This document shows positions 1 through 62,412 of a DNA stretch of 62,412 bases, in pieces. Origin of the DNA: Lachnospiraceae bacterium (GTDB taxonomy: Bacteria; Bacillota; Clostridia; Lachnospirales; Lachnospiraceae). A model generated the notes under the pieces. It did no database searches and was not told the DNA's origin. It worked only from the letters and a program-made list of their open reading frames with translations. Where the stretch lies: contig JAFSIQ010000015.1 of NCBI GenBank assembly GCA_017439675.1, forward strand, positions 1 to 62,412, written 5' to 3'. Each line of letters starts with the position of its first letter. The stretch's first letter is position 1. A program made the translations under genes and the position numbers.

Positions 1-67
1 CTGCCATTTTCTTACGACACATCCGTCCCCCATTGGCAACATAAATCCCAAAACCTCGTATACTAAA

Positions 68-107
68 ACACACAGCATGCAATTCTATATAACTACATAC
101 TGTGTGT
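68..107 (-). terminator. Intrinsic terminator of the ABC operon
   Basis: ACACACAG and CTGTGTGT form a perfect 8-bp stem that extends to 11 bp with one mismatch. It lies just past the permease stop. On the minus strand it is followed by TTTTAG, a weak U-tract. Confidence 0.5.
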
Positions 108-129
108 ATAAATTCGTATTCAATTGCAA

Positions 130-1653
130 CTACTCATTCCGTATCGCCGCAAGCGGACTCAATCTCGTTGCTCTCTGCGCAGGGAAGAAGCCTGCAACCA
201 TACCCACAATAGTAGAAAATACAACTGCCACAATCGTCAACCATAACGGGATTGCTGATATATTCATTGCAACTCCATACATATCCGCCATGAAAATCGG
301 TGCAAGAAACTGATTCAGTAAAAATGATATGAAATAGCTTAGCAGTAAACCTACAATACCACCAATGAAACCGATAAATGCCGCCTCTGTAAGGAACATG
401 GAACGAATATTGGATAATCCGCAACCAAGCACCTTCATAACACCAATCTCCTTCGTTCTTTCATAAATAGACATGGTCATGGTATTTGCAATACTGATTG
501 CTGCTACTAGCATGGCAACTGCACCAATACCGCCTAACACTGCTTCTATAATCATAAATTCCTTTTCAATCTCATCCAACCATTCCTTGCTAGCATATGC
601 CATATAACCCATGCTTTGAATATCTTCCAGAACCGTTTCTACATTGTCCGCCTCATCTACCTTTACCACCAACTGGGAATATTTCAAATCCCGATAAGGC
701 TTTCCTTCCTTATCCGTAGGCTGTCCTGGAATCACAGAATTGGCTGAATAATTCTTCTTTAAAAATGCTTTCAAAGCATCGATATCTGTATAGCAATAGT
801 AGGAGTAGTCTGTATAGGTATCCAAATCACCAGCAGTCACACCACATACGTTCAATTTCATTCGTTTCATGTCTGGTGTGAAGTAACTGTACACCTCTGA
901 ATCTTCCTCTAGGTATTCATCCTCTGCAAAATCCTCTCCCACAGAATCATCCTCAAAATCATCCATAGAATCGGTATCCTCTATATCATCCACAGAGAAA
1001 TCTTCTTCTACCGCAAAGTCGCTGTTGGCATCTCCAAGGTCATCACTAAAATCATCAAAGGCATCATCTCCCATACCTTCTATATCATAACTGTCACCTT
1101 CCTCGATACCTCCAATCATTGGTGTATTCATAAAGTCAACATTTGGAACCTCTTCACTTTCAAAATCCACCCATTCGCCGGTAGTCATATCCATAAGATT
1201 CATGACCATCTGGTTTCCCACTATAATACCCATGTTACCATTTGAGTCTGGATAGGTTCCGTCGCCCAACTCAATCTTGCTGAGGTAATCCTGACTGGCA
1301 CCAATCAATTCCATATAACCTTCATAATTTCCAATCTGAAATGGCATGGAATAGTAAATCTGTGGTTCTACATTTTCCACATATTCCATATCTGAAAACA
1401 TGGCAATAGTGCTGTCATCTAACAACAGGGAATCTGAACCGCCATACATAGCATCAGACTCCACCGATATCTCTGTCAATCCGCTAGCACTGCCAACCTG
1501 CGCCATCATTGCCTCTTTCAATCCAAGCCCCAATGACAACATAACTACAATGGATGCCGTACCAATTACAACACCCAACACGGTAAGAACTGTTCGCATT
1601 TTACGCTTCCAGAGATTCGACAGACTCATTCCAAGAATATCAGAAATTCTCAT
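130..1653 (-). CDS. MacB/FtsX-type ABC transporter permease
   Basis: Integral-membrane subunit of an ABC transporter of the lipoprotein-release/macrolide-export (MacB, FtsX) type. Residues 1-45 give the typical N-terminal membrane helix after LWKRKMRTVLTVLGVVIGT. A large outside domain spans about 50-370. Three helices close the protein (about 375-395, 425-450, 475-500), with the family pattern ERTKEIGVMKVLGCGLSNI at the start of the second helix. The outside domain holds an acidic insert (about 165-255) rich in Asp, Glu and Ser, not usual for the family. The start codon overlaps the last 14 bases of the CARDB-like gene upstream, so the two are probably translationally coupled. The permease is third in the order ATPase, accessory protein, permease. 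These transporters usually work mechanically on envelope substrates rather than moving a solute through a pore. The substrate here is unknown. Confidence 0.88.
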   Translation of the reverse strand: MRISDILGMSLSNLWKRKMRTVLTVLGVVIGTASIVVMLSLGLGLKEAMMAQVGSASGLTEISVESDAMYGGSDSLLLDDSTIAMFSDMEYVENVEPQIYYSMPFQIGNYEGYMELIGASQDYLSKIELGDGTYPDSNGNMGIIVGNQMVMNLMDMTTGEWVDFESEEVPNVDFMNTPMIGGIEEGDSYDIEGMGDDAFDDFSDDLGDANSDFAVEEDFSVDDIEDTDSMDDFEDDSVGEDFAEDEYLEEDSEVYSYFTPDMKRMKLNVCGVTAGDLDTYTDYSYYCYTDIDALKAFLKKNYSANSVIPGQPTDKEGKPYRDLKYSQLVVKVDEADNVETVLEDIQSMGYMAYASKEWLDEIEKEFMIIEAVLGGIGAVAMLVAAISIANTMTMSIYERTKEIGVMKVLGCGLSNIRSMFLTEAAFIGFIGGIVGLLLSYFISFLLNQFLAPIFMADMYGVAMNISAIPLWLTIVAVVFSTIVGMVAGFFPAQRATRLSPLAAIRNE

Positions 1654-3244
1654 CGTTTATATCATCCTCTCCGTCTTCTTCCTCTAAAAGTGCTGCCATT
1701 TGCTTTTTTCTTCTAACTACAAGACCTATTACAACACCCGCGATAACACCGAGTATCACAATCGCGATTAGACCATATACCCAAAATGGAATATAAAATC
1801 CACCTTCGTCTTCCTCATAGTATTCGTCCTCGTAATATTCATCCTCGTAATATTCGTCCTCGTTGTATGCTTCTTCGCTTACAAGACAATCCACAACCTG
1901 TTCCATTGTGTCCACTGTGCCATCTGCATCCTCGTAAGAAATCTCAAGGGTAATCGTTCCTACATCTGAGTTATCCTTCACACCAACTAGATACATAGTT
2001 GCATATGCACTAGAAGAACCTGCAATATTACCCACATAACATTCCTGTGCGGACACGGTATCTTCCTTCACGGTAACATTTACATTATATACACCTGCAT
2101 TACTCTTATTGTTAATAGTAAACATAAGGGTTGTTTCACTATCAATCCCTACAATTTCCGGCGACATAGAAATCTCTGTCACTGCCAATTCAATTTCCTG
2201 ATAAACCGGAATGGTTAAACTATCACTGGAAGTAAAATTATTACCTCTGCCGTCATCAAAATCACCCTTAACCACTAGACTGTAATTCTTCTGCGCAAGA
2301 TCTGCTCCTGCCTTCATCTCTATCTCAATATCCCCAGTTTCGCCAGCCGGAATACTGTCCACAAACACAGCACTAGAACCAGAGGTTGGCAAAAAGCTTC
2401 CTGCCTCATTACCAATTAAAAACTTTCCATTGCAAACAGAAGTGGTCTTAGACGCATTCTGAATATGTATGGTAATCTTAAATGTTTCCCCTGCCATTAC
2501 CTTTTCTGGAACTGTCTCATATCCTGTAATTATCAGTTTTGGCGCCACCGCGTCTTCATCGCTTCCACCGCTGTAATCATCATATCCATCGTCAAGATTT
2601 TCATCACTGCCATCGTCGCCACCATCGTCGTCGCCACCGTCAGAACCATCATTGCCACCATTATCTGGAACGTATCCATCACCAGTAAAGTAAATATTAA
2701 TGGTTTTGATAATATAATAAGCTTGGCTATTTCCATCCGCATTCAGCTTCTCGTACTCACCAATAAAGCGAACACTATGATAACCGTTAGAAATATCCTT
2801 TCTTGCTGTCATTTTAAACGACGCATTTAACTCCTTCTGTTTCTCCGTATCATCGGCAGTAACAATCTTATACGCATCACCGCTCGTCTCAAACGGAAAC
2901 GCGTTATCAATCACTGGATACACACTTTTTAATTTTATATTCGCGATATCGTTAGACTTTAACTTAAAGGCAACCTTTACATTCTTACCTGCTTTTCCGG
3001 TAATAGACTTTGTCACCTCAATACCTACATCCGAATTCTTTCCAAGCACACCATTCGGGTCAGTATTGGTATCCTCAATATCCTCGGATGTGCCATTGGA
3101 TGTAGTAGTAGCTAACGACGTATCCACCCCCGTTGCACATACCACGCTACTCTTTCCTGTCACAGACAATAGCATTACTGCACAAAGCATCAATGCTAGA
3201 ATTGACTTATGCATTTTCACACTCTTTAACTTTATGTTCTTCAT
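1640..3244 (-). CDS. Membrane-anchored CARDB/S-layer-like accessory protein
   Basis: Secreted protein anchored by a C-terminal helix, probably the outside partner of the flanking ABC transporter. The ATG at 3244 is preferred over a TTG five codons upstream because GGAGG sits eight bases in front of it. Residues 1-38 are a signal peptide (basic start, then ILALMLCAVMLLSV). A Gly/Asp low-complexity linker covers about 190-225. Two immunoglobulin-like CARDB-type domains follow (about 230-345 and 350-460), the second with typical NxSNAGVYNVNV-like text. After this come three tandem EDEYY units, a helix near 490-515 and a short basic then acidic tail. Proteins of this layout commonly sit between MacB-type ATPase and permease genes in Clostridia. 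Their role is not established; substrate capture is an inference. Confidence 0.75.
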   Translation of the reverse strand: MKNIKLKSVKMHKSILALMLCAVMLLSVTGKSSVVCATGVDTSLATTTSNGTSEDIEDTNTDPNGVLGKNSDVGIEVTKSITGKAGKNVKVAFKLKSNDIANIKLKSVYPVIDNAFPFETSGDAYKIVTADDTEKQKELNASFKMTARKDISNGYHSVRFIGEYEKLNADGNSQAYYIIKTINIYFTGDGYVPDNGGNDGSDGGDDDGGDDGSDENLDDGYDDYSGGSDEDAVAPKLIITGYETVPEKVMAGETFKITIHIQNASKTTSVCNGKFLIGNEAGSFLPTSGSSAVFVDSIPAGETGDIEIEMKAGADLAQKNYSLVVKGDFDDGRGNNFTSSDSLTIPVYQEIELAVTEISMSPEIVGIDSETTLMFTINNKSNAGVYNVNVTVKEDTVSAQECYVGNIAGSSSAYATMYLVGVKDNSDVGTITLEISYEDADGTVDTMEQVVDCLVSEEAYNEDEYYEDEYYEDEYYEEDEGGFYIPFWVYGLIAIVILGVIAGVVIGLVVRRKKQMAALLEEEDGEDDINDENF

Positions 3245-3271
3245 CTCTCTATCCTCCAAACCTGTATATCT

Positions 3272-4240
3272 CTATTCTGTCATATCCACAATCTTACCAT
3301 CCACAATACGAATCACCTTGTCCGCTATGGCGGCTAAACTATCATCATGGGTAACCATAATCAATGTCTTTTTCTGTTCATTTACAATCCTTCGCATCAA
3401 ATCCATCATATCCTTTGATGTATGAGAGTCCAAATTACCAGTAGGTTCATCCGCAAACATAATCTTCGGATTCACCACCAACGCTCTAGCCATACCAACA
3501 CGCTGTTGCTGTCCACCAGACATTTGGTTTGGTCTGTGCTTTGCATGTTCCTTTAATCCTACTAGTCTAAGCATTTTCATCGCTCGCTTTAACCGAAGCA
3601 TCTTCGGCATTCCTCGGAAGGTCAATGGCAGTGCAACATTTTCTAATGCATCCATGGTTCCAATCAGATTAAATGATTGAAAGATAAACCCTACATTCTC
3701 CCGTCGGAATCGGACTAACTGGTTTTCATTCATCTTCTCAATATGTTGACCATCAATCAAAATCTCACCCTTTGTTGGTTTCTCCAAACCTGCCAGCATG
3801 TTAAGTAGCGTGGATTTACCCGAACCGGACGTTCCTACAATAGCACAAAATTCACCTTCATAAACCTTAAAATCTACTCCGTTCAATGCTCTTACTTTGT
3901 TGGTTCCAACCTTATATATCTTGTAAAGGTTCTTGACCTCAATAACTGGTTTTCGCTCATCACCATCACATACGTCATCTCCCTTGTAAGGTCCAACATT
4001 GTCGTGTTGTTCTTCAACCCAATCTAGATTTGTTGCTGTCACCTTGGTGTTGTCAAGAATTTCATTTCCACAATCACTATCTTGTTGTGATAACTTTTCT
4101 TGTTCACTCTCAGTCGCAAACAAATCCACTTCCATATTCTGTTTGTCACCGCTAAGTGCTCCTGCCAGTGTATCCTCTAACTGACCCGTAGTCGAATCTG
4201 TAAATCTCAATGACTTATCCTCCATATAGTCCGCACTCAT
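3272..4240 (-). CDS. MacB/LolD-type ABC transporter ATPase with N-terminal extension
   Basis: ATPase subunit of the exporter. The ABC domain occupies about residues 97-320. It has Walker [14 protein letters not shown]-loop FQSFNLIG, signature [15 protein letters not shown], Walker [13 protein letters not shown] and the switch His in VTHD, so it should be active. About 95 residues precede the domain, acidic and of low complexity; family members normally start directly at the domain. The start is uncertain: no good ribosome site precedes 4240 and the best -10 box lies only about 15 bases upstream, so a later start such as the fifth codon is possible. First gene of the three-gene unit. The short repeat fragment at 4241-4255 touches its start codon. 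Confidence 0.88.
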
Positions 4241-4255
4241 ATTACTCGCTTCGCA
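4241..4255 (-). repeat. Fragment of the GCGAAGCGGGTAAT repeat
   Basis: On the minus strand these 15 bases read TGCGAAGCGAGTAAT. They match the second hairpin of the repeats at 37132-37264 and 42761-42817 with one difference. They lie between the -10 box and the ATPase start codon. Confidence 0.45.
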
Positions 4256-4263
4256 TTATAACA
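4255..4263 (-). promoter_or_regulatory. Possible extended -10 promoter of the ABC operon
   Basis: TGTTATAAT on the minus strand is an extended -10 element. No convincing -35 box is seen. It would give a leader of only a few bases for the annotated ATPase start. Confidence 0.35.
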
Positions 4264-4309
4264 CGAATTATATTATTTCGTTTTTCATTTTTAGAATGTT
4301 CACAAAATC

Positions 4310-4750
4310 TTAATATTTATCGCTTAAGGACTTACCCGCCAACTGTAAAAACTTTTCATAAATATCCGGATGCTCCTTTTTCATTCTAACCGGTTTAAAA
4401 TTAAAATCTACAAAGCAATGTGAGGTTCTTGCCTCATTATGTAGCACGGAAAAATTCTCAGAGTAAATGCGATAACTCATTTCAAATTTGACCCCGGTAA
4501 AGTTTTCAACCCTAGGAATAATACATATAGTGTCTCCAAATCTTGCGGGTGTTTTGTAATCGCATTCCACGCTTAATACCGGTACCATAATACCATTTTC
4601 TTCCATGGTACTGTAATCAATATCCAACTGCCTCATAAAATCCATTCTACACTCTTCCAAAAAACGAATGTAATTGGAATGATGCACTACTTGCATTTTA
4701 TCTGTTTCATAGTAGTTAATTCTTCTCTTAAAAACCTGATACTGCTCCAT
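4310..4750 (-). CDS. Hot-dog-fold acyl-CoA thioesterase, 4HBT/YbgC type
   Basis: Small cytosolic thioesterase of the 4-hydroxybenzoyl-CoA thioesterase (YbgC/FadM) family, 146 residues, the normal size. The N-terminal pattern YYETDKMQVVHHSNYIRFLE carries the conserved catalytic-type Asp and the following helix. The middle holds the family's TPARFGDTI motif. It would hydrolyse acyl-CoA or acyl-ACP thioesters; the natural substrate cannot be read from sequence. A good AAGGGAG site precedes the ATG. It stands between the coiled-coil gene upstream and the ABC operon downstream, in the same direction, with no clear link to either. Confidence 0.85.
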   Translation of the reverse strand: MEQYQVFKRRINYYETDKMQVVHHSNYIRFLEECRMDFMRQLDIDYSTMEENGIMVPVLSVECDYKTPARFGDTICIIPRVENFTGVKFEMSYRIYSENFSVLHNEARTSHCFVDFNFKPVRMKKEHPDIYEKFLQLAGKSLSDKY

Positions 4751-4790
4751 TTGCTACTCCCTTCTCACAAAAGACCATTTAATTTCAATA

Positions 4791-4822
4791 GGGAAGAATG
4801 TCTGTATTCAGACACCCCTCCC
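4791..4822 (-). terminator. Hairpin after the coiled-coil gene
   Basis: Arms of 14 bases with several G-U pairs around TGTCTG-AATA-CAGACA, directly past the stop of the gene at 4831-6489. No U-tract follows, so termination is uncertain. Confidence 0.3.
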
Positions 4823-4830
4823 CTTATTAT

Positions 4831-6489
4831 TCAAAAATCTGTTATCTCGTAATTATCATCAAACATCATAGTCGCTTGCACATATTCTCTGCCGTATGCA
4901 TCGGTACGAATATCTTCATCCTTCTTCTGTGCAGTTTCTTTCTTGATAAGCCCTTTTGTAGTCACAGAAGAAAACTCATCCACCGTAGTCACAGTTTCAT
5001 CCAACTGTGCCTGTTCTCGCTGTTTCACAGCCCGACCAATCAAGCCACTATATTTCTTCTCCGTTGTCATAGCCGTCGCCATCGGTGCAACTCTCTCTGC
5101 CGGAACACTGGCAACACTTTCGGATTTCTTGAAATGTGGAATCAGCGGAATGGTTTCATTCTCTTTATCTAGTTCCTCTAATTCCTTAATCGCCTCTGCG
5201 ACTTCCTTCTCCTTCGCTGCCTTTTCTTCCGGAGTTTCCACCTTAACTGGTTCTGCCGTCTTCATAGCCTCTACTTGCTCTGGTTGGTCGGTAGTTTCTT
5301 TCTCAGCCTTCGTTTCTGCTTTGTCTGTTGCACCTTCCACCTTATCTCCTAGGGCTGTAACTTTCGCTTCTACCTTGTCTGCTGCGCCTTCTATCTTGTC
5401 TACCAGCTCTGCGTCAGCCTTTTCCATTGCTACTTTATCCGTTGTAGCTTTTTTCTCCGAGATGAATTTCTCCACCTTAGACTCCGCAACCGTTTCTGGT
5501 CCATTCTCCTCAAAATCATCTACATATTCAATTTCATATTCTTCGCCTTCTTCTAACTCATCCTCTGTGACATAGACGATTTCATACTCCACATCTTCTT
5601 CAGATTCATTTGACTTATTCGTTATCGACTCCCCAACAGCTTTGTTCCCTGAAAGAAATGGTGTTGCATGAAGCGTAGCCTTCATCCCATCATTCTTCAA
5701 TCTCTCTACCTTCTCCGCCAACGCATCACGCTCTGCAATCATCTGTGCTAAAGCTGCTTCGGCACGCTGTGCTTTTTCCTCCGCCTGTCGGGTCTTCTCT
5801 TCCTGTTCTTCTTGTAAATCAAGAGTCAACTGAATACTTCCATCCTTGTACTCATCTGGGTTCGTCCGTGCCTTCATGCGAGCATTGTAAAGTTCGCTGG
5901 AAAGCAACTGACCAATCTCTAAAATCTGCTGACTTCTATCATCTGGACCCATTTCCTGCAACCCATCCATTAGTTCTGCACGATTGTTACTCAAGACATT
6001 CATCTTCTCTTCCATAACCTGCAAAATTATTTCATAATCACTGCGAATATTATGGTATGCAGTAGAAATCATCTCTGTTACTTCCGTCAACATCTCGTCA
6101 GTATAAATGAGGGATGCCGCATAGATTTCATTGGCATTGCCAAGAGCGCTTCTCTCCTCATCATTCAACATATTGTAATCCACAGGTGCAACCCCGGTTG
6201 TATGCTTTGTAACACGCATCCTACTAGCACTGTGCTCGGCCTCAAAAATAATGCGCTCGGCTTCTTTTTTTGCCTCGCTCAAAATCTTACCCTTACGGTC
6301 GTTCACTTCATGGTAGGTCTTGATCTCCATATCCATCTGTGTGGACAACTCTGACAAAAGTGTTTGTACCTCATCTTTATAAATGCTAATCTTTCCTGCC
6401 GCCAACGGTACGGATGGGGCAGTATCCAAAATCGCCTGTAGGCGCTCGATAATTTCTTTCGTTCTGCTTCTGTCAGCAATGGTAGCCAT
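4831..6489 (-). CDS. Long coiled-coil protein of unknown function
   Basis: No family is recognised with confidence. The 552-residue protein starts at an ATG with AGGAGG in front. Residues 1-110 are helical and charged, resembling the stalk-like parts of ATP synthase b/E subunits. About 115-190 is a less charged helical region, and 215-270 a clear Glu/Lys/Ala coiled coil. Then comes an acidic stretch around VYVTEDELEEGEEYEIEYVD and a Lys/Glu/Ala region with imperfect DKVEGATDKAETKA-like repeats (about 345-420). The tail holds SSVTTKGLIKK and ends in a short hydrophilic block. No signal peptide or membrane helix is visible, so it is probably cytosolic, possibly scaffold-like. A similar SSVTTKxL[IV]K motif occurs in the membrane protein at 8976-10724. 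Confidence 0.6.
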   Translation of the reverse strand: MATIADRSRTKEIIERLQAILDTAPSVPLAAGKISIYKDEVQTLLSELSTQMDMEIKTYHEVNDRKGKILSEAKKEAERIIFEAEHSASRMRVTKHTTGVAPVDYNMLNDEERSALGNANEIYAASLIYTDEMLTEVTEMISTAYHNIRSDYEIILQVMEEKMNVLSNNRAELMDGLQEMGPDDRSQQILEIGQLLSSELYNARMKARTNPDEYKDGSIQLTLDLQEEQEEKTRQAEEKAQRAEAALAQMIAERDALAEKVERLKNDGMKATLHATPFLSGNKAVGESITNKSNESEEDVEYEIVYVTEDELEEGEEYEIEYVDDFEENGPETVAESKVEKFISEKKATTDKVAMEKADAELVDKIEGAADKVEAKVTALGDKVEGATDKAETKAEKETTDQPEQVEAMKTAEPVKVETPEEKAAKEKEVAEAIKELEELDKENETIPLIPHFKKSESVASVPAERVAPMATAMTTEKKYSGLIGRAVKQREQAQLDETVTTVDEFSSVTTKGLIKKETAQKKDEDIRTDAYGREYVQATMMFDDNYEITDF

Positions 6490-6630
6490 AGCCTATTCCT
6501 CCTGATATCTTGTACATACTCTATTATAATCTGTAAGTAATCTCTCGTCCGCAATTCTTTTGTTGCCAGAAGACTCCGCAACAAAACACAAATATTATAG
6601 CAAACCTCCCATATTTTCGCAATTTTTTTA

Positions 6631-6652
6631 TTCTAATAAATTATTATTAGAA
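6631..6652. promoter_or_regulatory. AT-rich palindrome, possible Fur/PerR-type operator
   Basis: TTCTAATAA and TTATTAGAA face each other across ATTA, a perfect 9-bp palindrome. Its base composition is like Fur/PerR boxes and it lies upstream of an oxidative-stress gene. The match to either consensus is only partial, so the regulator is inferred. Confidence 0.4.
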
Positions 6653-6704
6653 TTTCCCTAAAAAGTTGTCATAATTTTTCCTCTTCTCTCATATATTTAT
6701 GTAT

Positions 6705-6738
6705 CACTATTTTAAATTTATCATAGCATAAAATAGTG
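6705..6738 (+). promoter_or_regulatory. 10-bp inverted repeat upstream of the folded leader
   Basis: CACTATTTTA and TAAAATAGTG are perfect complements 14 bases apart. The right arm shares its last three bases with the outer stem of the next structure, so both cannot fully form at once. Confidence 0.45.
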
Positions 6739-6806
6739 CCTGCGAGATTTCCCAAATATATATTGGTTACATCTATAACCGAAACTTATATCTGTCTCGC
6801 AAGCAC
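6736..6806 (+). promoter_or_regulatory. Folded 5' leader of the superoxide dismutase gene
   Basis: GTGCCTGCGAGA and TCTCGCAAGCAC close a region of about 70 bases with 11 of 12 pairs. Inside are two short hairpins, CCAA...TTGG and GGTTA...TAACC, which share two bases and so compete. No U-tract follows; the ribosome site starts 15 bases later. The layout suggests a cis-acting RNA, but no known riboswitch class was recognised. Confidence 0.4.
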
Positions 6807-6834
6807 CATGTTATTAAAAAAGGAGGAAAAATAT

Positions 6835-7461
6835 ATGAACTATCCATTTGAAGTCAAAGACTTACCCTATACCTACAATGCTCTAGCGCCTTACCTATGT
6901 GAGGAGATTTTGAAATTTCATCACGACAAACACTATGTCACCTACGTGAATAAGTTAAATGAGATTTTGAAGAACTATAAAAATTTGCAAAACATGACAT
7001 TAGATGAACTGTTAATTCAGACAGAAGAAATTCCAAACGAAATCAAAACCGCAATAAAAAATAATGCCGGTGGTGTTTACAATCACGAGCTCTACTTTGC
7101 GTGTATGAACTCTGCTGATAGTGAACTTCCCACCGACAAGCTTGCTCTTGCAATCAATTCATCCTTTGGTTCCATCGATAATTTCAAGGCAGAGTTAACT
7201 GCTGCCGCTGTCAACCAATTTGGCTCTGGCTATGCATGGCTTATCCTAAGTAACGGGAAATTGGAGATAATCTCCACTCCAAACCAGGACACTCCAATCT
7301 CTCTTACTGTTAATCCACTTCTATGTATCGATGTGTGGGAGCACGCATATTATTTGCAATATCAAAACCGCAGACCAGACTATGTGGATAACTGGTTTAA
7401 TCTCATCAACTGGAGCTATGTTGGTGCTCGCTACATGTCTCTTGTAAAGGAACAAGCATAG
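6835..7461 (+). CDS. Superoxide dismutase, Fe/Mn family
   Basis: Converts superoxide to oxygen and hydrogen peroxide in the cytosol. The family signature DVWEHAYYLQYQNRRPDYV holds the metal-binding Asp and His. The other two ligands lie in LKFHHDKHYVTYVNKLNE and in the GGVYNHELYF region. 208 residues is the usual length. The start was set at 6835 because AGGAGG lies eight bases before this ATG; an upstream in-frame GTG falls inside the folded leader. Metal preference (Fe or Mn) cannot be decided by eye. In an anaerobe this gene serves oxygen defence. It is transcribed away from the coiled-coil gene and toward hydF, with a hairpin in between. Confidence 0.93.
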   Translation: MNYPFEVKDLPYTYNALAPYLCEEILKFHHDKHYVTYVNKLNEILKNYKNLQNMTLDELLIQTEEIPNEIKTAIKNNAGGVYNHELYFACMNSADSELPTDKLALAINSSFGSIDNFKAELTAAAVNQFGSGYAWLILSNGKLEIISTPNQDTPISLTVNPLLCIDVWEHAYYLQYQNRRPDYVDNWFNLINWSYVGARYMSLVKEQA

Positions 7462-7464
7462 CTT

Positions 7465-7521
7465 ATTTTTCAGCAAAAGATTATCTAGGTAATTCCTCTC
7501 ACACTTTACCATCTGAAAAAT
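7465..7521. terminator. Composite hairpin between converging sod and hydF genes
   Basis: ATTTTTCAG pairs with CTGAAAAAT across 39 bases, and an inner GGTAA/TTACC stem sits in the loop. It lies between converging genes and may end transcription both ways, though the shape is not that of a classic terminator. Confidence 0.35.
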
Positions 7522-7531
7522 AGTGCACCTT

Positions 7532-8737
7532 TTAATATGTACCCTCTAACGGTAACACACTAATATGTAAAATGTGATGCATATGGGCGATTGCGATGCC
7601 ATAATTGGTAAAAGGAACCTCCTGTTCCATTGCCTTTTGCATACGGTATCGCATCTCTCGTTCATTTAACATACAACCACCACAATGTATCACTAATTGG
7701 TACTGGGACAAATTCTCTGGAAATTCCATTCCTGAACAAAATACAAATTCTGGCTCTGCCTGTGTGTGATTTCGAATCCAATTCGGAAGTTTTACCGTAC
7801 CGATATCTCCACACTGTCTATGATGGGTACATCCTTCCACAATCAATATCTTATCGCCATCCTTCACACGGTCTAATGCATGAGCTCCTTCTTTTGCAAT
7901 TTTCAAAAATCCCTTTTTCCTTGCCATTAGGATAGAAAAAGAGGTAAGTGGAATGTCCTCCGGTGTCTCCGCCGAAATTCTTCCAAACACCTGACTATCA
8001 ATAATAACCAGTCTCGGTTTCTTCTCCATAGATAAAAGCATCTGCTTATATTCCGTATCCTTCACCACAACCGTGACCGCACCGCATTCTAGCAATTCCC
8101 GAATCACCTGTTGCTGTGGCAAAATCAGTCTCCCCTTTGGCGCCGACTCATCGATGGGAACCACTAGCACCACCACATCCAATGGCTTTATCAAATCCTT
8201 CACCAGTGGTCTTTCGTTTTCCTTTTGCTTCATCACATGAGGAATCTGCTCTTTGAGTTTATTCACACCTTCCCCTGTAAGCGTACTTACAAAAATCTGC
8301 GGAACCCCTATATCTTCCTTTGGCAAAGATTTCTCCTCTCCAACTAAATCCACCTTATTCCAAACTAGCAAAGCAGAAATATCTCTCTCCTTTAGCTGTT
8401 TCAACAAATTTTCCTCGTCCTGTGTAATCCCTTGGGTCACATCAACCACAACGATGGCTATATCCGTTTTTCGAAGCACCTCATTTGTCTTTTGAATGCG
8501 TAATTTCCCAAGTACACTGGTATCATCTAAGCCCGGTGTATCCATAATAAGCACAGGTCCTAATGGCAACAATTCCATTGCCTTGTAAACTGGGTCTGTG
8601 GTAGTACCCCTCTCTGAGGACACAACAGCCAACGACTGACCTGTAATTGCATTGACCAAACTAGATTTCCCCGCATTGGTTTTTCCAAAAAATCCAATGT
8701 GTATACGGTTTGCTGACGGGGTATCATTTAATCCCAT
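7532..8737 (-). CDS. hydF: [FeFe]-hydrogenase maturation GTPase HydF
   Basis: Scaffold GTPase that carries the diiron part of the H-cluster and hands it to [FeFe] hydrogenase. Residues 10-170 are the GTPase domain: P-loop GKTNAGKSSLVN, G3 DTPGLDD, G4 NKVD. A dimerisation region follows. The C-terminal part holds the iron-sulfur motif Cys-Thr-His ... His-Cys-Gly-Gly-Cys (EGCTHH, then VIHCGGCMLNERE), diagnostic for HydF. The ATG at 8737 is chosen because AGGAG stands seven bases before it; the longer form beginning twelve codons earlier has no ribosome site. No hydE, hydG or catalytic hydrogenase gene is in the window, but the hydrogenase-like sensor at 40718-42646 is. Confidence 0.95.
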   Translation of the reverse strand: MGLNDTPSANRIHIGFFGKTNAGKSSLVNAITGQSLAVVSSERGTTTDPVYKAMELLPLGPVLIMDTPGLDDTSVLGKLRIQKTNEVLRKTDIAIVVVDVTQGITQDEENLLKQLKERDISALLVWNKVDLVGEEKSLPKEDIGVPQIFVSTLTGEGVNKLKEQIPHVMKQKENERPLVKDLIKPLDVVVLVVPIDESAPKGRLILPQQQVIRELLECGAVTVVVKDTEYKQMLLSMEKKPRLVIIDSQVFGRISAETPEDIPLTSFSILMARKKGFLKIAKEGAHALDRVKDGDKILIVEGCTHHRQCGDIGTVKLPNWIRNHTQAEPEFVFCSGMEFPENLSQYQLVIHCGGCMLNEREMRYRMQKAMEQEVPFTNYGIAIAHMHHILHISVLPLEGTY

Positions 8738-8975
8738 AATTCTTCTCCTTTGCGTTCCTTTGCTCAAATTCATACATCCTATGTGTGTTTTCTCATCTTC
8801 TACTTTCCATTCTATACCCGCCGAGAACCGAAAATCAACGGCTAGTTACAAAAAATTCAGAATTTTTTTATGTCTTCTTAAAGATTTCGTGTTATACTAT
8901 ACTAGAATTGGTATATTTTGAGAAAAATGTGACAATGAGATATTTATATAGATAGTTTACTTCAGGAGGTTAACC

Positions 8976-10724
8976 ATGGACAAATTTACAATCGAACCAT
9001 TTGGTGATGAGACAGGCTATACTCCAGAACCAAATTTCTCACCAGATGAACAGACCGCATATAATGACACGAATTACAATTATAGCAATGACTATGCTAG
9101 CTATGAAAATATAGGTTATGAGAATGCCGGATACGAAAACACTGGGTACAATGAGAACACGTATGCAGATTCCACTTACGGAAACCAAGGGTACGGCGTT
9201 TCAGAATATGACACCGCCTCCTACGAGGGCAATGATTATACTTCCGGTGAATATAGTGACATCAACTATGTAAATAATGATTATGGTAATACTTCATATA
9301 ACAGTGATGCTTATGCAAATACTAGCATCAACACTCCGGAATATGATGAGCCGGCTAAATACACCAACTTCGAAGATACAGAGCTCGAAGAGCTCGCTAG
9401 CGTGGACACTTCTTCTGTCACGACAAAGCCGCTCGTGAAAACTACAGACAGCCCAAAGGATTCTGTCAGCGAATCCCTATATACACCACTGATTCCTGAC
9501 AGCATGGCAAGTACCGGACGACCAAAGTCTGCACTGTCTGACGGTTCTCCTGACGACGGAGAATTAACCGCAGCAGAGCGTGCAGATATCCAACGTCAAA
9601 AGGAACGTGCCCGCCGCAAGAAGCTTGCAGCAAGAGAACGCCGAAGAAAGAAACGGATGCAACAGGCCATCATCCGCTGCAGCATTTTGCTCCTCATTGT
9701 AATTCTCTTAATTGTGGGATTAGTTGCCTTGATTAGTGGTATTGTAAAAGGTCAGAAGAAAAAGCAAAAAGAACGGGAATTATCCGAATATTATGCCACC
9801 AGTGAAATTACCACTGAAGAACCAGTAGCCAATATTGATGAAGCCATTGTGGCAAAGGAAATTCCGACAGACCGCAATGCTGCCCTTGCTATTTTGCAAG
9901 AACAGACTGCTTCCGACACCACCATGCAGAGCATTTATGACAGTGCCGCTGCATTACCGGATATTGTTTTGCAAAACCTTGCAGTGAATTCAGAGATGAA
10001 GAGTTTTGCCCTTAATTATCCAGCAATGATTAACATTGTATTTGACGGCGAATTTTCCGTGGATGTAAATGCAAACCAAGTTCCACTTTTCCTACAGTTT
10101 GATGAGCGTTGGGGATACGCAGATTATTCCACCGATATCATTGCACTTCGAGGAGCCGGACCTACCTCTCTTTCTATGGCGTATATATATTTGATGAAGG
10201 ATAACACCAAGAACCCAATCAAGATTGCAGATTATGCCACAGAGATGGGGTATCTAGACGAAAACGGCAAAACACATTGGACTCTTATGACCAATGGTGC
10301 CAAAGCACTTGGCTTGAAGTCTGAAGAAATCAACGTGGACAAGGATGCTATGGTAGAAGCATTAGAGGATGGTAAACTTCTAATCTGTAAGGTAACCGCC
10401 GGTGACTTTACAACCGAAGAAAGCTTCCTCGTTATCCGTGAATTCAAAGATGGCTTCTTCTACGTGAACGACCCGAACAGTACAGCTCGAAGCGAAGTCG
10501 GTTGGGATTTCAAACGATTACGCGGACAGATTAGCAAAATAGCAGTTTTAGAAGCAGGCGAGATTCCTGCTGATAACGGAACCACTGGCGATGACACCGG
10601 AACTACTGGTGATGATGTCGGAACCACCGGTCAAGGAGACGGAACCAGTGATGGTAACACAGGTCAGGGAAATGATAGTGCTACTAGTAACAGCGGAACT
10701 GGTCAAGATACCAACAACGAATAA
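8976..10724 (+). CDS. Membrane protein with a catalytically dead C39-like domain
   Basis: A 582-residue single-pass membrane protein. Residues 1-130 are disordered and rich in Tyr, Asn, Gly and Asp, with repeated short GYEN/GYGN-like units. A strongly basic block (about 205-230) precedes the only membrane helix (about 232-256), which places the N-terminus inside and the rest outside. Residues 365-515 look like a peptidase C39-like domain: VPLFLQFDERWG, then GAGPTSLSMAYIY, and VNDPNS near 500. In active members the second block reads GCGPTS; here Ala394 replaces the catalytic Cys, and the block where the catalytic His is expected reads DFTTEESFLVIRE. The domain is probably a binding module. 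A Gly/Thr/Asp tail follows. Monocistronic, with AGGAGG eight bases before the ATG and a strong terminator after the stop. Confidence 0.7.
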   Translation: MDKFTIEPFGDETGYTPEPNFSPDEQTAYNDTNYNYSNDYASYENIGYENAGYENTGYNENTYADSTYGNQGYGVSEYDTASYEGNDYTSGEYSDINYVNNDYGNTSYNSDAYANTSINTPEYDEPAKYTNFEDTELEELASVDTSSVTTKPLVKTTDSPKDSVSESLYTPLIPDSMASTGRPKSALSDGSPDDGELTAAERADIQRQKERARRKKLAARERRRKKRMQQAIIRCSILLLIVILLIVGLVALISGIVKGQKKKQKERELSEYYATSEITTEEPVANIDEAIVAKEIPTDRNAALAILQEQTASDTTMQSIYDSAAALPDIVLQNLAVNSEMKSFALNYPAMINIVFDGEFSVDVNANQVPLFLQFDERWGYADYSTDIIALRGAGPTSLSMAYIYLMKDNTKNPIKIADYATEMGYLDENGKTHWTLMTNGAKALGLKSEEINVDKDAMVEALEDGKLLICKVTAGDFTTEESFLVIREFKDGFFYVNDPNSTARSEVGWDFKRLRGQISKIAVLEAGEIPADNGTTGDDTGTTGDDVGTTGQGDGTSDGNTGQGNDSATSNSGTGQDTNNE

Positions 10725-10752
10725 GTCTCACATCATCATTTCTCCGGCAAGG

Positions 10753-10788
10753 AAAAAGGATTAGAACTAATTGGTTCTAATCCTTTTT
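10753..10788. terminator. Bidirectional intrinsic terminator
   Basis: AAAAAGGATTAGAAC pairs perfectly with GTTCTAATCCTTTTT over a 6-base loop. The T- and A-runs at the ends suit termination of the gene ending at 10724 and of the SulP gene ending at 10881. Confidence 0.85.
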
Positions 10789-10880
10789 CGTATCCTGTAC
10801 ATTCTCTCCGCAAGCGCTACCCAAACACTTGCTCTTGCACTTCTTTCTTGCCTTTTTATTCTTATTCACACTATCACATA

Positions 10881-12539
10881 TTACTTCACAATCTCTGCCG
10901 CACGCAATAGTGCTGCATCAATATTAGGACAAATATTTTCCTCTGTCACAATATCATACAAACCAGATTTGCGAAGTACATTTTTAGGTTGCTCATTCAC
11001 ATGAGAAAGAATCACTGTAATATTTTTATCGCGACATTTTGCAAACAACTGCTCCAAAGAATTCACTGCAGTTGCATCAATGGCATTCACGCTTCTCATG
11101 CGCAACACAAGACAGTTAGTCTTCTTTCCGAGGTCAATAGACAAGAGCTTATCTGCTGCACCGAAGAACAATGGGCCACTGATTTCATAAACTAATGTAT
11201 GCTCTGGCACCACTTTCAAGTCAATGGCATCCTTATCCTCTCCATTTTCATTCATATATGTCCATCCCTCCACGTTGGTCACATCACTCATACGCTTCAT
11301 GAATAACAGACACGCAATCACCATACCAAACTCAATGGCAACCACAAGGTCAAATACTACGGTAAGTACGAAGGTTACAACCATAACCGCAATATCACTT
11401 TTTGGCGAAGTCTTAACCACATGGACAAAGGTTCTCCAACCACACATATTATAAGCTACCATAAACAAAATCGCCGCAATAGTTGGCATGGGAATAAGTG
11501 CCGCATACGGCATTAGCACCACTAGCACCAATACCAATACAACCGCATGCACCATGCCTGCCACCGGTGTACGTCCACCATTTTTGATATTCGCTGCCGT
11601 TCTGGCAATAGCTCCTGTAGCCGGAATACCACCAAACAAGGCGGAACCGATATTACCGATACCCTGAGCAACCAACTCCATATTGGAATTGTGCTTCGAG
11701 TTGATAATACTGTCTGCAACCACGCAGGAAAGCAAAGACTCAATCGCCGCCAAAATGGCAATGGTAAATGCATCCGGTAAAACGCTACGAATCGCATCAA
11801 GCGAAAACTCTGGCATTGCAAACTTTGGCAACTCATTGCTAATTGTATACAAATCTCCAATGGTATTAGCCTCAAGCCCAAGACCTGACACCAAACCGAT
11901 ACCCACAAATACCGCAATCAAAGAACCCGGAATCACCTTATTGATGTATGGCCATACAATCAACACCACAAGACATACCGTACCCACAATCAATGCATCT
12001 GTATTGAAGGTGCCGTAATTGGCAATCAACGCCTCTATCTTTTCAATGCTCTCCACAGGAGCTTCTCCATTCTGATAGGTAACTCCGAAGAAATCTTTCA
12101 GCTGTCCAATCAAAATAGTAACCGCAATTCCCGCTGTAAAACCGGTTGTAATGGTGTAAGGAATAAAACGAATCAAATTGCCCAAACGAAGCACACCCAT
12201 AACAATCAAGAATACACCTGCAAGCAATGTTGCAAGCACCAAGCCTTCCATTCCCTGTTTAGCAACAATACCCGCTACAATGGTTGCAAATGCTGCTGTA
12301 GGACCTGCAATCTGCACCCGGCTACCACCAAAAAAGGAAATGAGAAAACCTGCGATAATCGCAGTGTAGATACCCTGTTCTGGTCCCACCCCCGAAGCCA
12401 ATGCCAACGCAATGGAAAGTGGTAAAGCAATAATTGCAACAATCACACCTGCAATCACATCCTTAGCGAACTGCTTTCCGCTATATCCTTTCATAGTCTT
12501 AAACAGCTTTGGTCTTAACACATCTTTTTTCTTTTCCAT
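10881..12539 (-). CDS. SulP/SLC26-family anion permease with STAS domain
   Basis: Membrane transporter of the SulP family, moving sulfate, bicarbonate or other anions. The first 420 residues contain about 12-14 hydrophobic segments, starting with AGVIVAIIALPLSIALALAS. The family region around AGPTAAFATIVAGI, where the substrate-binding site lies, is intact. Residues 440-545 form a STAS domain (LVYEISGPLFFGAADKL, then RSVNAIDATAVNSL). The Asp-Ala-Thr site is of the kind used for phospho-control in anti-anti-sigma relatives. The length, 552, is normal. It lies 54 bases after mntP in the same direction and may belong to that transcript. The anion is not predictable from sequence. Confidence 0.9.
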   Translation of the reverse strand: MEKKKDVLRPKLFKTMKGYSGKQFAKDVIAGVIVAIIALPLSIALALASGVGPEQGIYTAIIAGFLISFFGGSRVQIAGPTAAFATIVAGIVAKQGMEGLVLATLLAGVFLIVMGVLRLGNLIRFIPYTITTGFTAGIAVTILIGQLKDFFGVTYQNGEAPVESIEKIEALIANYGTFNTDALIVGTVCLVVLIVWPYINKVIPGSLIAVFVGIGLVSGLGLEANTIGDLYTISNELPKFAMPEFSLDAIRSVLPDAFTIAILAAIESLLSCVVADSIINSKHNSNMELVAQGIGNIGSALFGGIPATGAIARTAANIKNGGRTPVAGMVHAVVLVLVLVVLMPYAALIPMPTIAAILFMVAYNMCGWRTFVHVVKTSPKSDIAVMVVTFVLTVVFDLVVAIEFGMVIACLLFMKRMSDVTNVEGWTYMNENGEDKDAIDLKVVPEHTLVYEISGPLFFGAADKLLSIDLGKKTNCLVLRMRSVNAIDATAVNSLEQLFAKCRDKNITVILSHVNEQPKNVLRKSGLYDIVTEENICPNIDAALLRAAEIVK

Positions 12540-12593
12540 AACTTTTCTCCTTGGTAAAATTCACCTAATTCTATCTCTCGGCCCCTTATTTTG

Positions 12594-13187
12594 TCAATGC
12601 ATAAGTAGTAAAAAATGCTCCACCAAAATCTTAATACCTAATATCACTAATATGGCTCCACCAACAAATTCCGCCTTATTTCTGTATCTAGTCCCAAACA
12701 CATGACCCACATTGACTCCCACAAATGAGATAATAAATGTGGTGACTGCAATGATGCCACAACCCACAATTGTATTTCGGTACACACCTCCCGTAACCAC
12801 CTGAACCGGTACACAAGCAAAGGTAACTCCCACCGCCAAGGCATCAATGCTGGTGGCAATCGCCAACAACAGCATTTCACGAATTGCCAGAGATTCCGAT
12901 TCTTCATCCTCGTCTTTAGAGAGAGATTCCTTAATCATATCTCCACCAATAAGCACCAACAAGATAAAAGCAATCCATGGTGCCACCCGATTGATATGAG
13001 TCGAAAACTGTACTCCGAGAAGAAAACCCAAAAAAGGCATTAGTCCCTGGAAACCTCCAAACCACAATCCCACGACTATACTGTTACCAATAGTTGCCCG
13101 TGGCATGGCAAGACCTTTACAAATAGCCACCGCAAAGGCGTCCATAGACAGACCAACTGCCAACAGCAATAATGTGAATACATCCAT
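12594..13187 (-). CDS. mntP: Manganese efflux pump MntP
   Basis: Six-helix inner-membrane exporter of Mn(II) (DUF204 family), 197 residues. The two internally repeated motifs with membrane Asp residues are present: AVGLSMDAFAVAICKGLA near the start and ATSIDALAVGVTFACVP in the second half. An acidic loop with KDEDEESES separates the halves. It starts 26 bases after the stop of the response-regulator gene with a GAGGAG site, so it is probably co-transcribed with the two-component system. There is no room for the yybP-ykoY manganese riboswitch that often controls this gene, so regulation by the two-component system is an inference. Confidence 0.92.
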   Translation of the reverse strand: MDVFTLLLLAVGLSMDAFAVAICKGLAMPRATIGNSIVVGLWFGGFQGLMPFLGFLLGVQFSTHINRVAPWIAFILLVLIGGDMIKESLSKDEDEESESLAIREMLLLAIATSIDALAVGVTFACVPVQVVTGGVYRNTIVGCGIIAVTTFIISFVGVNVGHVFGTRYRNKAEFVGGAILVILGIKILVEHFLLLMH

Positions 13188-13213
13188 ACCCTCTCTCCTC
13201 TTCTACCCTTTCA

Positions 13214-13864
13214 TTACTCATCTAAACCATGCTTTACTGCATACACTGCAAGCTGGGTTCTATCCTTTAAAGATAACTTTTCTAGCACTCTTGATATATT
13301 ATTACGAACTGTTCCCTCTGCTAAGAACAGTTTTGTTGCGATTTCCTTATTGTCATACCCCTGCGCTACTAGTTTCACTATGTCCAACTCTCTGTCCGTA
13401 AAATGGCAATCGCTCTCTTGGGGCGCCACAGCCTGCTTGCTTGTTGTAGCCTGTTCCATCCGACTTTTCATCACCCTGTAAACCCCATCACCGAAAATAC
13501 TCATTCCTGCATATACGCTTTTCACAGAAGCAATCACCTTTTCATCTTCCATTTCTTTCAGTATGTATCCATCCGCTCCGCTATCCAGCGCCTTTTCTAT
13601 CGTCTCCTCATCATCAAACGTAGTCAGCACCAACACCTTAATCCTTTCACACTGCCCTTTAATGGCGCGAATCCCATACGCCCCGTCATAATCCGGCATA
13701 CGCATATCCATCAGCACCACATCTGGCTCATACACCTTACACTTTTCAAAGGCTTCCTTTCCATTTTCCGCAAGTGCCACCACTTCTATTTCACTGTCCT
13801 GCTCCAACACTGCCTTTAGTCCTTGCCGAAGTATCATAATATCGTCTGCAATCAGTACCTTCAT
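13214..13864 (-). CDS. NarL/LuxR-type response regulator
   Basis: DNA-binding partner of the histidine kinase just upstream. The receiver domain (1-120) has the acidic pair DD at 7-8, the phospho-acceptor Asp in VVLMDMRMPDYDG, the switch Thr in VLVLTTFDD and the Lys in YILKEM. The output domain (about 148-212) is a LuxR-type helix-turn-helix: LTxRELDIVKLVAQGYDNKEIA-like text with AEGTVRNNISRVLEKLSL as recognition region. 216 residues is typical. It begins 30 bases after the kinase stop with an AAGGGGG site. A candidate target is the palindrome at 17101-17119 in front of the same gene set. Confidence 0.93.
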   Translation of the reverse strand: MKVLIADDIMILRQGLKAVLEQDSEIEVVALAENGKEAFEKCKVYEPDVVLMDMRMPDYDGAYGIRAIKGQCERIKVLVLTTFDDEETIEKALDSGADGYILKEMEDEKVIASVKSVYAGMSIFGDGVYRVMKSRMEQATTSKQAVAPQESDCHFTDRELDIVKLVAQGYDNKEIATKLFLAEGTVRNNISRVLEKLSLKDRTQLAVYAVKHGLDE

Positions 13865-13894
13865 CCTTGTACCCCCTTGTATATTTCAAAATCT

Positions 13895-15181
13895 CTACTT
13901 CTTATGTAGGTTTAAATGAATCCTTGTAAGAAAACCTTCTCCCTCACCAGATATAAACCGAACGCTTCCGCCATTTCCTTCTACCCGTTCCCGAATTCCT
14001 CGAAGTCCGTTATTGTCTGTTATCTCTGAACATCCCTTTCCATCATCCGCGATTACAACCTCCACACTGTTATCATCAAACCGTAACACAATTTCCAGCT
14101 TCTTTGCCGATGCATATTTTAAACTATTGGTAATGGACTCTCTGACACAGTCATAGACAATTCTAGACAGATGTGAATACCTCTCCGAATCTTCTCCCTT
14201 TACCGTTACCTCCACTGTCATTTCTTTTACCTGATTCGCCAACTGCATTACGCCCTGAGTCACTAACTCATAGCTTTCTTCCTGACGTAATCGGTTAATG
14301 GATTCTCTAAGTTCCTTGATTCCCTTTCCTGTCAATTCCCGTGCTTGCTCTAAGTACTCACTGACCTGTTCTGTCTGGGCCTGTTCATTGGCTATACGTG
14401 CAAGCTTCATATAGGATTGAATCATAGTTAACGTATGCCCTGCAGTATCATGTACCTCCTGAGCAATGCGATTTCTTTCTCTCGAAAGAATCAGTTTCTC
14501 ATTTGTAATTTCCAACTCTCTGTTTAAATCTAGAAAACGATATTTCAACGTTGCCATGAATACACAGATGATGGATATGCCAAAACCCAATGGTGTAATA
14601 TCAAAAGAAGCCGTAATCATACCAGAAAGCTGCACCGCATTTAAAAAGACTGGTATCAACACTGACGCTATGATTAATCCCTTTGCACCATTCTCATCCT
14701 GCTCTTTGCTGAGATTGCGGTACAACGTAGCTGCCCCCAACAAAACCAACGCATACGTCACCAACACATTGGTGTAGAAGAAGATTCCGTGGCACACCTC
14801 ATCCTCATTAAATTTTGTGTAGTATAAATGATGCCAACCATTGGTTAGAACAAAAACATAGTGAAGTGCAGACAAGCCAATCGGCACGTACTTTGCAATC
14901 CCCTGTGGCTTTCCACCCGTATAGACGACAGCAAAATAATACCAAAAAGCTCCCACAAAGCAGATGCCTAGATTACCAATCACATAAGCCGCCACAACCT
15001 CCGTTTGAGTTTCTGCCAACAGCAACAAAATCTGGGACATACACCAGACCGCAACCAGCCCCTGGCATCCCAGATAAATGCGATTATATAATTCCTTTTT
15101 CCCTTTCAGGAGCAGTACCGCCATACTGACCAGCACTGCTCCGATTACTACCATATAGATAAATCCAAGTATGAATTCCAT
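13895..15181 (-). CDS. NarL-group sensor histidine kinase with multi-helix membrane input
   Basis: Membrane sensor kinase of the HisKA_3 class. The first 220 residues contain seven or so hydrophobic segments, like the 7TM histidine-kinase input domain, so the signal is probably sensed in the membrane or through small outside loops. The phospho-acceptor His is in RIAQEVHDTAGHTLTMIQSY (near 240). The ATPase domain has the N-box RESITNSLKYASA and the G-boxes ADDGKG and NNGLRGIRERV. The pair with the regulator at 13214-13864 is clear from order and spacing. The 103-base gap in front of it holds a small CACAA-ACGC-TTGTG hairpin. Confidence 0.92.
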   Translation of the reverse strand: MEFILGFIYMVVIGAVLVSMAVLLLKGKKELYNRIYLGCQGLVAVWCMSQILLLLAETQTEVVAAYVIGNLGICFVGAFWYYFAVVYTGGKPQGIAKYVPIGLSALHYVFVLTNGWHHLYYTKFNEDEVCHGIFFYTNVLVTYALVLLGAATLYRNLSKEQDENGAKGLIIASVLIPVFLNAVQLSGMITASFDITPLGFGISIICVFMATLKYRFLDLNRELEITNEKLILSRERNRIAQEVHDTAGHTLTMIQSYMKLARIANEQAQTEQVSEYLEQARELTGKGIKELRESINRLRQEESYELVTQGVMQLANQVKEMTVEVTVKGEDSERYSHLSRIVYDCVRESITNSLKYASAKKLEIVLRFDDNSVEVVIADDGKGCSEITDNNGLRGIRERVEGNGGSVRFISGEGEGFLTRIHLNLHKK

Positions 15182-15284
15182 CCCTCTACCTCTTATTCTA
15201 AACTATTCAGAATTATCAAAAACATGTCACAAACGCTTGTGTTTCAACAAATCAACACGGATAATTGCTTTCTGTTTTTCTTAC

Positions 15285-16964
15285 TTATACCTCCTTTGCC
15301 TTCTTCACTGCTAAAAGTACAAGTCCCACACCCGCTGCGAACAAGTATACCCACCATGCGATACTCAACCAAAACTCTCTTGTGAGATATAACACCAACA
15401 AAATCAAGGTGGTGGACGATGCAACCACATATCGCTTGTCATTTTTCATTGCTGATACCACCAACATAACAATTCCAATCATTCCAAGAATCATCACATT
15501 GCCAAGTTCTCCCGAAATCAAGTTGTGCAACAATAAGGTTATCAAAATAAGGCAAGTTGCCACAAAGTAAACCATGCTTAATTTGTCTTTTTTATCATAC
15601 CAAATGTAACGGAAAAGAACAATCATAATTCCAAACAGGAAACAGTACCACTCTACAAGGTAATTGTCTTTCACTTCCACAAATGGCTGATTCATAATTG
15701 CCAGAATAAATGTTACCATTGCAAAAGTGTTAAACACATTTCTTGCAATCTTATTCTTGAATAGCATTGCCACCAACAACCAATCCACTGTCACCAAAAG
15801 GAAGAATGCCATTCCCCAGAAATCTGTAGCTTTCGAACAGGTCCATAAAACAATACCATTTAACATTTGTGCTCCTGCAAAAGTGAGTAATCTGCTTTCC
15901 TTCCAGTTAACAAGCATATCCTCCAATCCATACATTAAGATGTAAAGCGCAAGAATTCCTACACCGATTATCACAGAGTACGGATTGTACATAGTTGTCC
16001 ATGTCGCATCTGCTCCATCCCACCAACTCCATGCATCAAAGAAGTAACAAAGCAACTGTCCATATGGAATCAACACCGCAGCTGCAATGGTAATACCTAT
16101 CATTTCTTTTCTTCGAAGTGCCACCATCAAAATAGTTGCAAAAACGGTTGCAATCACCAACTCTCCACCCTGGCAATCATTCCACTCCATTAAATTCACA
16201 AAGGTAAACATAGTTGCAAACATAGTGTACATAAGAGTCACACTGTTCCAAATACGAAAAGCTACATTTTTTCTAACCATCCAGGAAAGTCCTGTGGTGA
16301 GAACCGTGGTTGCCGGAAGAATAATTGCCACTATACTTTCCCAACCGACACCTAAGACATACACTGCGGACAACAATGCAAATCCAATGGTGTGAACCAG
16401 ATTCACAACACATACACAGATTTCAAAGGAGTTTTCCCATGTCTTGCGAATCTGTGCCATACAGTCCACTACTGTTAATGTCACCGTAAATGCTGCCAAC
16501 AGGCAAAGGTAGATTCCATATGTAGTCTTTGAAGCAACACATCCACTTAATAACATGCTGTCCACCAATATACTCAATGCCACGTAGTCAAACGGACTCT
16601 TGTTGTTAATCATTTTAACACCAACCGGAATTGCCATAGCGCCGCTAGCTGCGAAAACCTTAAATGCATTGCCAACCAGACCGTTTTGTACCACTCCACC
16701 CATAATCGCAATGATAAAAAAGCCAATAAACGCATTTCCCAAATGAAACAAGGTATCTGAAATCCAACCTAGCTTCTCGTTCTTAGAAAGTCCATAAGAA
16801 CCTCCAAACATGACTCCTGCCACAACCAATAATGCCAACTGTTTGACAAACAATGGCAAATACTCCCATGCGGTTGTCACAAAGATTCCTCCTGCTATCA
16901 AGATAAATATAACACCAACTACCAACAACAAAATCGATATCAGGCTCTTTTGTTTCTTTTCCAT
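15285..16964 (-). CDS. Multi-pass membrane protein, possibly DUF2157-like
   Basis: A 559-residue protein made almost wholly of membrane helices, roughly 16-18. The first 95 residues (hydrophobic SLISILLLVVGVIFILIAGG, then TAWEYLPLFVKQLALL) resemble the start of DUF2157 membrane proteins, but the match is from memory and weak. No catalytic motif is seen. The ATG at 16964 is chosen because AAAGAGGTG precedes it at proper distance; the nine-codon-longer form has no such site. It lies upstream of the histidine kinase in the same direction, and its promoter carries a palindrome, so it may be part of the same signalling unit, either as an input or as a target. Confidence 0.65.
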   Translation of the reverse strand: MEKKQKSLISILLLVVGVIFILIAGGIFVTTAWEYLPLFVKQLALLVVAGVMFGGSYGLSKNEKLGWISDTLFHLGNAFIGFFIIAIMGGVVQNGLVGNAFKVFAASGAMAIPVGVKMINNKSPFDYVALSILVDSMLLSGCVASKTTYGIYLCLLAAFTVTLTVVDCMAQIRKTWENSFEICVCVVNLVHTIGFALLSAVYVLGVGWESIVAIILPATTVLTTGLSWMVRKNVAFRIWNSVTLMYTMFATMFTFVNLMEWNDCQGGELVIATVFATILMVALRRKEMIGITIAAAVLIPYGQLLCYFFDAWSWWDGADATWTTMYNPYSVIIGVGILALYILMYGLEDMLVNWKESRLLTFAGAQMLNGIVLWTCSKATDFWGMAFFLLVTVDWLLVAMLFKNKIARNVFNTFAMVTFILAIMNQPFVEVKDNYLVEWYCFLFGIMIVLFRYIWYDKKDKLSMVYFVATCLILITLLLHNLISGELGNVMILGMIGIVMLVVSAMKNDKRYVVASSTTLILLVLYLTREFWLSIAWWVYLFAAGVGLVLLAVKKAKEV

Positions 16965-17076
16965 GATAAACACCTCTTTCTCTCTACTCATCTTTCATAA
17001 TTTCACATTGATTTCTGCAACCACTTTGTCTTTCACCACCCTCTGCTTTGTGGCATTTCCTCGTTGCTATGGTCTA

Positions 17077-17119
17077 AGTATATGAGAAAAAGTCTTTTAC
17101 TGTCAGATGTCATCTGTCA
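17077..17119 (-). promoter_or_regulatory. Promoter with palindromic operator for the membrane-protein/two-component unit
   Basis: On the minus strand CTGACA (17101-17106) and TATACT (17077-17082) are 18 bases apart. The -35 box is the end of a near-perfect palindrome, TGACAGATGACATCTGACA (8 of 9 pairs), at 17101-17119. A regulator bound there would cover or touch the -35 box. Confidence 0.55.
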
Positions 17120-17138
17120 CTATCTGCACAAAAAAAGA

Positions 17139-17156
17139 CAGTGACATTTGTCACTG
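17139..17156 (-). terminator. Intrinsic terminator after the AGCS symporter gene
   Basis: CAGTGACA and TGTCACTG form a perfect stem with a tiny loop. On the minus strand TCTTTTTTT follows. It sits about 75 bases past the stop at 17231. Confidence 0.8.
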
Positions 17157-17230
17157 CCTTCTCTCTTAATATGTATCTTCCATTTCATACATACATCGCA
17201 GACAAATCCGGTCCACAACACCCGCCTACA

Positions 17231-18655
17231 TTAATCAGCAATCTCACCATTCTTGCGGCGCTTAAAGAAATCCTTTGTCTCCTTCGCAACCACACCAGAA
17301 AGTGCAAACAATGCAATCATATTTGGAATTGCCATCATACCGTTGAAGATATCAGCGATAGTCCATACAGCCGATACCGTCATATACGGTCCGATGAATA
17401 CCGCAACAATATAAATCCAACGGTATACCTTCACACTCTTCATCTTTCCACCGGTTAAGTACTCCAGACATCTCTCTGAGTAATAGTCCCATCCAAGAAT
17501 AGTTGTAAATGCAAAGAATACTAGGCAGAGCATCAACAAAAATGCAGATAACTGTGTCGGAATCGGAAGTCCATTCTGGAATGCATAAGTTGTAATCTGG
17601 ACACCCTCCAAACCTTCCACCTGATAAGCACCAGTAAGTACAATAGACAGACCTGTCATAGTACAGATAACAATCGTATCAATAAATGTACCGGTCATAG
17701 ATACAAGCCCCTGACGAACCGGCTCCTTTGTCTGAGCGGCTGCCGCTGCAATCGGTGCAGAACCCAGACCCGCCTCATTTGAGAAAATCCCACGGGCAAC
17801 ACCCTTTTGCATTGCAACGAACATACTACCAACAACACCACCAGTTACAGCCTGTGGATTAAAGGCTGCTTTCACTATCGTTACAATTGCTCCCGGCACT
17901 TCTGTAATGTTACAAATAATCAATCCCACTGCTATCACAACATAGATAATAGCCATAAACGGTACTACAATCTCAGAAACCTTTGCAATTCTCTTAACTC
18001 CACCAATTAAAACCAATGCAACACAGATGCTTAATACCAACGAAGCAATCACAACAGTCCATGAAATTTCTCCAACAGCTGGAAGTGTTACTGTCCAGCT
18101 CTTACTTGGATCAAAAAAGTTCTGAATTGCTGATGATATGCCATTTACCTGTGTAAATGTTCCGATACCAAGCAAACCAGCACACACACCAAAGAATGCG
18201 AAAAGCTTACCTAACCATTTCCACTTTGGACCCATCCCCTTCTCAATGTAGTAAAAAGGTCCACCAAGCGCATGTTTATTCTCATCTATCACACGATATT
18301 TAACAGCCAACAAGCCCTCTGAATACTTCGTTGCCATTCCAAGAAACGCGGCTACAACCATCCAGAACAAAGCACCCGGACCACCAGTACCAATCGCTGT
18401 CGCTACACCGACAATGTTACCAGTTCCAATTGTAGCAGAAAGTGCAGTACAAAGCGCACCAAAGGAAGTCACCTCACCTTCGGCGTCATCTTCATTCTTC
18501 ACCATCCACTTAAGTGCCAACGGAAGCTTATGAATCTGTAATACCCCTACTCGAATTGTGAGCAAAAGACCACCTGCCATAATCAATACCATAAGAGGCA
18601 CACCCCAGACAAAATCGTCGATTGCCACTAAAATGTTGTTAAAACTTTCCCACAT
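17231..18655 (-). CDS. Sodium:alanine/glycine symporter, AGCS family
   Basis: Membrane symporter that takes up alanine, glycine or a similar amino acid with sodium. 474 residues with 10-11 helices. The family signature is in FSNEAGLGSAPIAAAAAQT and the N-terminal GTGNIVGVATAIGTGGPGA region is intact. The opening WGVPLMVLIMAGGLLLTIRV is typical. GGAGG stands just before the ATG. It is flanked by its own terminator and that of the DUF805 gene, so it is probably transcribed alone. Exact substrate is not predictable. Confidence 0.93.
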   Translation of the reverse strand: MWESFNNILVAIDDFVWGVPLMVLIMAGGLLLTIRVGVLQIHKLPLALKWMVKNEDDAEGEVTSFGALCTALSATIGTGNIVGVATAIGTGGPGALFWMVVAAFLGMATKYSEGLLAVKYRVIDENKHALGGPFYYIEKGMGPKWKWLGKLFAFFGVCAGLLGIGTFTQVNGISSAIQNFFDPSKSWTVTLPAVGEISWTVVIASLVLSICVALVLIGGVKRIAKVSEIVVPFMAIIYVVIAVGLIICNITEVPGAIVTIVKAAFNPQAVTGGVVGSMFVAMQKGVARGIFSNEAGLGSAPIAAAAAQTKEPVRQGLVSMTGTFIDTIVICTMTGLSIVLTGAYQVEGLEGVQITTYAFQNGLPIPTQLSAFLLMLCLVFFAFTTILGWDYYSERCLEYLTGGKMKSVKVYRWIYIVAVFIGPYMTVSAVWTIADIFNGMMAIPNMIALFALSGVVAKETKDFFKRRKNGEIAD

Positions 18656-18739
18656 ACTATCCTCCTTCGGAAATCTCCTCGCACGGAGTCTCCTTTTTCT
18701 TCCAACTTTAACACTTTACCATAAAAAACTATAAATAAA

Positions 18740-18773
18740 AAGAGAAATTTCTTAAAAACACGAAATTTCTCTT
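18740..18773 (-). terminator. Intrinsic terminator of the BlaI/BlaR1-like operon
   Basis: AAGAGAAATTTC and GAAATTTCTCTT pair perfectly over a 10-base loop. On the minus strand TTTTATTTAT follows. It lies directly past the DUF805 stop at 18781. Confidence 0.85.
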
Positions 18774-18780
18774 ATCTTTT

Positions 18781-19362
18781 CTATAACACATACCACATAA
18801 GTTCCTGAAACAGGGTAAATGCAATTCCGCCTATCAGGTGAATCAGCACTAATTTCCCAATACTACTCCAGAACTTCTTCCTATCATTTTTCACATCCTG
18901 CTCCGTCAATCTCTCATCCACAAAAGAAGCTTCTATAGACATGCTCTGTCCATCCTGCTCGTGCTGTTTTTCATCTGACAGTTCATGCCCTTTATCCTCT
19001 ATAAGTCTCGGTCCATAGCAATTATCCTCATCACATGGATCCGTAATATGTATGAGAAATAAAATGATTCCCACAAGCCAAAAAGAGGTAAAATAATAGA
19101 GAAGAAGCCACTTCCACGACCGTCCTACATCATGCAACCGCCGAACAGTGGCGGACAGCATTGGTATAAAGGAAAAACTGAGCCCAAGTAGCCCCACATA
19201 GCCAATCACCTCACTGACCTCTGACAACAAGAGTATGGCAATCCATGATGGTATTGTAACAGCAAAAACCTGAACAATCAGTGCTCGTAAATATACACTT
19301 CTTGACATTCGCCCCTTCAAATCAAATGCATCTAACCATATCTTCTTATAACTTCTCAACAT
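18781..19362 (-). CDS. DUF805-type membrane protein
   Basis: Small membrane protein of 193 residues. The opening IWLDAFDLKGRMSRSVYLRA and the later RRLHDVGRSWKWLLLYY are the marks of DUF805. Four or so membrane segments lie between 25 and 105, and one more near the C-terminus (about 170-190), a tail not usual for the family. Function of the family is unknown. Its ribosome site GGAG lies within the last codons of the M56 peptidase gene, three bases upstream, so translation is probably coupled. Last gene of the five-gene operon. Confidence 0.75.
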   Translation of the reverse strand: MLRSYKKIWLDAFDLKGRMSRSVYLRALIVQVFAVTIPSWIAILLLSEVSEVIGYVGLLGLSFSFIPMLSATVRRLHDVGRSWKWLLLYYFTSFWLVGIILFLIHITDPCDEDNCYGPRLIEDKGHELSDEKQHEQDGQSMSIEASFVDERLTEQDVKNDRKKFWSSIGKLVLIHLIGGIAFTLFQELMWYVL

Positions 19363-19365
19363 AGA

Positions 19366-20799
19366 TTATTTCTCCGTTAACTCACAAGGATTTTGCACCA
19401 ACAAATCCTCTTTCAACTCCTCTATTATGCTAGAACCATGATAGGCAATACACACTTTGTCCTCGAGAATATACTCTTGTGTTCCCTCAAATAACCAATA
19501 GTATATATCACATACCTTATACTCATCCTCATCTAGAAAAGCCCTTGTATCATCATCTACATTCAACCATAGAAAGGATTTACTCCCTCGCTGTTCAATT
19601 GACAAAGCTTCCTCCGTGACCTCTGCAAAATGATAGTCTTCCCCAACTACAAATACAACCTCTCTGTCAAAAGCAATGGTTTCAGCCAGCATTTCAAAAG
19701 ATGTATTCCACGCCTCATCAAAAGGAGAAAAAATCAACGCCACCTCTTTCTCGCCCACCGCAATTACCATTGCATCCTCGTGGTATCGAAGCCCCTTTCG
19801 CACCTCCATATTTGCAATCACCTTCTGCTGGTCTCTCTCATTTGCATCCTCCAATGAATAAATGTAAACCCTTTCATTCATATATGGGAGTTGTTTCAGA
19901 AGATACACCCATGAATTTTCATACAACCCTTTTCCCAAAAAGCAGCCTGCAAGCATCAAAATCATAGCAAACACAACTGCCATCTCTGTCAAGAAGGACA
20001 TATATTTCTGTTCGCCAATCCTACCGATTCGCTTTTTCAAACTACCATCACTTAAAGAATTGCCAGTTGTTACGTTCTGTAAAAAGTTCTCCGGACGTCG
20101 CGTCGCCATCGCCACCAAGCATTCCCCATAGACAAGCTGTTCTTCCCGGTTCTTATTCTTCAACACTCGGTAATCACACTCTATTTCACAGTCTTCCATC
20201 CAGCATTTTGCCGCATACCACATAAGCGGATTAAACCACTGCAACACCAGACATGTATTCCGAATAAAACCATACCAGTTATCCCAAAACCGATAATGAC
20301 ACAGTTCATGGCTCACAATCCATTTGCACCAGTCAACACTGACTTCTGCCAATCGGCTGACATATATCTTAGGAAAGATTAGTCCCTCCAAACAAGATCC
20401 AATATCTCCATCTACGAAATATACCAAAAGACCATCTTTTCGGCCATACAATTCCCTATGCCTTTTCAACATGTTAGAAAACTTACAGTTAGACAAAAAG
20501 AACACCAAAAAGCAGCCAAGGACACCCACAAACCATATTCCGTAAATCCACAATACAGCGGAACCGCCTTGCAACCATTTCGAAAGGAGCTTCCACAAGC
20601 CAAGTTTCTCCAAAGCAGCTACATATGGATTCCTGCCCGCAAAATGAACCGGAACCACCACTCTAAGTCCCAGCAAACCCCATAGACATTTCATCACCCA
20701 CGGGTGAAGCTTCGACCCAATTGTGGCACGAATTAGCAAAATATAAAGAATCAATAATGAACTTTCTATTGTAATCGTCACAATATCGACAAGCTGCAT
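19366..20799 (-). CDS. BlaR1-like M56 family membrane metallopeptidase
   Basis: Partner of the BlaI-type repressor upstream. In the well-studied BlaR1/MecR1 systems the membrane peptidase senses a signal outside and triggers loss of the repressor. Residues 1-110 hold two or three membrane helices. The zinc-peptidase motif HELCH is at 164-168 in WIVSHELCHYRFWDNWYG, followed by WFNPLMWYAAKCWMEDCEIE with the third ligand region. A further helix lies near 270-290. The outside tail of about 185 residues is not a penicillin-binding domain, so the signal is not obviously a beta-lactam. One base separates the repressor stop and this start. Confidence 0.85.
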   Translation of the reverse strand: MQLVDIVTITIESSLLILYILLIRATIGSKLHPWVMKCLWGLLGLRVVVPVHFAGRNPYVAALEKLGLWKLLSKWLQGGSAVLWIYGIWFVGVLGCFLVFFLSNCKFSNMLKRHRELYGRKDGLLVYFVDGDIGSCLEGLIFPKIYVSRLAEVSVDWCKWIVSHELCHYRFWDNWYGFIRNTCLVLQWFNPLMWYAAKCWMEDCEIECDYRVLKNKNREEQLVYGECLVAMATRRPENFLQNVTTGNSLSDGSLKKRIGRIGEQKYMSFLTEMAVVFAMILMLAGCFLGKGLYENSWVYLLKQLPYMNERVYIYSLEDANERDQQKVIANMEVRKGLRYHEDAMVIAVGEKEVALIFSPFDEAWNTSFEMLAETIAFDREVVFVVGEDYHFAEVTEEALSIEQRGSKSFLWLNVDDDTRAFLDEDEYKVCDIYYWLFEGTQEYILEDKVCIAYHGSSIIEELKEDLLVQNPCELTEK

Positions 20800-20800
20800 A

Positions 20801-21172
20801 TTACAATTCCTTTCTCTTCTGTTCTAACACACTCATCAATTCTTCAATTTCCTTCTCATCCAAACAATCATCATTGACTAAGGATGATACCATCAATCCT
20901 AGCTTACCGCCAAACACCTTGTCTAGAAATCCTACCGATTCTTCCCTCTTAGTCTGTTCCCGTTCCAACTCAGTATAGAAAAATTTTGTTTTTCCTTGCA
21001 CCTGATACTGAACCAGACCCTTGCTCTCCATTTTCTTCAAAAAAGAGATGATGGCATGCTTACTCCATCCCTGTTTCTCTTTTAATAACTTTTCCATCTG
21101 GGCAATAGACAATTCACCATGCTCCCACAGCAATTCCAAAAACACCCATTCCGCATCCGATATATGTGCCAT
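20801..21172 (-). CDS. BlaI/MecI-family transcriptional repressor
   Basis: Winged-helix repressor, 123 residues, the family's normal size. The N-terminal domain shows ISDAEWVFLELLWEHGELS, then a recognition region WSKHAIISFLKKMESKGLV. The C-terminal part is the helical dimer region in which family members are cut when induced. Third in an operon behind two uncharacterised genes and directly in front of its M56 peptidase. The palindrome in the operon promoter (22257-22276) is the natural candidate operator, though it does not contain the usual TACA/TGTA core. Confidence 0.9.
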   Translation of the reverse strand: MAHISDAEWVFLELLWEHGELSIAQMEKLLKEKQGWSKHAIISFLKKMESKGLVQYQVQGKTKFFYTELEREQTKREESVGFLDKVFGGKLGLMVSSLVNDDCLDEKEIEELMSVLEQKRKEL

Positions 21173-21183
21173 TCTTTATTCTC

Positions 21184-21861
21184 CTATTTCTCACGCATCT
21201 GCAAATCCTTCATTACGGCTTCGTAATCTAACGGATTTTCCCAATTTAATTCCATTCTATGAGATGTTCCCGTTCCATCAATAGGTTCCAAATACAGATA
21301 AAACGTCTGCCCCGCATAGTAATAATTCGTGTTCTCTAAGTCTGACAAAAACTGATGTAACTGAGAATTGTCACCTTCCATATGTTCTTTCGAAACCTCT
21401 ACTGTAAAATATTCCCCTCCCAAAGAATCACAATTCATTCCATATTTGTATGCATAATGGTCAATCAAATTATACTCATATGTTGTTTCCACACCATATT
21501 CCAAAGTGCCACCTTTTCTCCAAAAAGCCGTAAACACCACCTTGCTCCCATCATCCATAGTAGCCTCAACTAAATAAGGCATTTGATTCTCGCCTAAATA
21601 CTTTCTAAAGTATTCCACCCAGTGAAACTCAACATCAAAATCATCATAGAAGATTTCTTCCAAATACAATTCCATCTCTTTAACATCCTGAGACTGAAAG
21701 GCTCGAACCTCTTCGAAAATAATACTTGCAATCGCTCCACCAAAAAACAAACCAACAACAACTACTATGATAATAATATCCTTCATTTGCTTAGATTGCT
21801 TTTTCTTATCCGCGTTTTTCGTCTGTTCCAAACTTGCATTCACACTCTGCTCCATCTGCAA
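21184..21861 (-). CDS. Single-pass membrane protein of unknown function
   Basis: Not recognised. 225 residues. A charged N-terminal 25 residues (KKKQSKQMK) is followed by one membrane helix at about 28-50 (IIIIVVVVGLFFGGAIASII). The rest, about 175 residues, should lie outside and has the mixed strand/helix look of a folded domain with many aromatic residues. It has GGGAGG before the ATG. Its place between the 114-residue gene and the BlaI repressor, with a gap of 11 bases, makes it part of the controlled operon and a candidate effector or sensor partner. Confidence 0.6.
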   Translation of the reverse strand: MQMEQSVNASLEQTKNADKKKQSKQMKDIIIIVVVVGLFFGGAIASIIFEEVRAFQSQDVKEMELYLEEIFYDDFDVEFHWVEYFRKYLGENQMPYLVEATMDDGSKVVFTAFWRKGGTLEYGVETTYEYNLIDHYAYKYGMNCDSLGGEYFTVEVSKEHMEGDNSQLHQFLSDLENTNYYYAGQTFYLYLEPIDGTGTSHRMELNWENPLDYEAVMKDLQMREK

Positions 21862-21869
21862 GTCCTCCC

Positions 21870-22214
21870 TTATTCTGCTTCATTTGGTTTGCCAACAATC
21901 TCTCCCCATGTTTTCTTATTGCCATTCACTAGATTCACCACCGTCTCTTTCACTGTCCAGATTGGACCCCATGGAATACCCCACCAGCCACAAATTAGAT
22001 TGCACAAAATGCATAAAATCTTTGCAACCATTGCCTTACCAGCTTCTGCTTCCTTAAAATAGTAACGGGTACTTCTACGAAACGTCATAACAAGAATACT
22101 GATTACATATGTATACGACACTAGCTGTGTATCTGGAGTAATCTCCACTCCCTGATAAGTTCCGTATGTGTTACGATTCAACCATTCCTTAAATTCTGGA
22201 TCCATCTTTGCCAT
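21870..22214 (-). CDS. Small unknown protein, first gene of the BlaI operon
   Basis: Not recognised. 114 residues from the ATG at 22214, chosen because AAGGAGG lies nine bases before it; the frame stays open further upstream but has no ribosome site. Residues 1-35 are soluble (MAKMDPEFKEWLNRNTYG). A short hydrophobic segment follows near 35-48, and another near 70-88 with ILCILCNLICGWWGIPWG, which may be membrane-bound. The AEAGKAMVAKI helix lies between. A perfect 9-bp hairpin ends directly at its ribosome site, so translation may be controlled. Confidence 0.6.
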   Translation of the reverse strand: MAKMDPEFKEWLNRNTYGTYQGVEITPDTQLVSYTYVISILVMTFRRSTRYYFKEAEAGKAMVAKILCILCNLICGWWGIPWGPIWTVKETVVNLVNGNKKTWGEIVGKPNEAE

Positions 22215-22227
22215 TGTATTCTCCTCC

Positions 22228-22249
22228 TTGGTAATAAAAATATTACCAA
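22228..22249 (-). promoter_or_regulatory. Hairpin abutting a ribosome site
   Basis: TTGGTAATA and TATTACCAA pair perfectly over four bases. On the minus strand the stem ends exactly where GGAGGAG begins, in the leader of the BlaI operon. Confidence 0.4.
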
Positions 22250-22250
22250 T

Positions 22251-22279
22251 AAAATAACACACCTAAATAGGTGTGTCAA
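22251..22279 (-). promoter_or_regulatory. Promoter with operator in the spacer, BlaI operon
   Basis: Minus strand: TTGACA (22274-22279), 17 bases, TATTTT (22251-22256). The spacer is filled by the palindrome ACACACCTATTTAGGTGTGT (22257-22276, 9-bp arms), a classic place for a repressor. The same palindrome could also help end the acyltransferase transcript. Confidence 0.65.
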
Positions 22280-22313
22280 CTAAAGATATTCTCATTATTA
22301 CCGCTCATTTATC

Positions 22314-23348
22314 CTATTGGCTTTTTATTTCAACAAATTTCTTTCCCTTCTCTACCACACACTTCCAAACCACCGAAAACAATAGAGCACCGCCAAATAC
22401 AAACCCACAGTATAGCGGTATTCCCACAAAAGCGCTAATCGACCTCGGAAGAAATTCCAACTTTACAATATCCAAAAACAGAATGTGACAAAGATATATG
22501 GTAAAGGAATGCTTCGCTAAAAACTGTAACACTCTCTTTGTCTTCTCTGCATATGGACGATGCTCATTTTTCAGTACGTCATAAAAAATGAGACCCGCAG
22601 CAACCGCAATCAAAGGATTGCGGTACTCAAACAATTTCTCGTAATGCTCTCCTCTTGTCACTGTTAGCGCATATGTGAGTACGATTGTGACCGCCAATGC
22701 TACCCCTGCACCGACATAACAAAGTCTCGACGTCAAAAGGGAATGTAGCTTCATACACTTAATGACATATCCGAGAGCAAAATATCCAACATAACAAAAC
22801 GTGCCTACTAACGGAACAGGGTATGTAACATCCAACTTACAAAGCGCAAGCACATATTCCACTGCCAAAAAGAAAAACCACAAGCAGGCAAACTGACACA
22901 ACAGACTCTCCTGCATATTTTGAAACATAGTCTGTAAAAATGGTAGCACAATATAAAGTCCTAAGAGAACATACAAATACCATAGATGCTTCTTCACGGG
23001 TTCTTCTAACAGCAGGCGAAAATCATAGACCCTATCTCTATAAAAGTAATTCCACACAAGGTAAATTCCACTCCAAAGAAGAAGCGTCAAAAGCATATTC
23101 CACACCCTCCGTGTGTTCTTTTTCACAAGCACAGGCTCACCTAGCAACAGATAGCCGCTAATCATGAAAAAGATGGGTACTGCCAATCTGCTCACACCAT
23201 TTATCAAAAGCGAAAATTCGTAGGACGCATGACTCACCTCGCCCAAACCATACCCTCTGCTATAGTAGTTGGACACATGAATACAAACCACCATAACACA
23301 GGCGATAACGCGCAATAATTCAATGTTATAATTCTTTTCCCTGCTCAA
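22314..23348 (-). CDS. Acyltransferase 3 family membrane protein
   Basis: Membrane O-acyltransferase of the Acyl_transf_3 family, which modifies sugars or cell-wall polymers with acetyl or succinyl groups. 344 residues, about ten helices. The N-terminal pattern IELLRVIACVMVVCIHVSNY contains the conserved His of the family. A block near 60-75 (PIFFMISGYLLLG) matches the second family motif. The start is a TTG overlapping the last 23 bases of the SNF2 gene, with only a weak ribosome site, so the exact start is uncertain. The substrate is unknown. Confidence 0.85.
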   Translation of the reverse strand: MSREKNYNIELLRVIACVMVVCIHVSNYYSRGYGLGEVSHASYEFSLLINGVSRLAVPIFFMISGYLLLGEPVLVKKNTRRVWNMLLTLLLWSGIYLVWNYFYRDRVYDFRLLLEEPVKKHLWYLYVLLGLYIVLPFLQTMFQNMQESLLCQFACLWFFFLAVEYVLALCKLDVTYPVPLVGTFCYVGYFALGYVIKCMKLHSLLTSRLCYVGAGVALAVTIVLTYALTVTRGEHYEKLFEYRNPLIAVAAGLIFYDVLKNEHRPYAEKTKRVLQFLAKHSFTIYLCHILFLDIVKLEFLPRSISAFVGIPLYCGFVFGGALLFSVVWKCVVEKGKKFVEIKSQ

Positions 23349-25518
23349 CTGTCACACCACTTTCCGTTTCCCCTACAAGACCAAGACGTTTCTTCTCCTC
23401 TTCAATAATACTCTTCATCACAGCATTTTCATTGATTTGAGTATCCATCTCACCAATAACCGATTCGTCCGCAAAGCTGTCAAACAACTGGGACTTCTGC
23501 TTCAAAATCTCCATGACACGCTCATCCACCGTATCATCCATCAACAATCTATGTACCAACACAGACTGGGATTGACCCATTCGATACGCTCTTGCCACTG
23601 CCTGGGTTTCCAAGGATGGTTTAATCTGCGGTTCACAGAATACCACTACACTTGCCGCCTGAATATTCAGTCCAACACCGCCTGCCTGAATCTGACACAC
23701 AAGGGCGGAGCCTGCTGGTGCTTCCTTTAACTTGTCAATCATGCCCTGACGTTCACTTGCAGGAACACTTCCGTCAATAACACCGATGCAATACTCTCCA
23801 AGCATGGTAGAAACCTTGCTTAACACATCCTTAAAGAAGGAGAAAATGATTAGCTTTCTTCCACCTTCCCTAGCCTCCTCGCAAATCTCTTTCAGGCGTT
23901 GCGCCTTGGTGGATTTCGCCATATCAGAAAGCTGCCATGATACCTGACGCACTGCCATAAAGCTGCCATTCACCAACGCATCCTTGTAAGCGTTCATTTC
24001 ATCCTGATTCATCAATCCCCACTGTTCTTTTTCCACAAGCTCCGGTAATTCCTTCAAAACATCCTCTCTCACACGGCGAAGATATACCGGTGCAATTGCC
24101 TTTCGGAAGTCTTCTGCATGCACCAACTGCTTCAAATCCTTAATCTTCTCTGCTACCTGCGGTTGCAGGCACTGAATCAGGAATTCCATTTCCTCTACTT
24201 TATTCTCCAATGGCGTACCGCTCATGAACAATACTCGCTTGGCACGTTCTGCCGCCGCCATAACCGATTTTGTACGCTGCGCCTGTGGATTCTTCACATA
24301 ATGAGCCTCATCCACAACCATCAACTGTAAGTCAACTATTGCAGGAATTGGAAGCTTATTGAGGGTTTCAAAGCTAGTGATTGCCACACCGCCCTGAGCC
24401 GCCCACAAAGACATCTCCATGGCACGGTTATCACCATACACTTCGATTGCAGCAAGTCCAGTCTGAGACTCCACCTCACGTTTCCAGTTCACCACCACAG
24501 ACAGAGGACAAACCACAAGAAAATGCCTTGCCCCAGTTGCTGCCAAATGACAAAATGCTGCCAATGCTTGCATGGTCTTTCCAAGACCCATTTCATCACC
24601 TAAAAGCACCCGTTCCTGATGCAATATATACTTAGTTCCAAAGGTCTGGTATCTTCGAAGTGTCGCCTTAAGACTTCCCGTTTCCAAAGGGAAATTCTCA
24701 ATGCTTTGCAAAAGTTCCTCTGGTAAAGCACTTAAACTACTATCCACAGGCTTTGCCATCGCATCTCCCATAACCGCTTCTAGCATAGCATAAAATGGTG
24801 CCGAATTCTGTCTAAACGCTCCAAGATAATCGGACTCTATTGGCATCCGCTTATAGGAATCAATCACACCCTGAGCATTCTTTCCAAACTCACCTGTCGC
24901 TATTTCATTGATTGCTTTACCCGCTTCCTCTGCTACTGTCTTATTCTGCTTTGAGGCAAACATCCATTTCAAACTGCCTGACATAATCTGCACCTTAGGA
25001 ACACTAGCCTGAATGGTGTTGTGACAGCTATTATAAAGTGCTTGTGCCTGTTTTAAAATCTCATCTCTTTGAATGAGGAAATATAATGCACGAAGTATGG
25101 TCATCATTTCCGCCCCAGGATTATCCGCAGTTAAATTTACCTGTGCCTGGTTCTCCACACTCATGCGCAAAATCTTAGCATTACTCTCAATCTTTTCGGC
25201 GCTAGCGTCACCGATGCCCTCAATACTCTTTAACTGCATCGTTGTCATTTTGGATACCTGCAATATATTTTCAATCCCAGCATTCTTCAATGTTGCAACA
25301 CGAATTCCGTCTTTGTTAATATTGATTTTATCAATCTCCATCGCCGCAAGCAGTTGCTCTGTCTGAACGCCCTGTAGTTTCTTATAATTCATGCGAATCT
25401 CATTCTCAGTCGTCTGCTTTTTCACTACAATATCCGCAATTCCCTTATCCATCTTCTGCAAGGATTGTGCATTTTTCTTTATCTCATTCATTTCCTGTTT
25501 TGATATTGATGCCATCAT
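23326..25518 (-). CDS. SNF2-family DNA helicase/translocase
   Basis: Cytosolic ATP-driven DNA translocase, 730 residues. The N-terminal 270 residues are family-unspecific; about 85-115 (NAGIENILQV, then SIEGIGDASAEKIESNA) looks like a helix-hairpin-helix DNA-binding segment. The SNF2 core follows: motif I GDEMGLGKTMQALAAF, motif II VVDEAHYVKN, motif III MSGTPLENKVEEMEF. The helicase C domain ends in QAVARAYRMGQSQSVLVHRLL. Bacterial proteins of this kind act on DNA or on stalled polymerase. AGGAG precedes a double ATG, so the second codon could be the start. No terminator separates it from the acyltransferase gene. Confidence 0.9.
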   Translation of the reverse strand: MMASISKQEMNEIKKNAQSLQKMDKGIADIVVKKQTTENEIRMNYKKLQGVQTEQLLAAMEIDKININKDGIRVATLKNAGIENILQVSKMTTMQLKSIEGIGDASAEKIESNAKILRMSVENQAQVNLTADNPGAEMMTILRALYFLIQRDEILKQAQALYNSCHNTIQASVPKVQIMSGSLKWMFASKQNKTVAEEAGKAINEIATGEFGKNAQGVIDSYKRMPIESDYLGAFRQNSAPFYAMLEAVMGDAMAKPVDSSLSALPEELLQSIENFPLETGSLKATLRRYQTFGTKYILHQERVLLGDEMGLGKTMQALAAFCHLAATGARHFLVVCPLSVVVNWKREVESQTGLAAIEVYGDNRAMEMSLWAAQGGVAITSFETLNKLPIPAIVDLQLMVVDEAHYVKNPQAQRTKSVMAAAERAKRVLFMSGTPLENKVEEMEFLIQCLQPQVAEKIKDLKQLVHAEDFRKAIAPVYLRRVREDVLKELPELVEKEQWGLMNQDEMNAYKDALVNGSFMAVRQVSWQLSDMAKSTKAQRLKEICEEAREGGRKLIIFSFFKDVLSKVSTMLGEYCIGVIDGSVPASERQGMIDKLKEAPAGSALVCQIQAGGVGLNIQAASVVVFCEPQIKPSLETQAVARAYRMGQSQSVLVHRLLMDDTVDERVMEILKQKSQLFDSFADESVIGEMDTQINENAVMKSIIEEEKKRLGLVGETESGVTVEQGKEL

Positions 25519-25587
25519 TTTCTCCTAATCAAAAATCAAAATTTCACACGACTACTATTATAGTATGTTTCACACCAACTGTGCAAC

Positions 25588-25612
25588 AAAAAAAGGAAAG
25601 CTTGCCCTTTCC
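25588..25612 (-). terminator. Intrinsic terminator of the maltose PTS operon
   Basis: GGAAAG and CTTTCC stem over GGCAAG, followed on the minus strand by TTTTTTT. It lies just past the acetyltransferase stop at 25635. Confidence 0.8.
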
Positions 25613-25634
25613 TGCAAACTTCCCTTTCTCTATC

Positions 25635-26246
25635 CTACTGGCAATCCCTATCCTGGCTATATTCTTGATACTGTTCTTCCCAGAATCTCTTATCATCTTC
25701 TGTAATCTCACGAATTACTCTGCACGGATTCCCTGCAGCCACCACATTATCTGGTATGTTCTTCGTGACTACACTCCCAGAACCAATCACTACATTATTG
25801 CCAATAGTAACTCCTGGATTAATGACTACATTGCCACCAACCCATACATCATTACCAATGGTCACAGGTTTTGCATATTCCAAGTCAAAATTTCGAATCC
25901 CCGCATCAATCGGATGACCAGCAGTATAAATGCTGACATGAGGTGCCAGATATACATTATCTCCAATCGTAACATAATTTTCATCCAATATTGTAAGATC
26001 TGTATTGGCATAAAAATGATTTCCAAAGGATATCTGCCTTCCATGGTCACAATAAAATGGGGGCGTCAATACAAACCCTTCCCCTACAGAAGCAAAAATC
26101 ATTTTCAGCTCCTCTAACGCACTTGTATCTCTCCAAAAGTCAGATTCATTGAATCTCTTAACCTTTTCTCTACATTCATCCCAATGTATGTTGGTCTTCA
26201 TCGGATGATATAATTTTCCTGCAAACTTTCTTTCATTCTCACTCAT
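25635..26246 (-). CDS. Maltose/galactoside O-acetyltransferase
   Basis: Hexapeptide-repeat acetyltransferase of the Maa/LacA type, 203 residues. It acetylates maltose, glucose or other sugars from acetyl-CoA in the cytosol. The opening resembles maltose acetyltransferases. The left-handed helix repeats include TIGDNVYLAPHVSIYTAGHPID with the catalytic His, and TIGNDVWVGGNVVINPGVTIG. The start lies two bases after the enzyme I stop with almost no ribosome site of its own, which implies coupling. Its position last in a maltose PTS operon supports the maltose-type reading over the lactose-type one. Confidence 0.88.
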   Translation of the reverse strand: MSENERKFAGKLYHPMKTNIHWDECREKVKRFNESDFWRDTSALEELKMIFASVGEGFVLTPPFYCDHGRQISFGNHFYANTDLTILDENYVTIGDNVYLAPHVSIYTAGHPIDAGIRNFDLEYAKPVTIGNDVWVGGNVVINPGVTIGNNVVIGSGSVVTKNIPDNVVAAGNPCRVIREITEDDKRFWEEQYQEYSQDRDCQ

Positions 26247-26248
26247 AC

Positions 26249-27868
26249 TTAATCCACACTCATATTCACAATAATATTACGAAGCGGCAACACCATACTT
26301 GGTGCCACAGACAGCTCATCGATACCCATTCTCACAAAGCGTTCTGTAAGAGTAGTATCCGCTCCCAATTCACCGCAAATTCCAACCCAACAATTTTCCT
26401 TATGTCCATTGTCAATTACCATTTGAATCATGCGAAGCATCGCTGGGTGATGTGCATCATAAATGTTATCAAGCTTCGGATTCTGACGGTCAATAGCAAG
26501 GGTGTACTGGGTCAAATCATTGGTGCCAATGCTAAAGAAATCCACTTCCTTTGCCAACAAATCACTAATCATAACTGCTGCCGGTGTCTCTATCATAATA
26601 CCAAGCTCCACATCTCCATATGGAATATCGCTATCAGAAAGCTCTCGTTTCACTTCCTCGCAAATTTCCTTAATGCGACGTACCTCACTAACGGATATAA
26701 CCATTGGAAACATAATAGAAATCATTCCATATGCAGAAGCCCGGTAAAGTGCCCGAAGTTGCGTTTTAAACACTTCTACACGGTCAAGACAGATGCGAAT
26801 CGCACGATATCCCATTGCCGGATTCTCCTCCTGCTCCATCTCAAAATAATCCACTTGCTTATCTGCACCGATGTCTAATGTACGAATAATCACCTTCTTG
26901 CCAGGCATATTCTGCACCACGGTTTTATACACCTGAAACTGTTCCTCCTCCGTAGGATAATGATCCTTTTCTAGATAGAGAAACTCGCTTCGAAACAAGC
27001 CGATTCCCGCCGCATCATTGGCATGCACATTTGCCACATCTGCCACACTACCGATATTGGCGTATAAATGAATATGTCTGCCATCCTTTGTTACATCTGG
27101 TTGTCCCTTAAGCTGCAACAATAATTCTCTTTGGGCATCTTCCCTCTTTCGCTTCTCCATGTAGGTCTCTAGGGTTGCCACATCCGGATCTACAAATAGC
27201 ACACCCTGCTTACCATCTACAATCGCCATCTTTCCATCCCAAGCCTCTGATATCTCTACACCAATCAAAGCTGGAATATTCATAGTTCTTGCCAGAATCG
27301 CCGTATGGGAATTGGATGAGCCCAATCTTGTAACAAAAGCAAGCAACTTGGATTTGTCCATCTGTACCGTCTCGCTAGGTGCCAAATCCTCCGCCACCAC
27401 AATAACCGGTTCATCACCCAATCCTGCTTCCCCTTCCAGACCAGTAAGCACTGCAATCACCCGCTCTGAAATGTCCTTCACATCCGCAGCCCTCGCCTTA
27501 AAATACTCATCTTCCATCTCCGCAAACATGGTGGAGAAATTGTCACCGGTGGTTGCCACAGCAAACTCTGCGTTCACTTCTTCATTGCGAATGATATTAT
27601 AAATGGATTCATTGTAATCCTCATCCTCTAACATCATGGAGTGTACCTCAAAAATCATGGCATTGGATTCCCCTACCTCTTCCACCGCCTTCGCATATAA
27701 TTCTTGAAGCTGTTCCATTGCTTTTGCTTTGGCACTCTCAAACCGCGCAATTTCTTCTTCCACATCTTCTACCTTGTTGCGCTTTACCTGCTGCTGATTC
27801 TTGGAATAGAACAAAATGCGACCAATGGCAATTCCGTTATATATTGATTTTCCGTTAAATTGTTCCAT
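26249..27868 (-). CDS. ptsI: Phosphoenolpyruvate-protein phosphotransferase (enzyme I)
   Basis: General PTS enzyme that takes phosphate from phosphoenolpyruvate to HPr. From the ATG at 27868 (GGAGG seven bases before; a 22-codon-longer frame has no site) it has 539 residues. The phospho-His is in GSSNSHTAILARTMNIPALI. The C-terminal PEP-binding barrel has IRTLDIGADKQ, FSIGTNDLTQYTLA and the catalytic Cys in VGICGELGAD. It follows the HPr gene with a 69-base gap. General PTS genes inside a sugar-specific operon mean that sugar supply may raise the whole PTS capacity. Confidence 0.96.
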   Translation of the reverse strand: MEQFNGKSIYNGIAIGRILFYSKNQQQVKRNKVEDVEEEIARFESAKAKAMEQLQELYAKAVEEVGESNAMIFEVHSMMLEDEDYNESIYNIIRNEEVNAEFAVATTGDNFSTMFAEMEDEYFKARAADVKDISERVIAVLTGLEGEAGLGDEPVIVVAEDLAPSETVQMDKSKLLAFVTRLGSSNSHTAILARTMNIPALIGVEISEAWDGKMAIVDGKQGVLFVDPDVATLETYMEKRKREDAQRELLLQLKGQPDVTKDGRHIHLYANIGSVADVANVHANDAAGIGLFRSEFLYLEKDHYPTEEEQFQVYKTVVQNMPGKKVIIRTLDIGADKQVDYFEMEQEENPAMGYRAIRICLDRVEVFKTQLRALYRASAYGMISIMFPMVISVSEVRRIKEICEEVKRELSDSDIPYGDVELGIMIETPAAVMISDLLAKEVDFFSIGTNDLTQYTLAIDRQNPKLDNIYDAHHPAMLRMIQMVIDNGHKENCWVGICGELGADTTLTERFVRMGIDELSVAPSMVLPLRNIIVNMSVD

Positions 27869-27937
27869 TTTGTAATCCTCCGTATTGCTTTTAGACTCGT
27901 CCACGAGTTCTCGTGCTAGATTGTAGCTTCGCATTTA

Positions 27938-28195
27938 CTATAGGTTTTCCTTCATAAACGCTTCCATCTTTGCGATGGCTGCATCCTCATCTTTACCCTC
28001 TGCTGTGATTACAACCTCGGCACCCTTCTTCACGCCAAGTTGCATCACTGCCATAAGCTTTGTAACCTCTGCTGACTTTCCATTTGCCTCAATTGTAATC
28101 TTTGAAGCGAATGCTTTTGCTTCCTTTGCCAACAAGCCTGCTGGTCTTGCATGAATTCCAATCTCGTCTGTAATTACATAATTAAACTGTCTCAT
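27938..28195 (-). CDS. ptsH: HPr phosphocarrier protein with Lys at position 46
   Basis: Phosphocarrier between enzyme I and sugar permeases, 85 residues. The phospho-His15 is intact in EIGIHARPAGLLAKEAK. At the regulatory site, where Gram-positive HPr has Ser46 (NLKSIMGVM in Bacillus subtilis), this protein reads EVTKLMAVM, so residue 46 is Lys. It therefore cannot be phosphorylated by HPr kinase at that place and should not act as the usual CcpA co-repressor. A second HPr elsewhere in the genome is possible. AGAGAGG stands before the ATG. The gene lies between malQ and ptsI. Confidence 0.93.
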   Translation of the reverse strand: MRQFNYVITDEIGIHARPAGLLAKEAKAFASKITIEANGKSAEVTKLMAVMQLGVKKGAEVVITAEGKDEDAAIAKMEAFMKENL

Positions 28196-28282
28196 AATAA
28201 ATACCTCTCTTTTCTTTTATTGTTATTATCATTACCATTTTTCGTCAGTTACATGTACTCTACCTATATATTATATCAAATC

Positions 28283-29788
28283 CTACCACTGCCAGCAAAG
28301 CCTTCCATACCGTTTCGTCATCTGGCGGATGTTCTCTTTCAGTTCATCCGTCAACTCTTCCTCTGTAATTCTCCATCGCCAATTCACCCCAATGGTCGAA
28401 GGCTGATTCATACGGCAAGTATTATCTCTACCAAGATAATCCTGTAGCGGAATAATACACATATCCGCACAGCTGCGCAACGCAGTACTGATGAAGCAAC
28501 GATACATCTCCTCATCAGGCGTGTAATAATCGCACAGATAATCTCTTGCCATATTCCGTTCTTCCTCTGTAATACAGCTAAACCATCCCGACAACGTTTC
28601 ATTATCATGCGTTCCAGTGTATGCCACGCAATTTTGTGTGTAATTATGCGGAAGATAATCACTGGCGCTTCCGGTATCACGCGCATCAAAGGCAAACTCC
28701 AACACCTTCATTCCTGGAAATCCGGTATCACGAACAAGCTGACGAACTGAATCTGTCACGTAACCCAAATCCTCTGCAATCACTTCCCGCTCGCCTAATT
28801 TCTCTTTCATCCGGTTAAACAATTCCATTCCTGGACCTTTTTCCCATGTACCATGAACCGCATCCTCTTGACCATACGGAATAGTATAATATTCATCAAA
28901 TCCTCTAAAATGATCAATGCGCACCACATCGTATAGATTAAAACAATATCGTAATCTCTCAATCCACCAATGATACCCTGTCTGTCTGTGATAATCCCAC
29001 CGATAAAGCGGATTTCCCCAAAGCTGACCTGTAGCTGAAAATCCATCCGGCGGGCAACCTGCGACTGCAACAGGAACATTGTTCTCATCCAATTGGAATA
29101 ACTCCGGATTTGCCCATGCATCTGCACTGTCCATTGCCACATAAATTGGTATGTCACCAATAATACGCACACCATTAAAGTTTGCATAATTCTTCAATTT
29201 CATCCATTGTGTATAAAATTTATATTGCAAATATTGATGAAATTCAATCTCAAAATATTGGGTTTCCCGATAATAATCCATGGCATAGCCATACCGAAGA
29301 CGAATATCCTCTGCCCACTCTGTCCACGGTGCTCCGCCGAATACATCCTTCACCGCCATAAACAGTGCATAATCCTTTAACCACCACGCATTCTCTTCCA
29401 CAAATCGATTATAGTCCTCATTTTGACTAACATTGCTTCTCTCATAAGCCTTTCTCAAAAGCTTATATCTTCCCTTATAAAGTTTCTCGTAATCAATATC
29501 GCTTTTATCGTTTCCGAAATCCACTTCATCACATTCTTTCTTTGTAAGTACACCTTCTTCTATCAATTCCTCTAAACTGATAAAATATGGATTACCTGCA
29601 TAAGTAGAAAATGACTGATACGGTGAATCTCCGTAACTTGTTGGCACCAGTGGCAATATCTGCCAGTAACACTGTCCTGCGCCCTTCATCCAATCCACAA
29701 AACGATATGCACTTTCTGAAAAACAACCGATTCCATATTTCGACGGCAAGCTGGTAATCGGTAATAAAATTCCTGCTGTTCTGCTCAT
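28283..29788 (-). CDS. malQ: 4-alpha-glucanotransferase (MalQ, GH77)
   Basis: Amylomaltase that moves glucosyl units between maltose and maltodextrins and frees glucose. 501 residues, normal length. The opening RTAGILLPITSLPSKYGIG is typical of the bacterial short form. The catalytic nucleophile Asp is in DVVRIDHFRGFDEYY, the acid/base Glu in VIAEDLGYVTDSVR, and the third acidic residue in YTGTHDNETLSGW. GAGGAG precedes the ATG. It sits between the MapP-like phosphatase and HPr genes, as expected for breakdown of maltose made free in the cytosol. Confidence 0.95.
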   Translation of the reverse strand: MSRTAGILLPITSLPSKYGIGCFSESAYRFVDWMKGAGQCYWQILPLVPTSYGDSPYQSFSTYAGNPYFISLEELIEEGVLTKKECDEVDFGNDKSDIDYEKLYKGRYKLLRKAYERSNVSQNEDYNRFVEENAWWLKDYALFMAVKDVFGGAPWTEWAEDIRLRYGYAMDYYRETQYFEIEFHQYLQYKFYTQWMKLKNYANFNGVRIIGDIPIYVAMDSADAWANPELFQLDENNVPVAVAGCPPDGFSATGQLWGNPLYRWDYHRQTGYHWWIERLRYCFNLYDVVRIDHFRGFDEYYTIPYGQEDAVHGTWEKGPGMELFNRMKEKLGEREVIAEDLGYVTDSVRQLVRDTGFPGMKVLEFAFDARDTGSASDYLPHNYTQNCVAYTGTHDNETLSGWFSCITEEERNMARDYLCDYYTPDEEMYRCFISTALRSCADMCIIPLQDYLGRDNTCRMNQPSTIGVNWRWRITEEELTDELKENIRQMTKRYGRLCWQW

Positions 29789-29850
29789 ACTCTCTCCTCT
29801 TCGTCTATATACATCTACTCTCTAATCTTAGGCAATTGGGTCGTTAACTT

Positions 29851-30699
29851 TTACAATTCCAATATTTCTACTAAAACTCCGTAGTGGTCAGACACCACCG
29901 GATAGTTGACATCATTACAAACCACCTTAGAGCTTTCTACTGGAATCGCTTTGCTACAAAAAATGAAATCAATTCGCATTCCTCTTTGTTCTGACATGGA
30001 GTCTGCGTGCACCTTGTCTTTCCACCCATCTATTACAGAACCAACTGTAACTCCGATATCCTTATCCTTTGCCGCTTTCCATGTATCCATCCAACCAGAA
30101 CGCATTACATAGTCATAACCCTCATTTTGCTTATCTGCCGGACTATTAAAATCCCCCATGACAAAACAGGTTTGCTCTCGATTTTTCAATCGCTGTAAAA
30201 ACACATCCCACTGTTTCGCAAACGGTTCCTCTTCATCATCCCACCAGCCCATGTGTACAGAATAGAACCACATGTTTCCAGTACAGATTCCAAGTATTTT
30301 TCTAGACTTCCAATTGTTGTAATCCTGAATTGTACTGATGTAAAACTGTTCCATATTGACAATCGCACATTTACTAAATATTGCAATTCCTTCATCGTAA
30401 ACATCATAACCAACCTTTGATGAAACCCAAGTCCACTGATACAACAATCCTGCATCCAACAATAGCTTTGCTACCCGATAAGCATGGTTATCCATACGAA
30501 CCACAACATCACAATCAGGACATGCAACATAACCAGTTGCGCATACATCCTGTGCCTTTGGCATGGATAAGGATTGATTCACTTCTTGAAGTGCAATCAC
30601 ATCCGGTTGTTCTATCTTTAACATTTCCACAAATGATATTAACTTTTCTTCGTAGCACTCTTCTATAAGGCTATGCGTATTCAAGGTTAAAATTTTCAT
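29851..30699 (-). CDS. EEP-family phosphatase, probably maltose 6'-phosphate phosphatase (MapP-like)
   Basis: Member of the endonuclease/exonuclease/phosphatase superfamily, 282 residues from the ATG at 30699 (AGGAC-type site; the longer form lacks one). The metal and catalytic residues are in place: Asn in LTLNTHSLIEE, Glu in IALQEVNQS, Asp and Asn in VMGDFNSPADKQ, and Ser-Asp-His in VVSDHYGVLVE. In enterococci MapP, of this superfamily, removes phosphate from maltose 6'-phosphate brought in by a PTS. Here the gene stands directly between a PTS permease and malQ, which fits that path closely. The assignment rests on context plus family; it could act on another sugar phosphate. Confidence 0.75.
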   Translation of the reverse strand: MKILTLNTHSLIEECYEEKLISFVEMLKIEQPDVIALQEVNQSLSMPKAQDVCATGYVACPDCDVVVRMDNHAYRVAKLLLDAGLLYQWTWVSSKVGYDVYDEGIAIFSKCAIVNMEQFYISTIQDYNNWKSRKILGICTGNMWFYSVHMGWWDDEEEPFAKQWDVFLQRLKNREQTCFVMGDFNSPADKQNEGYDYVMRSGWMDTWKAAKDKDIGVTVGSVIDGWKDKVHADSMSEQRGMRIDFIFCSKAIPVESSKVVCNDVNYPVVSDHYGVLVEILEL

Positions 30700-30779
30700 A
30701 GTGTGTCCTATATCCTTTTCTTTAAATCCTCTCATGTTTCATAAGTACACCTGTCAAAGCTCATCCATTGAACAGATAT

Positions 30780-33005
30780 TTATAATATATCATTGATATC
30801 AGACTTCAATACATCTGCCTTTGGACCATAAACAGCTTGAACACCGTCACCCTTCATAATAAGACCCAAGGCACCTTCCACTTTCCACGCATCCTTGTCT
30901 GCCACTTTTTCTGGTTCCTTCACAGTAACGCGGAGTCTAGTCATACACGCGTCCACCAAAATGATGTTGTCTCTTCCGCCAAGCAATGCAATAATCCTCT
31001 CCGCCTGTCCGTCGTTTCCTGCATTCGTGTTTGCAACCGTTTCTTCATTATCCTCATTTTCATCCGTATAATTACCAAGACGGCCTGGTGTGGCAAACTT
31101 GAATTTGCCAATCATAAAATATGCCACTGCAAATCCAATCACGAAGAAGATAACAACACAGATAACAAAGTTAATTACATCGCCGCCAAGTCCTGCCTTC
31201 AACGACATCGGCACCCTAGTTAAATACTCTAAGTTACCAAAGGAATGCTGTCTCAAATCAATCACACCTGCCATAGCAAATGCACACCCCTGCAATAGTG
31301 CGTACACAACATATAATGGCAACGCACAGAACATGAACATAAACTCTATCGGCTCAGTGACTCCTGTTAAAAATACTGCCAACGCGGTAGAGAAGAACAT
31401 AGAACGATATTTCTTTCTCTTGTCCGGCTCCACTCTCTTATACATAGCAAGTGCAACACCTAAGAGCAATCCCGTTGCACCAATCATCTGACCTACTTTG
31501 AAACGGGCTGGAGTAACACCGGTCAACAATGCGTTGTACGCCTCCATATCTCCCGCTTCCTTCAAGTTAATTAAATCTGTCACCCATGCAAGCCACAAAG
31601 GATCCTGACCAAATACCTCTGTTCCTGCATTCATACCCGTCTGAATCATATAGGTTCCACCAAAGGAAGTATAATTCATCGGAATAGTAAGCATGTGATG
31701 AAGACCAAATGGTAACAGTAATCTCTCCAAGGTTCCGTATACAAATGGCGCAAGTACTGGTGCGGTATCAGAAGAGTTTGCAATCCAAACACCAAAATCA
31801 TTAATTCCTGTCTGAACCATTGGCCATACCACTGCAAGAATCAAAGAGATAATAGCCGACCATGCAATTACCACCATCGGTACGAAACGCTTACCGTTAA
31901 AAAATGCCAATGCATCCGGAAGCTTTCTGAAATTATAATACTTATTATATGCTGTTGCACCTACGAATCCGGAAATGATACCCACAAACACACCCATGTT
32001 AAGTGCCGGTGCACCCAGTACGGATGTAAAATAACCCTTTACCAAAATCTCCTGACCAAACAATGTGTGAGTCACCGCTGTGGCATCATTTAACATATCA
32101 CTTGTCACCCCAAAGATAGCACCAGTGATACAGTTAATTAGCACAAATGCAATCACTGCCGCAAATGCTCCGCCAGCACGTTCCTTTGCCCAAGAACCAC
32201 CTATCGCCACTGCAAACAGAATATGTAAGTTATTGATAATCGCCCATCCAATATTTTCCATAGTGCTTCCAATCATCAAAACTGTGTTCATGTCTGCACC
32301 TGCCATCTGAACAATCTTACCTAAACTAATCATCAAACCTGCTGCTGGCATTACTGCAATAACAGACATCAATACTTTTCCCAGCTTCTGTAACAGGTCA
32401 AAGTTAATTATAAATTTCTTTTTCGCTTTCTTCGTCTCTGTGTTCTTCTCTTCTGCTTCTTTCTTCGATGTCGTAGCCTCTTTCTCAGCATTCACAGCCT
32501 CAATGGTCGTTCCACTCTCATCCATCACTGCATCTGCGTCGCCGCCGGCAACAGAATATAAAACTGTCTTTCCTGCTTCCACGATGCCCTCTTCATAACA
32601 CAATTCTGCATCCTCTAATCCGTCACATACAATCACTGGTGTAATTGAGTTGATTTCTTTTTCCTTCAACAACTGCAAATCTACCTTTGCAATGGCATCA
32701 CCCTTCTTAACCTTGTCACCCTCTTTGACAAACACTTGAAAACCGTCTCCGTTCAATTTCACGGTATCCAAACCGATGTGTACCAAAATGTCCAACCCGT
32801 CCTCTGTCTGAAAGCCAATGGCATGTAACGTATCCGCTACCGATGTAATCTCCCCATCTACTGGACTTACAAATTCACCTGTTGTAGGAATGACTGCCAT
32901 TCCATCTCCCAAAATCTTGTCTGCAAATACCGCATCTGGAACATGCTCCAACAAAACAGCTGTCCCGCTTGCCGGTGAAACGATTGTTATTCTTCTTTCA
33001 CTCAT
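30780..33005 (-). CDS. PTS glucose/maltose-type permease, IIA-IIC-IIB
   Basis: Sugar transporter that phosphorylates its substrate on entry. From the ATG at 33005 (AAGGAGGAG before it) it has 741 residues. Domain IIA (1-165) carries the phospho-His in DILVHIGLDTVKLNGDGF. A Glu/Lys linker follows (about 170-205). IIC (about 210-620) starts with LGKVLMSVIAVMPAAGLMIS and has about ten helices. IIB ends the protein with the phospho-Cys in LVDACMTRLRVTVKEPEKV. The order IIA-IIC-IIB is a rearrangement of the more common IIC-IIB-IIA. MalQ, a MapP-like enzyme and a maltose acetyltransferase downstream point to maltose; glucose remains possible. Confidence 0.88.
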   Translation of the reverse strand: MSERRITIVSPASGTAVLLEHVPDAVFADKILGDGMAVIPTTGEFVSPVDGEITSVADTLHAIGFQTEDGLDILVHIGLDTVKLNGDGFQVFVKEGDKVKKGDAIAKVDLQLLKEKEINSITPVIVCDGLEDAELCYEEGIVEAGKTVLYSVAGGDADAVMDESGTTIEAVNAEKEATTSKKEAEEKNTETKKAKKKFIINFDLLQKLGKVLMSVIAVMPAAGLMISLGKIVQMAGADMNTVLMIGSTMENIGWAIINNLHILFAVAIGGSWAKERAGGAFAAVIAFVLINCITGAIFGVTSDMLNDATAVTHTLFGQEILVKGYFTSVLGAPALNMGVFVGIISGFVGATAYNKYYNFRKLPDALAFFNGKRFVPMVVIAWSAIISLILAVVWPMVQTGINDFGVWIANSSDTAPVLAPFVYGTLERLLLPFGLHHMLTIPMNYTSFGGTYMIQTGMNAGTEVFGQDPLWLAWVTDLINLKEAGDMEAYNALLTGVTPARFKVGQMIGATGLLLGVALAMYKRVEPDKRKKYRSMFFSTALAVFLTGVTEPIEFMFMFCALPLYVVYALLQGCAFAMAGVIDLRQHSFGNLEYLTRVPMSLKAGLGGDVINFVICVVIFFVIGFAVAYFMIGKFKFATPGRLGNYTDENEDNEETVANTNAGNDGQAERIIALLGGRDNIILVDACMTRLRVTVKEPEKVADKDAWKVEGALGLIMKGDGVQAVYGPKADVLKSDINDIL

Positions 33006-33051
33006 GATTTCTCCTCCTTTTTCTCGTTCGTGCAACTTTTCTGCAACTTCA

Positions 33052-33065
33052 TGCAACCGCTTGCA
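33052..33065 (-). promoter_or_regulatory. LacI-family / cre-type operator
   Basis: TGCAACCGCTTGCA is a palindrome with TGCAA/TTGCA arms and a central CG, the hallmark of LacI-family operators. The minus-strand form TGCAAGCGGTTGCA also fits the CcpA cre pattern TGNAANCGNWNNCA. It covers the likely transcription start of the PTS operon, so binding should block transcription. Confidence 0.65.
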
Positions 33066-33068
33066 CAG

Positions 33069-33098
33069 ATTATAACGCAATTTGCATCGCTTTTGCAA
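33069..33098 (-). promoter_or_regulatory. Promoter of the maltose PTS operon
   Basis: Minus strand: TTGCAA (33093-33098), 18 bases, perfect -10 TATAAT (33069-33074). It would give a leader of about 57 bases to the ATG at 33005. Confidence 0.7.
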
Positions 33099-33193
33099 CC
33101 CTCAATTCTCATTTTTTGTCAATTTAGTACTTTTCACAATAAAACATGGTATTTTCAACCTCAATCCTACTACATATTTGACACTTTTGCACA

Positions 33194-33240
33194 ATGCAAC
33201 AAATTGCATAGTTCCATGCAACATTTCCATTGTATTGCAT
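33194..33240. promoter_or_regulatory. Cluster of ATGCAA/TTGCAT inverted repeats
   Basis: ATGCAA and TTGCAT face each other across CAAA at 33194-33209. A further ATGCAA (33216) and TTGCAT (33235) follow. They may be secondary binding sites for the LacI-type regulator, but lack the central CG. Confidence 0.4.
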
Positions 33241-33387
33241 GATTTTTGCATTATTTCATTGACTTTTGTAATAATATTCCTTAAAATCAAATTAGTTTTA
33301 ATATATTTTACGCAACACTTGTACGATATATTTTCATGCACTATGTATATCATAGCACAAATAGCACCACACAAACGGAGGTTAATT

Positions 33388-34446
33388 ATGGCAGTTACAA
33401 TCAAAGATGTGGCACAATTAGCAGGCGTATCTCCATCTACCGTTTCCCGAACCTGCAAGGATAACCCTTCCATCAGCGAAGAGACAAAAGAAAAGGTTCG
33501 TCAAGCGATGGCAGAGCTGGGATATGAGCCTAACTTTCAGGCGAGCAATCTTGCCACCAACAATTCAAGAACCATCGGCATTATCCTTCCACCTTCCCAA
33601 CGGGAAACATTTGAAAATGCCTTTTTCTTAGAAGCCATTCGAGGAATTAGTTCCTTTTGTAATGAGAAACAATATATCAACACCGTAATTACAGGTAACA
33701 CAGAAGACGAATTGTTAGCTGTAATTAAGACCATGACCCGTAGCGGTCAAGTCGATGGTTTTATCGTTCTATATTCCAAGGCAGATGACCCAGTTATCAA
33801 TTATCTCTATAACGAGGGTTATCTCTACGTTCTAATTGGCAAGGCAAGTCAAAATGCAAACCAAACCATTTATGTAGATAACGACAACCTGTTAGCCGGC
33901 CGGGATGCAACGGAACATTTGATTCAATTAGGGCACAAAAAAATCGCCTACCTAGGAGGCGATGACAGCACCATTTTTTCCGCCGACCGAAGAGCTGGCT
34001 ATCAATTAGCTTTAACTCAACATCAGATTCCTATTGTCCCAGAATACTGTATTGAGCTTCCATACAAGGCAAAAGAACAGATTCAGGTTATGACTGATTT
34101 ATTGAAATTAAAGAACCGCCCGACAGCCGTAGTGGTATGTGATGACATCTTAGCTTTGACATTAGAAAATATCTGTAGAGATTTAAAACTCTCCCTACCA
34201 GAGGATTTATCCATCGTCTCCTTCAACAACTCTCTTGTTGCGAGACTAACCACACCAAAACTATGCTCTGTGGATATCAATTCCTTCCAGTTAGGCATTG
34301 AAGCTGCTTCCCAGATGATTAACCATATTGAAAATCCGAATCTAGTAGCAACCAAAATCATTGTGCCTCACTATCTGGTAGAAAGAGAAAGCTGTAAGAC
34401 ACTTACAGATACTACGATTACCACGAAAAGCAAAAACAGGGAATAA
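33388..34446 (+). CDS. LacI-family transcriptional regulator, probable MalR
   Basis: Sugar-responsive repressor, 352 residues from the ATG at 33388, which has GGAGG six bases before it. The frame is open far upstream but that part is the control region. Helix-turn-helix: VTIKDVAQLAGVSPSTVSRT, then the hinge helix with YEPNFQASNLATN. The periplasmic-binding-protein-like core follows (about 60-340), with IGIILP, GFIVLYSKAD and the late STDISSF-like region as VDINSFQLGIEAA. It is divergent from the maltose PTS operon and most likely controls it through the operator at 33052-33065. The inducer is inferred, not shown. Confidence 0.9.
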   Translation: MAVTIKDVAQLAGVSPSTVSRTCKDNPSISEETKEKVRQAMAELGYEPNFQASNLATNNSRTIGIILPPSQRETFENAFFLEAIRGISSFCNEKQYINTVITGNTEDELLAVIKTMTRSGQVDGFIVLYSKADDPVINYLYNEGYLYVLIGKASQNANQTIYVDNDNLLAGRDATEHLIQLGHKKIAYLGGDDSTIFSADRRAGYQLALTQHQIPIVPEYCIELPYKAKEQIQVMTDLLKLKNRPTAVVVCDDILALTLENICRDLKLSLPEDLSIVSFNNSLVARLTTPKLCSVDINSFQLGIEAASQMINHIENPNLVATKIIVPHYLVERESCKTLTDTTITTKSKNRE

Positions 34447-34493
34447 CGTTTTGTTACCGAACAATCCATCAAAGGTTCAAACACAACAGTCAA

Positions 34494-34540
34494 AAAAATC
34501 CTTAGCAAAGAAGTTATCGACTTCCTTGCTAAGGATTTTT
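34494..34540. terminator. Bidirectional intrinsic terminator
   Basis: AAAAATCCTTAGCAA pairs with TTGCTAAGGATTTTT around an inner GAAGT/ACTTC stem. It lies between the LacI-type gene and the oppositely directed DUF1893 gene and can serve both. Confidence 0.85.
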
Positions 34541-34578
34541 CATCTTCCCAACGAAAAAAAGTATCATATATGCCATTA

Positions 34579-35010
34579 TCACATTCCACGCAATTCCCTT
34601 AGTTTCTGGCGAATTGCCAGTAATGCTTCCTCCGGATTCTCTATTCCTTTCACCACATCTTCCATGGGACACGGACCTGTTCCCGCGCGATTCACAATTC
34701 CTTCCACGCACTCATCAAAGAAAAGCCGAATGCCATAGGATTTCAAAGTTGTCTTTGCCGGCCGGCTAATTACCGGTGTATATATCTCTTTCACACCTAG
34801 TAGCACATACAGCATCGCCGCGCCATTGCCAATCACTTTGTCCGCTGCCGAAAAACCACTCAAATCGATTCCTTCATCCAACCAATCTATCAATGGTTTC
34901 ACGCCACGTTCCACACTGGTATACCCCTGTGCGTCCTTCATCACTACACAGGTATAACCCCCATCTATCATGCACTTTTTAGCTGCTTCCAAATCTTTAC
35001 TCATGCGCAT
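34579..35010 (-). CDS. DUF1893 (TM1506-type) protein
   Basis: Small soluble protein of 143 residues in the DUF1893/TM1506 family, whose known structure has a cytidine-deaminase-like fold but no assigned reaction. Visible family text: GFSAADKVIGNGAAMLYVLL, then ISRPAKTTLKSYGI and NRAGTGPCPMEDVV with a conserved Cys. The start overlaps the end of the ECF S-component gene by 14 bases; a second Met two codons later is equally likely. The overlap suggests translational coupling and a shared pathway, perhaps uptake and first processing of a vitamin-like compound. That link is an inference. Confidence 0.82.
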   Translation of the reverse strand: MRMSKDLEAAKKCMIDGGYTCVVMKDAQGYTSVERGVKPLIDWLDEGIDLSGFSAADKVIGNGAAMLYVLLGVKEIYTPVISRPAKTTLKSYGIRLFFDECVEGIVNRAGTGPCPMEDVVKGIENPEEALLAIRQKLRELRGM

Positions 35011-35566
35011 TCATTTTCTCTACAGCCATAACGATTAATGGTAATGAAATCAACTGAATTGCAATACCTGTCAAACCGTTCACTGTACCAGTCCATACAG
35101 AAATAACCGCAATCTCCGTTGTTCCCAACATGTAAAATGCAACGGCAAGTGCTACTGCTCTACACAAACGTCCTGCAATCTGCGCGATAAAAACCTTACC
35201 AACAGTTGGCATGCCAGATTTGCGCAACAAACCGGCAAACAAGCCATAGCCACAAAGCTCAATCATCATAAACGGAAGCACTGCTATCCCTGGCATTCCT
35301 GATAACACAAAGCTACAAGCCGGTCCCAAAAGTCCTGCAATTGCTCCTGCCAATGGTCCTGCCAACAATCCAACCAAAAGAACTGGCAAGTGCATTGGCA
35401 ACAACAATTCACCGAATGCGGTTCCCATTCCAGTTGCTCTACCAATCAAATGCATAATCTGTGGTAATGCTACTGCAGACACAATCGCTACGATTGTTGC
35501 AATGGTCTGAGTCTTTACAGATAAATTTGCTTTTGTAATTCCTTTTGTCTGATTCATTGTTATCAT
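34997..35566 (-). CDS. ECF transporter substrate-binding (S) component
   Basis: Membrane protein of 189 residues with about six helices that binds a vitamin or related compound for an energy-coupling-factor transporter. The opening TIATIVAIVSAVALPQIMHL and the stretch LPVLLVGLLAGPLAGAIAGLL, repeated AxxxA and Gly-rich helix contacts, fit S components. No ATPase or T-component gene is nearby, so it would use a shared module encoded elsewhere. No known riboswitch is seen in its leader. GGAGG precedes the ATG. The substrate is not predicted. Confidence 0.8.
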   Translation of the reverse strand: MITMNQTKGITKANLSVKTQTIATIVAIVSAVALPQIMHLIGRATGMGTAFGELLLPMHLPVLLVGLLAGPLAGAIAGLLGPACSFVLSGMPGIAVLPFMMIELCGYGLFAGLLRKSGMPTVGKVFIAQIAGRLCRAVALAVAFYMLGTTEIAVISVWTGTVNGLTGIAIQLISLPLIVMAVEKMNAHE

Positions 35567-35640
35567 CTATCCTACCTCCTAAAACTATGTCTTAGTTTGC
35601 TACAATACTCCAAGAATAACGGCATCATTTGCTTAGAAAA

Positions 35641-35669
35641 AGAATAGCATAAGCCAACGGATTATTCAA
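35641..35669 (-). promoter_or_regulatory. Promoter of the ECF/DUF1893 pair
   Basis: Minus strand: TTGAAT (35664-35669), 17 bases, TATTCT (35641-35646). Confidence 0.5.
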
Positions 35670-35709
35670 CTAAAATTCTCAACCAAAGGACACTTTCACC
35701 AATGAAAAT

Positions 35710-37005
35710 TCACCTTTTATCCCCATTTGCAGGATTGTCCAACACCTTTCCACTCTCATCAAACCGGGAACCATGGCAAGGGCAATCCCAGGAGTGTTCC
35801 ACTGGATTCCACTTTAACGCACACCCAAGGTGAGGGCAGCGTTTTTCCGTAACGGTAAGCCAGTTAAGCAGTGCTTCCCCACCATTGATGAGTAACTGTG
35901 GTTTTAACATGCTTCTGGATGGATTGTAAATCTCCTCATAGGGATTTTCCTTTGCGAGAATCTTATCACAAAGTAGTTTTGCCGCAACCATAGAGGATGT
36001 CATTCCCCATTTATTAAAACCAGTTGCAACAAAAGCGTTATGGGTACTTCTAGAGTACTGCCCAATGTAAGGCATCTCATCCAAGGTCATGCAATCCTGA
36101 GTCGCCCAGTGATACTCCTCGTCTGCATAAGGATAATAATGATTTGCAAATGCACGAAGCTCCTTCCAGTTTCCACCCCGTTTTCCAGTGCGATGGTCTC
36201 CTCCTCCAAGCAATAACATATCCTTGTAATTGCGAAAGGACATGCCATTCATGGCTTCATCCACATACATTCCGTTATAATTTGCCGCTCCCTTTAATGC
36301 CAGCACATAAGATCGGTGCTGATACATTTTTAAAAAATACAAACCATGCTTGTTATCAATGGGGAAATGAGTGGCGAAGATAACATTTTGAAACTTAATT
36401 TCGCCATGGTTGGTCACCGCCTTGTTCCCCACAAATTCCTTCACAAAGGTATTTTCATAAATGTTAAGTCCCTTTGCAAGCTGTGCCATGAACTTTAGTG
36501 GATGAAACTGTGCCTGATGGGCGAACCCCACCGCCCCCACTGTCTCAATAGGTATTTCACAGGTGGATGCAATCTTCGGATTACAACCCATTTTGTAGAG
36601 TACTCCCACTTCTTGTTCTAATTTTCGTTCATTGTCTCTCGAATACACATAAGATGTTTTTCGTTCAAAATCGCACTCCATTTCTCCACAAAGCTTCGCA
36701 TATTCCTGCAAAGCATCCTCGTTTGCTGCCAGATTAAGCTTTGCCTGTTCCAACCCTACACCTTACATCAACTTGTGATAGATGAGACCATGCTGGGACG
36801 TAATTTTCGCCGTTGTATTCTTAGTGATTCCAGAGCCGATTCTTTTCCCCTCCACTAACACATAATCCACACCGTTTTTCTCAAGAAAATGAGCGCATAA
36901 CACCCCTGCCATTCCACCACCTACAATCAACACATGGGTTTTGTGATTTCCATTTAAACTGTGAAACTTCGGAAATTCCACCGTTTCGCTCCATACTGAA
37001 TTCAT
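35710..37005 (-). pseudogene. FAD-dependent oxidoreductase with Rieske domain, interrupted by an in-frame stop
   Basis: The gene would encode a DadA-like flavoprotein fused to a C-terminal Rieske [2Fe-2S] domain. The first part (from ATG at 37005, GGAGG before it) has the FAD motif LIVGGGMAGVLCAHFLE and KNTTAKITSQHGLIYHKLM. A TAA at 36763-36765 then stops it. Reading simply continues in the same frame with GVGLEQAKLNLAANEDALQE and the rest of the enzyme, so one base change can explain the break. The Rieske ligands are present in CPHLGC and CPCHGSRFD. No good ribosome site precedes the downstream part, so it is unlikely to be made separately. A sequencing error is the main alternative. Confidence 0.8.
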
Positions 37006-37096
37006 AATTACCTCCAAACAAATAAGACTACACACACTTATGCATAGTCTGCGTAGTCTTTTCTTTTTTATTCTTTATATCGCAACCCACAGTGAA

Positions 37097-37125
37097 TTTA
37101 CTTTTCCCCACCACTATGGTACAAT
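37097..37125 (+). promoter_or_regulatory. Promoter of the zinc-ribbon gene
   Basis: TTTACT (37097-37102), 17 bases, TACAAT (37120-37125). Transcription would start near 37132, exactly at the first repeat hairpin, so the repeats lie in the leader. Confidence 0.55.
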
Positions 37126-37131
37126 GCGATT

Positions 37132-37192
37132 AGCCATTCCACTTGCTTGCAAGGGTGGAATGGCTGAGCGGATTACCTGCGAAGCGGGTAAT
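37132..37192 (+). repeat. Structured repeat, copy A
   Basis: Two hairpins. The first has AGCCATTCCAC/GTGGAATGGCT arms (perfect 11 bp) around TTGCTTGCAAGG. The second is ATTACCTGC-GAA-GCGGGTAAT. Between them lies GAGCGG. Copy C at 42761-42817 has the same inner sequence but different lower-stem bases that still pair. Confidence 0.7.
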
Positions 37193-37197
37193 ACATG

Positions 37198-37219
37198 ATT
37201 ATGAGCGCTAGCTCGTAAT
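37198..37219 (+). repeat. Related hairpin between repeat copies A and B
   Basis: ATTATGAGC and GCTCGTAAT pair (one G-U) around GCTA. The base ATTA...TAAT is like the second hairpin of copy A but the inner part differs. Confidence 0.5.
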
Positions 37220-37229
37220 ATGCGATTAA

Positions 37230-37264
37230 CATTTGCCTGAAGGGCAAATGGCTGAGCGGATTAC
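37230..37264 (+). repeat. Structured repeat, partial copy B
   Basis: Hairpin CATTTGCC/GGCAAATG followed by GGCTGAGCGGATTAC, identical in that core to copy A. The second hairpin is missing. It ends 29 bases before the zinc-ribbon start codon. Confidence 0.65.
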
Positions 37265-37293
37265 AAACGATTTATTCATGAGGGGGATTACAT

Positions 37294-38493
37294 ATGATAT
37301 ACGATTGTCCATCCTGCGCTGCGGCACTTATGTACAATCCTGCACTGGGGAAAATGGAGTGCCTAAGCTGCGGAAATGTTTATGACGTTAGTGACTTTGA
37401 TGAAAAAGACGAACCATCCGATTTACGATTGAAAGAGGAAGCTGCCACTACCGCATACGCTTATGATGTAGAGAATGACGAGATGATGGAATGCAACATT
37501 TACACCTGTACTGCCTGTGGCGCAGAACTCGCAGTCAACGGTGTGGAAACCTCCACATTTTGTTCCTACTGTGGACAACCTACCATCGTATTTAGCCGTG
37601 TATCTGCCACGAAGAAACCAAAATACATTATTCCATTTTCCGTAACGAAAGAACAGGCAATTAGCACCATTCGGGAACATTTATCCAGTGGCGCATTTGT
37701 TCCAAAAGAAATCAAGAATTTTGAAGTAGAACGTGTACGCGGAATCTACATTCCGTTTTGGACGTGTGATATTTATTACCAAGACGAACAATACCTAAGC
37801 GGTCAGGTAAAAAGTGGCAAGAGTTCTGTTACCCGCTACTTCTACCGCCACGCAGAATGTGATTTCAAGAATTTAACCTTGGATGCATCCAAACAATTAA
37901 ATGATGAATCTTCACAACGTCTAGAGCCATATAACACTCATGAATTAGTACCTTTTGACAGTAGCTATCTATCAGGCTTCTATGCCGACTGCTATGATAT
38001 GACAGCGGAGGATATCAGAGGAGTTGCCCTTAAACGTACTAGCCTAATGTTCAACGAGGAAATAAAAAAGACCATACGTGCAAGCAGTATTCAAATATTG
38101 AAAAATGCTCCTCGCTTTGAGATAAGGGAAGCAAACTACACCATGTTTCCTGCATGGTTCATGACCTTCCGCTATCAGAACAAACCTTACACTATTTTAG
38201 TAAATGGTCAAACCCGAAAGGTTATCGGTGCTGTACCTTACGAAAAGGGAAAGGTAAATGCACTATTAACGATTATCGGAGTGGTCATTTCCTTCCTTGC
38301 TACTTTTATTGTCTGGGGCATATTAAACGTAGACAGTGAAGATTCCTTCGAGCTTGCCACATACATAGGATTTGCGGGATTTTTCCTATTCACTTCTGGT
38401 CGCAGCAAGTTTAAAAAAGTCCAGCAAAGCATTGAATTATCCGCTGCTTCCGCTATGGATCATTTTGTAAAAGACAGAGAAGGAGGTAATTGA
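37294..38493 (+). CDS. Zinc-ribbon membrane protein (TFIIB-type zinc-ribbon-like)
   Basis: A 399-residue protein. Two Cys4 zinc ribbons open it: CPSC ... CLSC (about 5-28) and CTAC ... CSYC (about 72-100). The middle (about 110-310) is a soluble domain with several conserved-looking Trp/Tyr patterns such as RGIYIPFWTCDIYY and FPAWFMTFRY. Two membrane helices follow (about 320-350 and 350-368). Proteins with this layout are common in Clostridia and are often named TFIIB-type zinc-ribbon proteins, but their role is not known. GAGGGGG precedes the ATG. It is co-transcribed with the 60-residue gene after it, and its leader carries the hairpin repeats. Confidence 0.75.
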   Translation: MIYDCPSCAAALMYNPALGKMECLSCGNVYDVSDFDEKDEPSDLRLKEEAATTAYAYDVENDEMMECNIYTCTACGAELAVNGVETSTFCSYCGQPTIVFSRVSATKKPKYIIPFSVTKEQAISTIREHLSSGAFVPKEIKNFEVERVRGIYIPFWTCDIYYQDEQYLSGQVKSGKSSVTRYFYRHAECDFKNLTLDASKQLNDESSQRLEPYNTHELVPFDSSYLSGFYADCYDMTAEDIRGVALKRTSLMFNEEIKKTIRASSIQILKNAPRFEIREANYTMFPAWFMTFRYQNKPYTILVNGQTRKVIGAVPYEKGKVNALLTIIGVVISFLATFIVWGILNVDSEDSFELATYIGFAGFFLFTSGRSKFKKVQQSIELSAASAMDHFVKDREGGN

Positions 38494-38494
38494 T

Positions 38495-38677
38495 ATGTTC
38501 ATAATTGCTTTAATTATCGGAATTCTCTTCGGTGTGGGACTTGCCTATTGGATTGTGGGAACTTTGGTGGACCGTTCCAATAACCACGGAGATAGCAAAG
38601 GAACTTTCAACCACTTTTCCACTCAGCCAATACACATGTTGGCATCCGAGAACAACATCCGAAAATCGAGAATATAA
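38495..38677 (+). CDS. Small single-pass membrane protein
   Basis: 60 residues. One membrane helix at about 2-25 (FIIALIIGILFGVGLAYWIV), then a hydrophilic tail without recognised motif. GGAGG lies eight bases before the ATG, and the start is one base past the zinc-ribbon stop, so it is a real translated partner by context. Function unknown. Confidence 0.65.
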   Translation: MFIIALIIGILFGVGLAYWIVGTLVDRSNNHGDSKGTFNHFSTQPIHMLASENNIRKSRI

Positions 38678-38710
38678 TCTAGACAGGAAATTCCCATAAA
38701 AATTTCCTAC

Positions 38711-38758
38711 AATAAGGAGAGCGCAGATATTTTCACAATCATCTGCGCTCTCCTTATT
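38711..38758. terminator. Bidirectional intrinsic terminator
   Basis: AATAAGGAGAGCGCAGAT and its exact complement ATCTGCGCTCTCCTTATT form an 18-bp stem with a 12-base loop between converging genes. A smaller GGAAATT/AATTTCC hairpin lies at 38689-38709. Confidence 0.85.
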
Positions 38759-38788
38759 CACTATATTATTCTAACTTCATTGGCTCTA

Positions 38789-40705
38789 TTACCGCTCACA
38801 TCTTTTGCGTTTCTTGTTGTTATACATCTTATTATCTGTTATCCGGATACAATCTGCCAGGTGTGTCTCTGCACTCACCTTAAAAACCTCATATCCGTAA
38901 CTTAAAGAAAGCTCTGCTTTGTTTTTCGTGGTTTTGTTATACGTGTAAATCTCTTGTTCCACGTTCTTCCAATAAGCTTCCACTTCCTTTGCGTTCTTTA
39001 CCGTTCCCAACACAATGAACTCATCACCACCATAACGAACCACACGGAACTTGCCTGCTTTCGCTTGTAACACAGTGGCAGCTGCATTGATAATACGGTC
39101 ACCTTCTTCATGCCCATATTCATCATTAATTCTCTTCAACCCATCCAAATCAATAAATGATATCTGCATCATAGAACGGGTCATCATGCATTTTTTCTTA
39201 ATCTCGCCGAAAAAGCGTTCCATTCCAAAACGATTATATGCACCTGTAAGAGAATCCCTTACATACATCTCATCCAATCGTGTCATAGCATTGCGTAACA
39301 GACTTTGCTTACGGATATTCTCAATAGAATCACCCATTTTAATCAGCCAGCTTACATACAACGGATTGCCCATTGGGAAGCTACTGTCCACAAAAACCAA
39401 ATAACCAAAATTACGCTCCAAATAGTGCAATGGAGAGAAAATGTAAAGCTTAGGTTTATCTGTGTCCTCAAACAAAACATCCAATGCCAACACCGAATCA
39501 AAAGCTGCCTTTTGACGGAACACGCTATTCTTATACGCAATCAACACCTTAACCTTCTCGGTATAAGCAAGCTTCTCATCCAAGCTCATATCCTCTTGTT
39601 CCATGACATCTAGCTCGAATATCGTTTCCACAAAATCTTCATTCACGCACCAATAAAATTCTGGTGGGTCAATATGAGACACAAAGGACTGTAAACATTC
39701 TAACCATCCTATGATGCCATTGCATTCCATAATGTTCTTCTCTAGTATAATCATCTGTTGAATCAGCTTGCGTTGTACCACTTCGATGGTACTGTAAGAT
39801 TTGCGATGCCGTTCTGGCTTTTCTCCGCCGCCGTGACAACCACAGCTCTCATTCAACACCACTTCATCTGGCAAAAAAATCTTGTTATTCTCTACACCAT
39901 AAGTCTCTTTCCCCGCAATCTCATTCACCAACACTTCGCACGCCTTGGCGCCCAAGCCATAGACACTATTGCGCACGGTAGTCATGGCTGGTACATGTTC
40001 TTGACCTTCTGTTGTATAGTCATATCCAGCAACGGCAACGTCTTCAGGTACGCGATAGCCCTTTTCTATCAAGAGGTCGCACACTGTAATTGCCATGGTA
40101 TCATTGGCACAAACAATTGCTTCTGGAAATTCCACCTTGGATGCTAGAATTTCATCAACTGCCAATTCACCACCAGTCACATAAAAATCACCTTGTGTTA
40201 CACGTTCCGGCGACACCGGTATTCCATACTCTGACAACACATCCACATAAGCTTTGTAACGAGCCTCCGCATCAGGGTTTCCTTCTACACCTTTTACAAA
40301 ATGAATCCTAGTAAAATGATGGTCCTTGACATAGTGTTCCATCAATTCACGCATAGCAGTATAGCTATCCGTAAACACACTAACACTTCCCGGTACATCA
40401 CAACCAACTGTAACAATGGGACAATCGCTTTCTTCTAGTAACTCTTCAATTCGTTCCTTGTTACCTTCCGTGTGAAATGCATTTGCCAACACAATAACAC
40501 CGTCAAACAAATTAAAATCGGGCAAATAGGCAATATTCAATTCACCGAGATTTTGCTTATCCTTCTCCGATACACCTGTAAACCAAAGAAACACAGATAC
40601 ATTGAAGCCCTGTTGCTTTCCATATTCTTCAATACCTCGGAGCGTTTCTGTCTGCGCATCAGAATCCAACGCGGTCATAAGCACTGCAATATTCTTCCAT
40701 TTCAT
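38789..40705 (-). CDS. Diguanylate cyclase with LacI-type sugar-binding sensor domain
   Basis: Cytosolic c-di-GMP synthase of 638 residues. Residues 1-300 form a periplasmic-binding-protein-like fold as in LacI regulators (KNIAVLMTALDSDAQ, then EAIVCANDTMAITVCDLL and VAVAGYDYTTEG), but without a DNA-binding head. A middle region without clear family follows. The GGDEF domain (about 470-635) has the intact active site RYGGDEF at about 558-563. The inhibitory RxxD site is absent, so product inhibition by that route is unlikely. ATG at 40705 is preferred over a GTG three codons earlier because of spacing to AGGGTG. It starts 12 bases after the hydrogenase-like sensor gene and is probably co-transcribed. 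Confidence 0.9.
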   Translation of the reverse strand: MKWKNIAVLMTALDSDAQTETLRGIEEYGKQQGFNVSVFLWFTGVSEKDKQNLGELNIAYLPDFNLFDGVIVLANAFHTEGNKERIEELLEESDCPIVTVGCDVPGSVSVFTDSYTAMRELMEHYVKDHHFTRIHFVKGVEGNPDAEARYKAYVDVLSEYGIPVSPERVTQGDFYVTGGELAVDEILASKVEFPEAIVCANDTMAITVCDLLIEKGYRVPEDVAVAGYDYTTEGQEHVPAMTTVRNSVYGLGAKACEVLVNEIAGKETYGVENNKIFLPDEVVLNESCGCHGGGEKPERHRKSYSTIEVVQRKLIQQMIILEKNIMECNGIIGWLECLQSFVSHIDPPEFYWCVNEDFVETIFELDVMEQEDMSLDEKLAYTEKVKVLIAYKNSVFRQKAAFDSVLALDVLFEDTDKPKLYIFSPLHYLERNFGYLVFVDSSFPMGNPLYVSWLIKMGDSIENIRKQSLLRNAMTRLDEMYVRDSLTGAYNRFGMERFFGEIKKKCMMTRSMMQISFIDLDGLKRINDEYGHEEGDRIINAAATVLQAKAGKFRVVRYGGDEFIVLGTVKNAKEVEAYWKNVEQEIYTYNKTTKNKAELSLSYGYEVFKVSAETHLADCIRITDNKMYNNKKRKRCER

Positions 40706-40717
40706 ATCACTCACACC

Positions 40718-42646
40718 CTATTCCGTCTGATTTAACTCTTCCAATCGCACTTTAACATTCTCTGAAATACTCTTTACCACATCGGCCTCTGCCACAATCT
40801 CCTGCGTGCTAGCAGCCAAATTGGTCAATCTATCATTAATTTCTGCAATGGAATGGGTTAACGTAACGGTCTCCTCTAACAACATACGAACTGCTTCCAC
40901 AATTTCCACACGGTTATCATCACTTTCACCTGCCAACGTTCGACTCGTTTCCGCCAACGCTTTAATCTCACTTGCCACTACACCAAAACCTTTGCCAACA
41001 ACTCCGTTACGAGAAGCTTCCACCGTTGCATTCATAGCAAGCAAATCGGATTGTTGCGCAATCTTTGTAATATGCTTGTTGTTCTTTTCTAGCTTGTGCA
41101 ACAATTCTTCCATATCCCCAAAGGATTTTTCCAAAGTATTACAAAACTCAGAAACCTTAACCACTGCCGCACTGACTGCACTGCTTTCCTCCGCATTCAC
41201 TGTATTACCTTGTAACATACTGTCGATAGATGCATTCAATGTCTCAAAATCCTCTTGGATAAAGCGAGACATCTCCTCATTCTTACGAAGAATCTTGTAG
41301 TTCTGCTCCTCAATCTTTTTAGAAAACTCCTGCATTTCATTCTTCATGTAATGAATACAATTCTTCGGTGTATTGCAGTTGTTATAAATCGCCTCTGCCA
41401 TCTCCCTACAATTGTTATATCCACAGGCACCACAGTTAATCGTGCGTTCCTCATACGTATGCTTATCTAATCGCTTGAACACAAGCTGTAATTCTGCTTC
41501 TGTCGGTTTTCTCAACGACACACTGCGAGACTTATCGGTATAGGAGCGCATAAAATCATTGAGATTCAACTTTGCAAACTTAGCATTCAACATACGAAGA
41601 CGATTCTTTGGTGACATATGTTTAGAAAACGGATGAAACATTCCATTCTTCTTCGACTTTTCTTTAATTTCCTGCAACTGGTAGTAGGTATCCTCTGAAT
41701 GACTCTTGGACTCTTCAATACCTGTACCATAGAGACATCCTCTATCACAATTCAAAATATCTACCATAAATGGGAGCTTCTCGCCATCACGAATTCTCTT
41801 CTTGTAATTCTGCAAGAACTCATAAGCCCTCTTCTCACCTTCCACTTGACGGATAAATACATCCTCACCACAAAACCAATATACATTTTCTTTCAGACCG
41901 CCAGGCATCGGATAGATAGAGCCAAGGCCATATTCAATCTCGTCCTTCGCACTACTACCTGTAATGTTATATTTTCTCACATATTCCATCAAATGTTCAA
42001 ATGTAAGATTATAAGTTATATATCCGTGAGTATTAGGATCCATAATCTCTTTCTTTTTGGCAATACACGGACTGATAAACGCAAGCTTATCGGTAATCTT
42101 CATATATTTCTTGGCATAAATAGCGGTACACATCATCGGACTGTGTATCGGAACCAACTTGCTAATCAATTCTGGCTCATAATGCTCGATGTAATTCACC
42201 ACAGCCGGACAGGGTTGGGAAATTCCACCCTTCATACCATTCTTTGATATGTAATTAATATAACCCCAAGTTGTAATATCCGCACCAAAGCTTACACTGA
42301 TAATATGATTGACGCCTTTTCGCTTCAACCCACCTAGTACAGAACCATACTCATTTGGATAGTTTGCCTCAAATGCCGGTGCAAGCAAAATAGAAATCTG
42401 TTCCCCTCTCTCCAAATCCCGGAAAAATCGCTCTGTATCATCGAGAAAACTTCTGGCATGATGCTCACAGGCATCAAAGCAGGCACCGCAGCTAATACAA
42501 TTCTCACCATGCACCTGAATTCTTGAACTATGCTCTGTCTGAACCGAATAATTCGCCGTCAGCACTGGACACACTGATATGCACCGATTACAGCCTTGAC
42601 ATTTCTCATTGGTATACACCAAGTCATTTGATTTCATTTGCCCCAT
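40718..42646 (-). CDS. [FeFe]-hydrogenase-like sensor fused to a methyl-accepting signalling domain
   Basis: A 642-residue soluble fusion. Two [4Fe-4S] ferredoxin motifs open it (CQGCNRCISVCP and CISCGACFDAC). The hydrogenase H-domain (about 80-330) keeps all four H-cluster Cys ligands: SQPCPAVV (L1), SPCIAKKKE (L2) and ILNCDRGCLYG (L3). In L1 the first Cys of the usual TSCCP is Pro, so the proton-relay Cys of catalytic enzymes is missing. Another Cys4 cluster follows (INCGACGYNNCREMA, to about 430). The C-terminal 160 residues are an MCP-like coiled coil with LLAMNATVEASRNG. It probably senses H2 or redox state rather than making H2. Start at 42646 from AAAGGAG. HydF at 7532 could mature it. 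Confidence 0.88.
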   Translation of the reverse strand: MGQMKSNDLVYTNEKCQGCNRCISVCPVLTANYSVQTEHSSRIQVHGENCISCGACFDACEHHARSFLDDTERFFRDLERGEQISILLAPAFEANYPNEYGSVLGGLKRKGVNHIISVSFGADITTWGYINYISKNGMKGGISQPCPAVVNYIEHYEPELISKLVPIHSPMMCTAIYAKKYMKITDKLAFISPCIAKKKEIMDPNTHGYITYNLTFEHLMEYVRKYNITGSSAKDEIEYGLGSIYPMPGGLKENVYWFCGEDVFIRQVEGEKRAYEFLQNYKKRIRDGEKLPFMVDILNCDRGCLYGTGIEESKSHSEDTYYQLQEIKEKSKKNGMFHPFSKHMSPKNRLRMLNAKFAKLNLNDFMRSYTDKSRSVSLRKPTEAELQLVFKRLDKHTYEERTINCGACGYNNCREMAEAIYNNCNTPKNCIHYMKNEMQEFSKKIEEQNYKILRKNEEMSRFIQEDFETLNASIDSMLQGNTVNAEESSAVSAAVVKVSEFCNTLEKSFGDMEELLHKLEKNNKHITKIAQQSDLLAMNATVEASRNGVVGKGFGVVASEIKALAETSRTLAGESDDNRVEIVEAVRMLLEETVTLTHSIAEINDRLTNLAASTQEIVAEADVVKSISENVKVRLEELNQTE

Positions 42647-42664
42647 CTTTCTTCTCCTTTGCAT

Positions 42665-42693
42665 ATATTACTCCACATAACTAAGACCTTCAA
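42665..42693 (-). promoter_or_regulatory. Promoter of the hydrogenase-sensor/cyclase operon
   Basis: Minus strand: TTGAAG (42688-42693), 17 bases, TAATAT (42665-42670). The leader would be very short, about 12 bases, and holds AAAGGAG. Confidence 0.5.
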
Positions 42694-42760
42694 TATTGTT
42701 GACTGCTACAAATTTCCATTCTTAATTTACCCTTACACAGTAATAAAATCACTATTTTTA

Positions 42761-42817
42761 GATTACCCGCTTCGCAAGTAATCCACTCAGCATTTTCACC
42801 CTTGCAAGCAAGTGAAA
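42761..42817 (-). repeat. Structured repeat, copy C
   Basis: Minus strand: TTTCAC/GTGAAA arms around TTGCTTGCAAGG, then GCTGAGTGGATTAC and the second hairpin ATTACTTGC-GAA-GCGGGTAAT. About 50 bases match copy A with two C/T changes, both of which keep pairing (G-U for G-C) or lie in the linker. Confidence 0.7.
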
Positions 42818-42936
42818 CTACTAATTACATTTTACCACAACCTACTCGAATATATATAGTAAATTTTCATTCACTCCCAAATCAGATACGCATTCCGCTT
42901 GATGGGACATCTCTAATAAACCTGCTCATAACAAAA

Positions 42937-42969
42937 AGAAGTCCCTGGACATTACTCCCAAGGACTTCT
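42937..42969 (-). terminator. Intrinsic terminator of the sigma/anti-sigma operon
   Basis: AGAAGTCC and GGACTTCT, with a further TGG/CCA, form the stem; TTTTT follows on the minus strand. It lies past the stop at 42981. Confidence 0.8.
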
Positions 42970-42980
42970 CACCTGCGTTA

Positions 42981-44030
42981 TTATTTTAATGGAATTGTAA
43001 ATGGTTCCCCTATCTTCTGGTAATCATTTCCTATCTCACCACTTTGTTCTGGCATTCCCACTGCAAACACGCTAAGTGTCAAACTAGTTGCGTCTTTGCG
43101 AATATAGTTGTCTTCTTCCGGCTCTAAAACAAACCAACTGTCACCATCCCCATTAAAATAAGTGAGATAAAACTCAAGCTTATTACCGAGGTCATCCGCT
43201 CCCCTTAATCGTACATCACAACCCACATAATGTGTGTCTAACTCACAATATATCTTTGGCCCCATCGTATTGTAAGAATACATAACAAATCGAAGCTTAT
43301 CCCCGTTCGGAAACTCGTATGGTTCATCTAATGCAATAAATACTGTTTCTGCTGCTAACTGCTCCCCTGATGCCGAAAATTCTACTGAACCTACCTTCTT
43401 AGTTTCGATTCCTTCGACAATTCCTTCATCCGCCTGTTCTTCATGCACATAGAAGATTAGTTTGTAATAATTTTCCTTTTCTACATCCACGTCATCCAAA
43501 CAAACGCGCTCAATCGATACCATATTATTCTCATCTGCCATCCAGCATTCTCCTGCCGAGCCTCCAAAGACACTTTTCCCATTTACTTGTACATCCAAAT
43601 AATAGTTATCCATAGTGTCATCAAAGTTTTCAGCTGTCACCGTATAAGAAACCACCATTTCGGCTCTATCCATTACCACATCATTAACAGTTATCGTCAC
43701 TCCATCCTTTGCGATGGTTTTACCCACAATCGTTTCATAGCTTGACAAATCCGTCTCCATGCCCAGCATTTCCTGCACGCTGTAAGTAATGTTTTTTATC
43801 TGTGCATAGGTTTCTCCCTGAAATGGCTCAAATGCCAGAGTGCACACTAACACCAATGCTACAACCGCCACATATCTTCCCACGTATCGTTTCTTTCTCA
43901 TTTCACCGCTCTGCTTCTGTCTGAATGTCCTTTTCCAATCTTTTACCTCTTTCGATGACACCTCACTCACTTCATAAGAATCCACCTGTATATCCATATC
44001 ATTTAAAAGTGTATACATATTATCCTTCAT
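42981..44030 (-). CDS. DUF4179-type anti-sigma factor
   Basis: Membrane anti-sigma protein of 349 residues, partner of the sigma factor upstream. Residues 1-45 are cytosolic and charged (sigma-binding part), followed by one helix at about 48-65 (YVAVVALVLVCTLAFEPF). The DUF4179 region follows (about 70-170, with VGKTIAKDGVTITVNDVVMD), then an outside domain of strands to the end. In this family the outside part senses envelope stress or a ligand; which one is unknown. Its start overlaps the sigma gene by 11 bases, the usual coupling for such pairs. Confidence 0.85.
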   Translation of the reverse strand: MKDNMYTLLNDMDIQVDSYEVSEVSSKEVKDWKRTFRQKQSGEMRKKRYVGRYVAVVALVLVCTLAFEPFQGETYAQIKNITYSVQEMLGMETDLSSYETIVGKTIAKDGVTITVNDVVMDRAEMVVSYTVTAENFDDTMDNYYLDVQVNGKSVFGGSAGECWMADENNMVSIERVCLDDVDVEKENYYKLIFYVHEEQADEGIVEGIETKKVGSVEFSASGEQLAAETVFIALDEPYEFPNGDKLRFVMYSYNTMGPKIYCELDTHYVGCDVRLRGADDLGNKLEFYLTYFNGDGDSWFVLEPEEDNYIRKDATSLTLSVFAVGMPEQSGEIGNDYQKIGEPFTIPLK

Positions 44031-44583
44031 AAGTACTCTTCCTTTCCAAATTTTTGCGAACCTTTTGTTTTGCTCTTGACAACCGATTGTAAATCACCGG
44101 TTTTTTCATACCCATCTCCTCACTTACCTCGTCCATGTCCTGCTCCTCCACATATAGCCGGTAAAACAACTCTCTATCTTTCTCCTTAAGACAAGATAGC
44201 AATTGCTCTGTATCTTCTGAAATGAGCTCCTCTAATTCTGAACTAGACTCACTAGCTACATCAACAATAGGAACTACTTGCTCGTCTATACATTCTTCCC
44301 ACAGCTCCTTGGAATGCTTTCTAAGTGCATCCAACGCCTTCAGCCTTGCAATTCCACCAATCCAATTGGCAAAGGAGCTCTTCTCCGGTTGATAGGAAGA
44401 AATGTGATTCCACACCGCAAAAAACACCTCGTTGATACAATCCTCCTCGTACTGCGTCAGATTATACAAATGTCGGTGAATGACTGATTTTACTAATCCA
44501 CCATAATGTAGCATGACATACTCCAAAGCTCGCTCATTTCCATTATTCAATTGTTTGATAAAGTTCTTCTCTGTAATTTTCAC
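44020..44583 (-). CDS. ECF-type RNA polymerase sigma factor
   Basis: Extracytoplasmic-function sigma-70 factor, 187 residues. Region 2 has EEDCINEVFFAVWNHISSY with KSSFANWIGGIARLKALDAL. Region 4 has ERELFYRLYVEEQDMDEVSE-like text (written here as LFYRLYVEEQDMDEVSEEMG) and KPVIYNRLSRAKQKVRKNL for -35 recognition. The start codon is a GTG with AGAGG in front. Together with the overlapping anti-sigma gene it forms a stress-response pair. The target promoters are not evident; the leader region upstream (44584-44747) is AT-rich and no clear ECF promoter was recognised. Confidence 0.92.
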   Translation of the reverse strand: MKITEKNFIKQLNNGNERALEYVMLHYGGLVKSVIHRHLYNLTQYEEDCINEVFFAVWNHISSYQPEKSSFANWIGGIARLKALDALRKHSKELWEECIDEQVVPIVDVASESSSELEELISEDTEQLLSCLKEKDRELFYRLYVEEQDMDEVSEEMGMKKPVIYNRLSRAKQKVRKNLERKSTYEG

Positions 44584-44747
44584 TTTCGGAGACCTCTTTC
44601 GTGTTTTTCTTACATCTTATATTCGCAAAAAAATATCCATTTCTATCAAACTCCGTAAAAACCTTGCAAATTTTGCAAAAAATATTCTCAAGAATTTATT
44701 GTCAGATTGTACAAGACATATGCATCGTTATTTTTCAATAACAAAAA

Positions 44748-44792
44748 CTCCCTACCTGTGTAGTATATTATCATACCACACAAAGTAGGAAG
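44748..44792 (-). terminator. Intrinsic terminator of the lipoprotein gene
   Basis: CTTCCTAC and GTAGGGAG with an inner TGTGTGGTAT/ATACTACACA stem form a long hairpin; TTTTTG follows on the minus strand. Confidence 0.8.
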
Positions 44793-44815
44793 TTTTCTTT
44801 TTGAAAATTATTTAC

Positions 44816-45397
44816 TTAATTTGCTCTCACATAGCGATAGGAATCTCCATTTGTAATTAATTCCCATGTGGAATCCGTAAATGTTACAACGGCCTCATTT
44901 CCTTCTAACGTAATTAAGCCTTTAATAGGATTACCAGCAGCATCCGTTGCCACAAACTCCAAACCTCTGTCCGTCAAGCTTCCCACTCCGTCATCCAAAG
45001 AAGTCAAACGAAAGATTTCCATTTGAACATGATAGCTTCCGTCTGTGTTCAACGAAATAGTAAGACTCGGCTCATTATTATCATAATCATTGTATGTGCC
45101 TATATACTGGTCTGTTGCCTGCTCCGTAGAAGTAACATCCGTCACCTGCTCTTCTGACTGCGCACCCTGTGTAGTCACTTCCTCCGTCATATGCTCTGTT
45201 ACCGTTACATTCTGTTCCGTAGAAACCACCTCAGAGGAGGTGCTTTGCTTCACTATCGGAAGTTGTGTTGTAATTTCTTCTGTTTGTATTTCTATTGCAG
45301 TCGTATTTGTATGCTCATCTGCCTTGTTCATTCCACATGCAGTTGTCATGACCCATACGACGATTGTCAATATAAGGACTTCTACTCTTTTACCCAT
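44816..45397 (-). CDS. Small Thr-rich lipoprotein
   Basis: Secreted lipoprotein of 193 residues, function unknown. Signal sequence KRVEVLILTIVVWVMTTACG with a lipobox-like MTTAC, so Cys21 or nearby should be lipid-modified. Residues 25-95 are a Thr/Glu/Gln-rich linker with many TTE and TEQ units. The last 95 residues look like a small strand-rich domain (IGTYNDYDNNEPSLTISLN, DGSYHVQMEIFRL), similar in feel to lipocalin-like or copper-resistance NlpE-type repeats, but no family is claimed. AGGAG precedes the ATG. Confidence 0.65.
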   Translation of the reverse strand: MGKRVEVLILTIVVWVMTTACGMNKADEHTNTTAIEIQTEEITTQLPIVKQSTSSEVVSTEQNVTVTEHMTEEVTTQGAQSEEQVTDVTSTEQATDQYIGTYNDYDNNEPSLTISLNTDGSYHVQMEIFRLTSLDDGVGSLTDRGLEFVATDAAGNPIKGLITLEGNEAVVTFTDSTWELITNGDSYRYVRAN

Positions 45398-45459
45398 GTA
45401 TCTCTACTCCTATCTCAAACATTGTCTGCGTATAAAAGGCTACAATAACCTTCCCCATC

Positions 45460-46782
45460 TCATTGCATCATCACATCGTATATGCGCTCTGCATTTTGTC
45501 CTCGAAGTGTCGCCTGAACAGCAGTATTCGCCGGCACCTCATATTGTCTACACACAATCTCTCCCGCACTCTTCGCGGTCTGTGCACCACCCTTCCAGTT
45601 TTCATAAACATAGGAATAGGCTCCCTGCAATTCGTCTACCAGATAGTTTGCTTCTGCCTTGGCACACTCCGCTTCCGTCGGATAATTCGATGTGCAATAC
45701 TTCTCGTATGCCTCTAACACACCTGTCGTACGAGAGCCGGTCCACTGCACCATTCCAAAACCAAACTTACCCTGATATCCACTTGCAATCACCTTTTCCT
45801 GCAACGCAACTGCCTTATCAATACCAACCTGACTGATAGTCTTTCCCGAAAATTCATTTCTATAGTTAAAATGTGCATCCATATATTTCAAGTATGCTGG
45901 TCGTGCATTCGGATTGGAATAGTTTGAACTCTCAAACTTGCCTGGCGTACCCTCATTTTGAATGTTACCTAACACGCCTGCAACAAATTCCACCTCATAA
46001 CCTTCACTGAGCAATCTCTCTGCCGCTGTTATCATCGCTGTTTTCTTAGATGCGCTAAGACCTAGGGAGGTATCATTTCGAAGGTTCTGAATCATCTCGC
46101 TTTGACTAGCTGTAAGATTCCCCGAATCACTATCGGTTTCATTTAATGCCTTCAGTGCGTTATTGATTGCTTTATGGGTATTCGCTCCTACAATACCATC
46201 TGCTGTCAGGTTATGGGCACGCTGAAATGCGATTACTGCATTTTCCGTATTCTGTCCAAAAATGCCATCCGCTCCTTTTGTGTTATATCCTAATGCAGTA
46301 AGGTTTTCCTGTAACGTTTGCACATTATCACCTCTGCTTCCCATCAACAAAATATTGTTGCGATGGTTGTACAGAGACTTGTTAATCTGAGTCTGTGTGG
46401 CTGGTCCCACAATACCATCCGCATCCAAACCGTAAGCTTGCTGAAATGCGACGACTGCATTCTTGGTATTATTCCCAAAAATACCATCCGTACCCTTTGT
46501 ATCGTAGCCTAACTCTGTAAGATTCTTCTGTAATGCTGTTACCGCAGACCCTCTGCTTCCCATCTGAAGTGTGGAAGAACTGCTAGAATATGTAGACACC
46601 GTTCGTGTAGATGATTTCACTGTCGCACCTAACGCCTGTTGACTTAGGTTCAACACCACTGCCACGGAATCATTTGCAGTCGCCTTCGCTACTTGTTTAC
46701 TTGCATTTGCTGCCTCTAATGCTACCCTTTGTGTATTATATAATCCTGCAACTTTTGTACTCGTTTGATTCGTAACAACCAT
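45460..46782 (-). CDS. Phage-tail-lysozyme-like protein with two peptidoglycan-binding domains
   Basis: Cell-wall hydrolase candidate of 440 residues. The ATG at 46782 is used because AAGGAGG stands before it. The first 60 residues are Ala/Ser/Thr-rich without a signal peptide. Two PG_binding_1 domains follow (about 68-135 and 140-210), each with LGYxTKGxDGIFGxNT and ADGIVGxxT. The C-terminal 200 residues match the phage tail lysozyme fold (TAAERLLSEGYEVEFVAGVL, NIQNEGTPGKFESSNY, GFGMVQWTGSRT). The Glu in NIQNEGTPG is the probable catalytic acid. No phage genes surround it, so it may be domesticated. Export without a signal peptide is unexplained. Confidence 0.82.
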   Translation of the reverse strand: MVVTNQTSTKVAGLYNTQRVALEAANASKQVAKATANDSVAVVLNLSQQALGATVKSSTRTVSTYSSSSSTLQMGSRGSAVTALQKNLTELGYDTKGTDGIFGNNTKNAVVAFQQAYGLDADGIVGPATQTQINKSLYNHRNNILLMGSRGDNVQTLQENLTALGYNTKGADGIFGQNTENAVIAFQRAHNLTADGIVGANTHKAINNALKALNETDSDSGNLTASQSEMIQNLRNDTSLGLSASKKTAMITAAERLLSEGYEVEFVAGVLGNIQNEGTPGKFESSNYSNPNARPAYLKYMDAHFNYRNEFSGKTISQVGIDKAVALQEKVIASGYQGKFGFGMVQWTGSRTTGVLEAYEKYCTSNYPTEAECAKAEANYLVDELQGAYSYVYENWKGGAQTAKSAGEIVCRQYEVPANTAVQATLRGQNAERIYDVMMQ

Positions 46783-47024
46783 AATTGTCCTCCTTTTCAA
46801 ACTGTTGACACATTGCTTCTAAAGGGGTGACCTATTTCGGTCATTTATCAGACTTGTACAATTCGCCACTTTATTATGTTATGCTAACAGTATATATCCT
46901 GTTTGTATTTTTGTATATATAAATCCACCTATTCATTTCTACCATTCCCCTTAATTTTCGAATCATTTTTACATCCTGCTAGGTTTCTACATAGTTCATG
47001 TCGAACATTTTTTAAAATTTTTTG

Positions 47025-47053
47025 TTGACAAACAAGAAACACAATCATATAAT
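47025..47053 (+). promoter_or_regulatory. Canonical promoter of the T-box/trpB2 unit
   Basis: TTGACA (47025-47030), 17 bases, TATAAT (47048-47053): a perfect consensus promoter. Start of transcription would be near 47060. Confidence 0.88.
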
Positions 47054-47059
47054 AACCCA

Positions 47060-47382
47060 AAACCGATGAGAAAGAGTAAGTAAGTCATATCCCTTTTTCC
47101 ACAGAGAACTGTAGGTGGTGAGATTACAGTGAAAAACATAGGACCGAATGGACTTTCGAGGGCAATCAGAAATAGAGAACTGTGTCTGTACTGAACAGTT
47201 ACAATTCTCCAGAGTATGTGCGACGGAGCAAGACTCTCCGTGAACAAAAGTCAGCATATGATGGTATGCGTTGAGTGGGCGTATTGTAATGATACGTCAA
47301 GCCGGGTGGCACCGCAGGTTGTATTTTCATCCTGTCCCAGCAGAATCTATCAACTGGGATGGGATGAAAGTACAACCTTTTT
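47060..47382 (+). promoter_or_regulatory. T-box leader specific for tRNA-Trp
   Basis: A tRNA-sensing leader. The early GATGAGAAAGAGTA part is the Stem I base. The specifier bulge reads GAA-TGG-A with the Trp codon TGG at 47150-47152. The T-box itself is GGGTGGCACCGC (47304-47315). Its TGGC would pair with the GCCA end of uncharged tRNA-Trp, which has discriminator G. Uncharged tRNA would stop the terminator at 47316-47382 from forming and so turn on the synthase gene. Confidence 0.9.
47316..47382 (+). terminator. T-box attenuator terminator
   Basis: AGGTTGTA...TTCATCC...TCCCAG pairs with CTGGGA...GGATGAA...TACAACCT, followed by TTTTT. It overlaps the antiterminator side of the T-box. Confidence 0.88.
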
Positions 47383-47403
47383 ATGATAGAAACTACAATA
47401 TGA

Positions 47404-47478
47404 GCATGTAGGTCAACAGACCGAAATGCGAATGTTGTGGCAATTACGAAAGTGCATAGCACGAAGCAATTGTTTTTT
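47404..47478 (+). promoter_or_regulatory. Two hairpins and a T-run downstream of the T-box
   Basis: The first hairpin is GCAT-GGTC-AACA-GACC-ATGC with internal loops. The second is CAATT...GTGC-ATA-GCAC...AATTG followed by TTTTTT. It looks like a further terminator between the T-box and trpB2. Confidence 0.4.
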
Positions 47479-47531
47479 CAATTCATTCTTTACCTTTCAT
47501 TCCTGTCCCCAACAAGAAAGGAGACAGCATT

Positions 47532-48905
47532 ATGTCAGAAAGAAAAATCCCTTACAAAATCTACTTAGAAGAAAACGAGATGCCAAAGAAATGGTATAAC
47601 CTTCGTGCTGACATGAAAAACAAGCCAGCACCACTATTAAATCCTGGTACACTACAACCAATGAAAGCAGAAGATCTTGCGCCAGTGTTCTGTGAAGAGT
47701 TAATCAAACAGGAACTAGATGATACCACTCCTTACTTTGACATTCCGCAGGAGATTCAGGACTTCTACAAAATGTACCGTCCTGCGCCTTTGGTTCGCGC
47801 TTATTGTCTGGAAAAGAAATTGCAGACCCCTGCGAAAATTTACTACAAATTCGAGGGTAACAATACTAGTGGAAGTCACAAATTGAACTCTGCCATTGCA
47901 CAAGCTTACTATGCCAAGCAGCAAGGCTTAAAGGGTGTAACCACTGAGACCGGAGCTGGTCAATGGGGAACCGCTCTCTCCATGGCATGCTCTTACTTTG
48001 ACTTGGATTGTAAAGTATACATGGTAAAGGTATCTTATGAGCAAAAACCTTTCCGTCGTGAGGTAATGCGTACCTATGGAGCATCTGTCACACCATCGCC
48101 TTCCACAGAAACAGAAATTGGAAAGAAAATTCTAGTTGCACACCCTGATACAACAGGAAGTCTTGGTTGCGCGATTTCAGAAGCAGTGGAAGTGGCTACA
48201 ACCTCCGAAGGGTACCGCTATGTACTTGGTAGTGTATTGAATCAGGTATTGCTACATCAATCTGTTATCGGCTTAGAAACCAAAGCTGCATTGGACAAAT
48301 ATGGCATTGAGGCAGATATTATTATCGGCTGTGCTGGTGGTGGCTCTAATCTTGGCGGACTTATTGCACCATTTATGCAGGAAAAGCTTCGAGGCGAAAA
48401 AGACTACCGCATTATTGCTGTAGAACCTGCTTCCTGTCCAAGTTTCACCCGCGGCAAATATGCATACGACTTCTGCGACACTGGTATGGTTTGCCCACTT
48501 GCAAAAATGTACACCTTGGGTAGTGACTACATTCCAGCACCAAATCATGCAGGCGGTCTTCGCTATCACGGTATGAGCTCCACACTGTCTCAACTATATG
48601 ATGATGGTCTAATGGAGGCGGTATCCGTTAGTCAGACCGATGTGTTCGCCGCCGCAGAAGAATTTGCACGGGTAGAAGGAATCCTCCCTGCTCCTGAAAG
48701 CTCGCATGCTATCAAAGTGGCCATTGACGAAGCATTGAAATGTAAGGAAACCGGCGAGGAAAAAACCATTGTATTCGGCCTTACAGGAACCGGATATTTT
48801 GATATGGTGGCATATGAGAAATTCCATGATGGTGTTATGGAAAACTATATTCCAACAGATGAGGAGATTGCGAAGAGTCTGTCAAAGCTACCTATTTTGA
48901 AATAA
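47532..48905 (+). CDS. Tryptophan synthase beta-like protein, TrpB2 type
   Basis: PLP enzyme that joins indole and serine to make tryptophan. 457 residues and the N-terminal extension (YLEENEMPKKWYNLRADM) mark the TrpB2 form, longer than the TrpA-partnered TrpB1. The PLP Lys is in NNTSGSHKLNSAIAQAYY. The phosphate-binding Gly-rich loop is GCAGGGSNLGG, and TETGAGQWGTALSMAC is the substrate loop. No trpA or other trp gene is near, consistent with salvage of indole. The Trp-specific T-box before it supports a role in tryptophan supply. AAGGAG precedes the ATG. Confidence 0.92.
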   Translation: MSERKIPYKIYLEENEMPKKWYNLRADMKNKPAPLLNPGTLQPMKAEDLAPVFCEELIKQELDDTTPYFDIPQEIQDFYKMYRPAPLVRAYCLEKKLQTPAKIYYKFEGNNTSGSHKLNSAIAQAYYAKQQGLKGVTTETGAGQWGTALSMACSYFDLDCKVYMVKVSYEQKPFRREVMRTYGASVTPSPSTETEIGKKILVAHPDTTGSLGCAISEAVEVATTSEGYRYVLGSVLNQVLLHQSVIGLETKAALDKYGIEADIIIGCAGGGSNLGGLIAPFMQEKLRGEKDYRIIAVEPASCPSFTRGKYAYDFCDTGMVCPLAKMYTLGSDYIPAPNHAGGLRYHGMSSTLSQLYDDGLMEAVSVSQTDVFAAAEEFARVEGILPAPESSHAIKVAIDEALKCKETGEEKTIVFGLTGTGYFDMVAYEKFHDGVMENYIPTDEEIAKSLSKLPILK

Positions 48906-48961
48906 CCCTCTTTGTCTTCATGTAGCGGTATTGCTCAAAAACAAAACATTCTGCATATATA

Positions 48962-49001
48962 AAAGCAGAGGTTCCAAGCTCACACTTGGAATCTCTGCTT
49001 T
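48962..49001. terminator. Bidirectional intrinsic terminator
   Basis: AAAGCAGAGGTTCCAAG pairs with CTTGGAATCTCTGCTTT (one G-T) over a 6-base loop, between the converging trpB2 and reverse transcriptase genes. Confidence 0.85.
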
Positions 49002-49023
49002 ACTTCATTACCTTCCACAAATC

Positions 49024-50253
49024 TCATTCACTTATATCGGCGACATCCTTTTTATAATATTCATGCACCAGATTGCGATAACCCCACCTCTTCATCTGGT
49101 CATAGGTAATCTGATAATTCCCTTTGTTGTGCTTTCCCGTCACACAATAGCGAATATTTTGTTGCATGTAAGCATCAATTTCCTTCAAACCTTTATCCGT
49201 AGTTAAATTGGGAAAGAACCATCTACTCCATGTAAATTCTGTGCTCTTGTCCATAGCAAAAAACTTATAGTTCATGGCTTTAATAAAACCCTTTGCGGCA
49301 TGTTCACCAGTTAATCCTTTCTTCCTTGCCCAACGGCGAAGGGCTTCTGCCTTACGCTTAATCTTTTTCTTGATTTTCACCTTTGTGTGCTGGGACAAAT
49401 CCACTCTGCCATCCACATAGGAAAATCCCAAGAATTCCCATGGTTCTCCCGGTGCACTTATCTGTACCTTTTCCGGATTCAAGGACAAATGATGCTTTGC
49501 AATTGCATCATACAATTCCCGCTGCAATCCCTGTAACTTTATCGAATCATCAGCAAACAACAAAATATCATCGGAATACCGAAAATACAGAACGTTCTCC
49601 CTTTGAAAGTAATGGTCAACCTCTGACAAATACACGTTGGCAAAAAATGGTGACACAGGCGTACCTGCCATAGCACCTCTGCTTTCGGTTATAATTTCTC
49701 CATTCATCTGACAGACATCTGCCTTTAGCAGTTTTGCAAACAAACGAAACAACTCCTCATTATCTTTTTTCAAAAACTGCAATTTATCCAACAAAAGCTC
49801 CACATCAATGGAATTAAAATAATTACTGATATCTGTCTTGAGACAATACTTATCACCCATGTTGACAGTTCTTCGAATCCGCATAATAGCATCCTTTACA
49901 CCATAATTTCGACGAAAGGCATAACAATTGTTGGCAAAAACACCATCGTACTCATACAGCAAAAATGCTATCATTTTCAACACCATATTAAAATCTTCTG
50001 GATAGGAGTACACAATTCGCTTCTTCTTTGCCCCATCCTTATTGATTACCTTTTTCTCTGGTATCGGTGGCACATAATCCGAATTTTTCATCTTTTTCAA
50101 AATCGGCAGATACCGTTGCTCCGCTATATAGGTTGCAAGCATTTCCTGCTCCAACTTCGCCAAATGATGTTTTTCTATCTTATATTGTAAAAAATCCTGC
50201 CACACATCTGGCAGGGTCATTCGCTGTAAAATGTTCATGTTGTTCTCTTTCAT
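49024..50253 (-). CDS. Stand-alone reverse transcriptase
   Basis: RNA-directed DNA polymerase of 409 residues. Fingers and palm motifs are complete: RIVYSYPEDFNMVLK (RT1 region), ANNCYAFRRNYGVKDAI (RT2), KTDISNYFNSID with the first catalytic Asp at 141 (RT3), GAMAGTPVSPFFANVYL (RT4), RYSDDILLFADD with the YxDD box at 226-229 (RT5), LNPEKVQI (RT6) and FLGF (RT7). The C-terminal 120 residues are basic and thumb-like and contain YCVTGKHNKGNYQ; retron enzymes have a VTG motif in a similar place. No maturase, HNH, nuclease or Cas1 domain is fused, and no intron borders were seen. The class (retron, defence-type or other) is not assigned. A folded RNA candidate lies 70-80 bases upstream. Confidence 0.88.
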   Translation of the reverse strand: MKENNMNILQRMTLPDVWQDFLQYKIEKHHLAKLEQEMLATYIAEQRYLPILKKMKNSDYVPPIPEKKVINKDGAKKKRIVYSYPEDFNMVLKMIAFLLYEYDGVFANNCYAFRRNYGVKDAIMRIRRTVNMGDKYCLKTDISNYFNSIDVELLLDKLQFLKKDNEELFRLFAKLLKADVCQMNGEIITESRGAMAGTPVSPFFANVYLSEVDHYFQRENVLYFRYSDDILLFADDSIKLQGLQRELYDAIAKHHLSLNPEKVQISAPGEPWEFLGFSYVDGRVDLSQHTKVKIKKKIKRKAEALRRWARKKGLTGEHAAKGFIKAMNYKFFAMDKSTEFTWSRWFFPNLTTDKGLKEIDAYMQQNIRYCVTGKHNKGNYQITYDQMKRWGYRNLVHEYYKKDVADISE

Positions 50254-50321
50254 CTTGTACCTAATTCCTTACACACCTGTAGCAAGGCTACATTCATTCT
50301 TCTATAGTGCAAACACTTTTC

Positions 50322-50471
50322 AAAAATAAAAAAGGAAAGAGAAAGCGCTTTGAAGGAATGAAAGCGTGCTTCATTCTACCAGACTGAACACATCCCTGTC
50401 ACCTGCAAAACCTTATATGGAATATGCTTCGCCCTCCACAGGTATAACAAATGTTATGTTTCTCTTTCCTT
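50322..50471 (-). ncRNA. Candidate structured RNA upstream of the reverse transcriptase
   Basis: On the minus strand AAGGAAAGAGAAA (50459-50471) and TTTCTCTTTCCTT (50332-50344) are exact complements over 13 bp. They enclose about 114 bases and are followed by a T-rich run (TTTTTTATTTTT overlapping the end). Inside are ATAACA/TGTTAT, ACCTG/CAGGT with a smaller GCGAA/TTTGC stem, and GAATGAA/TTCATTC hairpins. Complementary ends around a folded core, just before an RT gene on the same strand, resemble retron msr-msd or defence-RT RNAs. It is not matched to any known type. Confidence 0.5.
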
Positions 50472-50486
50472 GTTACCAATTTTACA

Positions 50487-50506
50487 GAAAATACTTGTGT
50501 ATTTTC
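50487..50506 (-). terminator. Hairpin after the 182-residue gene
   Basis: GAAAATAC and GTATTTTC pair perfectly over four bases. No U-tract follows. It may weakly end the upstream transcript or belong to the RNA region next to it. Confidence 0.35.
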
Positions 50507-50543
50507 ATTACTTATCTTAATAATTCCACTTTGTTCTGAATCA

Positions 50544-51092
50544 TTACAAATATTTTGCAATTCGATTCTTCACATAAGATGACTCATTCGGCATATACTC
50601 AAAAAAGTCAAGCATTGGTACATCCCACTGGTAACAAAAGTCCCAAACTTCACGATTTGCAACGTGATTATATGTATTATAGTCCTTCCACAAACGGATG
50701 TACAACTTACACTGACCATCCTTGTAAATACCATAAGAAATTGCATCTGGCTCACAGTAACATTTACTACTTCTGCGTGTGTAAATATCCTGTCCATACA
50801 TCTGTTCAATTTCCGCCAATGCAACATTACTCTTCAATTCATAGCCACCGGCATTTTCTAAAATTTCTTTCAGTTTCACCTCAAACACCGCATGTCTGCC
50901 ATGTTCCTTCACTGCATCTGCCGCCTGTGATAATTTGTCCGCCTGACGATTCACCACTGGCGTCACATTCTCATCCACCATTTCTCGAATCTTGCTATTT
51001 ACAGCACTGGACACAGAATCACTCACCGCATTCGTTAAGGTTCTTGTCGCCTCTCTTGTCACGTTACGTACAATTCGGTCTAATAATCCCAT
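50544..51092 (-). CDS. Cytosolic protein of unknown function
   Basis: Not recognised. 182 residues. The first 75 residues are an Asn/Thr/Val-rich helical stretch (LLDRIVRNVTREATRTLTNA, then NRQADKLSQAADAVKEHG), likely amphipathic. The rest is a compact domain with many aromatic residues and two Cys in SSKCYCEPDAI; it ends WDVPMLDFFEYMP and a basic tail. No signal peptide or membrane helix. AGGAGG precedes the ATG. It lies upstream of the RT region in the same direction, but a hairpin and about 290 bases separate them, so a partner role is only a possibility. Confidence 0.6.
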   Translation of the reverse strand: MGLLDRIVRNVTREATRTLTNAVSDSVSSAVNSKIREMVDENVTPVVNRQADKLSQAADAVKEHGRHAVFEVKLKEILENAGGYELKSNVALAEIEQMYGQDIYTRRSSKCYCEPDAISYGIYKDGQCKLYIRLWKDYNTYNHVANREVWDFCYQWDVPMLDFFEYMPNESSYVKNRIAKYL

Positions 51093-51134
51093 TGTATCTC
51101 CTCCTCTGTTGTATTTATAACTTAGTTTGCTTTC

Positions 51135-52529
51135 TCATGCAATATCTATTTCGCCATTATCAATTAATCGAATAAGACAATCAACAACAATCGGATCAAA
51201 TTGCTTACCTTTGTTATCAATCAACTCTTTCATAATAACCTCTCTTGTTAGACGAGTTCGGTAACACCTGTTACTGTTCATTGCATCCAATGAATCCGCC
51301 ACACAGATGATTCTTGCAATCTGCGGAATATCTTCCCCTGCAAGCCCTGTAGGATAACCATTTCCGTCATAACGCTCATGATGATATAACGCTCCTAAAT
51401 TAATTCCTTCAATGGAATTGAAGTCCCGAAGCATTTTATCGCCGTATATTGTGTGGCTTTTAATAACTTCATATTCTTCATCCGTCAACTTACTAGGTTT
51501 TTGAAGAATCGTGACTGGTATTGATATTTTTCCACAGTCATGCATCAAAGCAATATAATAAATTCGGTTACACTCTAAAGCTGAATATCCCAGTTCTCTT
51601 GCCAACAGTTGCGAATACTTAGCAACACGTTCTGAGTGACCCTTTGTATTCGGATCCTTCGCCTCTATAAAATTAATGAAGGTTTTGATAGATTGTTCAA
51701 TAATCATAGCATCGTGTTTCTGCTCTTCCAACAACTTGTTAATTCTTATTTGCGAAACAATGAATGCAACAAGTATCACCACCAAAACAAACAAAAGAAC
51801 AAGCAACGCAACAAATATAGGCAAATCCCAAACACTGCTATGCAAATGATAGTAAATTGTTCCCTCATTAAAGTTTGTCACATAATCCAATGTCTGGTCT
51901 GGTACATAAGTAATAAATCCAATGAGAGCATATGTTTTTCCATCACCAGATTCACTAGACGCTAATGGCATTTCGTTGTCCACTTCACTCGGAATATATA
52001 TAAAGCTATCTCCCGGATTCATGGGAACCATAGGACCAGTATGGTCAATATAATGTTCAAGAATAATATCCGTTTGGGTATACTCTGCCAAATCCACTTC
52101 CTGCACTAAAGGCTCACCGCTTGTGGTCTGATGAATCTCCATAGAACCATTCCACACATTGTTCAGCCACAGATATTCGGGCATCTTCAATTCTAAGGTC
52201 CAATCTGTGATAACCGCATCAGAAGTATTGGTTATCAAAACCTCATAGATGGTTCCCACACTTTGTCCATGTAATTCTGTCCCGTCATCATCGTATATTG
52301 GATCCTTCAACCAAGCACCAGAGTCTCCTCCCCTTGGTTTAATTTCCAATGCGAAATCCGAAAAAGTAAATGTATCACCATCCTGTATAGCATCTGACAA
52401 TATAGCTTGACGTGTTTCTTGGTTATAATGTTGTACCCATAAATAACACACTGCCATACCGATTATTGTAACTAACATAGCAATTATAACAACCAAATAT
52501 GGATTTTTTTGTTTGGTGCTCTTTGTCAT
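51135..52529 (-). CDS. HD-GYP domain protein with outside carbohydrate-binding-like sensor
   Basis: Probable c-di-GMP phosphodiesterase with two membrane helices (about 11-31 and 235-258). The outside region (about 45-230) includes VLITNTSDAVITDWTLELKM and NNVWNGSMEI, which recall family-2 cellulose-binding modules. The cytosolic HD-GYP domain (about 285-455) has HD in ALMHDCGKISIP (330-331) and the diagnostic HHERYDGNGYPTGL (383-396), so it should be active. It could link binding of plant polysaccharide to c-di-GMP breakdown; the ligand is inferred. The gene has GGAGG before its ATG and lies in the same strand as the next genes with no terminator seen after it. Confidence 0.88.
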   Translation of the reverse strand: MTKSTKQKNPYLVVIIAMLVTIIGMAVCYLWVQHYNQETRQAILSDAIQDGDTFTFSDFALEIKPRGGDSGAWLKDPIYDDDGTELHGQSVGTIYEVLITNTSDAVITDWTLELKMPEYLWLNNVWNGSMEIHQTTSGEPLVQEVDLAEYTQTDIILEHYIDHTGPMVPMNPGDSFIYIPSEVDNEMPLASSESGDGKTYALIGFITYVPDQTLDYVTNFNEGTIYYHLHSSVWDLPIFVALLVLLFVLVVILVAFIVSQIRINKLLEEQKHDAMIIEQSIKTFINFIEAKDPNTKGHSERVAKYSQLLARELGYSALECNRIYYIALMHDCGKISIPVTILQKPSKLTDEEYEVIKSHTIYGDKMLRDFNSIEGINLGALYHHERYDGNGYPTGLAGEDIPQIARIICVADSLDAMNSNRCYRTRLTREVIMKELIDNKGKQFDPIVVDCLIRLIDNGEIDIA

Positions 52530-52715
52530 ATGTACCCTCCATTATCAAAACGTATCATTTGTTTTTCTTACGTTATTGTACCATCAAATAACTATCATCG
52601 AAAGTGAATATATATTCACTCGTCTAATAATTCACATCTACACTTTGGGTGATACTTCCGTTCCCTTTTTTTGAATTCTAACAATCCTAATTGGCAATGT
52701 CAATAATAGCAAAGA

Positions 52716-52742
52716 TAAAGACCGTACAGAACACGGCCTTTA
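52716..52742 (-). terminator. Intrinsic terminator
   Basis: TAAAGGCCGT and ACGGTCTTTA form a stem with one G-T pair and a 7-base loop just past the stop at 52758. The U-run is broken (TCTTTG). Confidence 0.55.
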
Positions 52743-52757
52743 CCTACTTACCATTTA

Positions 52758-53126
52758 TTATTCTATTGTAATCGTGTTCGACGAATCCACCATTTCTGCA
52801 TTTTCACCACGTGCAGTAACGTATATGGTAACTTCATCCGCCTTGCCTTTGACAATAAAGGATTGCCTATCCTCACTCATTTCAATGACATTATAATATT
52901 GATCCTGCACTGCAAGCTTCAACGTGTATTCCCCTTTGCACTCCACATCAAACAAATCTGCCCATTCCACCGTATCGCCAATCTCAACAGTAAGTCGCGA
53001 TTTCGGTGTAATCTCCGGAACCTTATCTATGTAATCTTTGATTGGGAGATAAAACACCACATACAGGAATATTATCGCCAGCACTATTGCTACTCCGACA
53101 ACCGCCATAATCTTTTTTGCTTTCAT
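52758..53126 (-). CDS. Small membrane-anchored outside domain
   Basis: 122 residues. One helix near the start (about 5-30, IMAVVGVAIVLAIIFLYVVF), then a strand-rich outside domain (SRLTVEIGDTVEWADLFDVE and VTIYVTARGENAEMVDSSNT), Ig-like in feel. No family is claimed. Its start follows by 12 bases the stop of the fragment at 53139, with AAGGATGGG as ribosome site, which suggests the two were once translated together. Confidence 0.6.
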   Translation of the reverse strand: MKAKKIMAVVGVAIVLAIIFLYVVFYLPIKDYIDKVPEITPKSRLTVEIGDTVEWADLFDVECKGEYTLKLAVQDQYYNVIEMSEDRQSFIVKGKADEVTIYVTARGENAEMVDSSNTITIE

Positions 53127-53138
53127 TTTATCCCATCC

Positions 53139-53285
53139 TTACTTCTTGCTCACCAACAACGTATCTAGTATCTCATGAATCTGTTGTTCCCTCGACCCAT
53201 TAAATGAAATATAACCGATGTACTGGTCATCGGCAACCATCACATATGTATATCTGTATAAACATCTACCAGATAAATGAGTAAA
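53139..53285 (-). pseudogene. C-terminal remnant of an unidentified gene
   Basis: Minus-strand reading gives protein-like text ending in ADDQYIGYISFNGSREQQ then IHEILDTLLVSKK and a stop at 53139. It runs in a different frame from the end of the DUF3592 gene, which it overlaps, and has no proper start. Spacing to the following gene is that of an operon. Probably the tail of a larger gene lost by deletion. Confidence 0.4.
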
Positions 53286-53793
53286 ACAAGGATTCTAACA
53301 ACCACACCCCTGCGCCGAGCAGAATACACAAACCACCCACAACATATAAAATAATCATGGTAAGCATATATCCTTTGCCATTCGACAATGTAGACTGCTG
53401 TGGGTTTTCTGGGTTATAGTACACTGAAACCATTTTTCCTATCCACGACTTCACCGCACCCTTATTATATCGCACGCCATCCGCACGCATATACTCTTTT
53501 CCATCAACCACATAGCGATAGACTTTGTGGTACATATTTGCAGTAGGTGGGTCGTCAGCCCTTCTTGACCTAGTACCTGCCCGCATCTCCACACCACCGA
53601 CACTAAATTGTTCTACATTCGCCACGTCCTCTCTTGGCTGATTGAATTCTGATGCATCCCACACCATATCCACAATCTGCCCTTGCACCTTATTACTGGC
53701 AAAACGACGCACATTCTTATATGGAATAATGAATACCAATCCAACAATAATTGCAATGAAACCCATACCAATAAAAACAATTCCTGCTATCAA
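53266..53793 (-). CDS. DUF3592-type membrane protein
   Basis: 175 residues with a TTG start (AGGAGG six or seven bases before it). One helix at about 2-24 (IAGIVFIGMGFIAIIVGLVF) and another at about 140-165 (MLTMIILYVVGGLCILLGAG) flank a soluble outside domain. That part has the DUF3592 pattern RYVVDGKEYMRADG and GKMVSVYYNPENPQQS. Family function unknown. It overlaps the remnant at 53139-53285, which suggests its own C-terminus may also have been set by the same deletion. Confidence 0.75.
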   Translation of the reverse strand: MIAGIVFIGMGFIAIIVGLVFIIPYKNVRRFASNKVQGQIVDMVWDASEFNQPREDVANVEQFSVGGVEMRAGTRSRRADDPPTANMYHKVYRYVVDGKEYMRADGVRYNKGAVKSWIGKMVSVYYNPENPQQSTLSNGKGYMLTMIILYVVGGLCILLGAGVWLLESLFYSFIW

Positions 53794-53885
53794 AATGATT
53801 TCCTCCTGTTACCTAAACATTCTATTGTTCAATATCATTCACTATCGAGTAGTACTCCCAATATCGTGGTAAAATCTTATTATAA

Positions 53886-54101
53886 TTACAGTAAATAGTC
53901 CAGCACTTTTTCGTTACAAGCACGCAACCTGATGTTGCATTCTGCTATTGGTATATAGTATCTTTTTGCACGAATTTCTTCTACCAACTGTCGTACCAAT
54001 TTGCCCTCCTCTGCACTATCATATTCTGTAAATACATTTTGTACCAATTCCAGTGACGAGAACAAATATTTCTTTTCCATTGCTTTGATAATACGTTTCA
54101 T
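53886..54101 (-). CDS. Small protein downstream of the MutS-like gene
   Basis: 71 residues from the ATG at 54101, chosen because GGGAGG precedes it; a longer form would overlap the MutS-like gene. Mainly helical and charged (KRIIKAMEKKYLFSSLELVQ), no membrane helix, no recognised family. Starting 20 bases after the MutS-like stop, it is probably co-transcribed with it. Confidence 0.55.
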   Translation of the reverse strand: MKRIIKAMEKKYLFSSLELVQNVFTEYDSAEEGKLVRQLVEEIRAKRYYIPIAECNIRLRACNEKVLDYLL

Positions 54102-54120
54102 TTTTAACAACCTCCCTATT

Positions 54121-56022
54121 CTATTCCTCATACTCAATTACATCATCTGTATATTTTCTTTCCATGTTGTGTCGCTTCTTCCGATTTTCAACGGTATCAA
54201 ATATAATTGAAAAATCATAATCCTCTGGATAAAGCTCCGTTGCTACCACTTGCAGTTTTACTCGCTTATGATTAATCCAAATTTTTTTATTCGGCAGTTG
54301 CACCCTTAACACGCCTTTTTCGTTAATTGGTTCACACACAATCCCTATTTTTTTCTCAGGATAAACCATTACACTGTCACCAATGTTATATTTGGTGCTA
54401 AGTGATTTTTTGTTTTTCGGTTTTTGTGTTTTGGAAATCCTAGTTGTATTTCTTTTCACAAGCTCGCTTTCTGGTTTTTGAAACTTATAAGAGTCGACCG
54501 CATCCTCGCCATAAGCCGCGCAAACCGCCACTCTTAACATTTCATTTGGCATTCCTAATCTATCCGCAATATAAAATGCACAGCTTTCTCCCGCTTCTCC
54601 GATTACCATCTGGTAAGTCGGTTTCAAGGTTTCCTTATCGAATTCCATTCTTGCATTGACGATGCACTCCGTCTTGCTTGCATATTCCTTCACCTCTGGG
54701 TAATGGGTTGTCACCAAAAAAACGGCACCACTTTTTCTAATTTCTTCTAAGATTGCAATTGCAATTCCCATACCTTCTGTTGGGTCCGTACCAGAACCCA
54801 ACTCGTCCATGATAACAAAACTATCCTTATCCGCTTCCCTTAAAACTTCAAGCACATTTGTTATATGTGCAGAAAATGTAGATAGATTTTCGGACAAATT
54901 CTGTCCATCGCCAATGTCACACAGATACGAACTATTCATGCATATATCTGCCTGTTCACATGTGACGTGCAATCCACATTGCGCCATCATGCAATTCAAC
55001 ATAACCGTCTTAATAGCTACCGTTTTTCCTCCTGTATTCGGTCCTGTTATCACAATACCACGTACATTTTCTCCTATATCAAACTGCAATGGTACTGCAT
55101 TTGTCTTGTCCATCAAAGGATGTCGCGCCTCAGCGAGTTTGATTCTACGCTCTGTATTTATCACTGGTTCTATTGCATCCATATCAAGACTTAATTTCCC
55201 TTTGGAGAATATAAAATCTAATTTTTCAATCATTATCAAATTTGCATTCAAGATAGACGCTGCTGACAATACAATTGCGGATAAGGTATATAAAATGCGA
55301 TACACCTCATTTTCTTCGCTTATCTTAAGCAACTGCAGTTCTTCATAATATTTTGCAACACTTGATGGCTCAATAAAAAGAGTACTACCCGTAGAGGACT
55401 TATCGATAACACTACCTGTTATCTTAAGCCTGTATTCTGCTTTCACAGGAAGACATATCCGCCCATTTCGATATGTACAATAGTTATCCGCCATATAAGC
55501 CTTATGAGTACGCATAATTTGTTGTGCCTTCTGCTTCATCTGTTCTTCACATTTGATTATCTCATTTCGTATCTGCCCTAATTCCTTTGACGCATAATCG
55601 TCCACACCGCCATTTCGGATTTTACTACCAATTTCTTCACGTAACTCCGAAATGCAATCCAGATTTTCCTCATAATATGCCAAGGAGTTGTTATATACTT
55701 TTCCTCTTTCCAGATAATCCTTCAAGCGCTTTATTGCAACTAAGACTTTTTCCACCCGCTCTAGCTGATATGGTGTTAAGCAATCCCCCTTTTCTACAAT
55801 CAGCAGAATATTTTTTATTTCTGCAATATTCTGTAAGGGTGGATTTCCTGTTTTTTCAATCAATTCTCTAGCATCTGTAGTGTCTCTTAATTGCTTTTTC
55901 AACTCATTTTCCGAAAAACACAATGAAGTCTCTCTGATTCTTTCTTTTGCCCAATCTGTAATGGCCAAATCAGCCCATATTTCTTTTACTTTATTAAATT
56001 CAATTTGTCTATCTATATTCAT
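54121..56022 (-). CDS. MutS-family ATPase lacking a Smr domain (MutS2-like)
   Basis: 633-residue DNA-binding ATPase. It has the middle clamp/lever regions and the ATPase of MutS2: NGRICLPVKAEYR and GSTLFIEPSSVAKYYEE are MutS2-like, Walker A is ITGPNTGGKTVAIKT, and Walker B is FVIMDELGSGTDPTEGMG followed by VTTHYPEVKEYA. The C-terminal Smr nuclease domain of true MutS2 (about 780 residues) is absent; the tail after about 540 is a short strand region. So it may act on branched DNA or ribosomes without the cutting part. AAGGAG precedes the ATG. Confidence 0.88.
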   Translation of the reverse strand: MNIDRQIEFNKVKEIWADLAITDWAKERIRETSLCFSENELKKQLRDTTDARELIEKTGNPPLQNIAEIKNILLIVEKGDCLTPYQLERVEKVLVAIKRLKDYLERGKVYNNSLAYYEENLDCISELREEIGSKIRNGGVDDYASKELGQIRNEIIKCEEQMKQKAQQIMRTHKAYMADNYCTYRNGRICLPVKAEYRLKITGSVIDKSSTGSTLFIEPSSVAKYYEELQLLKISEENEVYRILYTLSAIVLSAASILNANLIMIEKLDFIFSKGKLSLDMDAIEPVINTERRIKLAEARHPLMDKTNAVPLQFDIGENVRGIVITGPNTGGKTVAIKTVMLNCMMAQCGLHVTCEQADICMNSSYLCDIGDGQNLSENLSTFSAHITNVLEVLREADKDSFVIMDELGSGTDPTEGMGIAIAILEEIRKSGAVFLVTTHYPEVKEYASKTECIVNARMEFDKETLKPTYQMVIGEAGESCAFYIADRLGMPNEMLRVAVCAAYGEDAVDSYKFQKPESELVKRNTTRISKTQKPKNKKSLSTKYNIGDSVMVYPEKKIGIVCEPINEKGVLRVQLPNKKIWINHKRVKLQVVATELYPEDYDFSIIFDTVENRKKRHNMERKYTDDVIEYEE

Positions 56023-56110
56023 CTTTCTTCTCTCCTTTTATATCTATCACCATTAGTTGATTGCGAAACTCTTTAAAAATAATATTAGATTATGCAGATT
56101 TAACAAGCAC

Positions 56111-56153
56111 AAAGACCATAGCTACCTTATACGCATAAGATACTATGGTCTTT
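56111..56153. terminator. Perfect hairpin upstream of the MutS-like gene
   Basis: AAAGACCATAG and CTATGGTCTTT form an 11-bp stem with an inner CTTAT/ATAAG stem. No T-run follows in either direction. Confidence 0.4.
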
Positions 56154-56230
56154 CACATTCTCTATGAATATATCCGTGGAGAACATTTTACTTCATACGG
56201 AATTTCCTCCCAAGGAATTATCCTCTTATG

Positions 56231-56260
56231 AAAAAATAGCATGGCCAAACAGCCATGCTA
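56231..56260 (-). terminator. Intrinsic terminator after the GH3 gene
   Basis: TAGCATGGC and GCCATGCTA pair perfectly over six bases; TTTTTT follows on the minus strand. It lies about 205 bases past the GH3 stop, giving an unusually long 3' region. Confidence 0.82.
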
Positions 56261-56465
56261 ATATTATCTACGGAATCTATATACCACAATATTAAGCATT
56301 TGTAAGGCGAAAATGCTGACAACACTCGTCGTCAACAAACGGGCACACCTCTAGCGCAAACTAAAAATCACCCTTGCAATATTTATCTTGCAATTTTCTC
56401 CATTACAATCACACTTAACAAACAAAGTCCTCCTAAAATTTTTTCTCATTATACCGCACTACATA

Positions 56466-58361
56466 TTATTGGTCAAGTCCAAATCCCTGTTCCAACCAAA
56501 CGTTGCCACTAGAAATATCATTTACACTTGCATACCATGGCATAGAAAGTTTTCCAGTAAATGGTGCTTTTCCCACAAGCACATTGGCGACTCCGGTTCC
56601 CTCCGAGCCAGGAAGTCCACACATAACAATGCCAGACCATTTGTCTTTATACTCGTCAATGATAACATTTCTACCTGCCACTATAAGGGTAACAATTGGT
56701 TTTCCCAGTGAATCTGCAAGCTCAATCGCTTTTTGATTCTCTTCCAAGCCCAAATTTCCAGTTATGGATAAATCCTCTGTATCTCCATGCCATTCAGCAT
56801 ACGGCAACTCTCCTAAGCAAAGTAACGTTACATCAGCCGAATCTGCTTCCTTCTCATCCGTCACAATGGTAATATCATACCCCTTAGCAACCTCTTCTAA
56901 GCCTTCCAAAATCGTAGTGGTTTCCGGAATAAATTCTTCGCCCCACTCCTCATCCGTAGAACCTGTCCATGCCCTTGTCCAACCACCGCATTGCACTCCA
57001 CTGTCATTTGCAGCAGGTCCAGTCACAAAAACCTTCATTCCCTTCTTCAATGGTAGAATACTATCTTCGTTTTTAATAAGCACCTGACTTTTTTCAACCA
57101 ACTGCTCAGCCAGTTCCCGATACTCCTGCGAGCCAGTTTCTTTCTGTACAGTAGAAATATTGTCTAGATATGGATCATCGAAAAGTCCTGCATCTAGCTT
57201 AAGCTGAATAATACGTGCAACCGCCTCATCCATGCGCGCCTGAGAGATACTTCCCTCTTCTACTGCTTCTACTAAATATTGCGCACACTCATCATACGTA
57301 TCCGGCTCCATAAGCCAATCGATACCAGCATTTACGCATGTAATAATCTGCTGCTTATAATCTGTAGTGCTCGTTATGTTTTGCACAGAATTCCAGTCAC
57401 TGACAATAACACCCTCAAAACCAAGCTCACCTCTTAGCACATCTGTGAGATAATGGGTATTCTCATGCATTTTCACCCCATTTAAAGCACTGTGACTAAC
57501 CATGATGGATTGAACTCCCATATCGATAAGACTCTTATAGATAGCTAGTTGTTCCTCAATCTCATTTTGACTGAGTTCCGCATTTCCACGGTCAATCAAA
57601 CGATCATATCCTTCGCTTTGCTCACCGGTTCCGTAACTAACACTACCGTCACCAAGAAAATGCTTAGCGCATGCCACAACACCGCCGTCTAAGAGTCCTT
57701 GTGTATAAGACGAACTAAGTGTCTTTACAAGTTCCACATCAGAGGAATAGCTTTCATAAGTTCTCCCCCAACGAGGGTCCTCCGCCACTGCAACACAAGG
57801 CGAATAATTCCATATCATATTGCTAAGTTTGATTTCATCTGCAACTGTCAGTCCCATCTGGTAAGTAAGCTCGGTGTCATTTGCTGCTCCTATATTGATA
57901 TTGTGCGGAAAGATAACCGTATCCAAACAATAATTGACTCCATGCACCGAATCTTGACCGTAGATAAATGGAATTGGCGAATCTGCTTGCAACGCATATC
58001 GTTGATATCCATCAACAACCTCTCCCCATTCTTGTGCCGTGTGTTCCGTCGGTGCATACTGGGAAAGAATACTTCCATAACAATATTCCTGCATATCATA
58101 ATTATGCGTATTGTAAATAGCAGGAATCACCATTTGATAAGCCTTTTCCTCATTGCTCAATGTTGCAGTAATCTCTTCCGCCGTCATGCCTGCGTATACA
58201 TTTACATATGCTTCTGCGGACTCTGTTTTGGTTTCCGCTGCACTCCCATTTGACTCCGCTGTAGTTCCCTCTGTAGGAATCGCATCTTGCCCCTCAAAAC
58301 AACCTGTAGTCAAAACCAACGCCGTAATCAAAAAAATTGCTATAATTCTTCTAATTCTCAT
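56466..58361 (-). CDS. Glycoside hydrolase family 3 beta-glucosidase lipoprotein
   Basis: Secreted, lipid-anchored beta-glucosidase or related exo-enzyme. From the ATG at 58361 (GGAGGG before it) 631 residues. The signal ends in a lipobox ALVLTTGC, so the Cys near 20 should carry the lipid. The GH3 N-domain has FIYGQDSVHGVNY, GVVACAKHFLGDGS and the nucleophile Asp in EGVIVSDWNSVQ. The C-domain begins near 420 with LVEKSQVLIKNEDSILPLKK. It would cleave beta-glucans or cello-oligosaccharides at the cell surface. Monocistronic by its position. Confidence 0.92.
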   Translation of the reverse strand: MRIRRIIAIFLITALVLTTGCFEGQDAIPTEGTTAESNGSAAETKTESAEAYVNVYAGMTAEEITATLSNEEKAYQMVIPAIYNTHNYDMQEYCYGSILSQYAPTEHTAQEWGEVVDGYQRYALQADSPIPFIYGQDSVHGVNYCLDTVIFPHNINIGAANDTELTYQMGLTVADEIKLSNMIWNYSPCVAVAEDPRWGRTYESYSSDVELVKTLSSSYTQGLLDGGVVACAKHFLGDGSVSYGTGEQSEGYDRLIDRGNAELSQNEIEEQLAIYKSLIDMGVQSIMVSHSALNGVKMHENTHYLTDVLRGELGFEGVIVSDWNSVQNITSTTDYKQQIITCVNAGIDWLMEPDTYDECAQYLVEAVEEGSISQARMDEAVARIIQLKLDAGLFDDPYLDNISTVQKETGSQEYRELAEQLVEKSQVLIKNEDSILPLKKGMKVFVTGPAANDSGVQCGGWTRAWTGSTDEEWGEEFIPETTTILEGLEEVAKGYDITIVTDEKEADSADVTLLCLGELPYAEWHGDTEDLSITGNLGLEENQKAIELADSLGKPIVTLIVAGRNVIIDEYKDKWSGIVMCGLPGSEGTGVANVLVGKAPFTGKLSMPWYASVNDISSGNVWLEQGFGLDQ

Positions 58362-58444
58362 AATGCATACCCTCCTATAATATCTCAAATTCATACTTCT
58401 TATAATATTTGCATATTGCTTCTATTTCGTATTCCTCAGTCCTT

Positions 58445-59575
58445 TTATCCCTTCTTTTTCTCTAATACAATTCTCTTCACTTTATTAATTGCAATCGCGA
58501 TTACAATTGTTGCGCCCATAATACCACTGCTATACACATGAATATTTTGATTCCATTTCATTGTATCAAATACCAGTATAAATAGATTTTGTAGTAAGAT
58601 TACCTCTAATGAGATTTCTCCTAAAAATACCAATACTTTATTGTGAACCTTCACCTTCATCATGAGCAAAAACAACATCATTTCAAAAAATATCACCATA
58701 GGAAGTTGAACTGCTAACGTCAATGCTTTGTCATCATATGCATTGTTCACAATCGTTTCTGTCCAATATCCGTAATGATCCAACATATACCGTGTCAATG
58801 TAGCAAGCCCAATAAAGCCAACAATCGCAACTAATAACACCATATAATAATATTTCTTCAACCAATTCACAATCGGGCAATAAAACCGTGCTATTAGCAT
58901 TCCTAAAAAGAACAAGAACGTTGTATTATACCACCATTCTCCCTCTAGCCAGTTAGACTGTGTACTACCTTCTAAGTCATGCCCCGTAAAAAATCCTGCT
59001 ATCATCAAGGTAACAACTACTAGAAACATGATAATATACCGCCATTTATCTTTCTTTACAAATCGAAACACCAGATAAAACATAATATACAAATACATAA
59101 TTTCAACAGCAAACCACATGTGGTCATTCAGTAGCACAACCCCGAAAAATGCTTGCACCAGCTTTTCCATCGGAAACTTCTGCCCTAGCAATAATGCCGT
59201 GAACATATACGCATAATTACAGATAAAAAATGGCACTAAAACCGTCCATATACGACGAATTAGAAAGTTATCCAAGTACCGCTCCTTTTCTCGGAAGCTT
59301 GTAATCAAACCAAATCCCGAAAAGAAAAAGAAAAAACCTACAAGCCATGTTCCCACATCTTCGTAGCCGACGAGCTCTCCCTTATACCCACTCTCATTTA
59401 CCAAGCGTTGTGACAAATGATGTAACATAATTACAACTGCAAACAACCCTTGAATTCCTTTTGTTGTATTCCGGTCATGGGGTATGCTTACAAATTCTTT
59501 GTTTTTCGCGAAGGAGATTCCTGGTATCATAATTGCAACCAATACCATTGTATATATCAAAAATGTAGCGTTCAT
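58445..59575 (-). CDS. Acyltransferase 3 family membrane protein (second)
   Basis: Ten- to eleven-helix membrane O-acyltransferase of 376 residues. The conserved N-terminal segment reads GIQGLFAVVIMLHHLSQRLV with the family His. WLVGFFFFFSGFGLITSF is the second motif. It differs enough from the one at 22314-23348 to be a separate branch. The start overlaps the regulator gene's stop by four bases (ATGA), so the two are translationally coupled. Substrate unknown; a cell-surface polysaccharide or lipid is likely. Confidence 0.85.
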   Translation of the reverse strand: MNATFLIYTMVLVAIMIPGISFAKNKEFVSIPHDRNTTKGIQGLFAVVIMLHHLSQRLVNESGYKGELVGYEDVGTWLVGFFFFFSGFGLITSFREKERYLDNFLIRRIWTVLVPFFICNYAYMFTALLLGQKFPMEKLVQAFFGVVLLNDHMWFAVEIMYLYIMFYLVFRFVKKDKWRYIIMFLVVVTLMIAGFFTGHDLEGSTQSNWLEGEWWYNTTFLFFLGMLIARFYCPIVNWLKKYYYMVLLVAIVGFIGLATLTRYMLDHYGYWTETIVNNAYDDKALTLAVQLPMVIFFEMMLFLLMMKVKVHNKVLVFLGEISLEVILLQNLFILVFDTMKWNQNIHVYSSGIMGATIVIAIAINKVKRIVLEKKKG

Positions 59576-60162
59576 TCGTTTTCCTCCTCGATACTATTCT
59601 GTAATATATGTAAATAATCTGTAAGTCCTTCCTGCAATCCCTGTTCCTCTAAGTCTTCTATTATTTGCTCTAGTGCGGCATCCGGATTGACAAACATCTC
59701 TTCTCCCACTTCATTTACTGTAATTTCATACGCAACGGATGCACGATCTAAAGTAACTTCTTTATACGTCTCATCAGACATAATATTGCGGACATTCAAA
59801 ATGAGAGAAATCAAAAACATAGTGACAACACAAAGCGTTAAAATAATCCCTTTATTTTTCTTATGTTTTTGGGTAATCTCATCATCTGATAAACTGATGG
59901 ACTCATCAATCATTTTCTGTGCATCCTGCATAGAGATAGTGGTATCTGGTTCTATCCGTTCACCCTTAAGGAGCTCCATTACAGACACTTCAAATAAAAC
60001 GGCAATGGGCTCCAACATAGATATATCAGGATAGCTCAATCCTCGTTCCCATTTTGAAATCGCTTTATCTGTAAGCCCCAAGGCATCTGCCATTTCCTTT
60101 TGCGTCATACCATGCTCTTTCCTTAAGGCCAATATAAATTCTCCCATTTTTTCTTTTTCCAT
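59572..60162 (-). CDS. Membrane-bound XRE-type regulator
   Basis: 196 residues. The helix-turn-helix (about 8-62) reads LRKEHGMTQKEMADALGLTD with KAISKWERGLSYPDISML. A charged linker leads to one membrane helix (about 107-125, IILTLCVVTMFLISLILNV). The rest, about 70 acidic residues, lies outside or is a short tail. Such anchored regulators can respond to envelope state. It overlaps the acyltransferase gene by four bases and probably controls it. AAAGGGG precedes the ATG. Confidence 0.85.
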   Translation of the reverse strand: MEKEKMGEFILALRKEHGMTQKEMADALGLTDKAISKWERGLSYPDISMLEPIAVLFEVSVMELLKGERIEPDTTISMQDAQKMIDESISLSDDEITQKHKKNKGIILTLCVVTMFLISLILNVRNIMSDETYKEVTLDRASVAYEITVNEVGEEMFVNPDAALEQIIEDLEEQGLQEGLTDYLHILQNSIEEENE

Positions 60163-60260
60163 GGCAATCCCCTTTCTGTCGTATCTAAAATGCTAACATA
60201 AACCCAAAAAACCTGCAATCGACCGTTGGTAGAGTCTATATTTCATCTAAAAACACCTGT

Positions 60261-60302
60261 AAAATAAAAGCTACTGATGACGTATATACGCCATCAGTAG
60301 CT
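60261..60302 (-). terminator. Intrinsic terminator of the CAP-domain gene
   Basis: AGCTACTGATG and CATCAGTAGCT pair with an inner CGTATATACG palindrome; TTTTATTTTA follows on the minus strand. Past the stop at 60310. Confidence 0.85.
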
Positions 60303-60309
60303 GAACTCT

Positions 60310-61659
60310 TTATTTAATCTTCACTTTCTTACTCTGCCCTTTCCCCTTGAATAATGCCTTGTATTTCTTTAACTTACTCTTAGGAACTTTGATAGTCGCT
60401 TTCTTCTTAATTCCTTTAAAGGCATTCTTACCAACTGATTTCAGCTTAGTAGACTTCACTGTAATTTTCTTGAGATTGCTACAATTAGCAAATGCCTCAC
60501 GTCCAAGGCTTATTACATTCTCACCAATCGTTACTTCTGTTACCTTTGTTATACTTTTAAACGCCTGGCTTTCAATCTTGGTAACTTTATATTTTTTGCC
60601 ATCAATTTTGATAGTCTCGGGAATTGTAACCTTCTTCTTGTTCGCTCCTTTAATAAGGGAAACTGTTTTCTTCGCTTTATCTGTTACTTTAAACTGACAA
60701 CCATTACGAGTTACTATTGAGCCTTTCTTAACCTTTATTTTGATTTCCTTTGTTGCTTTTAATTGCGGATAGTCTTTTAAAGCAACCGTAACTTTCACAG
60801 TTCCTCCATCCATACATTGAATTCCCTTATCCGTTAATTTTAACTTGCTTCCCTTAAAGGATATTTCATATTCTGATTTGTCAAGAGTATGCGGAGGGGC
60901 ATATGTTTTACCTTGGCGTACTGTATAATTCAAAGATGCGCTGACGTTAAGATATTCACCTACATAATATTCATCAACGCCTGAACCTACTGCGGTAATC
61001 CCAAAACTTATATCATCATACATTTTAGGATTCACTTTAGCTGTAAACTTTTTGCTATAATTCTTTCTATCATAGCAGCCCATCTTATCCCATTCCACAG
61101 GCTTATTATTGGATGGATTATACAAATCAAAACCATTTTCGTGATAAACCTCTTCTACACAAAATACTTGAGCCCAACAACCATTCGCACGTCCAAAACC
61201 AACATATTTGTACTGTGGGTCAATCATCGTCTCATAATGCCCTGAAGAATTAACAAGAGACTGTGTAGCGCTTTTTGCAGAACCACCTCCACAAAGATTT
61301 TCTCCATATATATAATAACTAAGCGATTCAGGCGCAGAACCATCTGGTCTTATGTGTTCAAAATAAATGTTAGCTTCTGCTGCGCGTTGCATCGCCACAT
61401 CCATCAATTCATCTTTCATAATAAGTTCAGGTGCACCGACCTTTCTTCTCTCTGCATTAACATACTCTAGCATTTTATAAGCTTCCTCGTAATCGTATGT
61501 TACTGGATATGAAATCTCAATCGGATTACTTGTATACATTTCACTTGAGTCTGTAACCCAACCAGAACCATCCCAATATGTATAACTATCTGCTTGTACG
61601 TCCATCTTTGTTATTAGTAACATCATCATTGCTACTACTATCCATATAAACTTCTTCAT
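60310..61659 (-). CDS. Secreted CAP/SCP-domain protein with leucine-rich repeats
   Basis: 449-residue secreted protein. Signal peptide KKFIWIVVAMMMLLITKMDVQA. The CAP (SCP/PR1) domain covers about 55-175: AYKMLEYVNAERRKVGAPEL, then AAEANIYFEHIRPDG and GENLCGGGSAKSATQSLVNS with HYETMIDP; the usual His and Glu of the CAP cavity are visible. A strand-rich region (about 180-300) follows, then a basic BspA-type leucine-rich repeat tail (ITKVTEVTIGENVISLGREA and so on) very rich in Lys. CAP proteins of gut Clostridia are surface or secreted factors without known reaction. AGGAG precedes the ATG. Confidence 0.85.
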   Translation of the reverse strand: MKKFIWIVVAMMMLLITKMDVQADSYTYWDGSGWVTDSSEMYTSNPIEISYPVTYDYEEAYKMLEYVNAERRKVGAPELIMKDELMDVAMQRAAEANIYFEHIRPDGSAPESLSYYIYGENLCGGGSAKSATQSLVNSSGHYETMIDPQYKYVGFGRANGCWAQVFCVEEVYHENGFDLYNPSNNKPVEWDKMGCYDRKNYSKKFTAKVNPKMYDDISFGITAVGSGVDEYYVGEYLNVSASLNYTVRQGKTYAPPHTLDKSEYEISFKGSKLKLTDKGIQCMDGGTVKVTVALKDYPQLKATKEIKIKVKKGSIVTRNGCQFKVTDKAKKTVSLIKGANKKKVTIPETIKIDGKKYKVTKIESQAFKSITKVTEVTIGENVISLGREAFANCSNLKKITVKSTKLKSVGKNAFKGIKKKATIKVPKSKLKKYKALFKGKGQSKKVKIK

Positions 61660-61839
61660 AGAACCACTCCTCTCATGACAATCAACTATATTAACCTAAT
61701 TATATAATATTACCTTCTATAAACCAAACATTTCATCATATATCCCTAAATCATCTTGCATCTATACTTTGTGTAATGCACTTTCAAGACACATATTTCT
61801 GATATTCTTTAGTATCATGGTTTCGAGGAAACACTATGT

Positions 61840-61902
61840 GTATCACGGCTCGAATGAGCTTAGGTAGGCGAACAAGAAACGGTGGGGCGATGGGTGTGAT
61901 AC
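61840..61902. other. GC-richer hairpin region after the Fic gene
   Basis: GTATCAC and GTGATAC pair across about 50 bases that include a small GCTC-ATTC-GAGC hairpin on the minus strand. The stretch is richer in G than its surroundings. No T-run follows, so it is not a plain terminator. Nothing known was recognised. Confidence 0.3.
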
Positions 61903-61908
61903 GGTTTT

Positions 61909-62412
61909 CTATTCCTCGTATTCAATTCGAAAGAAATCAAGGTATACTTTATACTTATCTTGTGCCGTCAAACATGTATCTATTAAGTATCCCTTTTCCT
62001 GATTCCACTCCTTTAAACCACGATAATAATACAATTTCAAATTATCCTCAATGATAAATGGTACAATATTATATTTTAGGCATTCCTTGAACATAATCAA
62101 TCTTCCCACACGACCATTACCATCTTGAAAAGGATGAATTCTTTCGAACTTTACATGAAACTCTAAAATATCATTTAAAGACTTCTCTTCTTTGGCATTA
62201 TACTCGCTCAATAAAGCTTTCATGCTACCCTGCACTTCTTCCGGAAGCGTCGTTTGCATACCTCCAACTTCATTGGGTAATTTCTTATAATCACCTACAG
62301 CAAACCTCTCTTTTCTGGAATCCGCCGTTCCGTTCTTTAAAATCAAATGAAGTTCCTTGATAAATTTCTCAGTTAATGTTGCTTTGGCACTTTCAATAAT
62401 CAAATCGATGCA
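61909..62412 (-). CDS. Fic-family protein, N-terminus outside the window
   Basis: C-terminal part of a Fic (AMP-transferase fold) protein, at least 168 residues. The reading frame runs off the right edge (no start needed at 62403). The catalytic motif is HPFQDGNGRVGRLI with the His, the phosphate-binding Asn-Gly and the Arg intact, so nucleotide transfer (usually AMP to a Tyr, Ser or Thr of a target) is possible. The preceding FHVKFERI text is the typical alpha-helix before it. The inhibitory helix cannot be judged from what is present. Its neighbours do not show whether it is a toxin or a housekeeping regulator. Confidence 0.85.
   Translation of the reverse strand, partial: CIDLIIESAKATLTEKFIKELHLILKNGTADSRKERFAVGDYKKLPNEVGGMQTTLPEEVQGSMKALLSEYNAKEEKSLNDILEFHVKFERIHPFQDGNGRVGRLIMFKECLKYNIVPFIIEDNLKLYYYRGLKEWNQEKGYLIDTCLTAQDKYKVYLDFFRIEYEE

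What the first reader, a model, noticed from the sequence alone, without database searches (positions are those of the whole stretch)
49024..50471. Reverse transcriptase with a closed, structured RNA candidate just upstream
The sequence shows a complete stand-alone RT and, on the same strand 70-80 bases before it, about 150 bases bounded by perfect 13-bp complementary ends and finished by a T-rich run. The interior folds into at least three short hairpins. Retrons and several defence RTs (known families) have this layout, with the RNA serving as template or primer. The RT4 and RT5 motifs (GTPVSP, YSDD) and the VTG near the thumb do not place it clearly. No effector is fused; the 182-residue protein upstream (50544-51092) is the only near candidate partner. 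That this is a working RT-RNA pair is inference.
Basis: partly seen in the sequence, partly recalled or inferred. Interest (0 to 1): 0.85.

Follow-up and report, generated by a model that had tools for sequence, protein, structure and literature searches.

The report
Reverse transcriptase, RNA and partner unit
A gut-type bacterium carries a compact unit of a reverse transcriptase, a folded RNA and a small partner protein, all from families already catalogued or close to them, that tend to occur together and look like an untested anti-phage system.

Summary
The RT (49024-50253, -) is intact and belongs to PADLOC class UG26 (541.6 bits; next UG class 123). The RNA upstream is a catalogued family, Rfam RF03026 "RT-5" (56.5 bits, cut-off 45.7), so the RT-RNA pair is not a new kind. 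A six-pair pseudoknot, absent from the Rfam structure line, is kept in 46 of 46 loci with compensatory changes at five pairs. The 182-aa protein upstream has a conserved C-terminal domain, found just before the RNA in 28 of 46 loci and rare outside UG26 genomes; relatives match PADLOC's RTasCOG2852. Single relatives fuse that domain to a TIR-TPR protein or a SngC/BrxH-like helicase, suggesting immunity with exchangeable effectors. In two genomes RNA and RT are 1.2 and 7.3 kb apart, so the RNA is not merely an RT leader. It is not a retron by RT class or motifs. A DRT10-like A-B-A' template pattern was tested and not supported. Template, cDNA product and defence activity are untested.

The parts
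49024..50253 (-). UG26 reverse transcriptase (likely true start 50238)
50342..50447 (-). RT-5 RNA core (Rfam RF03026)
   Evidence: 56.5 bits, gathering 45.7
50459..50471 (-). closing helix P0, 5' arm
50332..50344 (-). closing helix P0, 3' arm
50444..50457 (-). hairpin SL1 (AUAAC/GUUAU)
   Evidence: read from sequence; present in the fold
50438..50443 (-). pseudoknot 5' strand (ACCUGU)
   Evidence: 46 of 46 loci keep all six pairs, G-U counted as a pair
50401..50406 (-). pseudoknot 3' strand (GCAGGU), in the loop of the central hairpin
50356..50376 (-). hairpin SL3
   Evidence: Rfam alignment and sequence
50345..50355 (-). unpaired loop between SL3 and P0 in the conserved fold; candidate template (hypothesis)
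50322..50333 (-). T-rich run after P0 (terminator-like)
50479..50484 (-). weak -10-like box TAAAAT (hypothesis)
   Evidence: 5 of 6 match
50544..51092 (-). partner protein, 182 aa; amphipathic N-terminus
50547..50888 (-). partner C-terminal domain (RTasCOG2852/DUF2726-like)

Best explanation
A three-part UG26 unit of the defence-associated RT (DRT) kind: partner protein, RT-5 RNA and RT. Shown by sequence: the RNA is a closed, pseudoknotted structured RNA that co-occurs with UG26 RTs; a partner with a COG2852-like C-terminal domain is encoded just before it in most loci and rarely elsewhere. Inferred: the RNA binds the RT through its pseudoknotted core, the closing helix holds the 3' loop near the active site, and the RT copies part of the RNA into DNA. 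The RT-RNA(-DNA) complex controls the partner: its C-terminal domain docks on the complex and its N-terminal module (here a probably membrane-binding amphipathic helix; in single relatives TIR or helicase) acts when phage disturbs the complex.
For: RT class: 541.6 bits to UG26. RNA: RF03026 above cut-off. Association: 22 of 22 RT-5 genomes among the 26 UG26 genomes of 392 sampled (hypergeometric 3e-32, relatedness ignored); 11 of 11 loci found by RT alone carry the RNA; 8 of 8 UG26 genomes of the genus, the window's included. Closing helix and pseudoknot, repeated in 6 of 6 new loci, one with a weaker helix. Partner: 28 of 46 loci; 15 of the 17 genomes holding the domain are among the 26 UG26 genomes; it is in 2 of 368 phylum genomes, the window's and UG26 genome G028 (UG26 itself was not searched in that sample); found in 4 of 6 new loci, one of the two misses at a contig start; RT-partner Mantel r 0.81; PADLOC names its relatives RTasCOG2852 and files them under DRT. 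Fusions: TIR+TPR (L089), SngC/BrxH-like helicase (L012). RNA not just a leader: 1.2 and 7.3 kb from the RT in G584 and G474. An exact TATAAT 22-45 nt upstream is found in 12 of 18 partner-less loci but 2 of 25 partner loci (p 1e-4), fitting one transcript where the partner is present. A 2025 preprint says all characterised UG RTs are implicated in phage defence (PMC12632851, Discussion).
Against: No expression, binding, cDNA or defence data. 18 of 46 loci lack the partner upstream and at most four have an excuse (L025, L030 at contig ends; L063, L064 with RNA and RT apart), so it is dispensable or replaced in many. Correlated distances also arise from shared inheritance; no host-gene control was run. 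The domain profile was trained on many of the loci it then finds. The effector fusions are one locus each: PADLOC finds nothing in the TIR protein, NCBIfam's Thoeris match to it is far below cut-off, and the helicase also resembles non-defence helicases, all below NCBIfam cut-offs. The A-B-A' test was negative (observed 2.91, shuffles 3.08). RNAalifold on the plain alignment finds the central stem but not the closing helix. The C-terminal 'YY' once considered as protein primer is not strictly conserved (29 and 28 of 35).
Confidence: 0.6

Rival explanations
1. The RNA is a bound scaffold or allosteric switch of the RT and is not copied; DNA synthesis is untemplated or absent.
For: No template signature beyond a short conserved loop; the loop can pair with the SL3 3' strand in the window.
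Against: RT catalytic residues are conserved in 35 of 35. Class 2 DRT RNAs studied so far are templates (PMC13174585, passages), but the class of UG26 was not tested here.
Confidence: 0.2
2. The RNA is a cis-acting leader or attenuator controlling the downstream RT gene (closing helix plus T run as terminator).
For: It sits 5' of the RT and ends in a T-rich run; some other loci have a separate terminator-like hairpin before the RT (by eye).
Against: In G584 and G474 the RNA, pseudoknot kept, is 1.2 and 7.3 kb from the RT. Exact TATAAT boxes precede the RNA in 12 of 18 partner-less loci, which fits a separate transcript but would also fit a leader. The pseudoknotted core is conserved beyond a terminator's needs.
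Confidence: 0.08
3. A retron: closing ends are a1/a2 and the RNA yields branched msDNA.
For: Layout of complementary ends, hairpins and an adjacent RT.
Against: RT profile UG26 541.6 bits; NCBIfam retron St85 61.6 bits, cut-off 235. Recalled retron motifs NAxxH 1 of 35 and VTG 8 of 35. The RNA matches RT-5 and no other family at the gathering threshold.
Confidence: 0.04
4. A non-immune, domesticated RT-RNA function (for example DNA repair or regulation).
For: Searches of phage, plasmid and viral collections gave no close relative, although a paper reports UG26 RTs in cold-seep viral contigs (PMC10504277, passages). A sister clade without RT-5 includes a B12-radical-SAM fusion.
Against: Patchy distribution (26 of 392 and 8 of 26 genomes); TIR and SngC/BrxH-like fusions of the partner domain, one locus each.
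Confidence: 0.08

Closest known systems
Rfam RF03026 RT-5 RNA
   Same: Matches end to end at 56.5 bits, upstream of an RT
   Different: Adds the closing helix, SL1 and a six-pair pseudoknot that the Rfam structure line does not show; the original description could not be read
PADLOC RT_UG26 and RTasCOG2852 (filed under DRT)
   Same: RT is UG26; 14 of 22 short relatives of the upstream protein match RTasCOG2852
   Different: The window's own partner is not found by the PADLOC model; no RNA was reported with them by that protein library; no functional study found in the held papers
DRT10 (UG17) with SLATT and ncRNA
   Same: Three parts; RNA described as a large stem-loop carrying smaller ones, with a template loop after the last hairpin (PMC12632851)
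   Different: UG17 profile only 100 bits; partner not recognised as SLATT; A-B-A' pattern not supported; RNA lies between partner and RT, not before the partner
DRT9 and DRT2
   Same: RT with an ncRNA
   Different: RT profile 85 and 64 bits; no long poly-U template seen in the 3' loop
Retrons
   Same: Complementary-ended RNA beside an RT and an effector-like partner
   Different: RT family and motifs, RNA family

Membership tests
RT-5 RNA (RF03026) | Score above Rfam gathering threshold | tested here: met
   56.5 vs 45.7 bits
RT-5 RNA (RF03026) | Linked to an RT gene | tested here: met
   window RT ORF 88 nt downstream; 22 of 22 RNA genomes of the order sample also hold UG26
UG26 RT | Best match to the UG26 profile over the whole protein | tested here: met
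   541.6 bits, residues 6-402, profile 1-395/398
UG26 RT | Intact polymerase residues | tested here: met
   D136, Y-S-D-D 221-224
DRT (defence) system | Anti-phage activity | not testable with these tools
   needs plaque assays
RTasCOG2852 | PADLOC profile match by the window's own protein | tested here: not met
   0 families at E<=1 and E<=0.01; 14 of 22 aligned relatives match
RTasCOG2852 | Homology and position through relatives | tested here: met
   profile A4 108 bits in the window genome (the window's sequence is in that profile); blastp 2.75e-41 to L003; position
PD-(D/E)XK nuclease (COG2852/DUF2726) | Catalytic acidic residues and lysine | tested here: inconclusive
   none seen conserved by eye in A4; hhalign to one DUF2726 protein 89.7%, E 1.8e-6 over 56 columns
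DRT10 (UG17) | UG17-type RT | tested here: not met
   100.1 vs 541.6 bits
DRT10 (UG17) | SLATT partner | tested here: not met
   no SLATT match to the 182-aa protein
DRT10 (UG17) | A-B-A' repeat in the template loop | tested here: not met
   43 loci: mean longest repeat 2.91 vs 3.08 in shuffles, 434 of 500 as high
Retron | NAxxH and VTG motifs (recalled) | tested here: not met
   1 and 8 of 35
Retron | 2'-5' branched msDNA | not testable with these tools
   needs DNA isolation
Group II intron | Intron RNA and intron RT profile above cut-off | tested here: not met
   no intron RNA among the two Rfam matches of the window; 131 vs cut-off 300 bits

The most novel reading that the evidence does not exclude
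UG26 is a modular immune platform: a COG2852-derived, catalytically dead docking domain plugs interchangeable effectors (membrane-binding helix, TIR, SngC/BrxH-like helicase) into an RT bound to a pseudoknotted RNA whose short 3' loop, held by the closing helix, templates a small DNA product that keeps the effector silent.
Probability: 0.25. Interest if true: 0.8.

Novelty: new member of a known kind. Interest (0 to 1): 0.5.

Why it matters
UG RTs have given unexpected DNA-writing chemistry (de novo genes, homopolymers, telomere-like repeats; PMC12632851). No study of UG26 function turned up in the held library (searches; one search lists three papers with the word, of which PMC10504277 only reports UG26 RTs in viral contigs). 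This work ties three separately catalogued families into one unit, gives a fuller RNA model, and names testable effector modules. Each step can be tested with RT pull-down, sequencing of bound DNA, and phage assays in laboratory strains.

Tried and rejected
A-B-A' direct repeats in the 3' loop: not enriched over shuffles in 43 loci, near-duplicates L014, L016, L020 dropped. Column identity test: the best of the pairs tried (-1 with +12) has z 4.0, not corrected for the number of pairs and judged to reflect sequence subtypes; rows L014, L016, L020, L063, L066 and L073 were dropped, and rows were anchored on an AA, so that the two A's are constant by construction. L073's loop lacks the motif.

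C-terminal YY as protein primer: not strictly conserved; Y357 and Y379 (Tyr in 34 of 35) remain candidates only.

Empty-site comparison: in the 11 genus stretches around trpB (some short), tblastn found trpB but none of the seven other window genes tried, so the unit's borders could not be read. A 3-genome DNA search did not help.

Partner fold: the PDB profile search gave only chance-level matches (best E 0.085).

RT class beyond UG26 (class 1, 2 or 3): no tree with other RT classes was built; not tested.

Mobile origin: viral contigs gave no relative by pattern scans; phages 27 and plasmids 4758 records, all under 60% identity. Only 20 rows of each were shown: 16 of 20 plasmid rows are annotated group II, 16 of 20 phage rows are retron-type or unannotated. 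Against this, PMC10504277 reports UG26 in cold-seep viruses (passages).

Full report
What was found. The window's RT (49024-50253, minus strand) matches PADLOC RT_UG26 at 541.6 bits over residues 6-402; among the next models are a general RT (135), UG4 (123), UG27 (123), UG17 = DRT10 (100) and DRT9 (85). The RNA upstream is Rfam RF03026 RT-5, 50342-50447, 56.5 bits with cut-off 45.7.

Association. In one sample of 392 genomes of the order, UG26 is found in 26 (E <= 1e-60) and RT-5 in 22, and all 22 are among the 26. The four UG26-positive genomes without RNA are G334, G381 and G362, which have distant RTs (L055-L057; L055 and L056, set as outgroup, form one supported group in the tree), and G120, whose RT is truncated (L058, by eye). 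A lenient Rfam scan of L055-L058 shows no RT-5. Eleven of eleven loci fetched by RT similarity alone carry the RNA, as do eight of eight UG26 genomes of the genus, the window's included (L149 is the same locus as L003). In a class sample RT-5 is found in 15 of 391, one of them below the cut-off.

RNA anatomy. I assembled 46 loci: the window, 11 found by RT, 21 and 13. Aligned from the inner end over 43 loci (three near-duplicates dropped), each of the ten tabulated positions carries more than one Watson-Crick pair type; the stems there were chosen for best pairing, which favours pairs. A pseudoknot between the strand after SL1 and the loop of the central hairpin has six pairs in 46 of 46 loci. 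Five pairs show compensatory Watson-Crick changes and the sixth is C-G or U-G; mean pairs kept 6.0, against 5.4 (maximum 5.6) over 1000 shuffles of partners. The search pattern allowed two letters per position of the 3' strand, except the first, which was fixed as G. RNAalifold on the plain alignment of 29 sequences finds 13 pairs of the central stem, 12 with compensatory changes, but not the closing helix, whose arms that alignment does not register. Six new loci of the genus keep the pseudoknot in 6 of 6 and the closing helix in 6 of 6, one of them weaker (L146).

The 3' loop between SL3 and the closing helix is short. In 40 loci anchored on an AA (so the A's are constant by construction), U two places before the first A is constant and three places after the A's vary freely. 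By position it corresponds to the template loop described for DRT10 (PMC12632851: Results parts 1 and 2, the evolution section, figure legends part 1 and Discussion read). The DRT10 signature, a direct A-B-A' repeat, was not enriched. I therefore name the loop only as a candidate.

Not just a leader. In G584 and G474 the RNA is 1.2 and 7.3 kb from the RT, with other genes between, and it keeps its closing helix and pseudoknot (L063, L064). An exact TATAAT lies 22-45 nt before the RNA core in 12 of 18 partner-less loci and in 2 of 25 partner loci (Fisher p 1.3e-4), as expected if the RNA is transcribed with the partner gene where that is present and from its own promoter otherwise. The 18 include the two contig-end and two split loci, and the range was set, so the p-value is descriptive. 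In one search, with a looser rule, 25 of 43 loci had a -10-like box against a mean of 14.4 (maximum 24) in 300 shuffles.

The partner. The 182-aa protein has no useful match in Pfam, NCBIfam, PADLOC or PHROGs. A single-linkage blastp cluster of 24 proteins spans 19 of 32 stretches examined (11 printed as L002-L012, 20 fetched, and the window region); only 12 of its members were printed and the window's own gene was missed there, displaced by an overlapping ORF. Direct blastp from the window's protein reaches L003 at 2.75e-41 and five more loci below 1e-4. An iterated profile finds the family before the RNA in 28 of 46 loci, three of them near-duplicates. Of the 18 misses, L025 and L030 are at contig ends and L063 and L064 are the split loci; in the other 14 the upstream gene looks unrelated by eye, or there is none. 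The conserved part is the C-terminal ~100 residues (alignment A4). A4 finds 17 of 392 order genomes: 15 are UG26 genomes; G290 is a partner-like gene cut by a contig end; G258 is a DUF2726 protein. In 368 genomes of the phylum it finds only the window's genome and G028, both UG26 (UG26 was not searched in that sample, so this shows rarity, not linkage). In the six new loci it is found in four; L147 starts at a contig end and L146 lacks it. PADLOC's RTasCOG2852 model matches 14 of 22 short members, though not the window's, so, judging by its name, the pairing of this partner with RTs was known to that library's sources. Profile comparison ties the domain to the DUF2726 protein (89.7%, E 1.8e-6, 56 columns); catalytic residues of such nucleases do not look conserved (by eye), so I infer a docking rather than a cutting role.

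Exchangeable N-termini. Most of the 22 short members, including the window's, start MGLFxKLF-like. The first 18 residues of the window's protein have hydrophobic moment 0.72 against 0.29 shuffled; many others are weaker, and L019, L009 and L094 show none. In single loci the domain is the C-terminus of a TIR+TPR protein (L089, 876 aa; TIR_2 E 3.7e-11), a DEAD-box helicase (L012, 849 aa; PADLOC SngC 762 bits, BrxH 389), a coiled-coil-like protein (L091) or a zinc-ribbon protein (L009). PADLOC finds no family in L089, and NCBIfam gives the helicase only sub-threshold matches, to non-defence helicases among others. TIR and SngC/BrxH as defence modules is from recall and PADLOC's listing. This is the main ground for reading the unit as immune.

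Co-inheritance. Mantel correlations: RT-RNA 0.77 (40 loci), RT-partner 0.81 (24), RNA-partner 0.67 (25), none of 5000 permutations as high. Shared descent alone can give this. On a quick RT tree partner presence changes at least nine times, and partner-bearing rows occur on both sides of the tree.

Mechanism and likelihood. Best reading (0.6): an RT-RNA complex that controls the partner. Shown: family assignments, structure conservation, association, partner fusions. Inferred: RNA binding by the RT, DNA synthesis, docking, effector control, phage defence. The mechanism rests on analogy with other UG systems: all characterised UG RTs are said to be implicated in defence (PMC12632851, Discussion) and class 2 RNAs studied so far are templates (PMC13174585, passages). 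The class of UG26 was not tested here.

Novelty. RT-5, UG26 and RTasCOG2852 are all catalogued, so this is a new member of a known kind. What I did not find in Rfam's structure line or in listings of the held papers is the closing helix, the pseudoknot, the three-part unit and the exchangeable N-termini. The two papers most likely to hold earlier notes are not in the library.

Noticed in passing
L162:656-4468 (G334 contig C60); RT part as L055:1510-2697: A 1271-aa ORF joins a TIGR03960-like (224 bits, below the 462 cut-off) B12-binding radical SAM region to a UG26-like RT; no RT-5 RNA found in L055.
   Followed up: partly
L056/L057 (G381, G362); L163: UG26-related RTs without RT-5 RNA in their loci; L056 groups with the radical-SAM fusion RT in the tree (L057 was not in the tree).
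   Followed up: partly
window 47365-47480 (+): Clostridiales-1 RNA (RF01699, 61.6 bits) just upstream of the PALP-family (trpB-like) gene 47532-48905.
   Followed up: no
window 50347-50365 (-): In the lowest-energy fold GCUUU (50365-50361) of SL3 pairs with AAAGC (50351-50347) of the 3' loop; similar alternatives seem possible by eye in other UUCAAAGC-type loci. A possible switch, unexplained.
   Followed up: no
L078 (G474) and L079 (G584): RNA and RT separated by 7.3 and 1.2 kb; in both the RNA lies beside a gene that looks by eye like a glycoside hydrolase (family not searched).
   Followed up: partly
L012:2312-4858 and L012:4886-6218: A metagenome contig labelled Bacteroidales carries UG26, RT-5 and a helicase-fused partner, suggesting wide transfer or mis-binning.
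   Followed up: no
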